Source of the DNA: Gammaproteobacteria bacterium
Lineage (GTDB): Bacteria > Pseudomonadota > Gammaproteobacteria > Steroidobacterales > Steroidobacteraceae
NCBI GenBank assembly: GCA_030831085.1
Contig: JAURLT010000063.1
Location: 1-42,061 of the forward strand
Reading direction: 5' to 3'
DNA: 42,061 nucleotides
In this document: piece by piece, positions 1 through 42,061 of the stretch
How positions within the stretch are numbered: position 1 is the stretch's first letter
Layout: each line of letters begins with the position of its first letter
The notes under the pieces: generated by a model
Databases searched by the model: none
The model's input: the letters and a program-made list of their open reading frames with translations, nothing else
Told to the model about the DNA's origin: nothing
Program-made: the position numbers and the translations under genes

Positions 1-1
1 C

Positions 2-835
2 CCCTTCGACGAGGAGCAGGCCATGCCGCCAGAAGTGCGAGCCAACCTGGAGCGCAGTTACGGGCTCGACGCGCCGCTGCACGAGCAGTTCCTGCGTTAC
101 CTTGGGGGACTGCTGCAAGGTGATTTCGGCCCATCATTCACATTCAAGGATTACAGCGTTAGCGAACTCATTGCCGAGGGCTTACCGACCAGCGCGGCGC
201 TCGGTGGCGCCGCTCTGCTGTTGGCTATCCTCGCAGGGATTCCACTCGGGCTGGCTGCGGCGCTGCAGGCTCGCGGATGGCTGGATCGGCTGGCCATGGG
301 CTTCGCAGTCGGGGGCATTGCCCTGCCGGTGTTCGTCATCGGTCCGCTGCTGGTACTCGTGTTTGGGGTCTATCTCGACCTGGTGCCGGTAGCAGGCTGG
401 GCGGAGGACGCCTGGCTGGACCGGATCCTGCCAACGGTCACCCTGGCCCTGCCGATCATTGCCTACCTTGCAAGGTTGACCCGAGGCAGCGTCCTCGAGG
501 TGTTGCAGTCCCCCTTCGTGCTGGCCGCAAAGGCGAGAGGCGTATCCCGTCGTAGCCTGATCCTCCGACATGTCCTGCCAGCGGCCATGGTGCCGGTCAT
601 CGGCTATCTCGGACCCGCCAGTGCAGCCATCCTGACCGGCTCCCTGGTGGTCGAAATCCTGTTCGGCATCCCCGGGATCGGGCGGCACCTCGTCATGGGC
701 GCCCTGAACCGCGACTACACGCTGGTCATGGGCATGGTCATTCTTTACGCCAGCAGCATGATCCTAGCCAACCTGGTCGCAGACCTAGGCTGCGCGGCGG
801 TTGATCCGCGGATCCGCCTGGGCAGGCGTCGATGA
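2..835 (+). CDS. oppB: Peptide/nickel-type ABC transporter permease, first subunit (5' partial)
   Basis: Inner-membrane permease of an Opp/Dpp/Nik-type ABC importer, which would form the channel with the next gene. The reading frame is open to the left edge: before the first visible ATG (23) it already reads family-like residues, followed by PPEVRANLERSYGLD, a stretch typical of the periplasmic region after the first membrane helix in OppB/DppB. The true start is therefore outside the window. Several hydrophobic segments follow, and the ABC-contacting EAA-type loop is visible as ARGVSRRSLILRHVLP (about residues 180-195 of the visible part), with the usual GSLVVEILFGIPGIG segment near the C-terminus. 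The stop overlaps the next start by 4 bases (ATGA), so the genes are translationally coupled. The substrate cannot be read from the permease; peptide and nickel are both possible. Confidence 0.9.
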   Translation, partial: PFDEEQAMPPEVRANLERSYGLDAPLHEQFLRYLGGLLQGDFGPSFTFKDYSVSELIAEGLPTSAALGGAALLLAILAGIPLGLAAALQARGWLDRLAMGFAVGGIALPVFVIGPLLVLVFGVYLDLVPVAGWAEDAWLDRILPTVTLALPIIAYLARLTRGSVLEVLQSPFVLAAKARGVSRRSLILRHVLPAAMVPVIGYLGPASAAILTGSLVVEILFGIPGIGRHLVMGALNRDYTLVMGMVILYASSMILANLVADLGCAAVDPRIRLGRRR

Positions 836-1689
836 GCCGCGACCGCTCCCTGTGGGCCGAGTCCCTCAATCGACTGCTGCACAATCCCGCGGCCGTGGCT
901 AGCCTGATCATTCTGTCCACCATGATCATGGCCGCCGTGATTGGTCCATGGCTCAGCCCGCACGAGTCAGAAGTCCTTGACTGGTCGATGATGGGCGCGC
1001 CACCAGACCTGCTTTCTGGTCACTGGATGGGTACCGACCGTCTTGGGCGCGATCTGCTGGTGCGCACCCTTGAAGGCACGCGGATTTCTTTACTGATTGC
1101 GGTAGCCGCAGCCATGGTCAGCCTGGTGCTGGGTACCGTGTGGGGCGCGGTTGCCGGTTACTCACGCGGCCTGACCGACAGCTTGATGATGCGCGGGGTC
1201 GACGTGTTGTTTGCCATGCCTACCCTGTTTTTCGTCATCCTCCTGACCACCTTGTTCAGTCGCAGCCCCCTCCTGCTCATCGCCTGCATCGGCTTGACCG
1301 GCTGGCTGACCGTCGCACGGGTGGTGCGCAGTGAGACTCTGGCGCTTGCCAGTCGTGAGTTCATCGAGGCCTCGGTGGCGTGCGGTGCAAGCCCTGCGGG
1401 AGTAGTGTTCCGCCACCTCATTCCCAACCTCGCAGGTACCGTGGTGACCTACGCCACGCTGCTCATCCCGCAGATGATCCTGGTTGAGAGCTTCCTGAGC
1501 TTCCTTGGCATCGGTGTACAGGAACCCGCCTCCAGTCTCGGCAACCTGATCGCAGAGGGCGCGGCCGAACTGGATGCCGCTCCGTGGATGCTGGTTGGTC
1601 CAGCTGCTTGCCTCGTACTGTTGGTGTTCTGTTTCAATTATCTGGGTGATGGCTTACGGGACGCCCTCGATCCGAGGCGCCGCCGGTGA
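832..1689 (+). CDS. oppC: Peptide/nickel-type ABC transporter permease, second subunit
   Basis: Second inner-membrane permease (285 residues) of the same importer, DppC/OppC/NikC type. It has the family N-terminal cytoplasmic stretch and first helix (about residues 20-40), then GTDRLGRDLLVRTLEGTRIS, the conserved start of the permease core in this subfamily. The EAA-like loop appears as EASVACGASPAGVVFRHLIP and the C-terminus has ESFLSFLGIGVQEP and [16 protein letters not shown], both hallmark OppC segments. The ATG overlaps the upstream stop by 4 bases, and the stop overlaps the GTG of the next gene by 4 bases. Length is normal. Assignment to the family is firm; the substrate is not known. 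Confidence 0.92.
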   Translation: MSRDRSLWAESLNRLLHNPAAVASLIILSTMIMAAVIGPWLSPHESEVLDWSMMGAPPDLLSGHWMGTDRLGRDLLVRTLEGTRISLLIAVAAAMVSLVLGTVWGAVAGYSRGLTDSLMMRGVDVLFAMPTLFFVILLTTLFSRSPLLLIACIGLTGWLTVARVVRSETLALASREFIEASVACGASPAGVVFRHLIPNLAGTVVTYATLLIPQMILVESFLSFLGIGVQEPASSLGNLIAEGAAELDAAPWMLVGPAACLVLLVFCFNYLGDGLRDALDPRRRR

Positions 1690-2663
1690 GCCTGTTTGAG
1701 GTCCGTGGGCTGTCAGTCAGCTTCAGCACTCCCCAAGGGAGCGTGGAGGCAGTGCGTGGCGTCTCTTTCGAACTCTCCCCCGGCGAATCGCTGACCATCG
1801 TAGGTGAATCAGGCTCCGGCAAGAGCCAGACCCTGCTTGGCGCTCTGGGACTGCTGGCAAACAACGGACGGGTGACCGCGGGGCACTGTGTGTTCGCCGG
1901 GCGTGAACTCGACTGCGGTCCGTCGGCAGAGGAGCTGCTCGGGAGTCGACTCGGTTATATCCCGCAGGATGCGATGGGCTGCCTGACGCCTCACCTTCGC
2001 CTCGGCACCCAACTGGGCGAATTGCTGATGCGCCACCGCGGTCTGGGTGCCGATGCAGCCCGGCGCGAGGCGCGTGAGTTGCTGGCGCGGGTGAGACTGC
2101 CCGATCCGGACTCCCGGCTCGACCGATACCCGCACGAACTGTCGGGCGGACAGCGACAGCGCGTGGCCATCGCGGCGGCACTGGCCGGCCAACCCGCCGT
2201 ACTTATTGCGGATGAGCCCACCACCGCTCTCGACGTCACGGTCCAAGCCCAGATTGTCGCGCTGCTCAGGGACCTCCAGGACCAGCAGGGCCTCGCCCTG
2301 GTCACGATAACTCACGACCTGGGGGTGGTCGCGGCCCTTGGGGGTCGTGTCATGGTCATGTACGCCGGGCAGGTAGTGGAGGAAGGTCTGGTCCGGGAGG
2401 TCTTCACGCAGCCCGCCCATCCCTACACGGCGGCCTTGCTAGCGGCTCGGCCGGCAGCCGGGGCGAAAAATACGGGTCCGATGCCGACCATTCCCGGCAG
2501 CCCGCCGCAGCCCGGATCGCTGAGTCAGGGGTGTGCGTTCGCCTCCCGTTGCCCGAGCGCCAGAGAGGAATGTCGTCACGAAGTACCCATGCGCGTCGGG
2601 GCGCGCCGGCAAATTCGCTGCCACTACCCGTTGATTGACCAGCCCTGGCAGGGCATACAGTGA
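1686..2663 (+). CDS. oppD: Peptide/nickel-type ABC transporter ATP-binding protein, OppD-like
   Basis: Cytoplasmic ATPase that powers the importer (325 residues, GTG start overlapping oppC by 4 bases). Walker A is GESGSGKS with the lysine at residue 46, the ABC signature is LSGGQRQR, and Walker B with its glutamate is [12 protein letters not shown], followed by the switch histidine in ITHDLGVV. The C-terminal oligopeptide-transporter extension is present and carries the cysteine-containing [15 protein letters not shown] segment typical of OppD/DppD, a region linked to an iron-sulfur cluster in some DppD proteins. All catalytic residues look intact. The partner ATPase is the next gene, again overlapping by 4 bases. 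Confidence 0.92.
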
Positions 2664-3682
2664 GTGCGATGCTCCAGGCACTCGACATCGAGGTGGGCTT
2701 TCCCCTTGGGCAAGGCTGGTCTCGACGTACGGTCTTGCGCGCCCTGCGAGGCGTATCGGTCACGGTGGCGCAAGGCGAGACGGTAGGGATTGTCGGAGAG
2801 TCAGGGTGCGGAAAGAGCACTCTTGCGCGGGTCCTGCTGGGGCTCATCGAGCCCGATTCAGGGCAGGTCCTGCTCGAAGGACGGTCCGTCTCACACCGCC
2901 ACCCTGCCGCACTCCGGCAGCTGAGGCGAAGCGTGCAGATGGTGTTTCAGGATCCGCGGGGGAGCCTTGACCCCCGTCTGACCATCCGCGAATCCATCGC
3001 CGAGCCGCTGCGCTGCCTGCGACCCGAAGTATCGGCCAGGGAGCACCGCACACTTATCGGGCGAACCCTGGAGCAGGTCGGCCTGGACCGCGAGCTCGCG
3101 TCTCGCTACCCGCACGAACTCAGCGGGGGGCAGTGCCAGCGGGCCGGCATCGCTCGCGCCCTGGTGGCGGGACCCGCATGCCTGGTCTGCGACGAACCGG
3201 TGAGCGCGCTCGACCTGTCAATACAGGGCCAGATCGTCAACCTGCTTGCGGACCTTCGCCGGGAGATCGGGGTCGGCGTCCTGTTCATCAGTCACAATCT
3301 ATCGGTGGTCCGTCACCTCTGCGACCGGGTGCTGGTTATGCACCTTGGCCAGGTGGTGGAGGAGGGAAGCGCCGCGGCGGTATTAAGCACTCCACGCCAT
3401 CCCTATACAAAATTGTTGTTGAGCTCGGAGTTGCTGGCGGAACCTGGACGGCCGTTGCCGGTGCTCCCGGACGGCGAGCCCGCCTCGCCACTGTCACCGC
3501 CCACGGGTTGCAGCTTCGTGGGGCGCTGCCCCGTCGTGATGGAGACCTGCCATCACGAACCACCGCTGATGAATCAGGATACGGTTGGGCACTCGCTACG
3601 CTGTCACCGCTGGCCCGACTCCACCAACTCGACCCATTCGCCCGCCATGCCCCGCAACACCGCCGCGCGTCGTCCCAAATAG
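2660..3682 (+). CDS. oppF: Peptide/nickel-type ABC transporter ATP-binding protein, OppF-like
   Basis: Second cytoplasmic ATPase of the importer (340 residues, GTG start). Walker A is GESGCGKST (lysine 52), the Q-loop region reads MVFQDPRGSLDPR as in OppF/DppF, the signature is LSGGQCQR, Walker B is CLVCDEPVSALD, and the switch histidine lies in FISHNLSVV. The C-terminal GCSFVGRCPVVMETC segment matches the peptide-transporter extension. The last 79 bases overlap the 3' end of the convergent VOC-like gene; the C-terminal tail encoded there (residues after about 314) is low-complexity and basic, consistent with a drifting stop codon. No terminator is visible between the two convergent genes. 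Confidence 0.91.
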   Translation: MSAMLQALDIEVGFPLGQGWSRRTVLRALRGVSVTVAQGETVGIVGESGCGKSTLARVLLGLIEPDSGQVLLEGRSVSHRHPAALRQLRRSVQMVFQDPRGSLDPRLTIRESIAEPLRCLRPEVSAREHRTLIGRTLEQVGLDRELASRYPHELSGGQCQRAGIARALVAGPACLVCDEPVSALDLSIQGQIVNLLADLRREIGVGVLFISHNLSVVRHLCDRVLVMHLGQVVEEGSAAAVLSTPRHPYTKLLLSSELLAEPGRPLPVLPDGEPASPLSPPTGCSFVGRCPVVMETCHHEPPLMNQDTVGHSLRCHRWPDSTNSTHSPAMPRNTAARRPK

Positions 3683-4497
3683 GGGGCTTCAGAGTGTCGG
3701 GTCGGCCCCGGGTGTTCCAGGCCAGTAATGCGGCCCAGGTCCTTCACAGTGAAGGTCACCATGGCGATGCCTGGGGGCAGTTCGCCCGGCTCGACCTTGC
3801 GGGGCCCGGACCCGGTCGGATACTCGTCGATCTCGACGAGGAAGTCGGCTGGAAAGCGCACGACCGCCAGGGGAAATTGCCGTTCAGGGTCCATGTCCCA
3901 CTCGCGGGCCAGCACTGAGATCGTGGAGGGTGCCGGCTCGGTAACCGGCATGCCCAGTTGTCGCGCGTAGAACTGCCGCATGGAGTCCATGTCGGGTCCA
4001 CCGAGGACAACTATAAAGGTCCGGTCGATCGGCGCCTCGGCCGTCCCGAGGTTGAACAGTGAGCGTCCCGGCGGGATCCTGGTCAGGTAGATGAGTTCGC
4101 CCGCAGGGCCGATGGCCTGCATGGCGATTACCTCCGGGTTCATGGACAGTCCGCGCGGCTCGCCGATAACCGCGAATGCCGAGTTTTCCAGCCTCCCCAA
4201 AGTCTCTAGGGGGTCCTGAATGAGGATCTCATTGGAATTCCAGCCCCAGCTGCGCATGGCGCGGTACCCCGCGGCGGAAGGCTGGTGGATGATGCGCAAG
4301 AACACGTCGCGGCCTCCGGCCGGGCGCAGCAGCAGCCATTCCCGTCCCTCGACGGCCACCGCCTGCCACGCACGAGCCAGCTGGCGACTCACCACACCAC
4401 GGGCCTCAACCGTGAATCCAAGGGTGTCGACGTAGGCGCGCTCCATCGCCACCAGGTCGGGCACTGCGAGCGTGACCGTCAAGATGCCCGTCAACAT
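3604..4497 (-). CDS. Two-half VOC (glyoxalase/dioxygenase) fold protein
   Basis: A 297-residue protein that reads as two consecutive VOC-type halves. The first begins LTVTLAVPDLVAMERAYVDT with a following LGF, the classic first strand and helix of a VOC module; the second begins TFIVVLGGPDMDSMRQFYAR with LGMPV. This arrangement is seen in glyoxalase I-like and extradiol dioxygenase-like proteins. A full metal-binding His/Glu set is not obvious, so it may be a non-catalytic or divergent member. The ATG at 4497 has a purine-rich AGGGGG about 8 bases upstream. It points into and overlaps the 3' end of oppF. Enzymatic role and substrate are unknown. Confidence 0.75.
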   Translation of the reverse strand: MLTGILTVTLAVPDLVAMERAYVDTLGFTVEARGVVSRQLARAWQAVAVEGREWLLLRPAGGRDVFLRIIHQPSAAGYRAMRSWGWNSNEILIQDPLETLGRLENSAFAVIGEPRGLSMNPEVIAMQAIGPAGELIYLTRIPPGRSLFNLGTAEAPIDRTFIVVLGGPDMDSMRQFYARQLGMPVTEPAPSTISVLAREWDMDPERQFPLAVVRFPADFLVEIDEYPTGSGPRKVEPGELPPGIAMVTFTVKDLGRITGLEHPGPTRHSEAPYLGRRAAVLRGMAGEWVELVESGQR

Positions 4498-4583
4498 TTC
4501 CGCCCCCTTTAGCCGCGAAGTTGGGCATCATAAACCAACGGCGTGGCGCCCCTCACTGTGCTGCCGACTGGGAGAACTGCCTG

Positions 4584-5300
4584 ATGACCGGTGGCGATCT
4601 GTTACTGTGGACAGCTGTTTCGATTGGCTTCATCCATACCCTGCTGGGTCCAGACCATTACCTGCCGTTTGTTGCCATGCGACGCGCGCGAGGCTGGACC
4701 ACGGCCCGAATGGTGGCTGCAGTCTGCGGCTTCGGCGCAGCGCACGTGTCCGCCTCTGCGGCGCTCGGTTTGGTCGGCATCGCATTCGGTGTCGCCCTGG
4801 GGCGGATGGAGGGCCTGCAGCACCTGCGTGGGGAGGTGGCGGCCTGGCTATTGCTCGGGGCCGGCTTGGCCTACGGCATCTGGGGCATCCGTCGGGCGAG
4901 GCAGGCGGTCCCTCACAGTCACGCCCACGTGCATGCCGACGGCACGGTTCACACCCATCCGCACGCACATATTGCCGCCACCCACCGCCATGCGCATGCC
5001 AAGGCGGGGCGCTGGGGCCCTTGGCTGATCTTCATCGTGTTCCTGCTCGGGCCCTGCGAGGCTCTGATACCGGTCCTGATGTACCCCGCCGCGCAGTCGG
5101 ACTGGCATACTGTGGGTGTGGTCGCGGTTGCCTTTGCGGCGGCGACCATCATCACCATGGTGGTGGTGACCCTGGTCGCGGATCGCCTGCTGGGCGGCCT
5201 GCTCGAGCGTGCAGTGCGCGGCCGGCAGGACTGGTCTCACGCGCTGGCAGGAGGCACAATAGCTTTATGCGGTGCCGGGATCCTGGTACTGGGACACTAG
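4584..5300 (+). CDS. NicO/TauE-like membrane protein with histidine-rich loop
   Basis: A 238-residue integral membrane protein with about six hydrophobic segments. Helix I carries HTLLGPDH (H18, D24, H25), resembling the histidine-aspartate-histidine signature used by nickel/cobalt transporters of the NicO/RcnA and UreH-like groups; a second polar membrane motif is GPCEALIPVLMYP (about 156-168). Between the halves, residues 111-138 hold 11 histidines in HxH-type repeats, a likely cytosolic or periplasmic metal-binding loop. I prefer ATG 4584 to an in-frame ATG at 4521: GGGAG lies a few bases upstream and the protein then begins directly with a membrane helix. Transition-metal (nickel, cobalt or zinc) movement is inferred; TauE-like anion export is the alternative. 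Confidence 0.8.
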   Translation: MTGGDLLLWTAVSIGFIHTLLGPDHYLPFVAMRRARGWTTARMVAAVCGFGAAHVSASAALGLVGIAFGVALGRMEGLQHLRGEVAAWLLLGAGLAYGIWGIRRARQAVPHSHAHVHADGTVHTHPHAHIAATHRHAHAKAGRWGPWLIFIVFLLGPCEALIPVLMYPAAQSDWHTVGVVAVAFAAATIITMVVVTLVADRLLGGLLERAVRGRQDWSHALAGGTIALCGAGILVLGH

Positions 5301-5313
5301 TGGAGGCCTGCAA

Positions 5314-5568
5314 ATGAAATCTATTCGCCACACCCGCAGCCGTGAAGCCGTGCGCTGGCTCAAGGCCGAAATTGCCGACCAGAAGAAGCGCTACCGCAAG
5401 ATCGTTGCCGAACAGGATGCGCTGGCGCCCAAGCGCGAGAAATGGGTAGCCGCCTTCCTGCAACGCATCCAGACCAAGGGCTTCAATGTGCACGCGGACA
5501 TCCGCAGGGTGATCCCACCCGAGGAAATCCCGACCAAGCCCCGGCGCAAGTTCCGCGTGATGTTCTAG
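5314..5568 (+). CDS. Small basic helical protein of unknown function (84 residues)
   Basis: Short gene 13 bases after the NicO-like gene. The ATG at 5314 has GGAGG about 6 bases upstream, which decides it over an in-frame ATG at 5272 inside the previous gene. The product is rich in Lys, Arg and Glu, with no signal peptide or membrane helix. Residues about 8-45 look like one long amphipathic helix (KAEIADQKKRYRKIVAEQDA), possibly a coiled coil, followed by a basic tail ending KPRRKFRVMF. I do not recognise the family. Tight spacing to genes on both sides suggests co-transcription with the histidine-rich transporter and the cupin protein. It could be a nucleic-acid- or protein-binding partner; that is conjecture. 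Confidence 0.75.
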   Translation: MKSIRHTRSREAVRWLKAEIADQKKRYRKIVAEQDALAPKREKWVAAFLQRIQTKGFNVHADIRRVIPPEEIPTKPRRKFRVMF

Positions 5569-5589
5569 GCCCGGACAGCAGGAGGCCCC

Positions 5590-6552
5590 ATGGCACGTCC
5601 ACACATCGAACCTTACGTTGAGACCCGGACACCCTGGAAGAGGATGACCTTGCCCGGCTTCCGCAAGGGCATGCGTTACAAGATGCTCTCGCTGGATACC
5701 GACACCGGCGCATGCTCCATGAAGGTTATGTTCGAGCCAGGGTACTCGCTGCCGCCGGGTATGAGCTATTCCGAGATGGAGTTGTTTGTCCTGTCGGGAT
5801 CCCTAGTGGTGGGGGACAAGACCCACGTCGCGGGCCACTACTTTTTCGTGCCAGCCGGCGTGACCCTGCCGGCGCTCTCGGCGCCGCGGGGTGCCCAGGT
5901 GCTGATGTTTTACAACTACGGTGAGCCGAGTTTCGTGGAGTCGGACTCTGACCATCCGCGAGCTGAGCGCGACCAGTTCGCCTCGGTCAACGCCTACGAG
6001 AACCTGGCCTGGACCTCGACCAGCTTCTATCCGGCGACGGCCGCCGGTTGCCTGGTCAAGGTGCTGCGCTTCGACCAGCGCTCACAGGCCTTCACCTTTC
6101 TTTACTGCATGACACCGAATTTTTCCCAGGACAACATTAGCTACCACGACTGCGCCGAGGAGTCTTACCACATCTGGGGCACCTCCTGGATGATGCAATT
6201 CGGCGACCTGCCCACCGGCGGTTACTTCTGGCGGCCGCCTTACATCAACCATGGGGCATTCGCATGCAAGTACGGCACCATCGCACTCGGCCGTACTGAC
6301 TCCCAGCTGTATAACCACTTCCACTTCAATCCGTGGACCACGCCTGAAGAAAACCTCGAGAGGGCGGCCAGCCGGATTCAGCACTGGAAGCCAGACCTCT
6401 ACAAGTGGGTGGCGACCGGCGATCACAACCATCCGGTGGACTTCGAGTATCCGGGTGACCATGGACACGACCATGGCGATGCCCCGCATCACCACGGCGA
6501 CCACGACTTGCATCACAGTCACGCCCCCAAGCGCCGTCGACGCCGGAAGTAG
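5590..6552 (+). CDS. Double-cupin protein with histidine-rich C-terminal tail
   Basis: A 320-residue soluble protein with two cupin-like barrels. The first (about residues 35-115) has MELFVLSG and GHYFFVPAGVTLPA in the right places but lacks the usual metal-binding histidines. The second (about 155-245) keeps candidate ligands: H186, E190/E191 and H194 in YHDCAEESYH, and H221 in WRPPYINHGAF. The tail from 279 to 311 has 12 histidines mixed with Asp and Gly, then a run of basic residues to the end. AGGAGG sits just upstream of the ATG. The tail parallels the histidine-rich loop of the membrane protein two genes upstream, suggesting a shared metal-handling role. Substrate and metal are unknown; a dioxygenase, isomerase or metal-storage protein are all possible. 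Confidence 0.8.
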   Translation: MARPHIEPYVETRTPWKRMTLPGFRKGMRYKMLSLDTDTGACSMKVMFEPGYSLPPGMSYSEMELFVLSGSLVVGDKTHVAGHYFFVPAGVTLPALSAPRGAQVLMFYNYGEPSFVESDSDHPRAERDQFASVNAYENLAWTSTSFYPATAAGCLVKVLRFDQRSQAFTFLYCMTPNFSQDNISYHDCAEESYHIWGTSWMMQFGDLPTGGYFWRPPYINHGAFACKYGTIALGRTDSQLYNHFHFNPWTTPEENLERAASRIQHWKPDLYKWVATGDHNHPVDFEYPGDHGHDHGDAPHHHGDHDLHHSHAPKRRRRRK

Positions 6553-6561
6553 GGGCCCGGG

Positions 6562-7812
6562 GTGAAGGTCCAGGCGAGCTCCAGCCTCGCCAACGTCCGC
6601 TATGAAATCCGGGGCCGGCTCGCACGCCGCGCCCAGGAGCTCGAGCGCATGGGCTTCGAGATCACCTCCCTCAACATCGGCAATCCCGGCGCCTTTGGCT
6701 TCCGCACCCCGGAGACCATGCGGATCGCCATGATCGAGAACATGCGCGCTGCAGAGGGCTACTGTCACCAGAAGGGCATCTTCCCGGCTCGGGAGGCGGT
6801 GGTCATGCAGCAGCAGTCCCGCGGGGTGCTTGATGTCACTGCCGAGGACGTTTTTATCGGCAACGGAGTCAGTGAACTGATCGATCTCGTGCTCAGGGCC
6901 TTGTTGGAGCGCGGGGACGAGGTGCTGGTGCCGAGTCCCGATTACCCCCTCTGGAGCGCCGCGGTCAACCTAAACGGCGGCAAGGCCGTGCACTATCCCT
7001 GCCGACCGGAACGCGGTTTCGAGCCCGATCCAACTGAGATCGCGCGGCTGGTCACCCCCCGCACCAGGGCGATCGTGGTGATCAATCCCAACAATCCGAC
7101 TGGAGCAGTCTATCGTCGGGACACCCTGGAGGGCCTGGCGCGGCTCGCAGAGCGCCACAATCTGGTGGTCTTTGCCGACGAAATTTACGACGGCATGACT
7201 TATGAGGGCGCTGAGTTCATCCCGATGGCGACGGTCGCATCCGGGAGCCTGTGCGCAACCTTCTCTGGCCTGTCGAAGGTCTATCGGGCCTGTGGCTACC
7301 GGGTAGGCTGGGTCTCCTTCTCCGGCGTGCGCGCGGAGGCAGGAGACTACCTACAGGGCCTTGAGCTGTTGAGCTCGCTGCGCCTGTGCAGTAATGCCCT
7401 CGGACAGTGGGCGGTGCAGACGGCCCTTGGGGGGTACCAAAGTATCCAGGACCTGGTCAATCCGGGGGGCCGGCTGTACGAGTCGCGCAAGGCGGTCATC
7501 GAGGCCGTAGCACGCAGCCGCTTTCTGGAACTGGAGGCGCCGAGGGGTGCGATGTACGCCTTCCTGCGAGTCCGCGATGAATCGCTGCCAGGCTTTGATG
7601 ACCAGTCCTTTGCCCTGGAACTGCTTGAGCAGAAGCACGTGCTGGTCGCGCCGGGCAGCAGCTTCAACACGCCCTACAGCAATCATTTCCGCATCACCCT
7701 GCTGCCCCTCCCGGACACACTGGAGTCGGTGCTCGCCCGAATCGAGGAACAACTGGAAACGATGGCTGAGCGCAAGCAGGCCAAGCCGGGGAGCCTCAGG
7801 GTCGTCCTATGA
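6562..7812 (+). CDS. PLP-dependent aminotransferase, class I/II, AlaA-like
   Basis: Cytoplasmic fold-type I aminotransferase of 416 residues. Visible landmarks are YCHQKGIFPAREAV and GNGVSELIDL near the cofactor pocket, INPNNPTGAVY (substrate/PLP-binding), FADEIYDGM (the Asp that contacts the pyridine nitrogen) and FSGLSKVYRACGYRVGW with the Schiff-base lysine at residue 239. The arrangement resembles glutamate-pyruvate aminotransferase AlaA and related enzymes. The start is GTG, 9 bases after the cupin stop, with a weak GGGG upstream. It probably shares a transcript with the cupin and small-protein genes. Amino donor and acceptor cannot be settled from sequence alone; alanine/glutamate is the best guess. 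Confidence 0.88.
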   Translation: MKVQASSSLANVRYEIRGRLARRAQELERMGFEITSLNIGNPGAFGFRTPETMRIAMIENMRAAEGYCHQKGIFPAREAVVMQQQSRGVLDVTAEDVFIGNGVSELIDLVLRALLERGDEVLVPSPDYPLWSAAVNLNGGKAVHYPCRPERGFEPDPTEIARLVTPRTRAIVVINPNNPTGAVYRRDTLEGLARLAERHNLVVFADEIYDGMTYEGAEFIPMATVASGSLCATFSGLSKVYRACGYRVGWVSFSGVRAEAGDYLQGLELLSSLRLCSNALGQWAVQTALGGYQSIQDLVNPGGRLYESRKAVIEAVARSRFLELEAPRGAMYAFLRVRDESLPGFDDQSFALELLEQKHVLVAPGSSFNTPYSNHFRITLLPLPDTLESVLARIEEQLETMAERKQAKPGSLRVVL

Positions 7813-7838
7813 CCCAGCCCCCGTGGCATCCTTGACGG

Positions 7839-10478
7839 GTGTCACTCAGTGCATCCCTGTTGATGGAACTCTCCGAGGGCGCCTGCCTGCTGGTGCCGTC
7901 CCGTCGCCACCTGCGCCGGCTACGCCAGGATTACGACGAGGCCATGTTGGCCAGCGGGATCGGCTGCTGGCCGACCGCAGACATCCTGACGGTAGACGCC
8001 TGGCTGCAAACCCTTCACCAGACACTGCTCTCCACCGGATCCAGACAGGACCGCCTGCTTAGCGATCTGGAGGCTGTCACGCTGTGGGAGACGTCCGCAC
8101 CCGAGGGGCTCAAGCCAGCGCAGGCAGCCTTGCATCAGGCGGCCCGGCACGCGCGCCAGGCCTGGCTGGCGCTGCGCGTCCACCATGGCACCCTGGAGCA
8201 GGTTGCCGCGATGGACCTGAATGCGGATCAGCACCAGTTCCTGGCCTGGGCGCAGCGAGTGGAGGGGCAACTGGCTGATTTCGGCCTGATCGACCCGGGG
8301 ATCCTGTCGCTGACCCTGCAGCAGCAGGTGAACCGGCTCCGGCCGGCAGGAAAAGTGCTGCTGCACCGGTTGCCCCGCCTTACGCCGGCGCTGGAGTCGC
8401 TGCTGGCCCGCCTGAGGGACGCAGGCTGGCAGTTCGCGAGTACGGCCGAGCCTGCTGAACCCGGCGCGGCTTCGCTTCATCGGGCGGTCGATCGGGCTGC
8501 CGAGCGCGGGGCCTGGCTGTCGTGGGCAAGGGAGCGCCTCGTCCGTGATCCCCGCTCGCGACTCGCGGTCATCACGCCCGAACTAGGCGATTGCCGTGCC
8601 GCGATTGAGCGCGACTTGCTCTCGGTCCTGCAACCCGCGCTGGACCTGCCGGGACACACGGCAGCGGAGCGGGTCTTCGATCTTCCGGGCGGCGATGCCC
8701 TGTCTACGCTGGGCATCTGCCAAACCCTGCTCGATCTGTTGCGGGTGTGTACCAGCTCTTCAGTGGAATGGCCGACCGTTTCCCGGCTGCTGCGCTCACG
8801 CTATCTAGGCCTTGAGGATTCGACTCAACTGGAGGCTTTCGAGGCGGAACTTAGAACCCGCTGCCTGCCGTCCTTTAGCCCGCTTTGGCTGGTGGGCGAG
8901 GCCGAGCGCTGCAACTTGCCGCTGTTAGCCGCTGCCATCAACCACGGCCTGTCGCTACTGAGTCCAGCCCGGCACCGACGGCCCATTGTTGACTGGGTCC
9001 AAGACTTGTCAGCCTGTCTTGGGCTATGGGGCTGGCCAGGAAAAGAGTCGCTGGACAGTGACGAATACCAGGCGGCTGAGGCGGCCACCGCCGCACTGCG
9101 CCAGTTGGCCTCGGCTTCGGACCTGCTTGGACCCATCCACTCGGAGGCGGCGTTGAGCTTGCTGTCCGGACAGTTGCAGGTGCCCTTTCAGCCAGAACGG
9201 GGCACACCGCGCCTCTGGCTGTTCGACCGTTATGTCGATCCAGGCATGGAGCTGGACGGTCTTTGGGTAACCGGCTTGACGGCAAACCGGTGGCCAGAGG
9301 CCACGGCCCTCGATCCGCTGCTGCCCCGCAGCTTGCAACGGACCCTGGGGCTGCCGGGCACTGATACTGGCGAGCACATTCGCGAGGCGCGAAAGCTGCT
9401 GGATAGCTGGGCCCGCTGCGCGGCCGAGCTTGTATTCAGTTGGCCCGCAGTCGAAGACGAGGCGCCCCAGGCACCCAGTCCACTGCTCGAGGGTGGCGAT
9501 GTGTATATTCCTGCCCCACCCACGCCCTCCGGGCCGCAGCGGCTGCTCGGCACGGGATCCCTGGAGCCGATTCCGCCTACGCCGGTCAGCCGATTGTCCG
9601 GCCCGGTTCGAGGTGGTTCCAAGCTGCTCGAATGGCAAAGTGCCTGCCCGTTTCGTGCTTTTGCCCAGCTGCGCATTGCGGCCGGGGACCGGGAGGAACC
9701 CGAGGACGGCGTCGACCATGCCCTGCGAGGATCGATCCTCCATGCAGCCCTCCGGCTGTTCTGGGACCAGACCTGCGACCGCCAGGGGCTGCTGTCGCTG
9801 ACGCCCGACGCACGGTGCGAGCGGGCCGAGTCCTGCGTTGGGCAAGCGCTTGAGGACTACGCGGGCCGTCGGCTGGGGCCTCAGGCGATGGCCGTCGAGG
9901 CCACCTGGCAAATGGCCGCCTTGCAGCAAGCCATCGAGAATGACCTGAAGCGGCGAGATTTCGCGGTCGTGGGTAGAGAGCAGAGGCACACTGTCACGCT
10001 GGCGGGTCTCCAAATCGACTGCAGCCTGGACCGCATCGACCGGATCGACGGGCAATTGCTGGTGATCGACTACAAGACCAGCAAAACCCTCAACGCTTCC
10101 TCGTGGTTCGGCCGGCGTCCGGAAGCGCCCCAGCTGCCCCTGTACGCAACCGCCGCAGTCAGCGAGGCGGCGGCGATAGCCTTTTGCCAGGTGTCCTCCA
10201 CCGGTGCCAGGCTGTTTGGGGTCGGCTGCGAACTGGAGGAGGGCATTGATGCCATCCCACCCGCAGCCTCCTCACCCAGCGACGAACCATTGAGCCGCTG
10301 GCGGCAGCAGCAGCGCAACTGGGCCCTGCAACTTACCGCGCTCGCCACCGACCTCGCAGAAGGCGTAGCGGAAGTTGACCCGCGAGCCGAGGAAGACTGC
10401 CGACATTGCCACCTGCGTCCCGCATGCCGGGTTCACTGGTTGTTGGCTGACGGCGAGTCGGCGGAGTCCGGCGAATGA
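7839..10478 (+). CDS. AddB-like PD-(D/E)XK nuclease, DNA repair
   Basis: An 879-residue protein of the AddB-like group often annotated as probable DNA repair protein. It has a degenerate helicase-like N-terminal part and a C-terminal RecB-family nuclease: LDRIDRIDGQLLVIDYKTSK supplies D744 and K746 of the active site. Four cysteines, C603 in ACPFRAF and C854, C857 and C863 in CRHCHLRPAC, have the spacing of the AddB iron-sulfur staple that brackets the nuclease domain. The stop overlaps the ATG of the helicase gene by 4 bases, so the two subunits are translationally coupled. The GTG start at 7839 lacks a good ribosome site; ATG 7863 is a possible alternative. Role: double-strand-break end processing. 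Confidence 0.86.
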   Translation: MSLSASLLMELSEGACLLVPSRRHLRRLRQDYDEAMLASGIGCWPTADILTVDAWLQTLHQTLLSTGSRQDRLLSDLEAVTLWETSAPEGLKPAQAALHQAARHARQAWLALRVHHGTLEQVAAMDLNADQHQFLAWAQRVEGQLADFGLIDPGILSLTLQQQVNRLRPAGKVLLHRLPRLTPALESLLARLRDAGWQFASTAEPAEPGAASLHRAVDRAAERGAWLSWARERLVRDPRSRLAVITPELGDCRAAIERDLLSVLQPALDLPGHTAAERVFDLPGGDALSTLGICQTLLDLLRVCTSSSVEWPTVSRLLRSRYLGLEDSTQLEAFEAELRTRCLPSFSPLWLVGEAERCNLPLLAAAINHGLSLLSPARHRRPIVDWVQDLSACLGLWGWPGKESLDSDEYQAAEAATAALRQLASASDLLGPIHSEAALSLLSGQLQVPFQPERGTPRLWLFDRYVDPGMELDGLWVTGLTANRWPEATALDPLLPRSLQRTLGLPGTDTGEHIREARKLLDSWARCAAELVFSWPAVEDEAPQAPSPLLEGGDVYIPAPPTPSGPQRLLGTGSLEPIPPTPVSRLSGPVRGGSKLLEWQSACPFRAFAQLRIAAGDREEPEDGVDHALRGSILHAALRLFWDQTCDRQGLLSLTPDARCERAESCVGQALEDYAGRRLGPQAMAVEATWQMAALQQAIENDLKRRDFAVVGREQRHTVTLAGLQIDCSLDRIDRIDGQLLVIDYKTSKTLNASSWFGRRPEAPQLPLYATAAVSEAAAIAFCQVSSTGARLFGVGCELEEGIDAIPPAASSPSDEPLSRWRQQQRNWALQLTALATDLAEGVAEVDPRAEEDCRHCHLRPACRVHWLLADGESAESGE

Positions 10479-13400
10479 TCGATCAGGCTTGCCATGACCT
10501 CGCCGTCCGACGCCAGGCGACTGACGTGGGACGCTCCTTTATCGTGCAGGCGCCGGCCGGGTCCGGCAAGACCAGCCTGCTGACCCAGCGCTACCTGCAA
10601 TTACTGCAGGTCGTGGAGGCCCCGGAGGAAATCCTCGCCGTCACCTTCACCCGCAAGGCGGCGGCCGAGATGCGCCACCGCATTGTCCAGGCGCTGGAAC
10701 AGGCCAGTAGTGAATCGCGCCCGGAAAAAGACCACGAAGCGGCGCTCTGGGATGCCGCCCGGCGGGTGCTGGCGCGCGACCGTGAGCTCGGCTGGCAACT
10801 GGCCGCCCAGCCCTCCAGGCTGCAAGTGCGCACCATCGACAGCCTGAATCACTGGTTGGCCACCCGCCTGCCCTATCAATCGGGCCTGGTGCCTGGCGCG
10901 CGGGTCGTGGATAACGCTGCGACGCTGTATGAGCAGGCGGTCCGCCGCCTTCTCGGTCGGCTGGAAGAACAAGAAGCTTCGGCGGGGGAATTGTCTCGCG
11001 CGTTGATCGACACACTGGCGCTGGCCGACCACCTCCCGAACAAGCTCGCGCGACCGCTGGTTGCCATGCTGGGCAAGCGCGAGATGTGGCTGCCGGCCAT
11101 CCTCGACCAGGGCAATACGCCCGACGAGGCGCGGTTGGCAATGGAATCGATGCTGCGCGAACAGGTCGACATGCACCTCGAGAGCGCGTCGCGCACGCTG
11201 GTTGGCGGTCAGTTTCCCGAGATCTGTCGCCTGCTGGGTCAGGCTGCGGACCGCTACCCGGACGGACCCCTCGGCCAACTTTGCGGGTTGCGCGACATGC
11301 CAGCTTCGGAGGCCGTACACCTGCCGGTCTGGCAGGTCATCGCCCGCCGAGTGTCCCTCGGCGAAGGCAAGATCAGGAAGGGCTGGAACAAGCGGGACGG
11401 TATTCCCACTGAACTCAGGGAGCTGAAGCTCGAGCTGATTGAGCGCTGCGAAATACTGGCCAACGAGGCCGAGGCGACAGCAAGCCTGGAAGCGATCAGG
11501 TCGTTGCCCGGCTATCACTACCCCGAGGCAGACTGGCAGCGGGTGGGTAGCGTCCGGACCGTGCTGCTTGCGGCCGCGACGGAATTGCAGGCTTTGTTCA
11601 CCCAGCAGGGTACGGCTGATCATCCCGCGATCGCCGCCGCAGCTCGCCAGGCCTTGCGCGAGGACGGCTCACCCACAGAACTGGCGCTGGCCATCGACCA
11701 CCGGCTGCGTCACTTGCTGGTGGATGAGTATCAGGATACCTCGCCGGCCCAGCATGGCCTGCTGGCCTGCCTGCTGGCCGGCTGGACCGAGCAGGATGGC
11801 AACACCCTGTTTTGCGTGGGCGACCCGCAGCAATCGATTTACGGTTTTCGCGGCACCGACGTCTCGCTCTTTGTCGAGACTCGGGACAGCGGGATCGGCC
11901 CTTTGCAACCCACGCCGCTGACGCTCGACACCAACTTCCGCTCCTGCGAGACCGTGGTGCGATGGATCAATCAGGCGTCTCCGCACCTGATGCCCGCATC
12001 CCCTGACGGCTTAACGGCCCACGTCACCAGCGTGGAGTCTTTCCCAGCCAGGGCGGATGAGCCCGGCGCCGGCGTGGAGATCATCGCCTTGACTGGCGGG
12101 AACGCCGCGAGCGCCGCGCAGCGGGTGGTGGAGCAGGTCGCTGAATCGCTGGAAGAGCTGCGTGGGCTGCCCGAGGCCCACAACCGGCGGATCGCCTTGC
12201 TGGTCGCACATCGAGGCGGTTTGCAGCCCATCCTCGAATTAATGCGACAGCGGGGTATCGAATATCAGGCGATCGGGCTCGAGGAGTTGTCGGAACGGCA
12301 GCTGATCCAGGATCTCCAGTCAACCTGCGCGGCGCTGATGGACCGCCACGATCGTCTCGCCTGGCTAGCCTTGCTCACCTCGCCCTGGATCGGGCTATCG
12401 CCCGGAGACGTAGCTGCCCTGGCGAAGGTTGCGGGTCGTGCCAGCCTGCTGGACGCCTTGAGGGATGCCAACCACCCCGTGGCTCGGCGAGTGCTGCCGG
12501 CCATCGATGCCAGCTTGCGTGATCTCGGCCGCCTGCCTCTGGGGTCATGGGCCCGTCAAACCTGGACGGCGCTCGGCGGGCCAGCGACCCTCGAGCAGCC
12601 CAGCGACCTCGAGGATGCCGAGACCTTCTTTCGCATCCTCGACGAAGTGGGGCCAGAACACGGCAACCTGCCTTCGCCGCGAGCCATCGCCCGGGCACTG
12701 GGAGATCGTTCGGCCGCTACCCAAGGCAACCCCGCAGCACTCGTACAGGTCATGACCATCCACAAGGCCAAGGGTCTGGAGTTCGATACCGTCATCCTGC
12801 CCTCACTCGAGCGCACCGGGCGGGTCGACACCAAACCATTGTTGAGGCATGGCCTGTTCACCACCCGTACGGCTCGGCGCGGTGTAGTGCTCGCCACGGA
12901 AACCCTCTCGCCCGTGGACAAACAGTCCTCGGTTTTTGAATGGCTGGGCGGCCTCGAACGCCAGCAGCGCAAGCGCGAACTCGGCCGCCTGGCCTACGTG
13001 GCCATCACCCGGGCGCGCCGGCGCCTGGTCCTGGTCGGTCAGGTGGGATTGCGTGAAAACGACGGCGTAGTGACGCTTAAGCAGCCTCCGAAAGACTCAC
13101 TGCTCGGTCGCCTGTGGCCCATGCTGCATACGACGTTCGAACGAGCCTTCGAGAGCCAGCCGAACGGGTATTCCACGGACGAAAGCCCAACAGCGCGGCG
13201 TATCTGGGTGCCTCCCGCCCGGCGCCTGCCGCTCGATTATCAACCACCTGCAGTCCCTCCTGCCGTTCCGGCGGCCAGCCTCCCACCCCCACCCAACGGG
13301 TCACAGGCGGCGAGGCCTGACTTCAACTGGGCCAGCGAGGAATCTGCGGTGGTCGGCAGCGTTTTCCACGCCGAGGTCCACCGCTACCTGAGTGAAGGAA

Positions 13401-13870
13401 TCAGCCTCGATGCACTGGTGGAGGACAGCCGTGTGCGGTCCGCGCTGGTCGCACACTCAGGCCTGCCGCGTGCCAGACAGGCGCCGGTACTGGAGCGCGT
13501 CGAACGGGCGCTGGGGCAGATGCGCGCCAGCCAGTTAGCCAGGCATTTTCTTGACCGCGGCCATCTGGAATCCGCCAGTGAACTAGCACTCACTGCCCGT
13601 CTCGACGGTCGCGTAATCCGGGTGATACTGGATCGCACCTGGGTGGAGCAGGGTACCCGCTGGATCGTAGACTGGAAGACCAGTCTCCACGAGGGCGGCA
13701 ACCTCGATCACTTCCTCAACGAGGAACTCAGACGCTATGGGCCGCAACTACAGTCTTACTCCCGGGTCGTAGCCAGCCTGGATGGAAGACCTCAGAAGAT
13801 TGGCCTGTATTTTCCGCTGATGGATCGCTGGTGTGAATGGCGCGGAGAGGGCGTCAACGAGATTCGATGA
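10475..13870 (+). CDS. AddA-like UvrD/Rep-family helicase with C-terminal nuclease
   Basis: A 1131-residue superfamily 1A helicase. Motif I is QAPAGSGKTSLL (K32), motif II is LLVDEYQDTSPAQ (D417, E418), motif III region reads CVGDPQQSIYGFRG, motif V/VI regions are MTIHKAKGLEFDTVILP and LAYVAITRARRRLVLVG. The C-terminal RecB-type nuclease has WIVDWKTS with D1066 and K1068. Helicase and nuclease both look intact. It should work with the preceding AddB-like protein as a heterodimer that resects double-strand ends before RecA loading. The gene's last 17 bases overlap the 3' end of gspN on the other strand. Confidence 0.9.
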   Translation: MIDQACHDLAVRRQATDVGRSFIVQAPAGSGKTSLLTQRYLQLLQVVEAPEEILAVTFTRKAAAEMRHRIVQALEQASSESRPEKDHEAALWDAARRVLARDRELGWQLAAQPSRLQVRTIDSLNHWLATRLPYQSGLVPGARVVDNAATLYEQAVRRLLGRLEEQEASAGELSRALIDTLALADHLPNKLARPLVAMLGKREMWLPAILDQGNTPDEARLAMESMLREQVDMHLESASRTLVGGQFPEICRLLGQAADRYPDGPLGQLCGLRDMPASEAVHLPVWQVIARRVSLGEGKIRKGWNKRDGIPTELRELKLELIERCEILANEAEATASLEAIRSLPGYHYPEADWQRVGSVRTVLLAAATELQALFTQQGTADHPAIAAAARQALREDGSPTELALAIDHRLRHLLVDEYQDTSPAQHGLLACLLAGWTEQDGNTLFCVGDPQQSIYGFRGTDVSLFVETRDSGIGPLQPTPLTLDTNFRSCETVVRWINQASPHLMPASPDGLTAHVTSVESFPARADEPGAGVEIIALTGGNAASAAQRVVEQVAESLEELRGLPEAHNRRIALLVAHRGGLQPILELMRQRGIEYQAIGLEELSERQLIQDLQSTCAALMDRHDRLAWLALLTSPWIGLSPGDVAALAKVAGRASLLDALRDANHPVARRVLPAIDASLRDLGRLPLGSWARQTWTALGGPATLEQPSDLEDAETFFRILDEVGPEHGNLPSPRAIARALGDRSAATQGNPAALVQVMTIHKAKGLEFDTVILPSLERTGRVDTKPLLRHGLFTTRTARRGVVLATETLSPVDKQSSVFEWLGGLERQQRKRELGRLAYVAITRARRRLVLVGQVGLRENDGVVTLKQPPKDSLLGRLWPMLHTTFERAFESQPNGYSTDESPTARRIWVPPARRLPLDYQPPAVPPAVPAASLPPPPNGSQAARPDFNWASEESAVVGSVFHAEVHRYLSEGISLDALVEDSRVRSALVAHSGLPRARQAPVLERVERALGQMRASQLARHFLDRGHLESASELALTARLDGRVIRVILDRTWVEQGTRWIVDWKTSLHEGGNLDHFLNEELRRYGPQLQSYSRVVASLDGRPQKIGLYFPLMDRWCEWRGEGVNEIR

Positions 13871-14609
13871 CGAATGAATGCCGGCCCTCCTGGTCCGGTG
13901 TGCCATAGGCGAACAACACACTGCCCAGCAGAGCAGCCTCGCTCGTAGTCGCCAGCTCCGAGACCGCCAGGTCACCCGACAGCCGGTACCGACCCCGAAT
14001 ATCGATCTCGAGGATCGAGCGCAGGCGCAGTGGCCCGTCACCGGCATCCTCGGCGAACCCCCGCCAGGCTCCGGGCCGATCCGCATTTCCCGGAGTACCG
14101 GGGCGCCAGCGAAAATCGCCCAGTCTGAGGGGACTCCCAAGCCTGCCGGCCAGGCCAACCAGCCGCACCTCGCCAGCACCGCCGGCGTTACCGTTCCTGT
14201 CCAGCTTCATCTCGTCGAGGTCGAACTCCAGCCGTCCGGTCCAACCCGGCGCGCCGAGCCGCGTCGCAAGTGGCGCTATTGGAAGTGCCCCACGCAGGTT
14301 GCGCAGGCGGGTCGCGCCGCGGACCACCTCCAGCGTTCCGGTAATCTCCTCACCTGACACGGACCATCCCAGGTCGTAGCGCAGCGTGAGCTGTAACAAC
14401 GCTGCGGGCCTGAACCGCCACGCAAGGCGGCCGGCGGGCCAATCCTCGATGAGGACCTCTGCACTGCCATGCCAGACTGTGCCCGAGGGAGACTCGAGCC
14501 CAATCCCGTCCGGTGCGAACTGGCTGAGTTGGGTGGCCGGTAACCGGACCAGAACAACCAGGAGGAACACCCCCAGGCCCAGCAAGGCCAGGAGGATCAG
14601 CTTACGCAT
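13854..14609 (-). CDS. gspN: Type II secretion system protein N
   Basis: A 251-residue inner-membrane protein with an N-terminal helix at about residues 4-21 and a periplasmic remainder that begins with PATQLSQFAPDGIGLESPSGTVWHG split across the family's conserved SGTxWxG motif. The pattern of beta-rich repeats and final gene position of the gsp operon fit GspN, an accessory component found in some systems. It starts 5 bases after the gspM stop. It is shorter and less conserved than other components, so the call leans on context. Its 3' end overlaps the AddA-like gene by 17 bases. Confidence 0.82.
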   Translation of the reverse strand: MRKLILLALLGLGVFLLVVLVRLPATQLSQFAPDGIGLESPSGTVWHGSAEVLIEDWPAGRLAWRFRPAALLQLTLRYDLGWSVSGEEITGTLEVVRGATRLRNLRGALPIAPLATRLGAPGWTGRLEFDLDEMKLDRNGNAGGAGEVRLVGLAGRLGSPLRLGDFRWRPGTPGNADRPGAWRGFAEDAGDGPLRLRSILEIDIRGRYRLSGDLAVSELATTSEAALLGSVLFAYGTPDQEGRHSFVIESR

Positions 14610-14614
14610 CAGGC

Positions 14615-15082
14615 TCAGGGTCCGCGCAGGACGAGGGTGGCGTTCACCAGGCCTTCGGTCGCCGTCCGGTCAATGGTTGCAGTATCCAGCGTCACCCCAC
14701 GCTCGCGCTGCACGCGTGCCAACCATGCCACCAGGTTATCGAAAGGCGCTTCCTCGAAACGCACACGAATGGCGCCCGGGCCCGCCGGGTCTGAACCACT
14801 CAGTGCGCCGGCCAGCCCGGCAGCGCGAGCGGTACGATCGATCAGCAAGGGCAGCGATTCATTGCCACGAGCGACCGGAACCGCACGCACCCGCGGCGCC
14901 ATGTCCATCATCCATTGCAGGTCCGCCTGCTTGGCCGCCACGCGGGCCCGGGAGGACTCGACCTTGCCGTTGAGGGCAGAGATGCCACCCACCAACAACA
15001 GGACGGCGACGACTGCCGCACCGATAGACAGGGTGCGCTGCTCGCTGGGTTGGCGCGACTCGTACCACTCACGCAGGGTCAT
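14615..15082 (-). CDS. gspM: Type II secretion system protein M
   Basis: Inner-membrane assembly-platform protein of 155 residues that partners GspL. It has a short cytoplasmic start (MTLREWYESRQPSEQRTL), one membrane helix at about 18-36, then a helical stretch and a small ferredoxin-like periplasmic domain with FEEAPFDNLVAWLARVQRE, which is characteristic of GspM. An in-frame ATG lies further upstream at 15253 but inside gspL; the start at 15082 overlaps the gspL stop by 4 bases and gives the normal family N-terminus. Confidence 0.9.
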   Translation of the reverse strand: MTLREWYESRQPSEQRTLSIGAAVVAVLLLVGGISALNGKVESSRARVAAKQADLQWMMDMAPRVRAVPVARGNESLPLLIDRTARAAGLAGALSGSDPAGPGAIRVRFEEAPFDNLVAWLARVQRERGVTLDTATIDRTATEGLVNATLVLRGP

Positions 15083-16287
15083 GGCCGCACCCCGGGGGCC
15101 GAGACACTGACTGCTCCCTCGACGCCACCCTCCCTGGGCACCGTAGAGGTGACCTCGAAGGCCACGCCGGCCTGGACAGCTGCATTGGCGAGCTCCGCCA
15201 GCACGTCCCCGGAAGCGGCGCGGACCCGCAGGTCGAGACGATTGTCCCTCCATGCCATCGCCTGCAGCGTCGCCCCTGGCACCGAGCCGAACACGCTACC
15301 CACCCCGCCCAGAGTTCGCAGGAAGCCGTCTGCGCTGCCCCCACCCAAGCGCTGCTGCATCTGCAGGCGGGCATCAACAATGCGTTCCACATCGGGCATG
15401 GCATCCCTGAAGGTCTGCTCGATGTCGAGATTCAACTGGCTTTCCAGGGAGTTCAACCTGAACAACTCGACCGCCTGATAGCCCACGTGCAAGACCAGCC
15501 AGGCGGCCGCAAGCGAGGCGGGCAGTCGCCAGCGCGCCAGACGCTCGGACCATGGTGCGGTCGGAGCATAGCCACCGGAAAGCAGGGAAAGCGGCGCGTG
15601 CGTTGCAGCCATGCTGGCCAGCATCGGCAGTGCGCCGTCTTGTAGCAGGAACACGTCGACGCTGCCGGCCACTTCACGTAGCGCATCGATCATGTTTTCA
15701 GAGCGATCCCAGTCTTCCTGCGAAACGTAGAGCTGGACATGGCTGGCATCGCCCTCCAAACCAGCGAGGGCGAAGGCCTCGGTCAGAGGTTCGGCCTCCA
15801 GCGTAATCGGGTCGGCACCCTGGGCCTTGACCATAAGCCGTCCGCCATCCAGTAGCACCACCTTCTTGCCGGGATTCTCCGGGAGGCATTGGCTTTCGGC
15901 GTGCAGGGCATCCGGCTTGATTCCGGCCGCCTTTAGGGCGTCCAGCCACTCCTCCAGGCGGGAACGGCCCACCACCGCGACCTCCGCACGCCCATCCGAC
16001 TCCTGTCGCCCGACGGCAAAATGCATCAGTTCCACGTCGCCGGCGAGTTGCTCCTCGAGGGCGAAGGGAACGACCTGGGCCAGGCGGGAAGCGCTGCGGG
16101 CCGGCAGTTCGGGCCTGGCCAGGAGCACCTCAGAGGCGGGGACGAGGACGACGATGCGCCGGTCCGCAGCCAGCGGGGCTGCATCTTCCAGCCGGCCGCT
16201 GCTGACCGGACCCAGCTGCCCACCACTGGAATCCAGCAACATCCAGCTCGCCTGAGCACCCAGCCGGAGTACAAGGAATTGCTTCAT
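15079..16287 (-). CDS. gspL: Type II secretion system protein L
   Basis: A 402-residue assembly-platform protein whose cytoplasmic domain recruits the secretion ATPase GspE. The N-terminal actin-like domain reads RIVVLVPASEVLLARPELP and VPFALEEQLAGDVELMHFA, both typical of GspL. One membrane helix lies at about residues 255-275 and the periplasmic part ends in a ferredoxin-like domain. The start at 16287 (MKQFLVLRL) is 2 bases from the gspK stop; the longer open frame to 16497 lies inside gspK and is not used. GspE, its partner, is not in the window. Confidence 0.92.
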   Translation of the reverse strand: MKQFLVLRLGAQASWMLLDSSGGQLGPVSSGRLEDAAPLAADRRIVVLVPASEVLLARPELPARSASRLAQVVPFALEEQLAGDVELMHFAVGRQESDGRAEVAVVGRSRLEEWLDALKAAGIKPDALHAESQCLPENPGKKVVLLDGGRLMVKAQGADPITLEAEPLTEAFALAGLEGDASHVQLYVSQEDWDRSENMIDALREVAGSVDVFLLQDGALPMLASMAATHAPLSLLSGGYAPTAPWSERLARWRLPASLAAAWLVLHVGYQAVELFRLNSLESQLNLDIEQTFRDAMPDVERIVDARLQMQQRLGGGSADGFLRTLGGVGSVFGSVPGATLQAMAWRDNRLDLRVRAASGDVLAELANAAVQAGVAFEVTSTVPREGGVEGAVSVSAPGVRP

Positions 16288-16289
16288 GT

Positions 16290-17213
16290 TCAGTCGGTTC
16301 CCAGCGAGCGCAGGACCGTGGTCACGCCACCGGATTGATTGCGATACAGCAGACTGTACAGGCTGAGTTGGGACGTGCCAATAGTCACCACCGAGACCAG
16401 CCGGAACCAGTTCGAAGTTTCCGCAAGGCGATTGGACATGCGCTGGAAATTCTCGTCGCCCAGGGTCACGCGAACGTCCTCCAGGGTCGGGAAGCACCCT
16501 TGTTCCCGGTTGCGGGCCAGGGCTTCCTGGTCCCCGAAGTCGGTGGAGCCCTCCAGCACCGCGGCCAGGACCACGGCAGAAGCGGTGCAGACGTTCAGCT
16601 GAGTCCCCAGAGGCAGGGCCGACACGTAAGGCCGCAGGCGCAGATAGTCCTCCATGGTGAAGCCAGGCAGCGCCAGCAACTCGGAGGGGGTGGTCACCGG
16701 CCCATTGGCTGCCCGGTAGGGTGGCAGCTGACCGAGATACACCCCATCCTCAGCTCCGTCAGGAAAGCTGTCTACCGTATCCGGATCAAGCCAGTCGACC
16801 AGCCGACCCGCCCAGGCAGGGTCAAGTTCGAGACGAACCAGCAGGCCACGGAACTGCTCGATAGACAGCTCGTCCGGTGCCCCGTCGGCTCCCAACAGGC
16901 TATTAAGGTTGAAGCGTCCCTGCAGATCCTCCATGCCCCCTTCCAAGGTGCCCCCATCCAGGGGCAAGCCAAGCACGGGCTGGGCCCAATTCTCTGAATT
17001 GTCGTCAACGGCCGTAGAACGCTTGTCCTCGGCCAGGATCTCGGCCGCCCAGGCCTCCGCCCCCAGGCCGACCTGCCATGCTGAAGCCCGCGCGCTGATG
17101 CCGGCCGTGCGACGCAGGTCGAGCGCGGCATCGGTACCGATGCGGGCCGCCATGACCGTGGCTATGGCCACCACCACCACCGCGGTGATCAGGGCAATAC
17201 CAGCCTGCCTCAT
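16290..17213 (-). CDS. gspK: Type II secretion system minor pseudopilin K
   Basis: Large tip pseudopilin, 307 residues. The prepilin peptidase site is very short: MRQAG followed by IALITAVVVVAIATVM, cut after Gly5. It lacks the Glu at mature position 5 found in the other pseudopilins, which is normal for GspK. The long globular domain includes DLQGRFNLNSLL and WLDPDTVDSFPDGAEDGVY, conserved in GspK and associated with calcium-binding and the alpha-helical insert. Start overlaps the gspJ stop by 4 bases. Confidence 0.93.
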   Translation of the reverse strand: MRQAGIALITAVVVVAIATVMAARIGTDAALDLRRTAGISARASAWQVGLGAEAWAAEILAEDKRSTAVDDNSENWAQPVLGLPLDGGTLEGGMEDLQGRFNLNSLLGADGAPDELSIEQFRGLLVRLELDPAWAGRLVDWLDPDTVDSFPDGAEDGVYLGQLPPYRAANGPVTTPSELLALPGFTMEDYLRLRPYVSALPLGTQLNVCTASAVVLAAVLEGSTDFGDQEALARNREQGCFPTLEDVRVTLGDENFQRMSNRLAETSNWFRLVSVVTIGTSQLSLYSLLYRNQSGGVTTVLRSLGTD

Positions 17214-17809
17214 CCTGCGACCTCCACCAGCCGGCGCAATTCACCGTAGTCCCGCAGCCGGATGGTAATCTCGATAGCCATAGGCCTCGCTCGCAGGTCA
17301 GAGCGACCGGAATTCCATCGCTCCTGCCACTCGCGGTCCTCGTCCATGAAGCGCAATTGCACCGACTCGACCCCCTTCATGAGCTCACGCGAGACGGGCT
17401 CGGTGCTCAGTGTGGGGTCGGTCACGGGCCAATGGCGCCGAATCAGGGTCTCGCCCTCCAGCACGTAAACCACCCGCTGCACGCTGCCGCGCGGCGCTCC
17501 ATAGCCGTTAGGCCAGCCACCCCGGGAGAATTCCACGAGATCGGAGGTGTTGGCGTCGGTGGCAAAGGCCGGACGATAGCCATCGCCCACCGGCTGCCGG
17601 ACGGGCCGCGGCGCAAGCTGGCGAAAGTCGGTGACCATCAGGGTGATCGCCCGCTGCACCTCACGAAATCGCGTCGCACTCTCGCGGGTGCGCTCGACCA
17701 CCAGGCGGGTCTCGGCAACCCCGCGGTGGGCCAGCACCGACAGCACCGCCAGGATGACGGTCGCGACCAGGACCTCGATCAGGGTAAAGCCGGCAGCCCG
17801 GTGGGTCAC
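17210..17809 (-). CDS. gspJ: Type II secretion system minor pseudopilin J
   Basis: Minor pseudopilin of 199 residues. The class III signal is MTHRAAG then FTLIEVLVATVILAVLS, cleaved after Gly7 with Glu at mature position 5. The body has RAITLMVTDFRQLAPRPVR and VVYVLEGETLIRRHWPVTD, matching the GspJ beta-sheet domain. It forms the tip complex with GspI and GspK. Start overlaps the gspI stop by 4 bases. Confidence 0.92.
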   Translation of the reverse strand: MTHRAAGFTLIEVLVATVILAVLSVLAHRGVAETRLVVERTRESATRFREVQRAITLMVTDFRQLAPRPVRQPVGDGYRPAFATDANTSDLVEFSRGGWPNGYGAPRGSVQRVVYVLEGETLIRRHWPVTDPTLSTEPVSRELMKGVESVQLRFMDEDREWQERWNSGRSDLRARPMAIEITIRLRDYGELRRLVEVAG

Positions 17810-18321
17810 TGCTGCATCTCCCCGTTTTCCTCAGGCGGAGTTCCCGCATCCGGGGTCCCTGGTGCCGGCTCCTCGTCTTCACTCTCATCCTGCTCGCCAC
17901 CTGGCTGCAGCCACTGCGGAGCCCCACGGGGCGTGGTTTGGGCCACCTTGCCCAGGAAGCCGCTCAATCGGGCCAACGAGCCGCCGCCAGCAGAGCTGGA
18001 CAGGCGCACTTCTACATTGACGCGCACCAGGTCGGGCACTGACGTCTCGGATACCGTGCTCTCCCAGTCCCATTCCCGGCCCGCGTAATCAACGGTGCCC
18101 GAGGCACTGCCGACGGAGGGCAGGGCCCCCCTCAGGCGAATCTCAGTGAGCTGGTTATCGGCGATCCACTCGGCGAAGGTCCGGTCTCGCAGGTGCGAAG
18201 TATTGTTGACGGTGTCACTGACCACGCGAAAGACGGCCAGGAGCCCCAAGGCAACGACCGCCATCGCTACCACCACCTCAATCAGGGTAAAGCCGGCGGT
18301 GCGCCGCTCAGCGCTCGTCAT
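17806..18321 (-). CDS. gspI: Type II secretion system minor pseudopilin I
   Basis: Minor pseudopilin that seeds the tip complex. The signal is MTSAERRTAG then FTLIEVVVAMAVVALGLLA, cleaved after Gly10. The core has TFAEWIADNQLTEIRLRG and the AGREWDWESTVSETSVPD strand pair typical of GspI. At 171 residues it is longer than usual GspI (about 120-130) because of a C-terminal tail after about residue 130 rich in Asp, Glu, Pro and Gly. The start at 18321 overlaps the 3' end of gspH by 14 bases; an upstream in-frame ATG at 18354 is deeper in gspH and less likely. Confidence 0.92.
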   Translation of the reverse strand: MTSAERRTAGFTLIEVVVAMAVVALGLLAVFRVVSDTVNNTSHLRDRTFAEWIADNQLTEIRLRGALPSVGSASGTVDYAGREWDWESTVSETSVPDLVRVNVEVRLSSSAGGGSLARLSGFLGKVAQTTPRGAPQWLQPGGEQDESEDEEPAPGTPDAGTPPEENGEMQQ

Positions 18322-18826
18322 CGGCCATTTCCATCGTGCCGTCGACGGCCCCAAGCAGCATGCGTCCGGCGTCGGTGGCGCTTCGCCTCAGCACCAGCCG
18401 GTACGGAGTTACATCCCCACTGGCAAACACCAGGACCTGCGGCATGACGACGTCGTCAGGATCCGGGGAGGGACGGAGCAGGACCCTGCGTGCTTCGACC
18501 TCGAGTTCCGCCAGCAGTCCGTCGGGAAAGGCATGGCGCTGCAGCCAGCGATCGTCCTCCACGGCCTGCCAGCCCTGCAGTCCGTCGAGGACCATGACGC
18601 CGTAGCCGGTGGTGTCCATGAACAGGCCGTAGTCACGGCCTTCCAATTCAGCCTGTTCGAGGGTGACCGCCATCACGTCGGCCAGGCGTTCGATTTCACC
18701 GTCGACTTCGCTGTCCTTGCCCAGGGCACCGACTGCGACAGTCATGACCGCCGCCATCAAGCCGACGATGACCATGACAACCAGCAGCTCAATAAGGGTA
18801 AAACCCCTGGCCACCGGCGTTTTCAC
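18308..18826 (-). CDS. gspH: Type II secretion system minor pseudopilin H
   Basis: Minor pseudopilin, 172 residues. The prepilin signal is MKTPVARG then FTLIELLVVMVIVGLMAAV, cleaved after Gly8, with Glu at mature position 5. The N-terminal helix continues with ERLADVMAVTLEQAELEGRD, followed by YGLFMDTTGYGVMVLDG, which matches the GspH fold. It starts with a 4-base overlap on the gspG stop and links the major pseudopilin to the tip complex. Confidence 0.92.
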   Translation of the reverse strand: MKTPVARGFTLIELLVVMVIVGLMAAVMTVAVGALGKDSEVDGEIERLADVMAVTLEQAELEGRDYGLFMDTTGYGVMVLDGLQGWQAVEDDRWLQRHAFPDGLLAELEVEARRVLLRPSPDPDDVVMPQVLVFASGDVTPYRLVLRRSATDAGRMLLGAVDGTMEMADDER

Positions 18827-19248
18827 TCGATGTTCCAGTTCCCTATATCGGCGTCCGTGCCCTCGCCGCCGGGCTGGCCATCGGCACCAAGGGAATACAA
18901 GTCATAGGCACCACCCCGGGTACCGGGCGACAGGTACTGGTAGTCATTGCCCCAGGGGTCCTTGTTGAGCTTCTGCACATAGCCACCGTCCTTCCAGTTG
19001 CGTACGGATGGGTCGGAGGGCCGGGTCACGAGGCTCTGCAAGCCCTGGTCGGTGGTCGGGTACTGGAAGTTGTCCATCCGGTACAGGTCAAGAGAGGTAG
19101 AGAGCGTCCGGATGTCCGCCTGGGCCTTGGTGACCCGAGCCTCGTCGACCCGTCCCAGCACCTGCGGCCCGATCAGCGCGCCGAGGATGGCGATGATCAC
19201 CATCACGACCATGATTTCGATCAGGGTGAATCCCCGCTGCGATGCCAT
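18823..19248 (-). CDS. gspG: Type II secretion system major pseudopilin G
   Basis: Major pseudopilin, first gene of the minus-strand gsp operon (141 residues). The signal is MASQRG then FTLIEIMVVMVIIAILGAL, cleaved after Gly6. Conserved GspG segments follow: GRVDEARVTKAQADI, YRMDNFQYPTTDQGLQSLV, and the C-terminal NDYQYLSPG and LYSLGADGQPGGEGTDADI, which holds the calcium-binding aspartates. AAGGGG lies about 8 bases upstream of the ATG. All catalytic and structural marks look intact. gspC, D, E and F are not next to it. Confidence 0.96.
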   Translation of the reverse strand: MASQRGFTLIEIMVVMVIIAILGALIGPQVLGRVDEARVTKAQADIRTLSTSLDLYRMDNFQYPTTDQGLQSLVTRPSDPSVRNWKDGGYVQKLNKDPWGNDYQYLSPGTRGGAYDLYSLGADGQPGGEGTDADIGNWNIE

Positions 19249-19305
19249 TACTTAACCCCTTGTTGCGCCTCCACCCACGCGGCGCGAGGCAAAACCAAAG
19301 GAGAA

Positions 19306-19314
19306 ATCATAGCA
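19306..19314 (-). promoter_or_regulatory. Extended -10 promoter element for the gsp operon
   Basis: On the minus strand this reads TGCTATGAT, an extended -10 (TG, one base, then TATGAT, 5 of 6 matches to consensus). It lies 57 bases upstream of the gspG ATG, which would give a leader of about 50 bases. The -35 region is poor, as is common with extended -10 promoters. Inference from sequence only. Confidence 0.45.
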
Positions 19315-19342
19315 GACGCGCACAATCCCCCTGCCAGACACC

Positions 19343-19348
19343 TATAAT
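19343..19348 (+). promoter_or_regulatory. -10 box (TATAAT) upstream of fabD
   Basis: A perfect TATAAT on the plus strand, 31 bases before the preferred TTG start of fabD. Transcription would begin near 19355, which leaves almost no leader for the GTG at 19361 but a normal leader for the TTG at 19379. No convincing -35 box is seen. It is back to back with the gsp promoter. Confidence 0.5.
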
Positions 19349-19378
19349 TCGCGGCGATTCGTGAACGAGGACACACTC

Positions 19379-20323
19379 TTGACCCTGGCATGCGTTTTTC
19401 CGGGACAAGGCTCCCAGTCGGTCGGAATGCTGGCGAGCATGGCCGACATCCACCCGGAGTTCCGGGCAACCTTCGATGAGGCCAGCGAGGTGCTGGGTTT
19501 CGACGCCTGGGCTATGACCCAGGAGGGGCCGGCCGAAGCCCTGAACGCCACCGAAAACACTCAGCCGCTGTTGCTGGCTGCGGGGGTCGCAGTGTGGCGG
19601 ACCTTCCGGGCGCTGGGCGGTCCGCCCGCTGGCGCCATGGCGGGGCACAGCCTGGGGGAATTTTCGGCGCTGGTCTGCGCGGGTTCGCTCGCATTCCGGG
19701 ATACCGTCGAGTTGGTCCGCCAGCGCGGCCGCTTCATGCAGGAGGCCGTCCCCCCGGGAGAGGGGGCCATGGCCGCCATCCTCGGACTCGCGGACGGCGA
19801 AGTCGAAGCGGCCTGCCGTGAGGCGGCGGACGGGGGAATCGCCGTGGCTGTGAACTACAATTCGCCTGGCCAGGTCGTGATCGCGGGCGATGTCGCTGCG
19901 GTCGAGCGGGCGATCCAGGCCTGCAAGGCCCGGGGTGCCAAGCGAGCCGTGGCGCTCCCGGTCTCCGTACCGTCCCACAGCCCCTTGATGCAACCCGCCG
20001 CTGAACGGTTCAAGGCATTACTGGCCGACTTTGATGTCCGTCCCCCGGAGACTCCGGTCTACGCGTTCGATGGCGGCCAGTACTCCGGCACGGATGCCAT
20101 CCGCGAGGGCCTCTACCGCCAGCTTTTCAATCCGGTACGGTGGTCCACGATTGGCGGGCACCTTATCGGCTCGGGAATTCGGGTGGTCATCGAGGCAGGT
20201 CCCGGCAAGGTGTTGGCAGGCCTGCTGCGTCGACTCGAAGGCGGGCGCGATTTGCAGATCCACGCGCTTGACGGCGCGGACGCCCTGCAGGCGGCGTTGG
20301 ATGCATCGAGAAAGGGAGAGTAG
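19379..20323 (+). CDS. fabD: Malonyl-CoA:ACP transacylase
   Basis: Loads malonyl groups from CoA onto acyl carrier protein for fatty-acid elongation, in the cytoplasm. The nucleophile motif is GHSLGEFSALV with Ser91, and the catalytic His200 lies in VPSHSPLM, one residue short of E. coli numbering (S92, H201). The N-terminal MTLACVFPGQGSQSVGMLA is the standard family opening. I choose TTG 19379 over the in-frame GTG at 19361: GAGGA lies 7 bases before the TTG, the family does not have the extra six residues, and the TATAAT box leaves too short a leader for the GTG. Product 314 residues. First gene of the fab run; fabH and plsX are not upstream. Confidence 0.95.
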   Translation: MTLACVFPGQGSQSVGMLASMADIHPEFRATFDEASEVLGFDAWAMTQEGPAEALNATENTQPLLLAAGVAVWRTFRALGGPPAGAMAGHSLGEFSALVCAGSLAFRDTVELVRQRGRFMQEAVPPGEGAMAAILGLADGEVEAACREAADGGIAVAVNYNSPGQVVIAGDVAAVERAIQACKARGAKRAVALPVSVPSHSPLMQPAAERFKALLADFDVRPPETPVYAFDGGQYSGTDAIREGLYRQLFNPVRWSTIGGHLIGSGIRVVIEAGPGKVLAGLLRRLEGGRDLQIHALDGADALQAALDASRKGE

Positions 20324-20325
20324 GC

Positions 20326-21081
20326 ATGACGCATTCGGGCGTACTGGAAGGCAAGGTGGCGCTGGTGACCGGTGCCAGTCGCGGGATCGGTCGGGCCATT
20401 GCGACAGAGTTGGGCCACCTCGGCGCGACCGTGGTGGGCACCGCGACGTCCGAGGCCGGCGCAGCGAGCATCGGCGAGTATCTGGCGGCCCGATCGATCA
20501 AGGGGAGGGGGCTGGTCCTGGACGTCGCCAGTCCCGACTCCTGCGACCAGGCCCTGCAGGGCCTTGAAAGCGTGGAGGGAGCACCGTCCATCCTGGTCAA
20601 CAATGCGGGCATCACCCGGGACAACCTGCTCCTGCGCATGAAGCCGGAAGAATGGCAGCAGGTGCTCGACACTAACCTCTCCGGGGCTTTTCGTCTGGCC
20701 AAGGGGACCCTCCGGGGCATGCTGAAGGCACGCTGGGGCAGGGTCATCAACATCGCCTCGGTGGTCGGGCTGATAGGCAACCCCGGGCAGGCGAACTATG
20801 CCGCGGCCAAGGCGGGACTGATCGGCTTTTCGAGGGCGATGGCCCGCGAGGTCGCCTCCCGGGGCGTGACCGTCAACGTCGTGGCGCCCGGGTTCATCGA
20901 GACCGACATGACCCAGGCCCTGGCCGAGGAGCAGAGGGTCGCACTGGCCGCCCAGATTCCCCTTGGCAGGCTGGGCAGCCCCGGGGATGTGGCCGCTGCT
21001 GTGGCCTTCCTCGCCGGGCCGGGTGGCGACTGGATCACCGGCGAAACCATCAACGTCAACGGTGGCATGCACATGCCTTGA
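20326..21081 (+). CDS. fabG: 3-oxoacyl-ACP reductase
   Basis: NADPH-dependent short-chain dehydrogenase (251 residues) for the first reduction of each fatty-acid cycle. The cofactor loop is TGASRGIGRAIA, the NNAG motif is present (LVNNAGITRDNLLLRM), and the catalytic set is S145, Y158 and K162, with the same 13-residue Ser-Tyr spacing as E. coli FabG. The C-terminus ends in the typical GETINVNGGMHM. It starts 2 bases after the fabD stop, so it is clearly in the same transcript. Confidence 0.96.
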   Translation: MTHSGVLEGKVALVTGASRGIGRAIATELGHLGATVVGTATSEAGAASIGEYLAARSIKGRGLVLDVASPDSCDQALQGLESVEGAPSILVNNAGITRDNLLLRMKPEEWQQVLDTNLSGAFRLAKGTLRGMLKARWGRVINIASVVGLIGNPGQANYAAAKAGLIGFSRAMAREVASRGVTVNVVAPGFIETDMTQALAEEQRVALAAQIPLGRLGSPGDVAAAVAFLAGPGGDWITGETINVNGGMHMP

Positions 21082-21171
21082 TGGATGAGCATGAAGCTGC
21101 AAATCATTAAAAAGTCAATAGATATTGTCAAAAAAGCCCGGATCGGCTGGCGGTAAGGTTGGGGCTTGCCT

Positions 21172-21177
21172 TACAAT
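21172..21177 (+). promoter_or_regulatory. Possible -10 box for acpP
   Basis: TACAAT (5 of 6 matches to TATAAT) lies 64 bases upstream of the acpP ATG in the 159-base fabG-acpP gap. The -35 position (around 21149) is poor. Separate transcription of acpP is known in E. coli and makes sense here because much more ACP than enzyme is needed. Weak evidence. Confidence 0.3.
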
Positions 21178-21240
21178 GCCGGCGCCCGCTCGGCCCTGAG
21201 CCGACACGGCTTTTCTGGTTCACACAGGATAACGGTCAAG

Positions 21241-21483
21241 ATGAGCACAGTAGAAGAACGGGTTAAGAAGATCGTGGCCGAGCAGCTCGGCGTGAAGGAA
21301 GAGGAGGTCACCAACGATGCCTCCTTCGTCGACGATCTGGGGGCTGACTCGCTCGATACGGTCGAACTGGTGATGGCCCTCGAGGAGGAATTCGAGACCG
21401 AGATTCCGGACGAGGACGCCGAGAAGATCACCACGGTCCAGCAGGCCGTCGATTACATCACCGAGCATCAGTCCAAGGCCTGA
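21241..21483 (+). CDS. acpP: Acyl carrier protein
   Basis: Small acidic carrier (80 residues) that holds growing acyl chains on a phosphopantetheine arm. The attachment motif is [20 protein letters not shown] with the modified serine at residue 37. The N-terminal [20 protein letters not shown] and C-terminal [15 protein letters not shown] are close to E. coli AcpP. The ATG at 21241 is preceded by a purine-rich AGGATAA; an in-frame ATG at 21166 would add 25 residues unlike any ACP. Length is normal. Confidence 0.98.
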
Positions 21484-21499
21484 TCTCCGCCTTTGGCAG

Positions 21500-21524
21500 G
21501 GCTCCGATCGGGACGATCGGGGCC
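21500..21524 (+). terminator. Hairpin between acpP and fabF, likely partial terminator
   Basis: An 11-base-pair stem (one G-U pair) around a GGA loop, 16 bases after the acpP stop, followed by CCGTTTCATT rather than a clean T-run. It could trim or attenuate transcription so that acpP mRNA exceeds fabF mRNA, or protect the acpP 3' end. Confidence 0.5.
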
Positions 21525-21576
21525 CCGTTTCATTGTCAGCCATGAACTTCACCCGGACCGGGTAGGGGAGCGCAGT

Positions 21577-22821
21577 TTGGGCAAGCGGCGAGTCGTGGTC
21601 ACCGGTCTTGGGATGCTCTCTCCGGTGGGCTGCAGCGTGTCCTCGGCCTGGGAGTCCGTACTCGCCGGCCGCAGCGGCATCGGACCCATTACCCGCTTCG
21701 ATGCCTCGGACTTCCCGGTGCGGTTCATTGGCGGACTACCGGATTTCGATAGCAGCGCCTACATCGCCCCCAAGGACGCCAAGCGCATGGATCCGTTCAT
21801 GCAGTACGGGGTGGCGGCCGGGGTCCAGGCCATCAAGGACTCGGGGCTGGAGATCACCGACGCCAATCGGGAGCGAATCGGCCTGGTGTTTGGCGGAGGT
21901 ATCGGTGGGCTCGGAACCATCGAGGATAACAATGCCCGCTACCTCGAGGCCAATTCCTACCGCAAGATCTCGCCCCTGCTGATTCCCTCCATCATCATCA
22001 ACATGATTTCGGGTCATCTCTCAATCATGTTCGGAATTCAGGGCCCCAACCTTGCTGTCGTCACTGCCTGCACCACCTCAACCCATGCCTTGGGTCTGGG
22101 CATGCGCGCAATCCAGTACGGTGACGCTGATGTCATCGTGGCCGGTGGGGCGGAGATGGCCCAGACGCCGCTCGCCGTTGGCGCCTTCTGTCAGGCCAAG
22201 GCACTGTCCACTCGCAACGACGCACCCGCCCAGGCCAGCCGCCCGTGGGATAGGGACCGCGATGGCTTCGTCATGGCCGATGGGGCCGGGGCCATGGTCA
22301 TCGAGGAACTGGAACATGCGCGCGCCCGCGGTGCCAATATCCTCGCGGAGCTTGCCGGATTCGGCATGAGCGGCGACGCTCACCACATCACTGCGCCGCC
22401 CGAGGACGGGCATGGTGCCCGTCGCTCGATGCAAAACGCCCTGAACGATGCCGGCTGCAACGCGGAAGAGGTGCAGTACGTCAACGCACACGCCACCTCC
22501 ACCATACTTGGAGACCTGGCCGAAACCGTGGCCATCAAGCAATGTTTCGGCCCCGCCGCCAACCGCCTGGCGGTCAGTTCGACCAAGTCCATGACCGGTC
22601 ACCTGCTCGGGGCTGCGGGGGTGGTAGAGGCCATCTTCTCGGTGCTTGCGATCCGCGACGGGGTCGCCCCGCCTACGATCAACCTCGACAATCCTGCCGA
22701 GGGTTGCGACCTTGATTACGTGCCCCACGTGGCTCGCCAGATGCCAATTCGCGTGGCGATGTCCAACTCCTTCGGTTTTGGGGGCACCAACGGGACGCTC
22801 GTGTTCCGCGCCGCAGGATGA
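21577..22821 (+). CDS. fabF: 3-oxoacyl-ACP synthase II
   Basis: Condensing enzyme that elongates acyl-ACP with malonyl-ACP. Starting at TTG 21577 the protein is 414 residues and opens MGKRRVVVTGLGMLSPVG, like E. coli FabF (413). GGGGAG lies 6 bases before the TTG. An ATG at 21493 would add 28 residues of unrelated sequence and run through the hairpin. The active-site cysteine is C165 in VVTACTTSTHALG; the two histidines lie in NAHATST and SMTGHLLGAAG. The C-terminal NSFGFGGTNGTLVF is canonical. The stop overlaps the mltG start by 4 bases. Confidence 0.96.
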   Translation: MGKRRVVVTGLGMLSPVGCSVSSAWESVLAGRSGIGPITRFDASDFPVRFIGGLPDFDSSAYIAPKDAKRMDPFMQYGVAAGVQAIKDSGLEITDANRERIGLVFGGGIGGLGTIEDNNARYLEANSYRKISPLLIPSIIINMISGHLSIMFGIQGPNLAVVTACTTSTHALGLGMRAIQYGDADVIVAGGAEMAQTPLAVGAFCQAKALSTRNDAPAQASRPWDRDRDGFVMADGAGAMVIEELEHARARGANILAELAGFGMSGDAHHITAPPEDGHGARRSMQNALNDAGCNAEEVQYVNAHATSTILGDLAETVAIKQCFGPAANRLAVSSTKSMTGHLLGAAGVVEAIFSVLAIRDGVAPPTINLDNPAEGCDLDYVPHVARQMPIRVAMSNSFGFGGTNGTLVFRAAG

Positions 22822-23864
22822 CCCAGGCGCGGACCTGGCTGCTCAAGGCAGCGGCGGCAACTGGAGTTGCTGCCGCTCTGGGATGGTGGGGGCTGGTCGC
22901 CCTGGACGCCCATCGGCTCGCCGCACCCATCGCCGCCATTGAGGCACCCACCGTCATCCTGATCGAGCCCGGCAGCTCCCTTGGCGCCATTGCCCAACAG
23001 CTGGCTGAGGCAGACCTGCTCGAGCACCCTGAGAGCTGGATTCGGGAAGCCCGCAGGCGGGGTATCGAAACGCAGCTGCGTGCCGGCGAGTACGAGATCG
23101 GACCAGGCGCCACGCCGACTGAATTACTGGACCGACTGGTTTCCGGTGAGGTCGTGCTCCACCAATTGACCCTGCTGGAGGGCTGGAACCTCGGGCAGGC
23201 CAGGGAGGCGATCCGCCTGCATCCGGCCATCGCCCAAACCCTGCCGGCGGGTCTCTCCCCCGTTGAACTGGCCCGCCAACTGGACCTCCCGGTCAGTCAC
23301 CCCGAGGGGATGTTCTTCCCCGATACCTATCGGTTCCAGAGAGGAACCACGGACCTTGCCCTGTTGCGGCAGGCGGCTGAACGGATGACTGAGCAACTCG
23401 CGCAGGCCTGGGGCGAGCGAATCGACGGTCTTCCCATCCGGACTCCCTACGAGGCGCTGGTGCTGGCCTCGATCGTCGAAAAGGAAACCGGCGCCGCCGA
23501 GGAACGCGGCCTGATCGCCGGCGTATTCATCAATCGCCTGCGGCGGGGCATGCGCCTACAGACCGATCCAACGGTCATCTACGGGCTGGGCGCCTCCTTC
23601 GATGGCAACCTGACCAGGGCTCACCTCAACCAGGACGGTCCCTACAACACCTACCGGCGAGCCGGCTTGCCACCAACCCCCATCGCGCTGGCCGGCCGTG
23701 AATCCTTGCGGGCCGCCACCCAGCCAACTCCCACGCCTTACCTCTTCTTCGTGGCCACGGGGGTCGGTGATGGTCGGCATTATTTTGCCGAGACACTGGC
23801 AGAGCACAATCGCAACGTCGCCCGCCATGTCGCGGCCGTACGCGGCGCGAGGGAGGGCAGGTGA
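22818..23864 (+). CDS. mltG: Endolytic murein transglycosylase MltG (YceG family)
   Basis: Inner-membrane enzyme (348 residues) that cuts nascent glycan strands and helps end peptidoglycan chain growth. A membrane anchor lies at about residues 8-30, a LysM-like region follows, and the catalytic domain has ASIVEKETGAAEER with the glutamate-containing EKET at 221-224, then VFINRLRRGMRLQTDPTVIYG and YNTYRRAGLPPTPIA, all hallmark YceG segments. It directly overlaps fabF by 4 bases; in E. coli pabC sits between these genes. Its stop overlaps tmk by 4 bases. Confidence 0.95.
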   Translation: MTQARTWLLKAAAATGVAAALGWWGLVALDAHRLAAPIAAIEAPTVILIEPGSSLGAIAQQLAEADLLEHPESWIREARRRGIETQLRAGEYEIGPGATPTELLDRLVSGEVVLHQLTLLEGWNLGQAREAIRLHPAIAQTLPAGLSPVELARQLDLPVSHPEGMFFPDTYRFQRGTTDLALLRQAAERMTEQLAQAWGERIDGLPIRTPYEALVLASIVEKETGAAEERGLIAGVFINRLRRGMRLQTDPTVIYGLGASFDGNLTRAHLNQDGPYNTYRRAGLPPTPIALAGRESLRAATQPTPTPYLFFVATGVGDGRHYFAETLAEHNRNVARHVAAVRGAREGR

Positions 23865-24520
23865 GCGCTCGGTCCGGGCTGTTCCTGACTTTCGAGGGGG
23901 CGGAGGGCGTCGGCAAGAGCACCCAGGCCCGGCTCGCCGCAGAGTTCCTGCGGTCACGGGGCGTGCAGGTCGTGGAGACCCGTGAGCCGGGGGGCACCGC
24001 CATGGCCGAACGCATCCGCGAATTGGTCCTGCACGGGGCGACTCCCGACGAACCCCTAGCCCCGCGGGCAGAATTACTGCTGATGTTTGCCGCCCGTGCC
24101 CAGCATCTCGCCGCGAAGATCGAGCCTGCGCTGGCCGCAGGCCAGTGGGTGATCTGCGACCGGTTCACCGACGCCACCGAGGCCTATCAGGGTTCCGGCA
24201 GGGGTTTGGGCGAGCGGGTGATCCGGCAACTGGAACAGATCGCCCAAGGGAACCGGCGCCCAGACCTGACCCTGCTTCTCGACGCGGATCCCGCAGTCAC
24301 CGGGCCGCGGAGGTCGAGCCGAGGTGGCATGCAGGATCGCTTCGAGCGGGAAGACGAGGCTTTTTTTACGCGGGTTCGCGCGGGGTACCTGGAGATTGCC
24401 CGGCGCGAGCCTGGGCGCGTCCGGCTGGTGGATGCCTCGGGTCCGATTGCCGACGTGCAGCGGTGCATCGAGACCGTATTGGTCGAGGCCCTCGAAGCAA
24501 GGACCTCAGGCCGTGAGTGA
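23861..24520 (+). CDS. tmk: Thymidylate kinase
   Basis: Phosphorylates dTMP to dTDP in the cytoplasm (219 residues, GTG start overlapping mltG). The P-loop is EGAEGVGKST (residues 12-21), followed by TREPGGT, and the DRFTDATEAYQGSGRGL motif that binds dTMP. The lid region reads DRFEREDEAFFTRVRAGY, which resembles the E. coli-type enzyme with its basic residues in the lid. Its 3' end overlaps the holB start by 8 bases. Confidence 0.95.
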   Translation: MSARSGLFLTFEGAEGVGKSTQARLAAEFLRSRGVQVVETREPGGTAMAERIRELVLHGATPDEPLAPRAELLLMFAARAQHLAAKIEPALAAGQWVICDRFTDATEAYQGSGRGLGERVIRQLEQIAQGNRRPDLTLLLDADPAVTGPRRSSRGGMQDRFEREDEAFFTRVRAGYLEIARREPGRVRLVDASGPIADVQRCIETVLVEALEARTSGRE

Positions 24521-25550
24521 CGCAGAGCAGGTCAGCGACGTTCCCTCCGCAGCGCTTGCCGGGCTCGCCGCACACACCCCCTGGCTCGCCAACGCCAGAC
24601 AGCGGGTCGCCACGGCCCTGCGGGCTGGTCGCCTCCCGCATGGGCTGCTGGTGTACGGGTCACCGGGCGTCGGCCAGACCCCGCTGGCCTGGTGGATCGC
24701 CCAACTCCTGTTTTGCCAAGGGCAAGGTCTGGGTCCCTGTGGGCAGTGCGACGACTGTGTCCTGTTCAGCGCCGGCACCCATCCCGACCTGCACTACGTT
24801 GGACGTGAGGAAAAGGCCACCGTGATCCGCGTGGAGCAGGTCCGGGAGCTTGGCGTCTCGCTGACCGGCAAGAGTTTCAGGGGCGGCTACAGGGTCGGCA
24901 TTATTGACCCTGTAGATCTCATGAATACAAACAGTTACAACGCTTTCCTAAAAACTTTGGAAGAACCGGGAGAGCGGCTGGCGCTGATCCTCGTGGCCCA
25001 ACGCACCGAGCGCATTCCGGCAACCATCCGAAGCCGCTGCCAAAGGGTGCACGTTCCCGGACCGCCAGGGGACGAGGCCCTGAGCTGGCTGCGCTCAACG
25101 GTGGATGCGAAAACCGACTGGCCTGCTTACCTCGAAGATTGCGGGGGGGCTCCCTTTGCGGCCATGGAGGCCGCCGGCGCCGGAGAGCCCGTCGGGCCAG
25201 AGATGGAGCTCCATCTGTTCGACTCCCGCACGACCCCGGACCCCATGTCACTGGCCCAGGTCTGGAGCAAGGATCGTCCTGCCGCCAGGCTTCGATGGCT
25301 CGAACTTCGGCTTCAGCGGGCAATCAGCGAGCTGGCTGAAATGAGTGATGAAGTTAACAATAATCCGAGGAATCGCTTGAAAAATTCCGCGGCGAGACGG
25401 AACATCCGTCATACGTTCGTGTTGCTGGACGAGGTCCGCCGGGCCCGCCAGCTCGAAGCCGGGCCAGCGAACCCGTTGTTGTTGTGGGAAAACCTGCTGG
25501 TTGGGTTCCTGCCAGCGACCAGGCAGGCGACAAGGAGAGACGACAGGTGA
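24513..25550 (+). CDS. holB: DNA polymerase III delta' subunit
   Basis: Clamp-loader subunit (345 residues, GTG start at 24513 with AAGGA about 9 bases upstream). The Walker A position reads YGSPGVGQTPLA with Gln55 where an ATPase would have Lys; this loss is usual for delta', which does not hydrolyse ATP. A zinc module has C68, C76, C79 and C82 (CGQCDDC), then THPDLHYV, as in E. coli HolB. The SRC motif is at residues 174-176. The frame stays open further upstream inside tmk, but that is tmk sequence in another frame. Two AT-rich pockets occur at 24901-24965 and 25341-25392. Confidence 0.93.
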   Translation: MSDAEQVSDVPSAALAGLAAHTPWLANARQRVATALRAGRLPHGLLVYGSPGVGQTPLAWWIAQLLFCQGQGLGPCGQCDDCVLFSAGTHPDLHYVGREEKATVIRVEQVRELGVSLTGKSFRGGYRVGIIDPVDLMNTNSYNAFLKTLEEPGERLALILVAQRTERIPATIRSRCQRVHVPGPPGDEALSWLRSTVDAKTDWPAYLEDCGGAPFAAMEAAGAGEPVGPEMELHLFDSRTTPDPMSLAQVWSKDRPAARLRWLELRLQRAISELAEMSDEVNNNPRNRLKNSAARRNIRHTFVLLDEVRRARQLEAGPANPLLLWENLLVGFLPATRQATRRDDR

Positions 25551-25900
25551 TGCGCAGTGCGGCCGGCAAACCGGGTCTGTTGACCCTGACCATCAAGGAC
25601 AAGAGCGCGCTGTACCTTGCCTTCATGCCTTTCGTCCGCAACGGAGGGCTATTCATCCCAACGAACAGCAACTACCGCCTTGGCGACGAAGTGTTCATGT
25701 TGCTCAACCTGATGGGTGAAAACGAAAAGATACCGGTAGCTGGCAAGGTCATCTGGGTGACGCCGAAGGGTGCCCAGGGCAAGCGCACTGCTGGCATCGG
25801 CGTCCAGTTCAGCGAACAGGACCGCGGTATGACCCAAAAGAAGATTGAAGCCTATCTGGCCGGTGCCATCGGCGGGGACAAGCAGACCCATACCATGTAG
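25550..25900 (+). CDS. pilZ: PilZ domain protein, type IV pilus type
   Basis: A 116-residue single-domain protein closely resembling the PilZ needed for type IV pilus assembly: LTLTIKDKSALYLAFMPFV, NGGLFIPTN, RLGDEVFMLLNLM, IPVAGKVIWVTPKGAQG and AGIGVQF. It lacks the RxxxR motif that binds cyclic di-GMP, as the founding PilZ does. The ATG overlaps the holB stop by one base (TGATG). The holB-pilZ order is common in gammaproteobacteria. A stem-loop terminator follows the stop at once. Confidence 0.94.
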   Translation: MRSAAGKPGLLTLTIKDKSALYLAFMPFVRNGGLFIPTNSNYRLGDEVFMLLNLMGENEKIPVAGKVIWVTPKGAQGKRTAGIGVQFSEQDRGMTQKKIEAYLAGAIGGDKQTHTM

Positions 25901-25902
25901 CG

Positions 25903-25925
25903 AAAAGGCCTTTTCGGCCTGTTTC
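25903..25925 (+). terminator. Terminator after pilZ
   Basis: AGGCC, a TTTTC loop and GGCCT form a 5-base-pair stem (25906-25920), with flanking AAA and GTTT that can extend pairing, 5 bases after the pilZ stop. It closes the fabD-to-pilZ run. The T-run is short, so strength is uncertain. Confidence 0.55.
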
Positions 25926-25993
25926 AGCTCTTTCCCGCCTGTGCCATTTCCTGCTGTTTTTCCCGGGTGTCTCCGCTTATGAGCTCGCCGACC

Positions 25994-26017
25994 GGGCCCG
26001 CCCGAGGTGGCGGGCCC
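25994..26017. repeat. Perfect 9-bp inverted repeat between convergent genes
   Basis: GGGCCCGCC, six bases, then GGCGGGCCC. It lies between pilZ and the convergent small membrane-protein gene. No T-run follows on either strand, so it may be a factor-independent pause, an mRNA 3'-end stabiliser, or a protein site. The rest of the 25926-26062 gap shows nothing recognisable. Confidence 0.5.
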
Positions 26018-26062
26018 AGCCGACCGGCGAGGCCGGGGCAAGCAGCACCAGCCAGAACTACA

Positions 26063-26368
26063 TTAAAGAAGAACGTTCCCAGAATTTAGGGCCTTGGCCG
26101 CCTCACTCGCCTGGGCCCGGTCCGCATCGGTCTGATCGGCCTCTGGCTCGGCTAACTGCTCAGCGCTCAGGCCCTCGGTGGCCACCTCATCGGCCTCGCT
26201 CGCCACTGCACCCGCTGGCGCGGACTCAGCCTGGTGGCGCTGTGCCTGCATGATGGTGCCCGCCGCCTCCTCGCCCGATGGCGATGAAGACAGGCCCGCC
26301 CAGACGACAGCAGCCGCGACCGCCACGGCGATGACCAGCACCGCCCCCTTCGATAACTGTTTGCTCAT
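26063..26368 (-). CDS. Small membrane-anchored acidic/Ala-rich protein, unknown function
   Basis: A 101-residue protein with a short basic start, one hydrophobic helix at about residues 9-26 (AVLVIAVAVAAAVVWAGL) and a tail rich in Ala, Glu, Asp and Gln. The helix could be an uncleaved anchor or a signal peptide; there is no lipobox cysteine. The ATG at 26368 has AGGAG about 10 bases upstream; a TTG two codons earlier is less likely. I do not recognise the family. It is probably anchored in the inner membrane with the acidic tail in the periplasm. Confidence 0.65.
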   Translation of the reverse strand: MSKQLSKGAVLVIAVAVAAAVVWAGLSSSPSGEEAAGTIMQAQRHQAESAPAGAVASEADEVATEGLSAEQLAEPEADQTDADRAQASEAAKALNSGNVLL

Positions 26369-26528
26369 GGTCAAGCTCTCCTGACTACATGACTAGAAAC
26401 CGAGGAAGACTCAGCCTTTCGTTATCAAGTACATCGAAACACTCAAAAAGTTTATAAGGCTCGCTCCGATAGGGCAAAGGTGCCTATAACCCTTTGTTTC
26501 AAATAGGGTACGGCCCCAAGCCACTTAG
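26369..26528. other. AT-richer intergenic region with short inverted repeat
   Basis: This 160-base gap precedes the small membrane-protein gene on the minus strand. A possible -10 (TATAAA on the minus strand, 26451-26456) with a weak TTTGCC 16 bases further upstream could be its promoter. CAAAGG at 26475-26480 and CCTTTG at 26491-26496 form a 6-base inverted repeat just upstream of that, in a place suited to an operator. All weak. Confidence 0.3.
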
Positions 26529-26897
26529 TCAACGGTTACACGGGTGCAGAGCCCCTGCAAGGTTGGGGACCGCGCCCAACGGCGCGACCTCTGGCTTCAA
26601 TTCAATGGTTATTTCAGGGTAACCGTCCTGCCTTGGCATCACCCGGCTGATTGTAACCGGCAGAACTCCCTGAACCGCGATGCTCTGCACCAGATTATCG
26701 ACGTGGGCATCGGCAATGCGTCCGATGGTTTCCCACCGCTGCCGGAAACGGAAATAAGCTTTTACCACGATGGAGCCAGGCCCAACCTGCTCCTGCATCT
26801 CCAGTTCGAGTCGCGCATCCATACCTGCCACGCAATGCCTGCGCGCGAGCTTTTCCTGATAGCAGTGCCCCGACACCACGTATGTGCGGCGAGTCAT
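26529..26897 (-). CDS. Uncharacterised protein, possibly HIRAN-like
   Basis: A 122-residue soluble protein. Residues about 6-85 follow a pattern loosely like a HIRAN domain: an opening VSGHCYQ strand, a conserved-looking VVKAYFRFRQRWETIGRIAD with a strand ending in IGRI, then a helix (HVDNLVQSIAVQG) and a final strand LPVTISRV. HIRAN domains bind DNA ends and often sit in repair or mobile-element proteins. The match is by eye and weak, so I call the function unknown. The ATG at 26897 has AGGGAA about 8 bases upstream. It is a single gene flanked by gaps of 160 and 198 bases. Confidence 0.55.
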   Translation of the reverse strand: MTRRTYVVSGHCYQEKLARRHCVAGMDARLELEMQEQVGPGSIVVKAYFRFRQRWETIGRIADAHVDNLVQSIAVQGVLPVTISRVMPRQDGYPEITIELKPEVAPLGAVPNLAGALHPCNR

Positions 26898-27095
26898 CGT
26901 GTTTTCCCTGCAAAGATCCGTTCCGCGGATTTTTTGCGTGAGTCAACATAATGCTCAGAAGCGGGATAGAAAACAAGTTATGGCCAACTGGCTTTGGCGA
27001 GAAAAGGAACATCAGCTAGTCGAGCTCGCAGGGCCCCTCAGCCGGGGTGGCTAATGATCGAGAACCTGGTGGATATCGGGCGTACCCTCGGGCAA
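26898..27095. other. Intergenic region with short stem and T-run
   Basis: Between the HIRAN-like gene and the rhodanese gene, both on the minus strand. ATCCG-loop-CGGAT (26916-26930) is followed on the plus strand by six T, a terminator-like shape with no plus-strand gene to end. A weak minus-strand promoter pair, TTGTTT and CATTAT 17 bases apart, lies around 26949-26977. Nothing else is seen. Confidence 0.3.
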
Positions 27096-28160
27096 CTAGT
27101 CGATTGACGGTCCCAAACGGTTACCGATCAGTCCACCCTCCAGGCAACAGGCATCGAAGCCGCGCTCACTCAGGAGATACGCGGCGGCAGAACTGCGGCT
27201 GCCGGTGTCGCAAACCACCACGATCGGCGTCCCCATGCTGAAACTGGAGAGTTTCATCCGGAGGAAATAAAGCGGCACGTTGACGGCCTCTTCGAGGTGA
27301 AAATTATCGAATTCGCTGGGCAGACGGACATCCAGCCAGACGCCACCCGACTTGACCAGAGCCTGACCCTCGGCGAGCGTCACCCGTTTCAACAGGGGCT
27401 CCGTTAACAGTGAATTGAATTCACCCTTGCTGAGGCGCATCAGGGCGCCGTCGGACACCATGGTGACCGTGGCATTTCTGGGCGCGTCGGACACCAGCGC
27501 CTCCTCGCCGAAGGATTCGCCGACCCCGAGTTCTGCCAGCCGAATGCCCTCGCGATTAAGCGGCGTCTCGCGGGTCACCACACACTGACCCTTGACGATC
27601 ACGTAGAAATAATCGCCTACCTCGCCCTGCTTGATGACCACGTCACCCGCCGAGACATTCACGCGCTCCATGCCCAGGAACAGCCCCTGAATGTTGGCCG
27701 GCGGGATCCGGTGGAAGGCCTTGGTCTGGAGGAGGGAGGTCATCCAGTCATCTTCCCTGGACTGCTCCTGACTGGCACTTATCTCACCCACCTCGTAGGT
27801 GCCGGTCTGGTCCCAGGTCAACAGCAGATCCAACATGTCGCCATCGACCGCGAAGTATTCGATGTCAGTCAGGGCCCGCACTGTAAACCGCCGGGGATAG
27901 CTTGGCGCAATGGGGTTGCGGCCATCTTTCCCGCCGCTCTGGACGGTTGCCACGGTGTCCTTGCCGAGGCAGATCTCGACGACTCCGGACAACAGGTAGT
28001 ACACCCTCTTGTCCGTATCCCCCTCACGGAACAGGGTGCGCCCGCTTTCCAGCGATTGAGCGACCGTCTTGCGGCCGAGCGCCAACAGGTTTTCGCGCTT
28101 AAGGCCGTCGAGCGGCGAATAATCCTTGAGAACGTTGGGACTGACCAGCTTGTCGGGCAT
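27096..28160 (-). CDS. Protein with two cyclic-nucleotide-binding domains and a rhodanese domain
   Basis: A 354-residue soluble protein with three parts. The first cNMP-type barrel (about 15-115) lacks the phosphate-binding arginine and is probably structural. The second (about 145-250) has a full phosphate-binding cassette, GESFGEEALVSDAPRNATV, with Arg228, so it may bind cAMP, cGMP or a related ligand. The rhodanese part (about 265-350) has the active loop CDTGSRS with Cys317 and Arg322, intact for sulfur transfer, or for redox or phosphatase-like chemistry. No DNA-binding helix-turn-helix is seen, so it is not a CRP-type regulator. It looks like an enzyme gated by a small nucleotide. No ribosome site precedes the ATG. 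Confidence 0.88.
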   Translation of the reverse strand: MPDKLVSPNVLKDYSPLDGLKRENLLALGRKTVAQSLESGRTLFREGDTDKRVYYLLSGVVEICLGKDTVATVQSGGKDGRNPIAPSYPRRFTVRALTDIEYFAVDGDMLDLLLTWDQTGTYEVGEISASQEQSREDDWMTSLLQTKAFHRIPPANIQGLFLGMERVNVSAGDVVIKQGEVGDYFYVIVKGQCVVTRETPLNREGIRLAELGVGESFGEEALVSDAPRNATVTMVSDGALMRLSKGEFNSLLTEPLLKRVTLAEGQALVKSGGVWLDVRLPSEFDNFHLEEAVNVPLYFLRMKLSSFSMGTPIVVVCDTGSRSSAAAYLLSERGFDACCLEGGLIGNRLGPSID

Positions 28161-28166
28161 CAGGAT

Positions 28167-28175
28167 ATTTTACCA
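28167..28175 (-). promoter_or_regulatory. Extended -10 element placing the start site at the ATG
   Basis: On the minus strand this reads TGGTAAAAT (TG, one base, TAAAAT). The hexamer ends 6 bases before the A of the ATG at 28160, so transcription would start at or beside the start codon. No purine-rich ribosome site is present, which fits a leaderless mRNA. Confidence 0.4.
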
Positions 28176-28195
28176 CAGCAACCGGTCTTCGCACC

Positions 28196-28987
28196 CTAGC
28201 CCAAGGCCACCCCGGCCGTGCTGTCCATGGACTTACGACGACCTCCCGATGGAACCCGGACCTCGAAGTCAAACACCAGTGGGAGATGGTCTGAAAACTG
28301 GACCAGGGGAATGTCAAAAGAGAGTGGCTCGATACCCTCCCCATAGAGAACAAAATCCAGTTCCCTTCTGGGCCACCGGCTGGGGTAGGAGGGACGCCCG
28401 CCAGTATTGGCGCTGGTCAGTCCCGCTGCCTGCATGAACAGGTAAATCTCGTGGTCTCCCCAGAAGGTATTGAAGTCGCCGGCGACAATAACGGGCTTGG
28501 TCTGCCTGCGTATGAGTTCGTGCAGGTGACGCAACTGGAAATGCCGATGACGAAACTTGAGGGAAAGGTGAACCAGGAACACGACAAAGTCGTCCAGCTC
28601 CAGTTCAATGATCAGGCGTTTGATCCCGGCATCGAAATAGTGGAACCGTTCCCCGTGCACCCTCGGTGCAGCCAGAAAGGCATTTCCCTGTTTCCTGACG
28701 ATCGGTAGCAGATGGTTCAGGGACTCTTCACCATATTTGCATTGATAGGTGGAATAGTGGCCCAGTTGATCGGCAATATGCCGTGCCTGGTTGACCATTC
28801 CGGTTCGGATGGAGCCGGTATCCACCTCAATGAGCCCGATGATGTCGGCGTCCAGTTCGGCCAGGAACCCGGTAATGCGGTCGAGGACCTGGCGGTTACT
28901 CCGCAAATAGCCGGCACCGGGCACAGGCAGATGGAAGGCTGGCCCGGTACCAGTCGCATAGCGGATGTTGTAGGAGACGAGTCGCAT
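28196..28987 (-). CDS. Endonuclease/exonuclease/phosphatase (EEP) family protein
   Basis: A 263-residue metal-dependent phosphoesterase. Catalytic landmarks are all there: Asn7 in SYNIRYAT, Glu54 in IIGLIEVD, His140 in LVHLS, Asp171 and Asn173 in AGDFNT, Asp211 in ELDFVLYG, and Asp233-His234 in FSDHLPL. No signal peptide or membrane helix, so it should be cytoplasmic. The ATG at 28987 has AAGGTGA at the right distance; the frame also allows a GTG at 28996, whose upstream region is poorer. EEP members cut DNA, RNA, phosphoinositides or nucleotides; which of these applies here cannot be told. It lies 35 bases upstream of the cNMP/rhodanese gene, same strand, so the two may be co-transcribed. 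Confidence 0.87.
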   Translation of the reverse strand: MRLVSYNIRYATGTGPAFHLPVPGAGYLRSNRQVLDRITGFLAELDADIIGLIEVDTGSIRTGMVNQARHIADQLGHYSTYQCKYGEESLNHLLPIVRKQGNAFLAAPRVHGERFHYFDAGIKRLIIELELDDFVVFLVHLSLKFRHRHFQLRHLHELIRRQTKPVIVAGDFNTFWGDHEIYLFMQAAGLTSANTGGRPSYPSRWPRRELDFVLYGEGIEPLSFDIPLVQFSDHLPLVFDFEVRVPSGGRRKSMDSTAGVALG

Positions 28988-29066
28988 GGATGTCACCTTC
29001 GGGCCGGAGCGGCTATCCTACCGGACATTCCATCATCGGGCCCCTGATTGACCCAGGGGAGAGGAA

Positions 29067-29510
29067 ATGTCGCAGGATAAGCCCATCAAGCTCTTCATCA
29101 GCCATGTCTTCACCGAGGAGGACGACTACCATCGATTTTTTGAGTACGTCGAATCGGTCGTCAATTTTTTCTACCTGAATTTCAGCAAGCCCGACCTGGT
29201 CGGTACCGAGGCTTCCCCGGCCACCATTCGCCAGCAAATGTCCGGGGCAGAGTTGGTGGTGCTTTTGAGCGGAGTCTACGAGCGGGATCCTACCTGGGTA
29301 TACGAGCAGGCCCGTCATGCCCGGTCTCTCAAGATTCCAGTCATCGCCCTGGAGCCGTTCGGCACAGGAGCTACCATTCATCCGAAGCTGGCAGCCTTTG
29401 CCGATGCCACGGTGGCATGGAACGGCCGGGATATCGTGGACGCCATTCGCAAGCACGCCCGCAACGAGGACGTCGCTCGCTGGGACACCATCGACTTCAA
29501 GCTTGATTAA
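29067..29510 (+). CDS. Standalone TIR-like domain protein
   Basis: A 147-residue protein made of one TIR-like (flavodoxin-type, MTH538/DUF1863-related) domain. It opens with KLFISHVFTEEDDYHRFFEY (strand A and helix A), has ATIRQQMSGAELVVLLSGVY (strand C), and then DPTWVYEQARHARSLKIPVI, in which Glu80 sits where TIR NAD-hydrolases carry their catalytic glutamate. Strand D/E reads PVIALEPFG. No other domain is fused. TIR-like proteins of this size serve in antiphage systems such as Thoeris, or as nucleotide-binding signalling units. AGAGGAA precedes the ATG. It is divergent from the EEP gene (79-base gap). Activity is inferred, not shown. Confidence 0.8.
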   Translation: MSQDKPIKLFISHVFTEEDDYHRFFEYVESVVNFFYLNFSKPDLVGTEASPATIRQQMSGAELVVLLSGVYERDPTWVYEQARHARSLKIPVIALEPFGTGATIHPKLAAFADATVAWNGRDIVDAIRKHARNEDVARWDTIDFKLD

Positions 29511-29516
29511 GGGCCC

Positions 29517-29873
29517 TCAGGCCTCGAGCGCCCAGAGGGGTGCGGACACTTCCTGCCTGCGAGGCTTTACCTCGACTTGATCGTGTTGCGCCATGCCGGC
29601 CAGCAACCGGACGATCTCCCGGGCGCAGTCGCCAGCATCCTCGTTGGACATCTTGCGCACCGTGGCCACCACGGCCGATTCCCCACGCAGCGGTGAAATG
29701 CAGGTCAGGCGCTCGACCAGGTCTGCAAACGGCTGCCGGAGTTCGGCAGGCAATCCGGCTGCATCCAAAGGTTCCAGATAACTCGAAAACGCCGAGATCA
29801 GGCGATGCTTGATCGGGTCCGCTGATGTCAATTCCAGCGTTGCTTGCTGGAGCAAATCCAGAGCCGGGCTCAT
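29517..29873 (-). CDS. Uncharacterised small helical protein (118 residues)
   Basis: A mostly helical soluble protein: residues 1-75 look like several amphipathic helices (LDLLQQATLELTSADPIKHR, ELRQPFADLVERL), followed by MSNEDAGDCAREIVRLLAG and a short tail. No membrane segment or known motif. The ATG at 29873 has GAGG about 8 bases upstream; a start six codons earlier has none. It converges on the TIR-like gene with only 6 bases between stops. I do not recognise the family. Confidence 0.65.
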   Translation of the reverse strand: MSPALDLLQQATLELTSADPIKHRLISAFSSYLEPLDAAGLPAELRQPFADLVERLTCISPLRGESAVVATVRKMSNEDAGDCAREIVRLLAGMAQHDQVEVKPRRQEVSAPLWALEA

Positions 29874-30130
29874 TTTGTGACCTCTTCCCAATCCTCATTC
29901 CGATCCTTCCAAAAGACCGGAACTTTTAATTCAACAATAAAGTCGCGATCCCACAACGTCTTAGGGTCTGAATATACCGTGTTTTCTATAGACCGCAACA
30001 GTTATTTTCAAAAAGTCAAGCGAATAAGTACCCATTTGTCGCCGGTTCCGGGGTAGCGAGTCATTGTCTGGCAGACCCTTTTTCCATTACCATCAAAACG
30101 AACTGGGCTCGGTAAGGGGGTACTGAGAAC
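29874..30130. other. AT-rich intergenic region between divergent genes
   Basis: A 257-base gap, clearly more AT-rich than its surroundings, between the unknown helical gene (minus) and the ArsR-type gene (plus). It should hold promoters for both. TATA-like stretches occur near 29974 and 29988 but none has a convincing -35 partner, so I do not call a promoter. No RNA gene was recognised. Confidence 0.4.
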
Positions 30131-30505
30131 ATGGACAGACGACCAGATTACGACTTCCCCGGAATGGTGGCGGCTCTATCCCAGCCGACCCGGATCAAGA
30201 TTGTCGAGATCATCGCCGCTGCCCCCAAGGGGGGCGTAGCCGCAGGCGAGATCGCCCGCTCCGTCAATTGCCCGCCGTCGACCCTGTCGTTTCACCTCAA
30301 GGAACTGTCGGTCGCCGGCCTCGCCGTGCCGGAACCGGAAGGTCGCTTCATCCGCTACCGGCTCGTACCGGCGGCGTTCGAGGCATTGGCGCGTTTCATC
30401 TCTGCGCTTCCCGGACCGCCGCTGCTGGTGCTGGACTCTCGCAAAGCGAGGCCCTCCAGGAAGAAAGCCCGGAACCCCGACTCCAGCCAGCTCAGTATTT
30501 TCTAG
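30131..30505 (+). CDS. ArsR-family winged-helix regulator
   Basis: A 124-residue DNA-binding protein. The winged helix-turn-helix is clear: MVAALSQPTRIKIVEIIAAA, GEIARSVNCPPSTLSFHLKE (recognition helix at about 48-62), LSVAGLAVPEPEGRFIRYRL (wing). It lacks the CVC metal-binding motif of helix 3, so it probably does not sense arsenite or cadmium by that site; only one cysteine (in VNCPPS) is seen. The C-terminal tail is basic. Its target is unknown; it converges on prpF, ending 10 bases away, so it could serve the prp operon or a neighbour. Confidence 0.88.
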   Translation: MDRRPDYDFPGMVAALSQPTRIKIVEIIAAAPKGGVAAGEIARSVNCPPSTLSFHLKELSVAGLAVPEPEGRFIRYRLVPAAFEALARFISALPGPPLLVLDSRKARPSRKKARNPDSSQLSIF

Positions 30506-30515
30506 CGCGCACGGG

Positions 30516-31706
30516 CTAGCCGAGTGGCACCCTGACTTTTCCTTCCATCAGGATGCGCGCCGAGCGGCTCATGACCGCACGGGTGGCCACCCACTGGTCT
30601 CCGACCCGCTCAACGCTTGCCCCCACCCGCAGGGTGCCCGAAGGGTGCCCGAATACCACCTCGGACCGGGATGCCCCGCCCGCCGCGCGGCTCACCACGG
30701 TGCCTGGCACAGCGGCGGCCGTGCCGATCGCGACTGCCGCTGTGCCCATCATCGCGTGATGAAGTTTGCCCATGGACAGGGCACGGACCAGCAGGTCGAC
30801 TTCGCAAGCGGTCACTCGACGGCCGCTGGAGGCCAGATACTCCCGGGGAGCGGAGACAAAGGCCACCTTCGGTGTATGCAGCCGCGATGCCGCCTCGTCC
30901 AGGCTCTTGATCAGCCCCATCCGCAGGGCGCCAGCCGCCCGGATCGCCTCGAAGCGCTGGAGCGCTGCAGGGTCGCCATTGATGTCTTCCTGCAGCTCGG
31001 TGCCCGTGTACCCCAATTCTTCCGCGGCCACGAAGACTGTCGGGATACCCGCATTGATCAGCGTGACCTCGAAGTGGCCAAGGCCAGGGACTTCCAGCCT
31101 TTCAACGGTGTGTCCGGTCGGGAACAGGCTCGCCGGCCCGTCACTGACCTCTTCGGGACCCGGATCGAGAAACTCGAGCTTGATCTCCGCGGCCGGAAAG
31201 GTGACTCCGTCCAGTTCGAAGTCGCCGGTCTCCTGAACCTGTCCATCTCGAATCGGCACATGGGCAACGATGGTCTTGCCGATGTTCTCCTGCCAGATCC
31301 GGATCACGGCCGTGCCGTCTGTGGGCAGCCGACTGGCTGGAATCACTCCTGCAGCGATCGCGAATGGCCCCACTGCGGCGGATAGGTTGCCGCAGTTGCC
31401 GCTCCAATCCACGAAGGGACGATCGATGGAGACCTGCCCAAAAAGGTAGTTCACGTCATGGTCCGGTCGCTCGCTCGGCGACAGGATGGCCGCCTTGCTG
31501 GTACTGGAGGTGGCCCCCCCCATCCCGTCGATCTGCTTGCCGTAGGGGTCCGGGCTCCCCATGAGCCTGAGCAACAGCCGGTCCCGATCAGGGCCGGGTG
31601 CCCGGGCCGACACGGGCAGGTCCTCCAGGCGAAAAAACACGCCCTTGCTGGTACCGCCACGCATGTAAGTGGCGGCCACGGCGATCTGCGGGGGTGGGGT
31701 GTTCAC
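30516..31706 (-). CDS. prpF: AcnD-accessory protein PrpF
   Basis: A 396-residue cytoplasmic protein of the PrpF/diaminopimelate epimerase-like fold, needed for the AcnD route of methylcitrate breakdown, where it isomerises the aconitate product. Key segments are TYMRGGTSKGVFFR near the N-terminus, DGMGGATSSTSKAAI, and VDWSGNCGNLSAAVGPFAI, which holds the conserved Cys. I choose GTG 31706, one base after the acnD stop, because the longer frame to 31832 lies within acnD and its product is unlike PrpF. Last gene of the operon. Confidence 0.93.
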   Translation of the reverse strand: MNTPPPQIAVAATYMRGGTSKGVFFRLEDLPVSARAPGPDRDRLLLRLMGSPDPYGKQIDGMGGATSSTSKAAILSPSERPDHDVNYLFGQVSIDRPFVDWSGNCGNLSAAVGPFAIAAGVIPASRLPTDGTAVIRIWQENIGKTIVAHVPIRDGQVQETGDFELDGVTFPAAEIKLEFLDPGPEEVSDGPASLFPTGHTVERLEVPGLGHFEVTLINAGIPTVFVAAEELGYTGTELQEDINGDPAALQRFEAIRAAGALRMGLIKSLDEAASRLHTPKVAFVSAPREYLASSGRRVTACEVDLLVRALSMGKLHHAMMGTAAVAIGTAAAVPGTVVSRAAGGASRSEVVFGHPSGTLRVGASVERVGDQWVATRAVMSRSARILMEGKVRVPLG

Positions 31707-31707
31707 C

Positions 31708-34305
31708 CTACGCCACCCTGGCCTGATCAAGGAAGTCCCGCGCGAAACGTTGCAGCACCCCGCCGGCTTCGTAGATCGAGACCTCTTCGGCGGTGTCCAG
31801 TCGGCAGGTGACGACCACGTCGAGTGTGTCACCCGAGCGGCGATGGATCCGGAGCGTCAGGTCACAGCCGGGCGTCCTGTCGCCCAGTACATCAAAGGTC
31901 TCCCTGCCATCCAGGCCCAGGGAGGTCCTGCTGCTGCCTGGCTTGAACTCCAGCGGCAGCACGCCCATCCCGACCAGGTTGGTGCGATGGATCCGCTCGA
32001 AGCCCTCGGCCACGATGGCCTCGACGCCGGCCAGCCGTACGCCCTTCGCCGCCCAGTCGCGCGAAGAGCCCTGGCCATATTCAGCGCCAGCAACCACGAT
32101 CAGAGGTTGACCACGGTCCATGTAGGTCTCGATGGCCTCCCACATGCGCATGACCTTGCCTTCCGGTTCGAGGCGCGCCAGGGACCCGGAGCGCACGTCG
32201 CCATCGACGACTGCCATCTCATTTCTAAGCGTCGGGTTGGCGAAGGTCGCGCGCAAAGCGGTGAGGTGGTCGCCGCGATGAGTCGCGTAGGAATTGAAGT
32301 CCTCCTCCGGCAGGCCCATGCGGGCCAGGTATTCGCCCGCCGCGCTGTCAGCGAGGATGGCATTGGACGGGGAGAGGTGGTCCGTGGTGATGTTGTCACC
32401 GAGGATGGCGAGCGGTCGCATCCCCCTGAGGGTCCGCTCACCGGCCAGGGCCCCTTCCCAATAAGGGGGGCGGCGGATGTAGGTACTGCGAGGCCTCCAC
32501 TCATACAGCGGGCTGGAGGCCAGCGATGCGCCTTCCAGACGGGCCTTGAACATGGGCTCATAGACGGAGCGGAACTGCTCGGGCTTCACGCAGCGGGCGA
32601 CGATGGCATCGATCTCGGCATCGCTGGGCCAGATGTCCGCAAGGCACACGGGCCGACCGTCGGCATCGTGGCCCAGCGGATCGCGCTCGATGTCGACACG
32701 GATGGTGCCCGCAATCGCATAGGCGATGACCAGCGGTGGCGAGGCCAGGAAAGCCTGCCGGGCGAGGGGGTGAATGCGCCCGTCGAAGTTGCGGTTACCC
32801 GACAGCACGGCCGTGGTGTAAAGCTTCCTGCGGATGATCTCGTCACGAATGGCGGGCTCCAGGGCGCCAGACATGCCGTTACAGGTCGTGCAGGCAAAAC
32901 CCACGATTCCGAAACCTAGCCGTTCAAGTTCCTCGAGCAGTCCCGCCTCCTGCAGATAGATCTCGACCGTCCGTGATCCCGGTGCAAGCGAACTCTTGAC
33001 CCAGGGTTGTCGCATGAGGCCCAGGCGATTGGCATTCCTGGCCAACAGGCCGGCGGCTACCACGTTACGGGGATTGCTGGTGTTAGTGCAGCTGGTAATG
33101 GCGGCAATGATGACGGCCCCATCGGGCATCAGGCCTGGCTCCTCCTGCCACGGTGCAGCGATGCCCCGCTGGGTCAGATCGGTGGTGGCCACGCGGGCAT
33201 GAGGCCGCGACGGACCGGCCACGTTACGAACAACGCTACTGAGGTCAAACTGGAGGTCGCGATCGTAACGTGCATCCTTCAGGGTGTCGGCCCACAGGCC
33301 TGCCGCACGCGCATAGCGCTCGACGAGGGCTACCTGGGCCGGATCGCGACCGGTCAGGCGCAGGTAGTCGAGCGTCTGGTCGTCGATGGCGAACAGCGCT
33401 GCCGTGGCCCCGTATTCGGGCGCCATATTGGAAATGGTGGCGCGATCGCCAAGCGTCAGGGCGACTGCACCTTCGCCGTGGAATTCAAGCCAGGCGGACA
33501 CGACCCCTGCCTTGCGCAGGAACTCGGTCAGCGCAAGCACGATATCCGTTGCAGTAATGCCGGGTGCCGGTCTGCCGATGAGCTTGACGCCAATGGACTC
33601 CGGCAGGCGCATCCAGGAGGCGCGCCCCAGCATGACGTTTTCGGCCTCCAGGCCGCCGACGCCGATGGCAATCACCCCGAGCGCATCCACGTGCGGCGTA
33701 TGGCTGTCCGTTCCCACCAGCGTGTCGGGGAAGGCCACCCCGTCCTGCGCATGCACCACGGGCGACATTCGCTCCAGGTTGATCTGGTGCATGATGCCGT
33801 TACCTGGGGGGATTACGTCCACGTTGCGAAAGGCCTTGCGGCACCACTCGATGAAGTGGAAGCGATCCTCGTTACGACGCGCCTCGATGGCCTCGTTCTT
33901 TTCCCGTGCCTGAGGGTCGGCCCCGCCGCACTCCACGGCGAGGGAATGGTCGACGATCAACTGGACCGGCACCACTGGGTTGACCTGCGCTGGATCGCCA
34001 CCGGCGTCCGCGATCGCGTCCCGCAAGCCAGCCAGGTCCACCAGCGCGGTCTGGCCAAGAATGTCGTGGCACACCACCCGGGCCGGAAACCACGGAAAAT
34101 CGCGATCCCGACGGCGGTCGATCAACTGCAGGAGGCATTCATCGAGAATGGCCGGATCGCAGCGGCGGAGGAGGTTTTCAGCCAGCACCCTGGACGAGTA
34201 GGGAAGGGTGGTCCAGGCCCCCGGGCGTAGCGCCTCCGCGGCCTCACGCGCATCAAACCATTCCAGGCTGGTTGATGGGAGGGGCTTCCGAAACCGGCTG
34301 TTCAT
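31708..34305 (-). CDS. acnD: 2-methylcitrate dehydratase, Fe-S dependent
   Basis: Aconitase-family enzyme (865 residues) that dehydrates 2-methylcitrate to 2-methylaconitate in the cytoplasm. The 4Fe-4S ligands are C406 in SCTNTSNP and C472 and C475 in CTTCNG. Other marks are VGTDSHTPHVDALGVI, GVGGLEAENVMLG, and in the swivel domain GAEYGQGSSRDWAAKGVRL with the substrate-binding arginine. The ATG at 34305 has GAGGTTGAT at a good distance; an in-frame TTG three codons upstream is less likely. It sits between prpC and prpF, the usual arrangement of the AcnD/PrpF variant that replaces PrpD. Confidence 0.95.
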   Translation of the reverse strand: MNSRFRKPLPSTSLEWFDAREAAEALRPGAWTTLPYSSRVLAENLLRRCDPAILDECLLQLIDRRRDRDFPWFPARVVCHDILGQTALVDLAGLRDAIADAGGDPAQVNPVVPVQLIVDHSLAVECGGADPQAREKNEAIEARRNEDRFHFIEWCRKAFRNVDVIPPGNGIMHQINLERMSPVVHAQDGVAFPDTLVGTDSHTPHVDALGVIAIGVGGLEAENVMLGRASWMRLPESIGVKLIGRPAPGITATDIVLALTEFLRKAGVVSAWLEFHGEGAVALTLGDRATISNMAPEYGATAALFAIDDQTLDYLRLTGRDPAQVALVERYARAAGLWADTLKDARYDRDLQFDLSSVVRNVAGPSRPHARVATTDLTQRGIAAPWQEEPGLMPDGAVIIAAITSCTNTSNPRNVVAAGLLARNANRLGLMRQPWVKSSLAPGSRTVEIYLQEAGLLEELERLGFGIVGFACTTCNGMSGALEPAIRDEIIRRKLYTTAVLSGNRNFDGRIHPLARQAFLASPPLVIAYAIAGTIRVDIERDPLGHDADGRPVCLADIWPSDAEIDAIVARCVKPEQFRSVYEPMFKARLEGASLASSPLYEWRPRSTYIRRPPYWEGALAGERTLRGMRPLAILGDNITTDHLSPSNAILADSAAGEYLARMGLPEEDFNSYATHRGDHLTALRATFANPTLRNEMAVVDGDVRSGSLARLEPEGKVMRMWEAIETYMDRGQPLIVVAGAEYGQGSSRDWAAKGVRLAGVEAIVAEGFERIHRTNLVGMGVLPLEFKPGSSRTSLGLDGRETFDVLGDRTPGCDLTLRIHRRSGDTLDVVVTCRLDTAEEVSIYEAGGVLQRFARDFLDQARVA

Positions 34306-34316
34306 GTTGATCAACC

Positions 34317-35474
34317 TCAGGCGCGCTGGTCGATGGGCAACACCTTGCGAGGCTCTGGACCCGTATAGTTGGCGCTCGGACGAATGATCTTGCCGTCCAG
34401 TCTCTGCTCAATGACATGGGCGCCCCACCCGGTGGTCCGGGCAATGACAAACAGCGGCGTGAACATGGCGGTGGGCACCCGCATCATGTGATAGGAGACA
34501 GCACTGAACCAGTCCAGGTTCGGGAACATCTTCTTGATGTCCCACATGACCGTCTCCAGGCGTTCGGCGATGTCGTACATGCGGGTGTCGCCCGCTTCCT
34601 CGGCTAGCTGCCGGGCGACGCGCTTGATGACCGCATTGCGCGGATCGCCAATGGTGTAGACCGGGTGGCCGAAGCCGATGACCACTTCCTTGCGTCCCAC
34701 CCGCTCCCGAATGTCGGCTTCCGCCTCGTCAGGATTTCCGTAACGCTGCTGAATGTCGAAAGCGACTTCGTTGGCGCCTCCGTGCTTGGGGCCCCGCAGG
34801 GCGCCGATCGCGCCCGTGATGCAGGAGAACATATCGGAGCCCGTGCCGGCAATGACCCGCGCCGTGAAGGTCGATGCGTTGAACTCGTGCTCGGCATACA
34901 AGATAAGCGATGTGTGCATGGCCCTGACCCAGCTGGCTGGCGCCGGCCGACCGTGCAGCAGGTGCAGGAAATGACCACCCACGGAGTCATCATCGGTATC
35001 GATTTCGATCCGCACACCCCTCTGGCTGTAGTGATACCAGTAACAGAGCATGGAGCCCAGAGAGGCGACCAGCCGGTCAATGATCTCCCGCGCTCCAACA
35101 ACGTCATGGTCGTCCTTCTCGGGCATGGCGCAGCCCAGGGCCGAGACGCCCGTCCGCATGACGTCCATGGGGTGCGCAGAGGCTGGCAGGTGCTCGAGGA
35201 CCGCCATGACCGATGCAGGAATGCCCCTCAGTCCGCGCAGGTGCGCTTTGTAGGCGGCGAGCTCGGCCGAATTGGGCAACGTGCCGTGGACCAGAAGGTG
35301 CGCGACCTCCTCGAATTCGCAGCTTTCAGCGATGTCGAGAATGTCGTAACCCCGGTAGTGAAGATCATTCCCGGACCGACCTACGGTACACAACGCTGTA
35401 TTGCCGGCCGCCACGCCCGAAAGGGCCACCGATTTCTTGGGCTTGGGCAGCGTCGATTCTGTCGGGTTACTCAT
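34317..35474 (-). CDS. prpC: 2-methylcitrate synthase
   Basis: Citrate-synthase-family enzyme (385 residues) that joins propionyl-CoA with oxaloacetate. The N-terminal [20 protein letters not shown] and [20 protein letters not shown] are typical of methylcitrate synthases. Active-site regions are [36 protein letters not shown] and [15 protein letters not shown]. The small size and lack of an NADH-binding N-terminal domain separate it from the TCA enzyme. It lies 9 bases after prpB and 11 before acnD. Confidence 0.95.
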
Positions 35475-35483
35475 CTCATCCCC

Positions 35484-36368
35484 TCACTTGCGGTCACGTG
35501 AAAACAACTCGTCGAGTTTCTTCTCGTAGTCGTGGTAACCAAGCACTTCATACAACTCTGCGCGCGTCTGCATGCGGTCGAGCACAGGCTTCTGGGTACC
35601 CTCCCGGCGGAGGGTGCCGTACACCTCCAGCGCGGCCTTGCTCATGGCGCGGAAGGCAGAGAGCGGGTACAGGACCAGTCCCACGCCGGCGGAGGCCAAA
35701 TCTTCTACGGTAAACAGGGGTGTCTTGCCGAACTCGGTAATGTTGGCCAGCACCGGCACCGGGACGGCGCTGGTGAACTGCCTATATTCGTCAAGGGTGG
35801 CGAGGGCCTCGGCAAAGATCATGTCAGCGCCGGCCTCCACGTAGGCCAAGGCCCGATCCACCGCTGCCTGCTGACCCTCCACGGCGTGGGCATCCGTGCG
35901 GGCCATGACCACGAAGCCCTCGTCAGTACGTCCGTCCACTGCCGCCTTCAGCCGATCGACCATCTCGGCGCAGGACACCAACTCCTTGCCGGGCCGATGC
36001 CCGCAGCGTTTGGCCTGCACCTGGTCCTCCAGATGCATCCCCGCTGCTCCCGAGCGAATGAGGTCGCGGCAGGTCCGTTCGATGTTGAAGGCGGCACCCC
36101 ATCCTGTATCCGCATCCACGAGCAGGGGCAACTCGGTGGCCGAACAGATCCGGCGGACATCCTCGCAGACGTCGTTCAGCATGGTGATGCCCAGGTCCGG
36201 GAGTCCGAACGAGGCATTGGCGACGCCCGCACCCGACAAGTAAAGGGCACGAAAGCCGCTGCGCTCCGCCAGCAGCGCGCTGAAGGCGTTGACCGCGCCA
36301 ACCACCTGCAAGGGCACTTCTTCCTTGACCGCCGCACGTAACTTCTCGCCTGGCGATATGATTTTCAT
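35484..36368 (-). CDS. prpB: 2-methylisocitrate lyase
   Basis: Cleaves 2-methylisocitrate to pyruvate and succinate (294 residues, isocitrate-lyase/PEP-mutase fold). The catalytic loop is [12 protein letters not shown] with Cys122, next to the E. coli position (C123). Metal-binding DADTGWG and [10 protein letters not shown] are present, as is [18 protein letters not shown]. It is the first gene of the prp operon as read here. No strong ribosome site precedes the ATG. Confidence 0.95.
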
Positions 36369-36418
36369 GGAAACTTAATCCGTCCTAGGTTGGGATCTGG
36401 CGCTCGGCCCCTTCTTTT

Positions 36419-36441
36419 TTTGCACCGCACAGTTTAGCAAA
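36419..36441. promoter_or_regulatory. Inverted repeat upstream of prpB, possible operator
   Basis: TTTGC, 13 bases, GCAAA, about 50-70 bases upstream of the prpB start, in the only gap (36369-36455) before the prp genes. The plus-strand left arm is preceded by five more T. It overlaps TAAACT (minus strand), a possible -10. A regulator site is plausible; which protein binds is unknown. Confidence 0.35.
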
Positions 36442-36455
36442 TGGACCGGCATCTC

Positions 36456-36890
36456 TCAGCGGATCCTGAACAGCTCCCCGGCAATGTCCCGGAACCCCTT
36501 GAATTCCAGCGCATTGCCTGAGGGGTCCAGGAAAAACATGGTTGCCTGCTCACCCACCTGACCCTTGAAGCGGATATAGGGCTCGATCAGGAACTGGTCC
36601 ACTGCAGCACGGGCAGTCTCGGCAAACTGCTCCCAAATAGGCATATCCAGCACCACTCCGCAGTGGGGAACCGGCACGCCGTGTCCGTCGACGGCGTTGC
36701 GGATGGCCGCTACCCGCCCGGCGGGTCCCAACTCCGGATTCAGGTGCACCACGAACTGGTGCCCGAACATGTTGAAGTCGATCCACTCGGCGCTGCTGCG
36801 ACCCTCCGCAAAACCCAGCTGCGTACCGTAAAACTGTCGGGCCTCTTCGAGGTCCCTGACCTGAACCGCAACATGAAAGGGCGTCAGCAC
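36456..36890 (-). CDS. VOC-family protein (glyoxalase-like, single domain)
   Basis: A 144-residue VOC-fold protein. It begins [20 protein letters not shown], with His6 as the first metal ligand, then [11 protein letters not shown]; a second His lies in [10 protein letters not shown] and the Glu in GNALEFKGF completes a plausible H-H-E metal site. AGGAGG sits 6 bases before the GTG at 36890, which decides the start over a long upstream open frame antisense to the carbonic anhydrase gene. It is 87 bases upstream of prpB, same strand. Substrate unknown. Confidence 0.85.
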
Positions 36891-36972
36891 AACGAACCTC
36901 CTATGGTGATCGCGAGCATATTTGGGCACACTCCGGTCGGCCTTTCCATAGACAACAGCAAGGGGGCAGGGG

Positions 36973-37569
36973 ATGCGGCAACTTCCAGAGTTGTTTGAAG
37001 CAAACCGGCGATGGTCGGAGCAGCAGAAAGGCAGGGATCCGCTGTATTTTGAGCGCCTGTGCGGCCTGCAGCGTCCGAAATACCTGTGGATCGGCTGCGC
37101 TGACAGCCGTGTGCCGGCCAATACGATCATTGGGCTGGAGCCGGGTGAGGTGTTCGTACACCGTAACATCGCCAACCTGGTCAACCCGGACGACACGAAT
37201 TGCATGGCCATCCTGCAGTACGCCATCGACGTGCTGGCGGTGGAGCATGTGATCGTTTGCGGCCATTATGGGTGCGGGGGTATTCAGGCTGCGATGGGCC
37301 CTGTGCTGGAATCGCCACTGGAAGAGTGGCTGTCCCCGTTGCGTCAACTGGTCCAGCAGTGCGGCAGCGATGGTGAGCAAACCGGTACCAGCAACCCCTC
37401 TCGCGCGCACTGGTACACCCTGTGTGAAAAAAATGTCGCCAGCCAGGTTGCCGTGCTGGAATCGCTGCCCGTCGTTCGCGCAGCACGCGAACGCGGACAG
37501 ACACTCTCATTGCACGGCTGGATTTATGACCTGCATGACGGCTTGCTCCGGGATCTACGGGCCGCTTGA
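36973..37569 (+). CDS. can: Beta-class carbonic anhydrase
   Basis: Interconverts CO2 and bicarbonate in the cytoplasm (198 residues). Zinc ligands C42, D44, H98 and C101 and the partner R46 fall at the same positions as in E. coli Can: [12 protein letters not shown] and [13 protein letters not shown]. The [13 protein letters not shown] motif is also present. AGGGG lies just upstream of the ATG. It is divergent from the VOC gene (82-base gap). Bicarbonate supply for fatty-acid and other carboxylations is the likely role. Confidence 0.95.
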
Positions 37570-37734
37570 GTGCTTATCAGCCATTGCGAGGTTTGCATCA
37601 TTTGGCGAGTTAACGCACACCAAGGCGGTCACAGCGTGGGTGACCGACGATGATGGCACTGAGTCGACGCCCAACGGCATGGCCACCGTTACGTTGAAAA
37701 CTGGCGGCCTGGACTGAGCAACAAACTGCGGGCG
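37570..37734. other. Region between can and the terminator, nothing firm seen
   Basis: The can stop is followed by a stretch that stays open in a different plus-strand frame until 37717, ending with a peptide like TDDDGTESTPNGMATVTLKT. It has no start or ribosome site of its own. It could be the remnant of a lost secreted-protein gene, but this cannot be supported. No hairpin or RNA gene recognised. Confidence 0.3.
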
Positions 37735-37764
37735 AAAAAAAACGCCCCTCCTGACGGAGGGGCG
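37735..37764 (-). terminator. Strong intrinsic terminator for the DUF4397 lipoprotein gene
   Basis: On the minus strand, a perfect 9-base-pair stem (CGCCCCTCC, 4-base loop, GGAGGGGCG; 37743-37764) is followed by eight T. It lies 30 bases past the stop of the minus-strand gene. On the plus strand it is followed by CCTTCATTTT, so it may also stop can transcripts. Confidence 0.85.
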
Positions 37765-37793
37765 CCTTCATTTTCGAGGCAACCGACCTGGGT

Positions 37794-39398
37794 TCAGACC
37801 GGATCACCAGCAGTTGGGCACGCACCCAGAGCCGAGTAATCAATGAAGATCAACTGGGGCAGAGGGCCCTCGCCGCCATCCGTCTGCGGATCGCGCGCGA
37901 TCACGTCCAGCACCTCGCCGCCGGTGAAAGCGGCATCCTGCACTTCGATCGCAACCACCCCCTTGTTACCGGCCGGCGTCACGTAGACGTCGTAGGTGCC
38001 GACGCCGATCGACAGGATGCCGGTATTGGCACCGAAGGGCACAGCCGAAAAGGCCGGGGTGGTGGTGGGATCCAGCAGGTCGGTGCCATCAGCAACGAGG
38101 TAGATGTCCACTGCCGGCGTCGAGGGCGAACCGTGGGTGATCCTCAGCTTGGCCTCGGTCGCCACGCTGCGGCGATCGTTGAGCAGGGGCAGCGGCTGGA
38201 TGGCCGGCGTGCCGCTGGAGAGGAAACCCGTGACGATGGCGGTGAGTTCGTCGCCCTTGCTGACCGATAGCGGGAACTGCAGTGCCACGGTGGACGGATC
38301 GCCCGTCGCTGTCACGCTAAGGTTGTAGCTGCCTGGCGCAGGTACCGCAGCAATCTCGCAGAAAGCGGTGAAGGGCAGACCCGCACCCAGCACAATGGAC
38401 TCCGTAGCAGGGGTGGAGGCGTCGTCAGCCAGCAAATCCACCGCCGGCGCATCCGGCGAGGCATGCACCGCAACCACCGAAGCGGGCGTCGCCTTGTCCA
38501 GCAGGTCAGCAGCACCAGTGCCGTCCATCAGCACCACCTGGATCGGCGTGGTGCCGGGGCCGACATTCTCGACCGCCACGGCCAGCAGGTCCGCACCCGC
38601 GGGCAGCGACACGGTACCGGTGTCGTACACCACCGTGGTGGGATCGCCCGCGAGGGTGACCCGGATCTGGTAGTCGCCTGCCACCGCCTCGACCCGGCCG
38701 CTGGCCTCGGTGAAGGAGAGCCCGGAGCTGATGGGTGCACTGGCAGCGAGGTTGGCACCCGGAGTCGTGATGTAGACGTCGACCGCCGGTGCGGTGGACG
38801 CCGCGTGCACGACCTGCGCCCGCAGGCTGCCCGGGGTGATCGGCGAATCCGTGGGGTTGCTGAACACCAGCGCGCCAATGCCGGCGACGGGTCCGGCTGC
38901 AATCACGGTGTAATCCCGACTGAACTCGAGGCTGAGGGTTTCATCGATCACGATGGCGTTGCCGCCCGGAATGATACCCTCGACTTGAACCCGGGTGGTT
39001 TCTGCCACGGCCAGGAAACCGGAGCCCTGGCGGTAATCCACGCCCGCCAGCGCCTGACCACCATTAACGATGATATTGACGGCCGGGGCATCCGCAGAGG
39101 CGTGCAGGGCGCGCAGGCGCGGCGCCGTGGCGCAATCGAGGAATTCGCTGCCCGTGACCTCGCTGTTGTCGAGGACGTTGTTACGGTTGGTGTCAAGCCC
39201 ACTTTCCAGGACGCGGCCGCCACCCGGACAGTTGGCGTCACCACGCGGAAGCGTGCGGGTTCGAACCAGAGAATTGAAGCCGTTGGAACCGTCGGTTCCA
39301 TCGACACCGTCCCTGCCATCGAGGCCGTCATCGCCCTCGCAGCCGGCCAGCAACACAGCCAGTGCCAGCGTAGGCACGGCCTTGGTAAACAGACTCAT
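37794..39398 (-). CDS. Lipoprotein with collagen-like stalk and four DUF4397-like repeats
   Basis: A 534-residue exported lipoprotein. The lipobox is LLAGC, with lipidation at Cys20. Right after it comes a short collagen-like Gly-X-Y run (residues 22-40), then a module with two cysteines (57, 89) around a calcium-loop-like DTNRNNVLDNSEV at 69-81. Four DUF4397-type beta repeats follow, starting near residues 96, 193, 308 and 418, each with a form of HASxDAPAVD (ALHASADAPAVNI, VVHAASTAPAVDV, AVHASPDAPAVDL, THGSPSTPAVDI). GGAGG precedes the ATG at 39398. No GP sorting signal is seen. A cell-surface or periplasmic binding role is likely; the ligand is unknown. Confidence 0.9.
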   Translation of the reverse strand: MSLFTKAVPTLALAVLLAGCEGDDGLDGRDGVDGTDGSNGFNSLVRTRTLPRGDANCPGGGRVLESGLDTNRNNVLDNSEVTGSEFLDCATAPRLRALHASADAPAVNIIVNGGQALAGVDYRQGSGFLAVAETTRVQVEGIIPGGNAIVIDETLSLEFSRDYTVIAAGPVAGIGALVFSNPTDSPITPGSLRAQVVHAASTAPAVDVYITTPGANLAASAPISSGLSFTEASGRVEAVAGDYQIRVTLAGDPTTVVYDTGTVSLPAGADLLAVAVENVGPGTTPIQVVLMDGTGAADLLDKATPASVVAVHASPDAPAVDLLADDASTPATESIVLGAGLPFTAFCEIAAVPAPGSYNLSVTATGDPSTVALQFPLSVSKGDELTAIVTGFLSSGTPAIQPLPLLNDRRSVATEAKLRITHGSPSTPAVDIYLVADGTDLLDPTTTPAFSAVPFGANTGILSIGVGTYDVYVTPAGNKGVVAIEVQDAAFTGGEVLDVIARDPQTDGGEGPLPQLIFIDYSALGACPTAGDPV

Positions 39399-39437
39399 TA
39401 CGTCCTCCTTGTATGCAACCAAAGCCAGAGCGCCCCC

Positions 39438-39449
39438 ACTCTGCAGAGT
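39438..39449. repeat. 12-bp perfect palindrome upstream of the lipoprotein gene
   Basis: ACTCTGCAGAGT, 40-51 bases upstream of the lipoprotein ATG (minus strand) in the 81-base gap after the aldo/keto reductase. It has no loop, so it fits a dimeric-protein site better than a terminator. No regulator is known. Confidence 0.3.
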
Positions 39450-39479
39450 TTTTCGCAAGCAAGGCAGGTTTGGATTCAG

Positions 39480-40451
39480 TCAGAGCCCGGCGATGTAGGC
39501 CTTCATCCTGGCCCGCAACTCGGCGTCTGGAACTGGGCCGCGTCCCGCCTGCAGGTTGTCCAGTACATGAGCCGGCTTGCTGGTCGCAGGCGTGACCACC
39601 GTCACGGCCGGGTGGGACAGGCAGAACTTGATGAAAAACTGTGCCCAGGTGGCAGCACCCAACTCGGCGGCCCAGTCCGGCAGCGCTCGGTCCCGGACCT
39701 TGTCCCAGAGACGCGACCGTCCAAATGGCTGGTAAACCAGCACTGCAATGCCCTCGTCAGCAGCCAAGGGCAGCAGTCTCTGCTCGGCCACCTCATACTC
39801 GTCCACGGCGTAATCGATGCCCACGAAATCCAGCTGGCCGGTGCGCATGACCTTTTCGAGGGTTTCGTATTGCCCGTCAAAGGTGGTGGTGACTCCCACG
39901 TAGCGCACCGTGCCTTGCTGTTTAGCCTCCAGTAGCAGGGGCAGTTGAGTGTCGAGATCCGCCACGTTATGCACCTGGACGCAGTCAATTCGATCCACCC
40001 CGAAACGTTGCCGCGAACGCTCCAGCTGCTGCCTCGCAGCCTCAGGATCGGCCCGTCCATCCCGCGGCGCCACGTTCAGCTTGGTGGCCCAGAACAGTTT
40101 TTGAGACAGCCCGAGCCCACGCGCCAACTCACCGGCCACCCGCTCGGCCTCGCCGTAGGAGGGCGCGGTATCGATCAGCCGCCCACCGGCGCCTTCAAAG
40201 GTGGAGAGCACCCTCGCCAACTGTGCAGACTCGTCGCGGCCGGCAAGGCGCGCGAAGGTCGCCGAGGTGCCTAAGCCGACCGCAGGCAGGAGTTCGCCGG
40301 AACCGGGGATCGGTCGAAGCAATAAATCACCTTCAGTATCTTTTGCAAATGATTGTTTTAAATTTATATTTGATGCAAACAGTCCAGCCAGTACATTACC
40401 AATGAATTGGCGTCGCCCGCCTGACTCACCAGGGTAATTGACCTTCTGCAT
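39480..40451 (-). CDS. Aldo/keto reductase with twin-arginine N-terminus
   Basis: A 323-residue aldo/keto reductase. The catalytic tetrad is present: Asp94 and Tyr99 in LIDTAPSYGEAE, Lys124 in WATKLN, His161 in VQVHN. The N-terminus reads GGRRQFIGNVLAGLFAS, a twin-arginine-type motif with a weak hydrophobic stretch, so Tat export with a bound nicotinamide cofactor is possible but not sure. Residues about 25-45 are encoded by an AT-rich segment (40320-40395) unlike the rest. GGAAG lies 5 bases before the ATG. Substrate unknown. Confidence 0.87.
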   Translation of the reverse strand: MQKVNYPGESGGRRQFIGNVLAGLFASNINLKQSFAKDTEGDLLLRPIPGSGELLPAVGLGTSATFARLAGRDESAQLARVLSTFEGAGGRLIDTAPSYGEAERVAGELARGLGLSQKLFWATKLNVAPRDGRADPEAARQQLERSRQRFGVDRIDCVQVHNVADLDTQLPLLLEAKQQGTVRYVGVTTTFDGQYETLEKVMRTGQLDFVGIDYAVDEYEVAEQRLLPLAADEGIAVLVYQPFGRSRLWDKVRDRALPDWAAELGAATWAQFFIKFCLSHPAVTVVTPATSKPAHVLDNLQAGRGPVPDAELRARMKAYIAGL

Positions 40452-40469
40452 GGTGCTTCCTTCGTGCCG

Positions 40470-40488
40470 TGCTAGCGTAAGGCTAGCA
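40470..40488. repeat. 7-bp inverted repeat in the divergent gap
   Basis: TGCTAGC, GTAAG, GCTAGCA, between the aldo/keto reductase (minus) and small lipoprotein (plus) genes, which are only 56 bases apart. It is 20 bases before the lipoprotein ATG. It may be a shared operator or a leader hairpin covering the ribosome site. Confidence 0.35.
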
Positions 40489-40507
40489 AACCCCGGAGTC
40501 TGCCCTC

Positions 40508-41035
40508 ATGCTGTCTCGTGCTGTAGCTGGACTATCGTTGGGGGTGCTATGGCTGACAGGCTGTGCGACCCAAAAGGCGTATATCGGTCACGAGGCGACC
40601 GACTTGTCTGGCATCAAACTCGGGCTGTCCAGGTCGGAACTGGAAAGTCGCCTAGGCCCACCTGAGCGAACCGACGTGGAGGGCGGGCAGGTCCGTGCCT
40701 GGTACGTCTACGACAGGGGCTACGTCGGCACCCTCGAGGATAAAAGTTCGCTGGAGAAGCTCGGCTGGGCTCCCGTGATGATGTGGGGCGAAATGGTATC
40801 TCTCGGGGTTGCTGGGTGGATGACCGTGTGCGCCACACCCTGCCAGAAGGGCCATCTCATCGTGACCTACGGGCCTGAGGGCAACTTGGTGACGGCCACC
40901 GAGCAGTTTCTCCCAGACGACCACCCGGATGTGTCGACCTGCAGGAGCTCGGGGGTGAGAGCAGACCATGGTGTTTGCTGGGGAGTGCGGGAGCGTATTC
41001 GGCCGTCATCATTACCAGCTTCGGCGCAACCTTAA
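40508..41035 (+). CDS. Small lipoprotein, SmpA/OmlA-like
   Basis: A 175-residue lipoprotein with signal peptide and lipobox LTGC (lipidation at Cys19). The mature part opens with GIKLGLSRSELESRLGPPER, which resembles the start of SmpA/OmlA (BamE-like) domains where a short helix precedes a Gly-Pro turn. A hydrophobic middle (WGEMVSLGVAGWMTVC) and several later cysteines are unusual for that family. Outer-membrane location is likely. Not BamE itself; function unknown. Confidence 0.72.
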   Translation: MLSRAVAGLSLGVLWLTGCATQKAYIGHEATDLSGIKLGLSRSELESRLGPPERTDVEGGQVRAWYVYDRGYVGTLEDKSSLEKLGWAPVMMWGEMVSLGVAGWMTVCATPCQKGHLIVTYGPEGNLVTATEQFLPDDHPDVSTCRSSGVRADHGVCWGVRERIRPSSLPASAQP

Positions 41036-41040
41036 GTTCG

Positions 41041-41056
41041 CATAATGTATATTATG
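41041..41056. repeat. AT-rich inverted repeat between convergent genes
   Basis: CATAAT, GTAT, ATTATG, in a markedly AT-rich 47-base gap between the convergent small lipoprotein and transporter genes. No GC stem or T-run, so it is not a typical terminator. It might be a protein site. Confidence 0.3.
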
Positions 41057-41082
41057 TTAAATTATTGATGGCACGCCCCGGA

Positions 41083-42061
41083 TCAGCCCCGCTCGGCAGA
41101 TGGGGCAAGTTCCCGGACCCTGAAGGCCCGCGCGAGGGCCACCCCGACCCCCACCAGCACCAACATCAGCACGCCCGAAATGGCCGCGAAGCCATCGAGG
41201 GCCATGCCGCGAACCGCCAGCAAACCATGCAGCCAACTGCCTGCCGTGTCGCTGCCGCGCTGAACCACGGTATCGATGAAGTTCTTGGCCTTGTACTTGG
41301 TCTCGGCATCCACTGCCGTGTACAGCACCTCGCGCGAGGGCTTCGAGAGGCCGAACTCTCCCGACCTTCTTAGCACTTGGCTGACTGCCAGCGGCATCAG
41401 CATAGGCACGGCCCAGAGCCAGATAAACGAGGCCAGCGCGATCAAGGGCATGACGACGAGGCCACCCACCAGGCCGAGCCTCGCAATGATCCTCGAGACC
41501 ACCACCCCCTGAAACACCATCGCCAGGACGTTGCCCGCCAGGTCCAGCCGCGCAAAGAAGGTGGTCCGGTCGCCAACGTCCGGGTAGGCCTCGAAAACCA
41601 GCCGCTGCAACTCCATGTACATGAAGGTTCCGACTACGGCACCGATCACCAGGATCGAGGCGATACCCAGCAGGTAGGGCGAGGAGAACAGCGCGCGGAC
41701 GCCACCCAATGCCCCACCGCCTATACTGCCCTCCTCCTTGGCCTGTGCTGCCAGTTGCTGCTCGCCGTGGTGGTGCGCGGACCAACGCCCAAGCGAACGG
41801 ATCAGCGGAATGGTCAACAGCAACAGCAGGGTCGACAAAAACACCAGCCCTGCTGGCCCGATATCCGCAGCCAGCCACTGGGTCAGCAGTGGGCCGCCAA
41901 TGGCCCCCGCACTCCCCCCCGCCGAGATCGGTCCGAACAGGCGCTTGGCCTCGCCGCCCCGGAAAATGTCCGCCATGAAGCTCCAGAACACGGACACCAC
42001 GAACATGTTGAAGACGGACAGCCAGACATAGAACGCGGCGGCAGCGGCACGGGAGCCTGGA
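41083..42061 (-). CDS. MFS / NTP-NDP exchanger-like transporter (5' partial)
   Basis: Integral membrane protein cut by the right edge: from the ATG at 42006 the frame runs on upstream as FYVWLSVFN, clearly coding, so the true start is outside. The visible part has about eight membrane segments. The segment VSVFWSFMADIFRGGEAKRLFGP and GGSAGAIGGPLL resemble the conserved core of the NTP/NDP exchanger-like branch of the major facilitator superfamily that is common in free-living bacteria. RSGEFGLSKPSREVLYTAVD and KYKAKNFIDTVVQRGSD are also typical of that branch. The transported solute is unknown; the free-living members should not be assumed to carry ATP. Confidence 0.82.
   Translation of the reverse strand, partial: PGSRAAAAAFYVWLSVFNMFVVSVFWSFMADIFRGGEAKRLFGPISAGGSAGAIGGPLLTQWLAADIGPAGLVFLSTLLLLLTIPLIRSLGRWSAHHHGEQQLAAQAKEEGSIGGGALGGVRALFSSPYLLGIASILVIGAVVGTFMYMELQRLVFEAYPDVGDRTTFFARLDLAGNVLAMVFQGVVVSRIIARLGLVGGLVVMPLIALASFIWLWAVPMLMPLAVSQVLRRSGEFGLSKPSREVLYTAVDAETKYKAKNFIDTVVQRGSDTAGSWLHGLLAVRGMALDGFAAISGVLMLVLVGVGVALARAFRVRELAPSAERG

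Follow-up and report, generated by a model that had tools for sequence, protein, structure and literature searches.

We find that a gene for a small basic protein and a gene for a DUF4437 bicupin, which probably binds a metal, form a two-gene unit, which is the core of a gene cluster in the window, the whole 42,061-nucleotide stretch of DNA analysed here. The pair looks like part of a breakdown pathway, apparently an undescribed one. The best explanation of the whole, to which we give a probability of about 0.5, is that a metal bicupin and its small partner work as one unit in the same breakdown pathway as an amidohydrolase and a CoA-transferase. A first-pass annotation had proposed an operon in which a transporter provides a metal for the cupin and the cupin shares an amino or oxo acid with an aminotransferase; the cluster holds up, but it is built around another core than the one proposed.

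Gene organisation of the locus

The features of the locus are as follows.

23..3682, plus strand: OppBCDF-like ABC importer genes, a positional neighbour whose first gene reaches the contig edge
3604..4497, minus strand: two-domain VOC/glyoxalase-fold protein (Pfam Glyoxalase), divergent from the operon
4584..5300, plus strand: UreH/NicO-like membrane protein with a histidine-rich loop, a probable nickel permease present in a minority of loci
5314..5568, plus strand: 84-aa basic protein of an unnamed family, the constant partner of the cupin
5590..6552, plus strand: DUF4437 bicupin (Pfam) with the candidate second-barrel site H186/E190/H194/H221, HNH at 279-281, and a histidine-rich, basic-ended tail
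6562..7812, plus strand: AlaA-like alanine aminotransferase (closest solved relative AlaA), a neighbour probably outside the system

The last four genes are separated by gaps of 13, 21, and 9 bases, and the first-pass annotation was correct on all four plus-strand reading frames, their gaps of 9-21 bases, the histidine counts, and the candidate ligand residues. By eye, GGAGG-like sites lie 5' of the small gene and the cupin gene, and GGGAG lies 5' of the transporter gene. When the small gene, the transporter gene, the cupin core, and the cupin tail are compared with those of a close relative, the differences in each concentrate at third codon positions, which supports the translation of all of them. 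A scan for promoters and terminators turned up a single terminator-like site and nothing like a promoter, which is less than shuffled sequences yield.

The small basic protein accompanies the cupin

The 84-aa protein has a computed pI of 11.4. It matches no Pfam or NCBIfam model over the cut-off, and its profile gives at most weak matches to the PDB (best E 0.043) and likewise to Pfam. Across 98 related genomes, the small protein and the cupin are present in the identical 23 genomes, which span 13 of 45 genera, and both are absent from the other 75; this constant partnership had been missed when the core was first proposed. As read from the search listings, the small gene adjoins the cupin gene at 24 of the 26 subfamily cupin loci in these genomes. 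In the locus set, which was taken from the 80 top-ranked loci among 211 confirmed, the small gene lies directly upstream of the cupin gene in tandem in 70 of 81 loci, and no small protein is found beside the cupin in seven loci with upstream room (L098-L101, L103, L115, and L135). The loci (L) and the genomes (G) overlap (L057/G003, L059/G004, and L089/G002), and counts across both sets are not independent; the profiles for the small protein, the transporter, and the amidohydrolase were built from linked loci. The tandem pair occurs in many uncultured bacteria.

Fold, candidate metal site, and tail of the cupin

The cupin scores 73.1 bits against Pfam DUF4437 (cut-off 24) and 54.2 bits against Cupin_7 (cut-off 27). 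An AF2 model of residues 1-283, built on a 76-row alignment, has a mean pLDDT of 91.5 and contains two cupin-fold beta-barrels; a first model from 22 close orthologues was discarded (pLDDT 61.2). The same bicupin fold is seen in Npun_F5605 (PDB 2QDR, a structural-genomics "putative dioxygenase"; 242 residues, 1.8 Å, Z 29 over residues 1-249), which is also the best PDB sequence match of the cupin (E 7.9e-13; 20% identity). The rows of this alignment are 26 paralogues, of which L024-L030 alone had flanking sequence, and 50 of the 81 cupins of the subfamily. The remaining subfamily members, which are near-copies or truncated, were left out, as was the paralogue L141 with its internal stop, and the paralogues were trimmed to the matched stretch and are hence uninformative on the tail.

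All 76 aligned cupins carry H186, E190, and H221, which supports, at the level of sequence, the candidate metal site suggested earlier for the second barrel. H194 is present in all 50 subfamily cupins versus none of the 26 paralogues, and position 184 is S in the subfamily and E in 19 of 26 paralogues. Together with H194, a putative ligand, the invariant residues would give the composition of a 3His/1Glu set, a set that also serves Fe and Mn cupins.

The cupin has 12 histidines in residues 279-311. Clusters of equal density arose in 0 of 20,000 residue shuffles for the cupin and likewise for the transporter. Across the subfamily, a tail with at least four histidines is retained by most members (71 of 78, the 81 cupins minus L089 and L090, which are truncated, and L133, which has no histidine after HNH in its printed end), and histidine makes up 21.8% of the tail versus 3.9% of the core. 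The operon first proposed had been staked on the cupin's relatives carrying the tail and neighbouring the transporter: the tail proves common and the transporter uncommon. A search of a plasmid collection with the cupin returned six records at 28-31% identity, which are paralogues only.

An amidohydrolase and a CoA-transferase co-occur with the pair

Two further genes, both missing from the gene set first described, co-occur with the cupin genome-wide among the 98 relatives. With a threshold of E<=1e-60, a PF04909 amidohydrolase is found in 22 of the 23 genomes that have the cupin versus 4 of the 75 that lack it; with E<=1e-140, a cut chosen afterwards at a gap in the match list, the figures are 19 of 23 versus 3 of 75. 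A class-III CoA-transferase is present in 18 of the 23 cupin genomes versus 4 of the 75 others. A strong amidohydrolase match is absent from the cupin genomes G003, G025, G029, and G061; the CoA-transferase is absent from the same four and from G055, and it occurs without the cupin in G001, G005, G036, and G052.

At the window locus itself both genes are absent, and both lie on another contig of the same genome (G000:C83), together with genes for acyl-CoA dehydrogenase, MaoC, and HpcH/HpaI. At L124, L129, and L136, the transporter, amidohydrolase, CoA-transferase, small, and cupin genes stand in one row, and L136, with the full five-gene row, belongs to an isolate, Exilibacterium tricleocarpae. 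The CoA-transferase near the pair at nine loci in the window's cupin branch belongs to another subfamily, with 32-34% identity for the three members aligned. In four genomes, a paralogous DUF4437 cupin gene is also followed directly by a gene for a paralogous amidohydrolase.

In many cases the amidohydrolase gene and a TonB receptor gene are divergently oriented, with thiamine-type genes nearby. Thiamine breakdown was considered for this reason and set aside, because the clusters with thiamine-type genes look like thiamine salvage.

The transporter and the other neighbours

The transporter has 11 histidines in residues 111-138 and the membrane motif H18-x5-D24-H25, and H18, D24, H25, and the loop histidines 113, 115, 123, 125, 127, 134, and 136 are invariant in 11 of 11 transporters. 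A His..DH membrane motif with a histidine-rich loop is the motif of the UreH/NicO family of secondary nickel transporters. The NicO-like identity given to the protein earlier holds by motif and loop, but not by the Pfam NicO model, which is absent among the matches of the 11 members at E<=1, a range in which most weak matches are lost to the HMMER filters. DsbD_2 is matched in 8 of the 11, with the window protein just short (23.9 versus 24.9 bits).

The transporter gene stands next to the pair in 11 of 81 loci, which fall at five places on the cupin tree and have differing flanks; it is not found in the other 70, some of which end at contig ends. The proposed link between transporter and cupin thus stands for a minority of loci, and across the 98 genomes the presence of the transporter is not associated with the cupin (5/15, p 0.25). 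It follows the NiFe hydrogenase, which is found in 11 of 15 genomes with NicO versus 9 of 83 others (Fisher p 1.4e-6) and, by genus, in 5 of 6 versus 5 of 39 (p 0.001). Because the transporter tracks the hydrogenase and not the cupin, it is probably a nickel permease.

The best solved match of the 416-aa aminotransferase is AlaA (PDB 4CVQ, which we take to be the E. coli glutamate-pyruvate aminotransferase), with E 1.9e-124 over 392 residues and the next match at 2e-70. Among the NCBIfam models listed for the protein, none reaches its cut-off, the top one being PRK08363 (288 bits, cut-off 534). In G001, G024, G043, and G058, the transporter, aminotransferase, AddB-like, and AddA-like genes are grouped with neither the small gene nor the cupin among them, and in G058 a CoA-transferase gene lies between NicO and the aminotransferase. 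Judged by its sequence, the aminotransferase is probably an ordinary AlaA-like housekeeping neighbour, and its likeness to AlaA and the gene order kept without the cupin speak against the partnership in a pathway that had been suggested for it.

An Opp/Nik-type importer had been noted upstream. The genes are Opp-type ABC genes: for the permeases and ATPases, the OppB/C/D/F models outscore NikB/C/D/E, with none listed above its equivalog cut-off, and a nickel-type ABC importer is rejected. Opp-like genes adjoin the transporter without the cupin in G001, G024, and G058. The VOC/glyoxalase-fold protein has a relative in 29 of 81 loci, and 27 of these belong to the 37-row branch of the cupin tree that includes the window.

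Discussion

In the pathway that we favour, the C-terminal barrel of the bicupin would hold one divalent metal on H186, E190, H194, and H221, and we take the small protein to be a subunit of the cupin or a metal-loading or activating partner. The bicupin would probably perform an oxygenolytic or related C-C or C-N cleavage, the PF04909 amidohydrolase would next hydrolyse, hydrate, or decarboxylate its product, and the class-III CoA-transferase would activate the resulting acid for acyl-CoA breakdown. The histidine-rich tail may collect the metal, and the NicO-like permease may supply it in the lineages that carry one, nickel being likeliest for the permease and a possible metal for the cupin. 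A bolder version, which we consider unlikely, is a two-component nickel bicupin oxygenase that lost E184, gained H194, acquired its tail and small partner, and recruited a dedicated nickel permease in several lineages, opening an undescribed bicupin/amidohydrolase/CoA-transferase catabolic pathway.

The metal could be another one if the NicO-like gene feeds the NiFe hydrogenase and stands beside the pair by chance, the cupin using Fe or Mn like many bicupins. We lean away from this reading but take it seriously, given the association of NicO with the hydrogenase and the four genomes with NicO near the aminotransferase and no cupin, all of which have the hydrogenase. A check in the genomes of 25 of 80 loci (24 genomes; nine picked as known transporter carriers) found both NicO and the hydrogenase in those of L057, L059, L134, and L136. 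A chance neighbourhood is, however, at odds with the five places on the cupin tree and their differing flanks, and with the genomes of L085, L124, L126, L129, and L131 (G098-G102), in which NicO is a single copy located at the pair, HypD is unmatched, and no NiFe hydrogenase or urease is found over the cut-off in possibly incomplete assemblies. A search for Ni-SOD gave no match in any genome, controls included.

The row of four closely spaced genes, with an aminotransferase relative in 25 of 81 loci, is what a single operon would give in which the transporter loads the cupin and the aminotransferase shares its substrate or product. We reject this reading as highly improbable: all 25 of those loci are confined to the window's 37-row cupin branch, the aminotransferase fits AlaA far better than other solved proteins, and its order with AddB and AddA persists without the cupin. 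It also seems improbable that the cupin is a ChrR-like protein for metal storage or sensing and not an enzyme, with the small protein as a nucleic-acid or regulatory partner. The Cupin_7/ChrR-like Pfam match, ChrR (3O14) as second-best fold (Z 21.5), the tail, and the very basic small protein would suit such a role, but the genome-wide co-occurrence with the amidohydrolase and the CoA-transferase and the pairing of paralogous cupins and amidohydrolases point to metabolism, and no sigma factor was matched among the neighbour representatives scanned, a minority of the neighbours.

Among known systems, the nickel quercetinase QueD of Streptomyces is a cupin with a reported 3His/1Glu metal set, a composition that is also possible for the window cupin, and shows that nickel cupin oxygenases exist; its abstract mentions neither a small partner nor a histidine-rich tail, both of which are present at the window pair (PMC4416304). 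UreH genes are reported next to nickel-enzyme genes (PMC2667541), and the window transporter adjoins a candidate-metal cupin and tracks the NiFe hydrogenase in relatives. A literature search, with most subscription journals outside its coverage, found no functional paper on 2QDR beyond a structure-methods one, none assigning a function to DUF4437, none joining a histidine-rich-tailed cupin with a nickel transporter, none on a histidine-rich nickel cupin dioxygenase, none tying together a CaiB/BaiF CoA-transferase, a cupin, an amidohydrolase, and a TonB-dependent receptor, and none tying a ChrR cupin-like domain to an amidohydrolase.

A four-gene set, the pair with the amidohydrolase and the CoA-transferase, that travels through Gammaproteobacteria, Alphaproteobacteria, and others gives DUF4437 a testable role, and the small protein is a partner that may be needed for the activity of the cupin in vitro. 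Should nickel be the metal, the cupin would join the small number of known nickel oxygenase-type enzymes, and a client would be identified for orphan UreH-like permeases.

RESULTS

A small protein and a bicupin form a conserved pair

The window is the entire contig C14 (42,061 bp) of genome G000 (2.52 Mb, 181 contigs, 89% complete), and Steroidobacteraceae or Gammaproteobacteria MAGs are the closest named relatives of the window among the matches listed. Four genes form the cluster:

4584-5300, plus strand: UreH/NicO-like membrane protein with a histidine-rich loop (transporter)
5314-5568, plus strand: 84-residue basic small protein
5590-6552, plus strand: DUF4437 bicupin
6562-7812, plus strand: aminotransferase

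The intergenic gaps of 13, 21 and 9 bases match the first-pass annotation, whose histidine counts and residue numbers for the transporter and the cupin were exact on recount. Equally dense histidine clusters arose in 0 of 20,000 shuffles for each of these two proteins. Relative to a close relative, differences pile up at third positions in the small gene, the transporter, the cupin and the cupin tail, which supports their translation. Elsewhere in the window, on the minus strand at 30516-36368, translations alone give the impression of a PrpF-like, AcnD-like, citrate-synthase-like and PrpB-like run reminiscent of the methylcitrate cycle.

A cupin search of 98 related genomes separated a subfamily of window-type cupins (at least 57% identity) from more distant DUF4437 paralogues (at most 38%) by a clean gap. 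The subfamily is present in 23 of the 98 genomes; in G002 contig ends divide the copy, and in G025 it is partial. A profile built from 18 copies of the small protein at pair loci finds it in the same 23 genomes and in 0 of the 75 others (Fisher, 7e-23); by genus, which corrects for kinship at that level only, the small protein accompanies the cupin in 13/13 versus 0/32 (p = 1.4e-11). From a reading of the gene lists, the small gene adjoins 24 of the 26 subfamily cupin loci in these genomes. The two exceptions are G061:C344 and G086:C1:1067888, and one small gene in G086 adjoins a CoA-transferase and an amidohydrolase instead of a cupin. Among 81 homologous loci (the window and the best 80 of 211 confirmed), the profile detects the small protein in 70. 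All 70 copies share the cupin's strand, and by alignment ends 68 of them lie 16-92 bases upstream of the cupin; outside this spacing are L102, where the cupin alignment is partial, and L122 (265 bases). Of the 11 loci with no match, three (L077, L087 and L094) have no sequence ahead of the cupin or start within it, and in L119 just 293 bases precede it. We consider it very likely (probability about 0.9) that the small protein and the cupin are a functional unit. No Pfam or NCBIfam model matches the small protein above cut-off. At L055 (G025:C2), a partial small protein (1-43) continues in frame into a partial cupin (4-147), so that this copy of the pair is either fused or decayed.

The cupin has a candidate metal site and a histidine-rich tail

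The window's cupin is a bicupin of the Pfam family DUF4437. The AF2 model of residues 1-283 (mean pLDDT 91.5) is closest in fold to 2QDR (Z 29, 242 residues, 1.8 Å), followed by ChrR, DUF861 proteins and quercetinases. All 76 aligned cupins, 26 paralogues included, share H186, E190, E191 and H221, and all 50 subfamily cupins have S184, H194, H245, H279 and H281; the paralogues have E184 in 19/26 and H194 in 0/26. None of the seven paralogues that have flanks carries the HNH motif (residues 279-281) in its C-terminal extension. The spacing H186-x3-E190-x6-G197 and P216-x4-H221 fits the classical cupin motifs, with the first histidine of HxH replaced, and by eye the first barrel lacks the classical histidine ligands. 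Together, residue conservation and motif spacing point to what looks like a metal site common to the whole family, in which one ligand position appears to be exchanged in the window's subfamily, with H194 as a candidate metal ligand.

At least four histidines follow HNH in 71 of the 78 readable tails from the window and the best 80 of 211 loci. Histidine makes up 21.8% of the residues in these tails versus 3.9% of the remaining cupin, and a basic run closes 40 of the 78. In the seven paralogues with flanks, the corresponding extension has 0-2 histidines. The tail keeps its composition across lineages while its sequence differs, a pattern shared with the tails by which some nickel chaperones collect metal.

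An amidohydrolase and a CoA-transferase accompany the pair

Outside the window's branch, many loci place a class-III CoA-transferase (PF02515) and an Amidohydro_2 protein (PF04909) next to the pair. With a threshold of 45% identity to the L060 copies, 31 of the 81 loci (window and best 80 of 211) carry the CoA-transferase and 13 the amidohydrolase; a different CoA-transferase subfamily, seen at nine loci within the window's branch, is left out of these counts. Both genes also accompany the cupin in genomes where they lie apart from the pair. The amidohydrolase is found in 22/23 cupin genomes versus 4/75 others at E<=1e-60 and in 19/23 versus 3/75 at E<=1e-140, a cut chosen afterwards; the CoA-transferase is found in 18/23 versus 4/75. 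In the window's genome the two lie together at G000:C83:8941-11016, on a contig with an isochorismatase-like gene, a TonB receptor, MaoC, acyl-CoA dehydrogenase and HpcH/HpaI. The module is linked and conserved, and a four-gene pathway of cupin, small protein, amidohydrolase and CoA-transferase is probable.

In G073:C8, G084:C4, G095:C72 and G097:C18, a paralogous cupin lies directly upstream of a paralogous PF04909 amidohydrolase on the same strand (119-211 bases by match ends). These DUF4437 paralogues are about 30% identical, and the arrangement amounts to a second cupin-amidohydrolase system, related to the first. Such repeated pairing suggests that cupin and amidohydrolase act in consecutive steps. 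The best solved relative of the amidohydrolase, 3IRS (E 4.9e-21), is uncharacterised. Among the weaker solved matches, with E values of roughly 1e-9 to 1e-6, are 4-oxalomesaconate hydratase and a biphenyl meta-cleavage compound hydrolase. Because these act on or after ring-cleavage products, our first guess is that the cupin step may be oxygenolytic. A divergent arrangement of the module's amidohydrolase gene and a TonB receptor gene recurs at L121, L167, L179-L184 and L186 (two members confirmed by Pfam), and Thiamine_BP-like, PnuC-like and APH/choline-kinase-type genes adjoin the amidohydrolase in some of these loci.

The transporter and the aminotransferase are looser neighbours

The first-pass annotation had also linked the transporter and the aminotransferase to the cupin. 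The transporter does lie near the pair in 11 of the 81 loci (window and best 80 of 211), but over the 98 relatives it shows no association with the cupin (5/15, p = 0.25). On a quick cupin tree the linked loci fall in five places, which by the starred branches requires no fewer than five gains or losses. In the nine linked genomes searched, leaving aside those of the window and of L089, the transporter is single and at the pair, and it is absent from 15 other cupin-locus genomes searched alongside. G055 carries transporter and cupin on separate contigs; G001, G024, G043 and G058 carry the transporter with aminotransferase and AddB/AddA-like genes and no cupin. The large subunit of NiFe hydrogenase is present in 11/15 transporter genomes versus 9/83 others (p = 1.4e-6). 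Since the transporter tracks NiFe hydrogenase, not the cupin, it is a probable nickel permease. This co-occurrence is a usable functional clue for a transporter subfamily that fits no Pfam model well.

The aminotransferase, proposed as a pathway partner, did not hold up: it is AlaA-like and adjoins AddB/AddA-like genes, in a block that recurs in genomes where no cupin stands beside it. In G001, G024 and G058 this block also includes Opp-like genes. We take the aminotransferase and the Opp-like importer to be neighbours by position.

G098-G102 have the transporter at the pair, no HypD match, and no hydrogenase or urease above cut-off (sub-threshold matches only: urease in G101, hydrogenase in G102). 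If these assemblies are complete, they must therefore encode another nickel user, and the cupin is the obvious candidate. In the window's genome, 89% complete, we found no hydrogenase and no HypD, and urease-alpha gave a partial match (26.9 bits, cut-off 23; 50/121 positions) and none at 1e-20. Nickel as the cupin's metal is a possibility that we rate below even odds.

DISCUSSION

The literature searched yielded no paper on DUF4437 and none on the gene set. The enzyme folds are already known. Within that literature, the two-gene unit, the change at its metal site and the wider module appear to be undescribed. We infer the reaction, step order, complex and metal identity as follows, and give the mechanism as a whole even odds. 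In the likeliest scheme, a mononuclear metal bicupin with its constant small partner would open the substrate, the amidohydrolase and CoA-transferase would take the product into acyl-CoA breakdown, and the histidine-rich tail, plus the permease where present, would deliver metal to the cupin.
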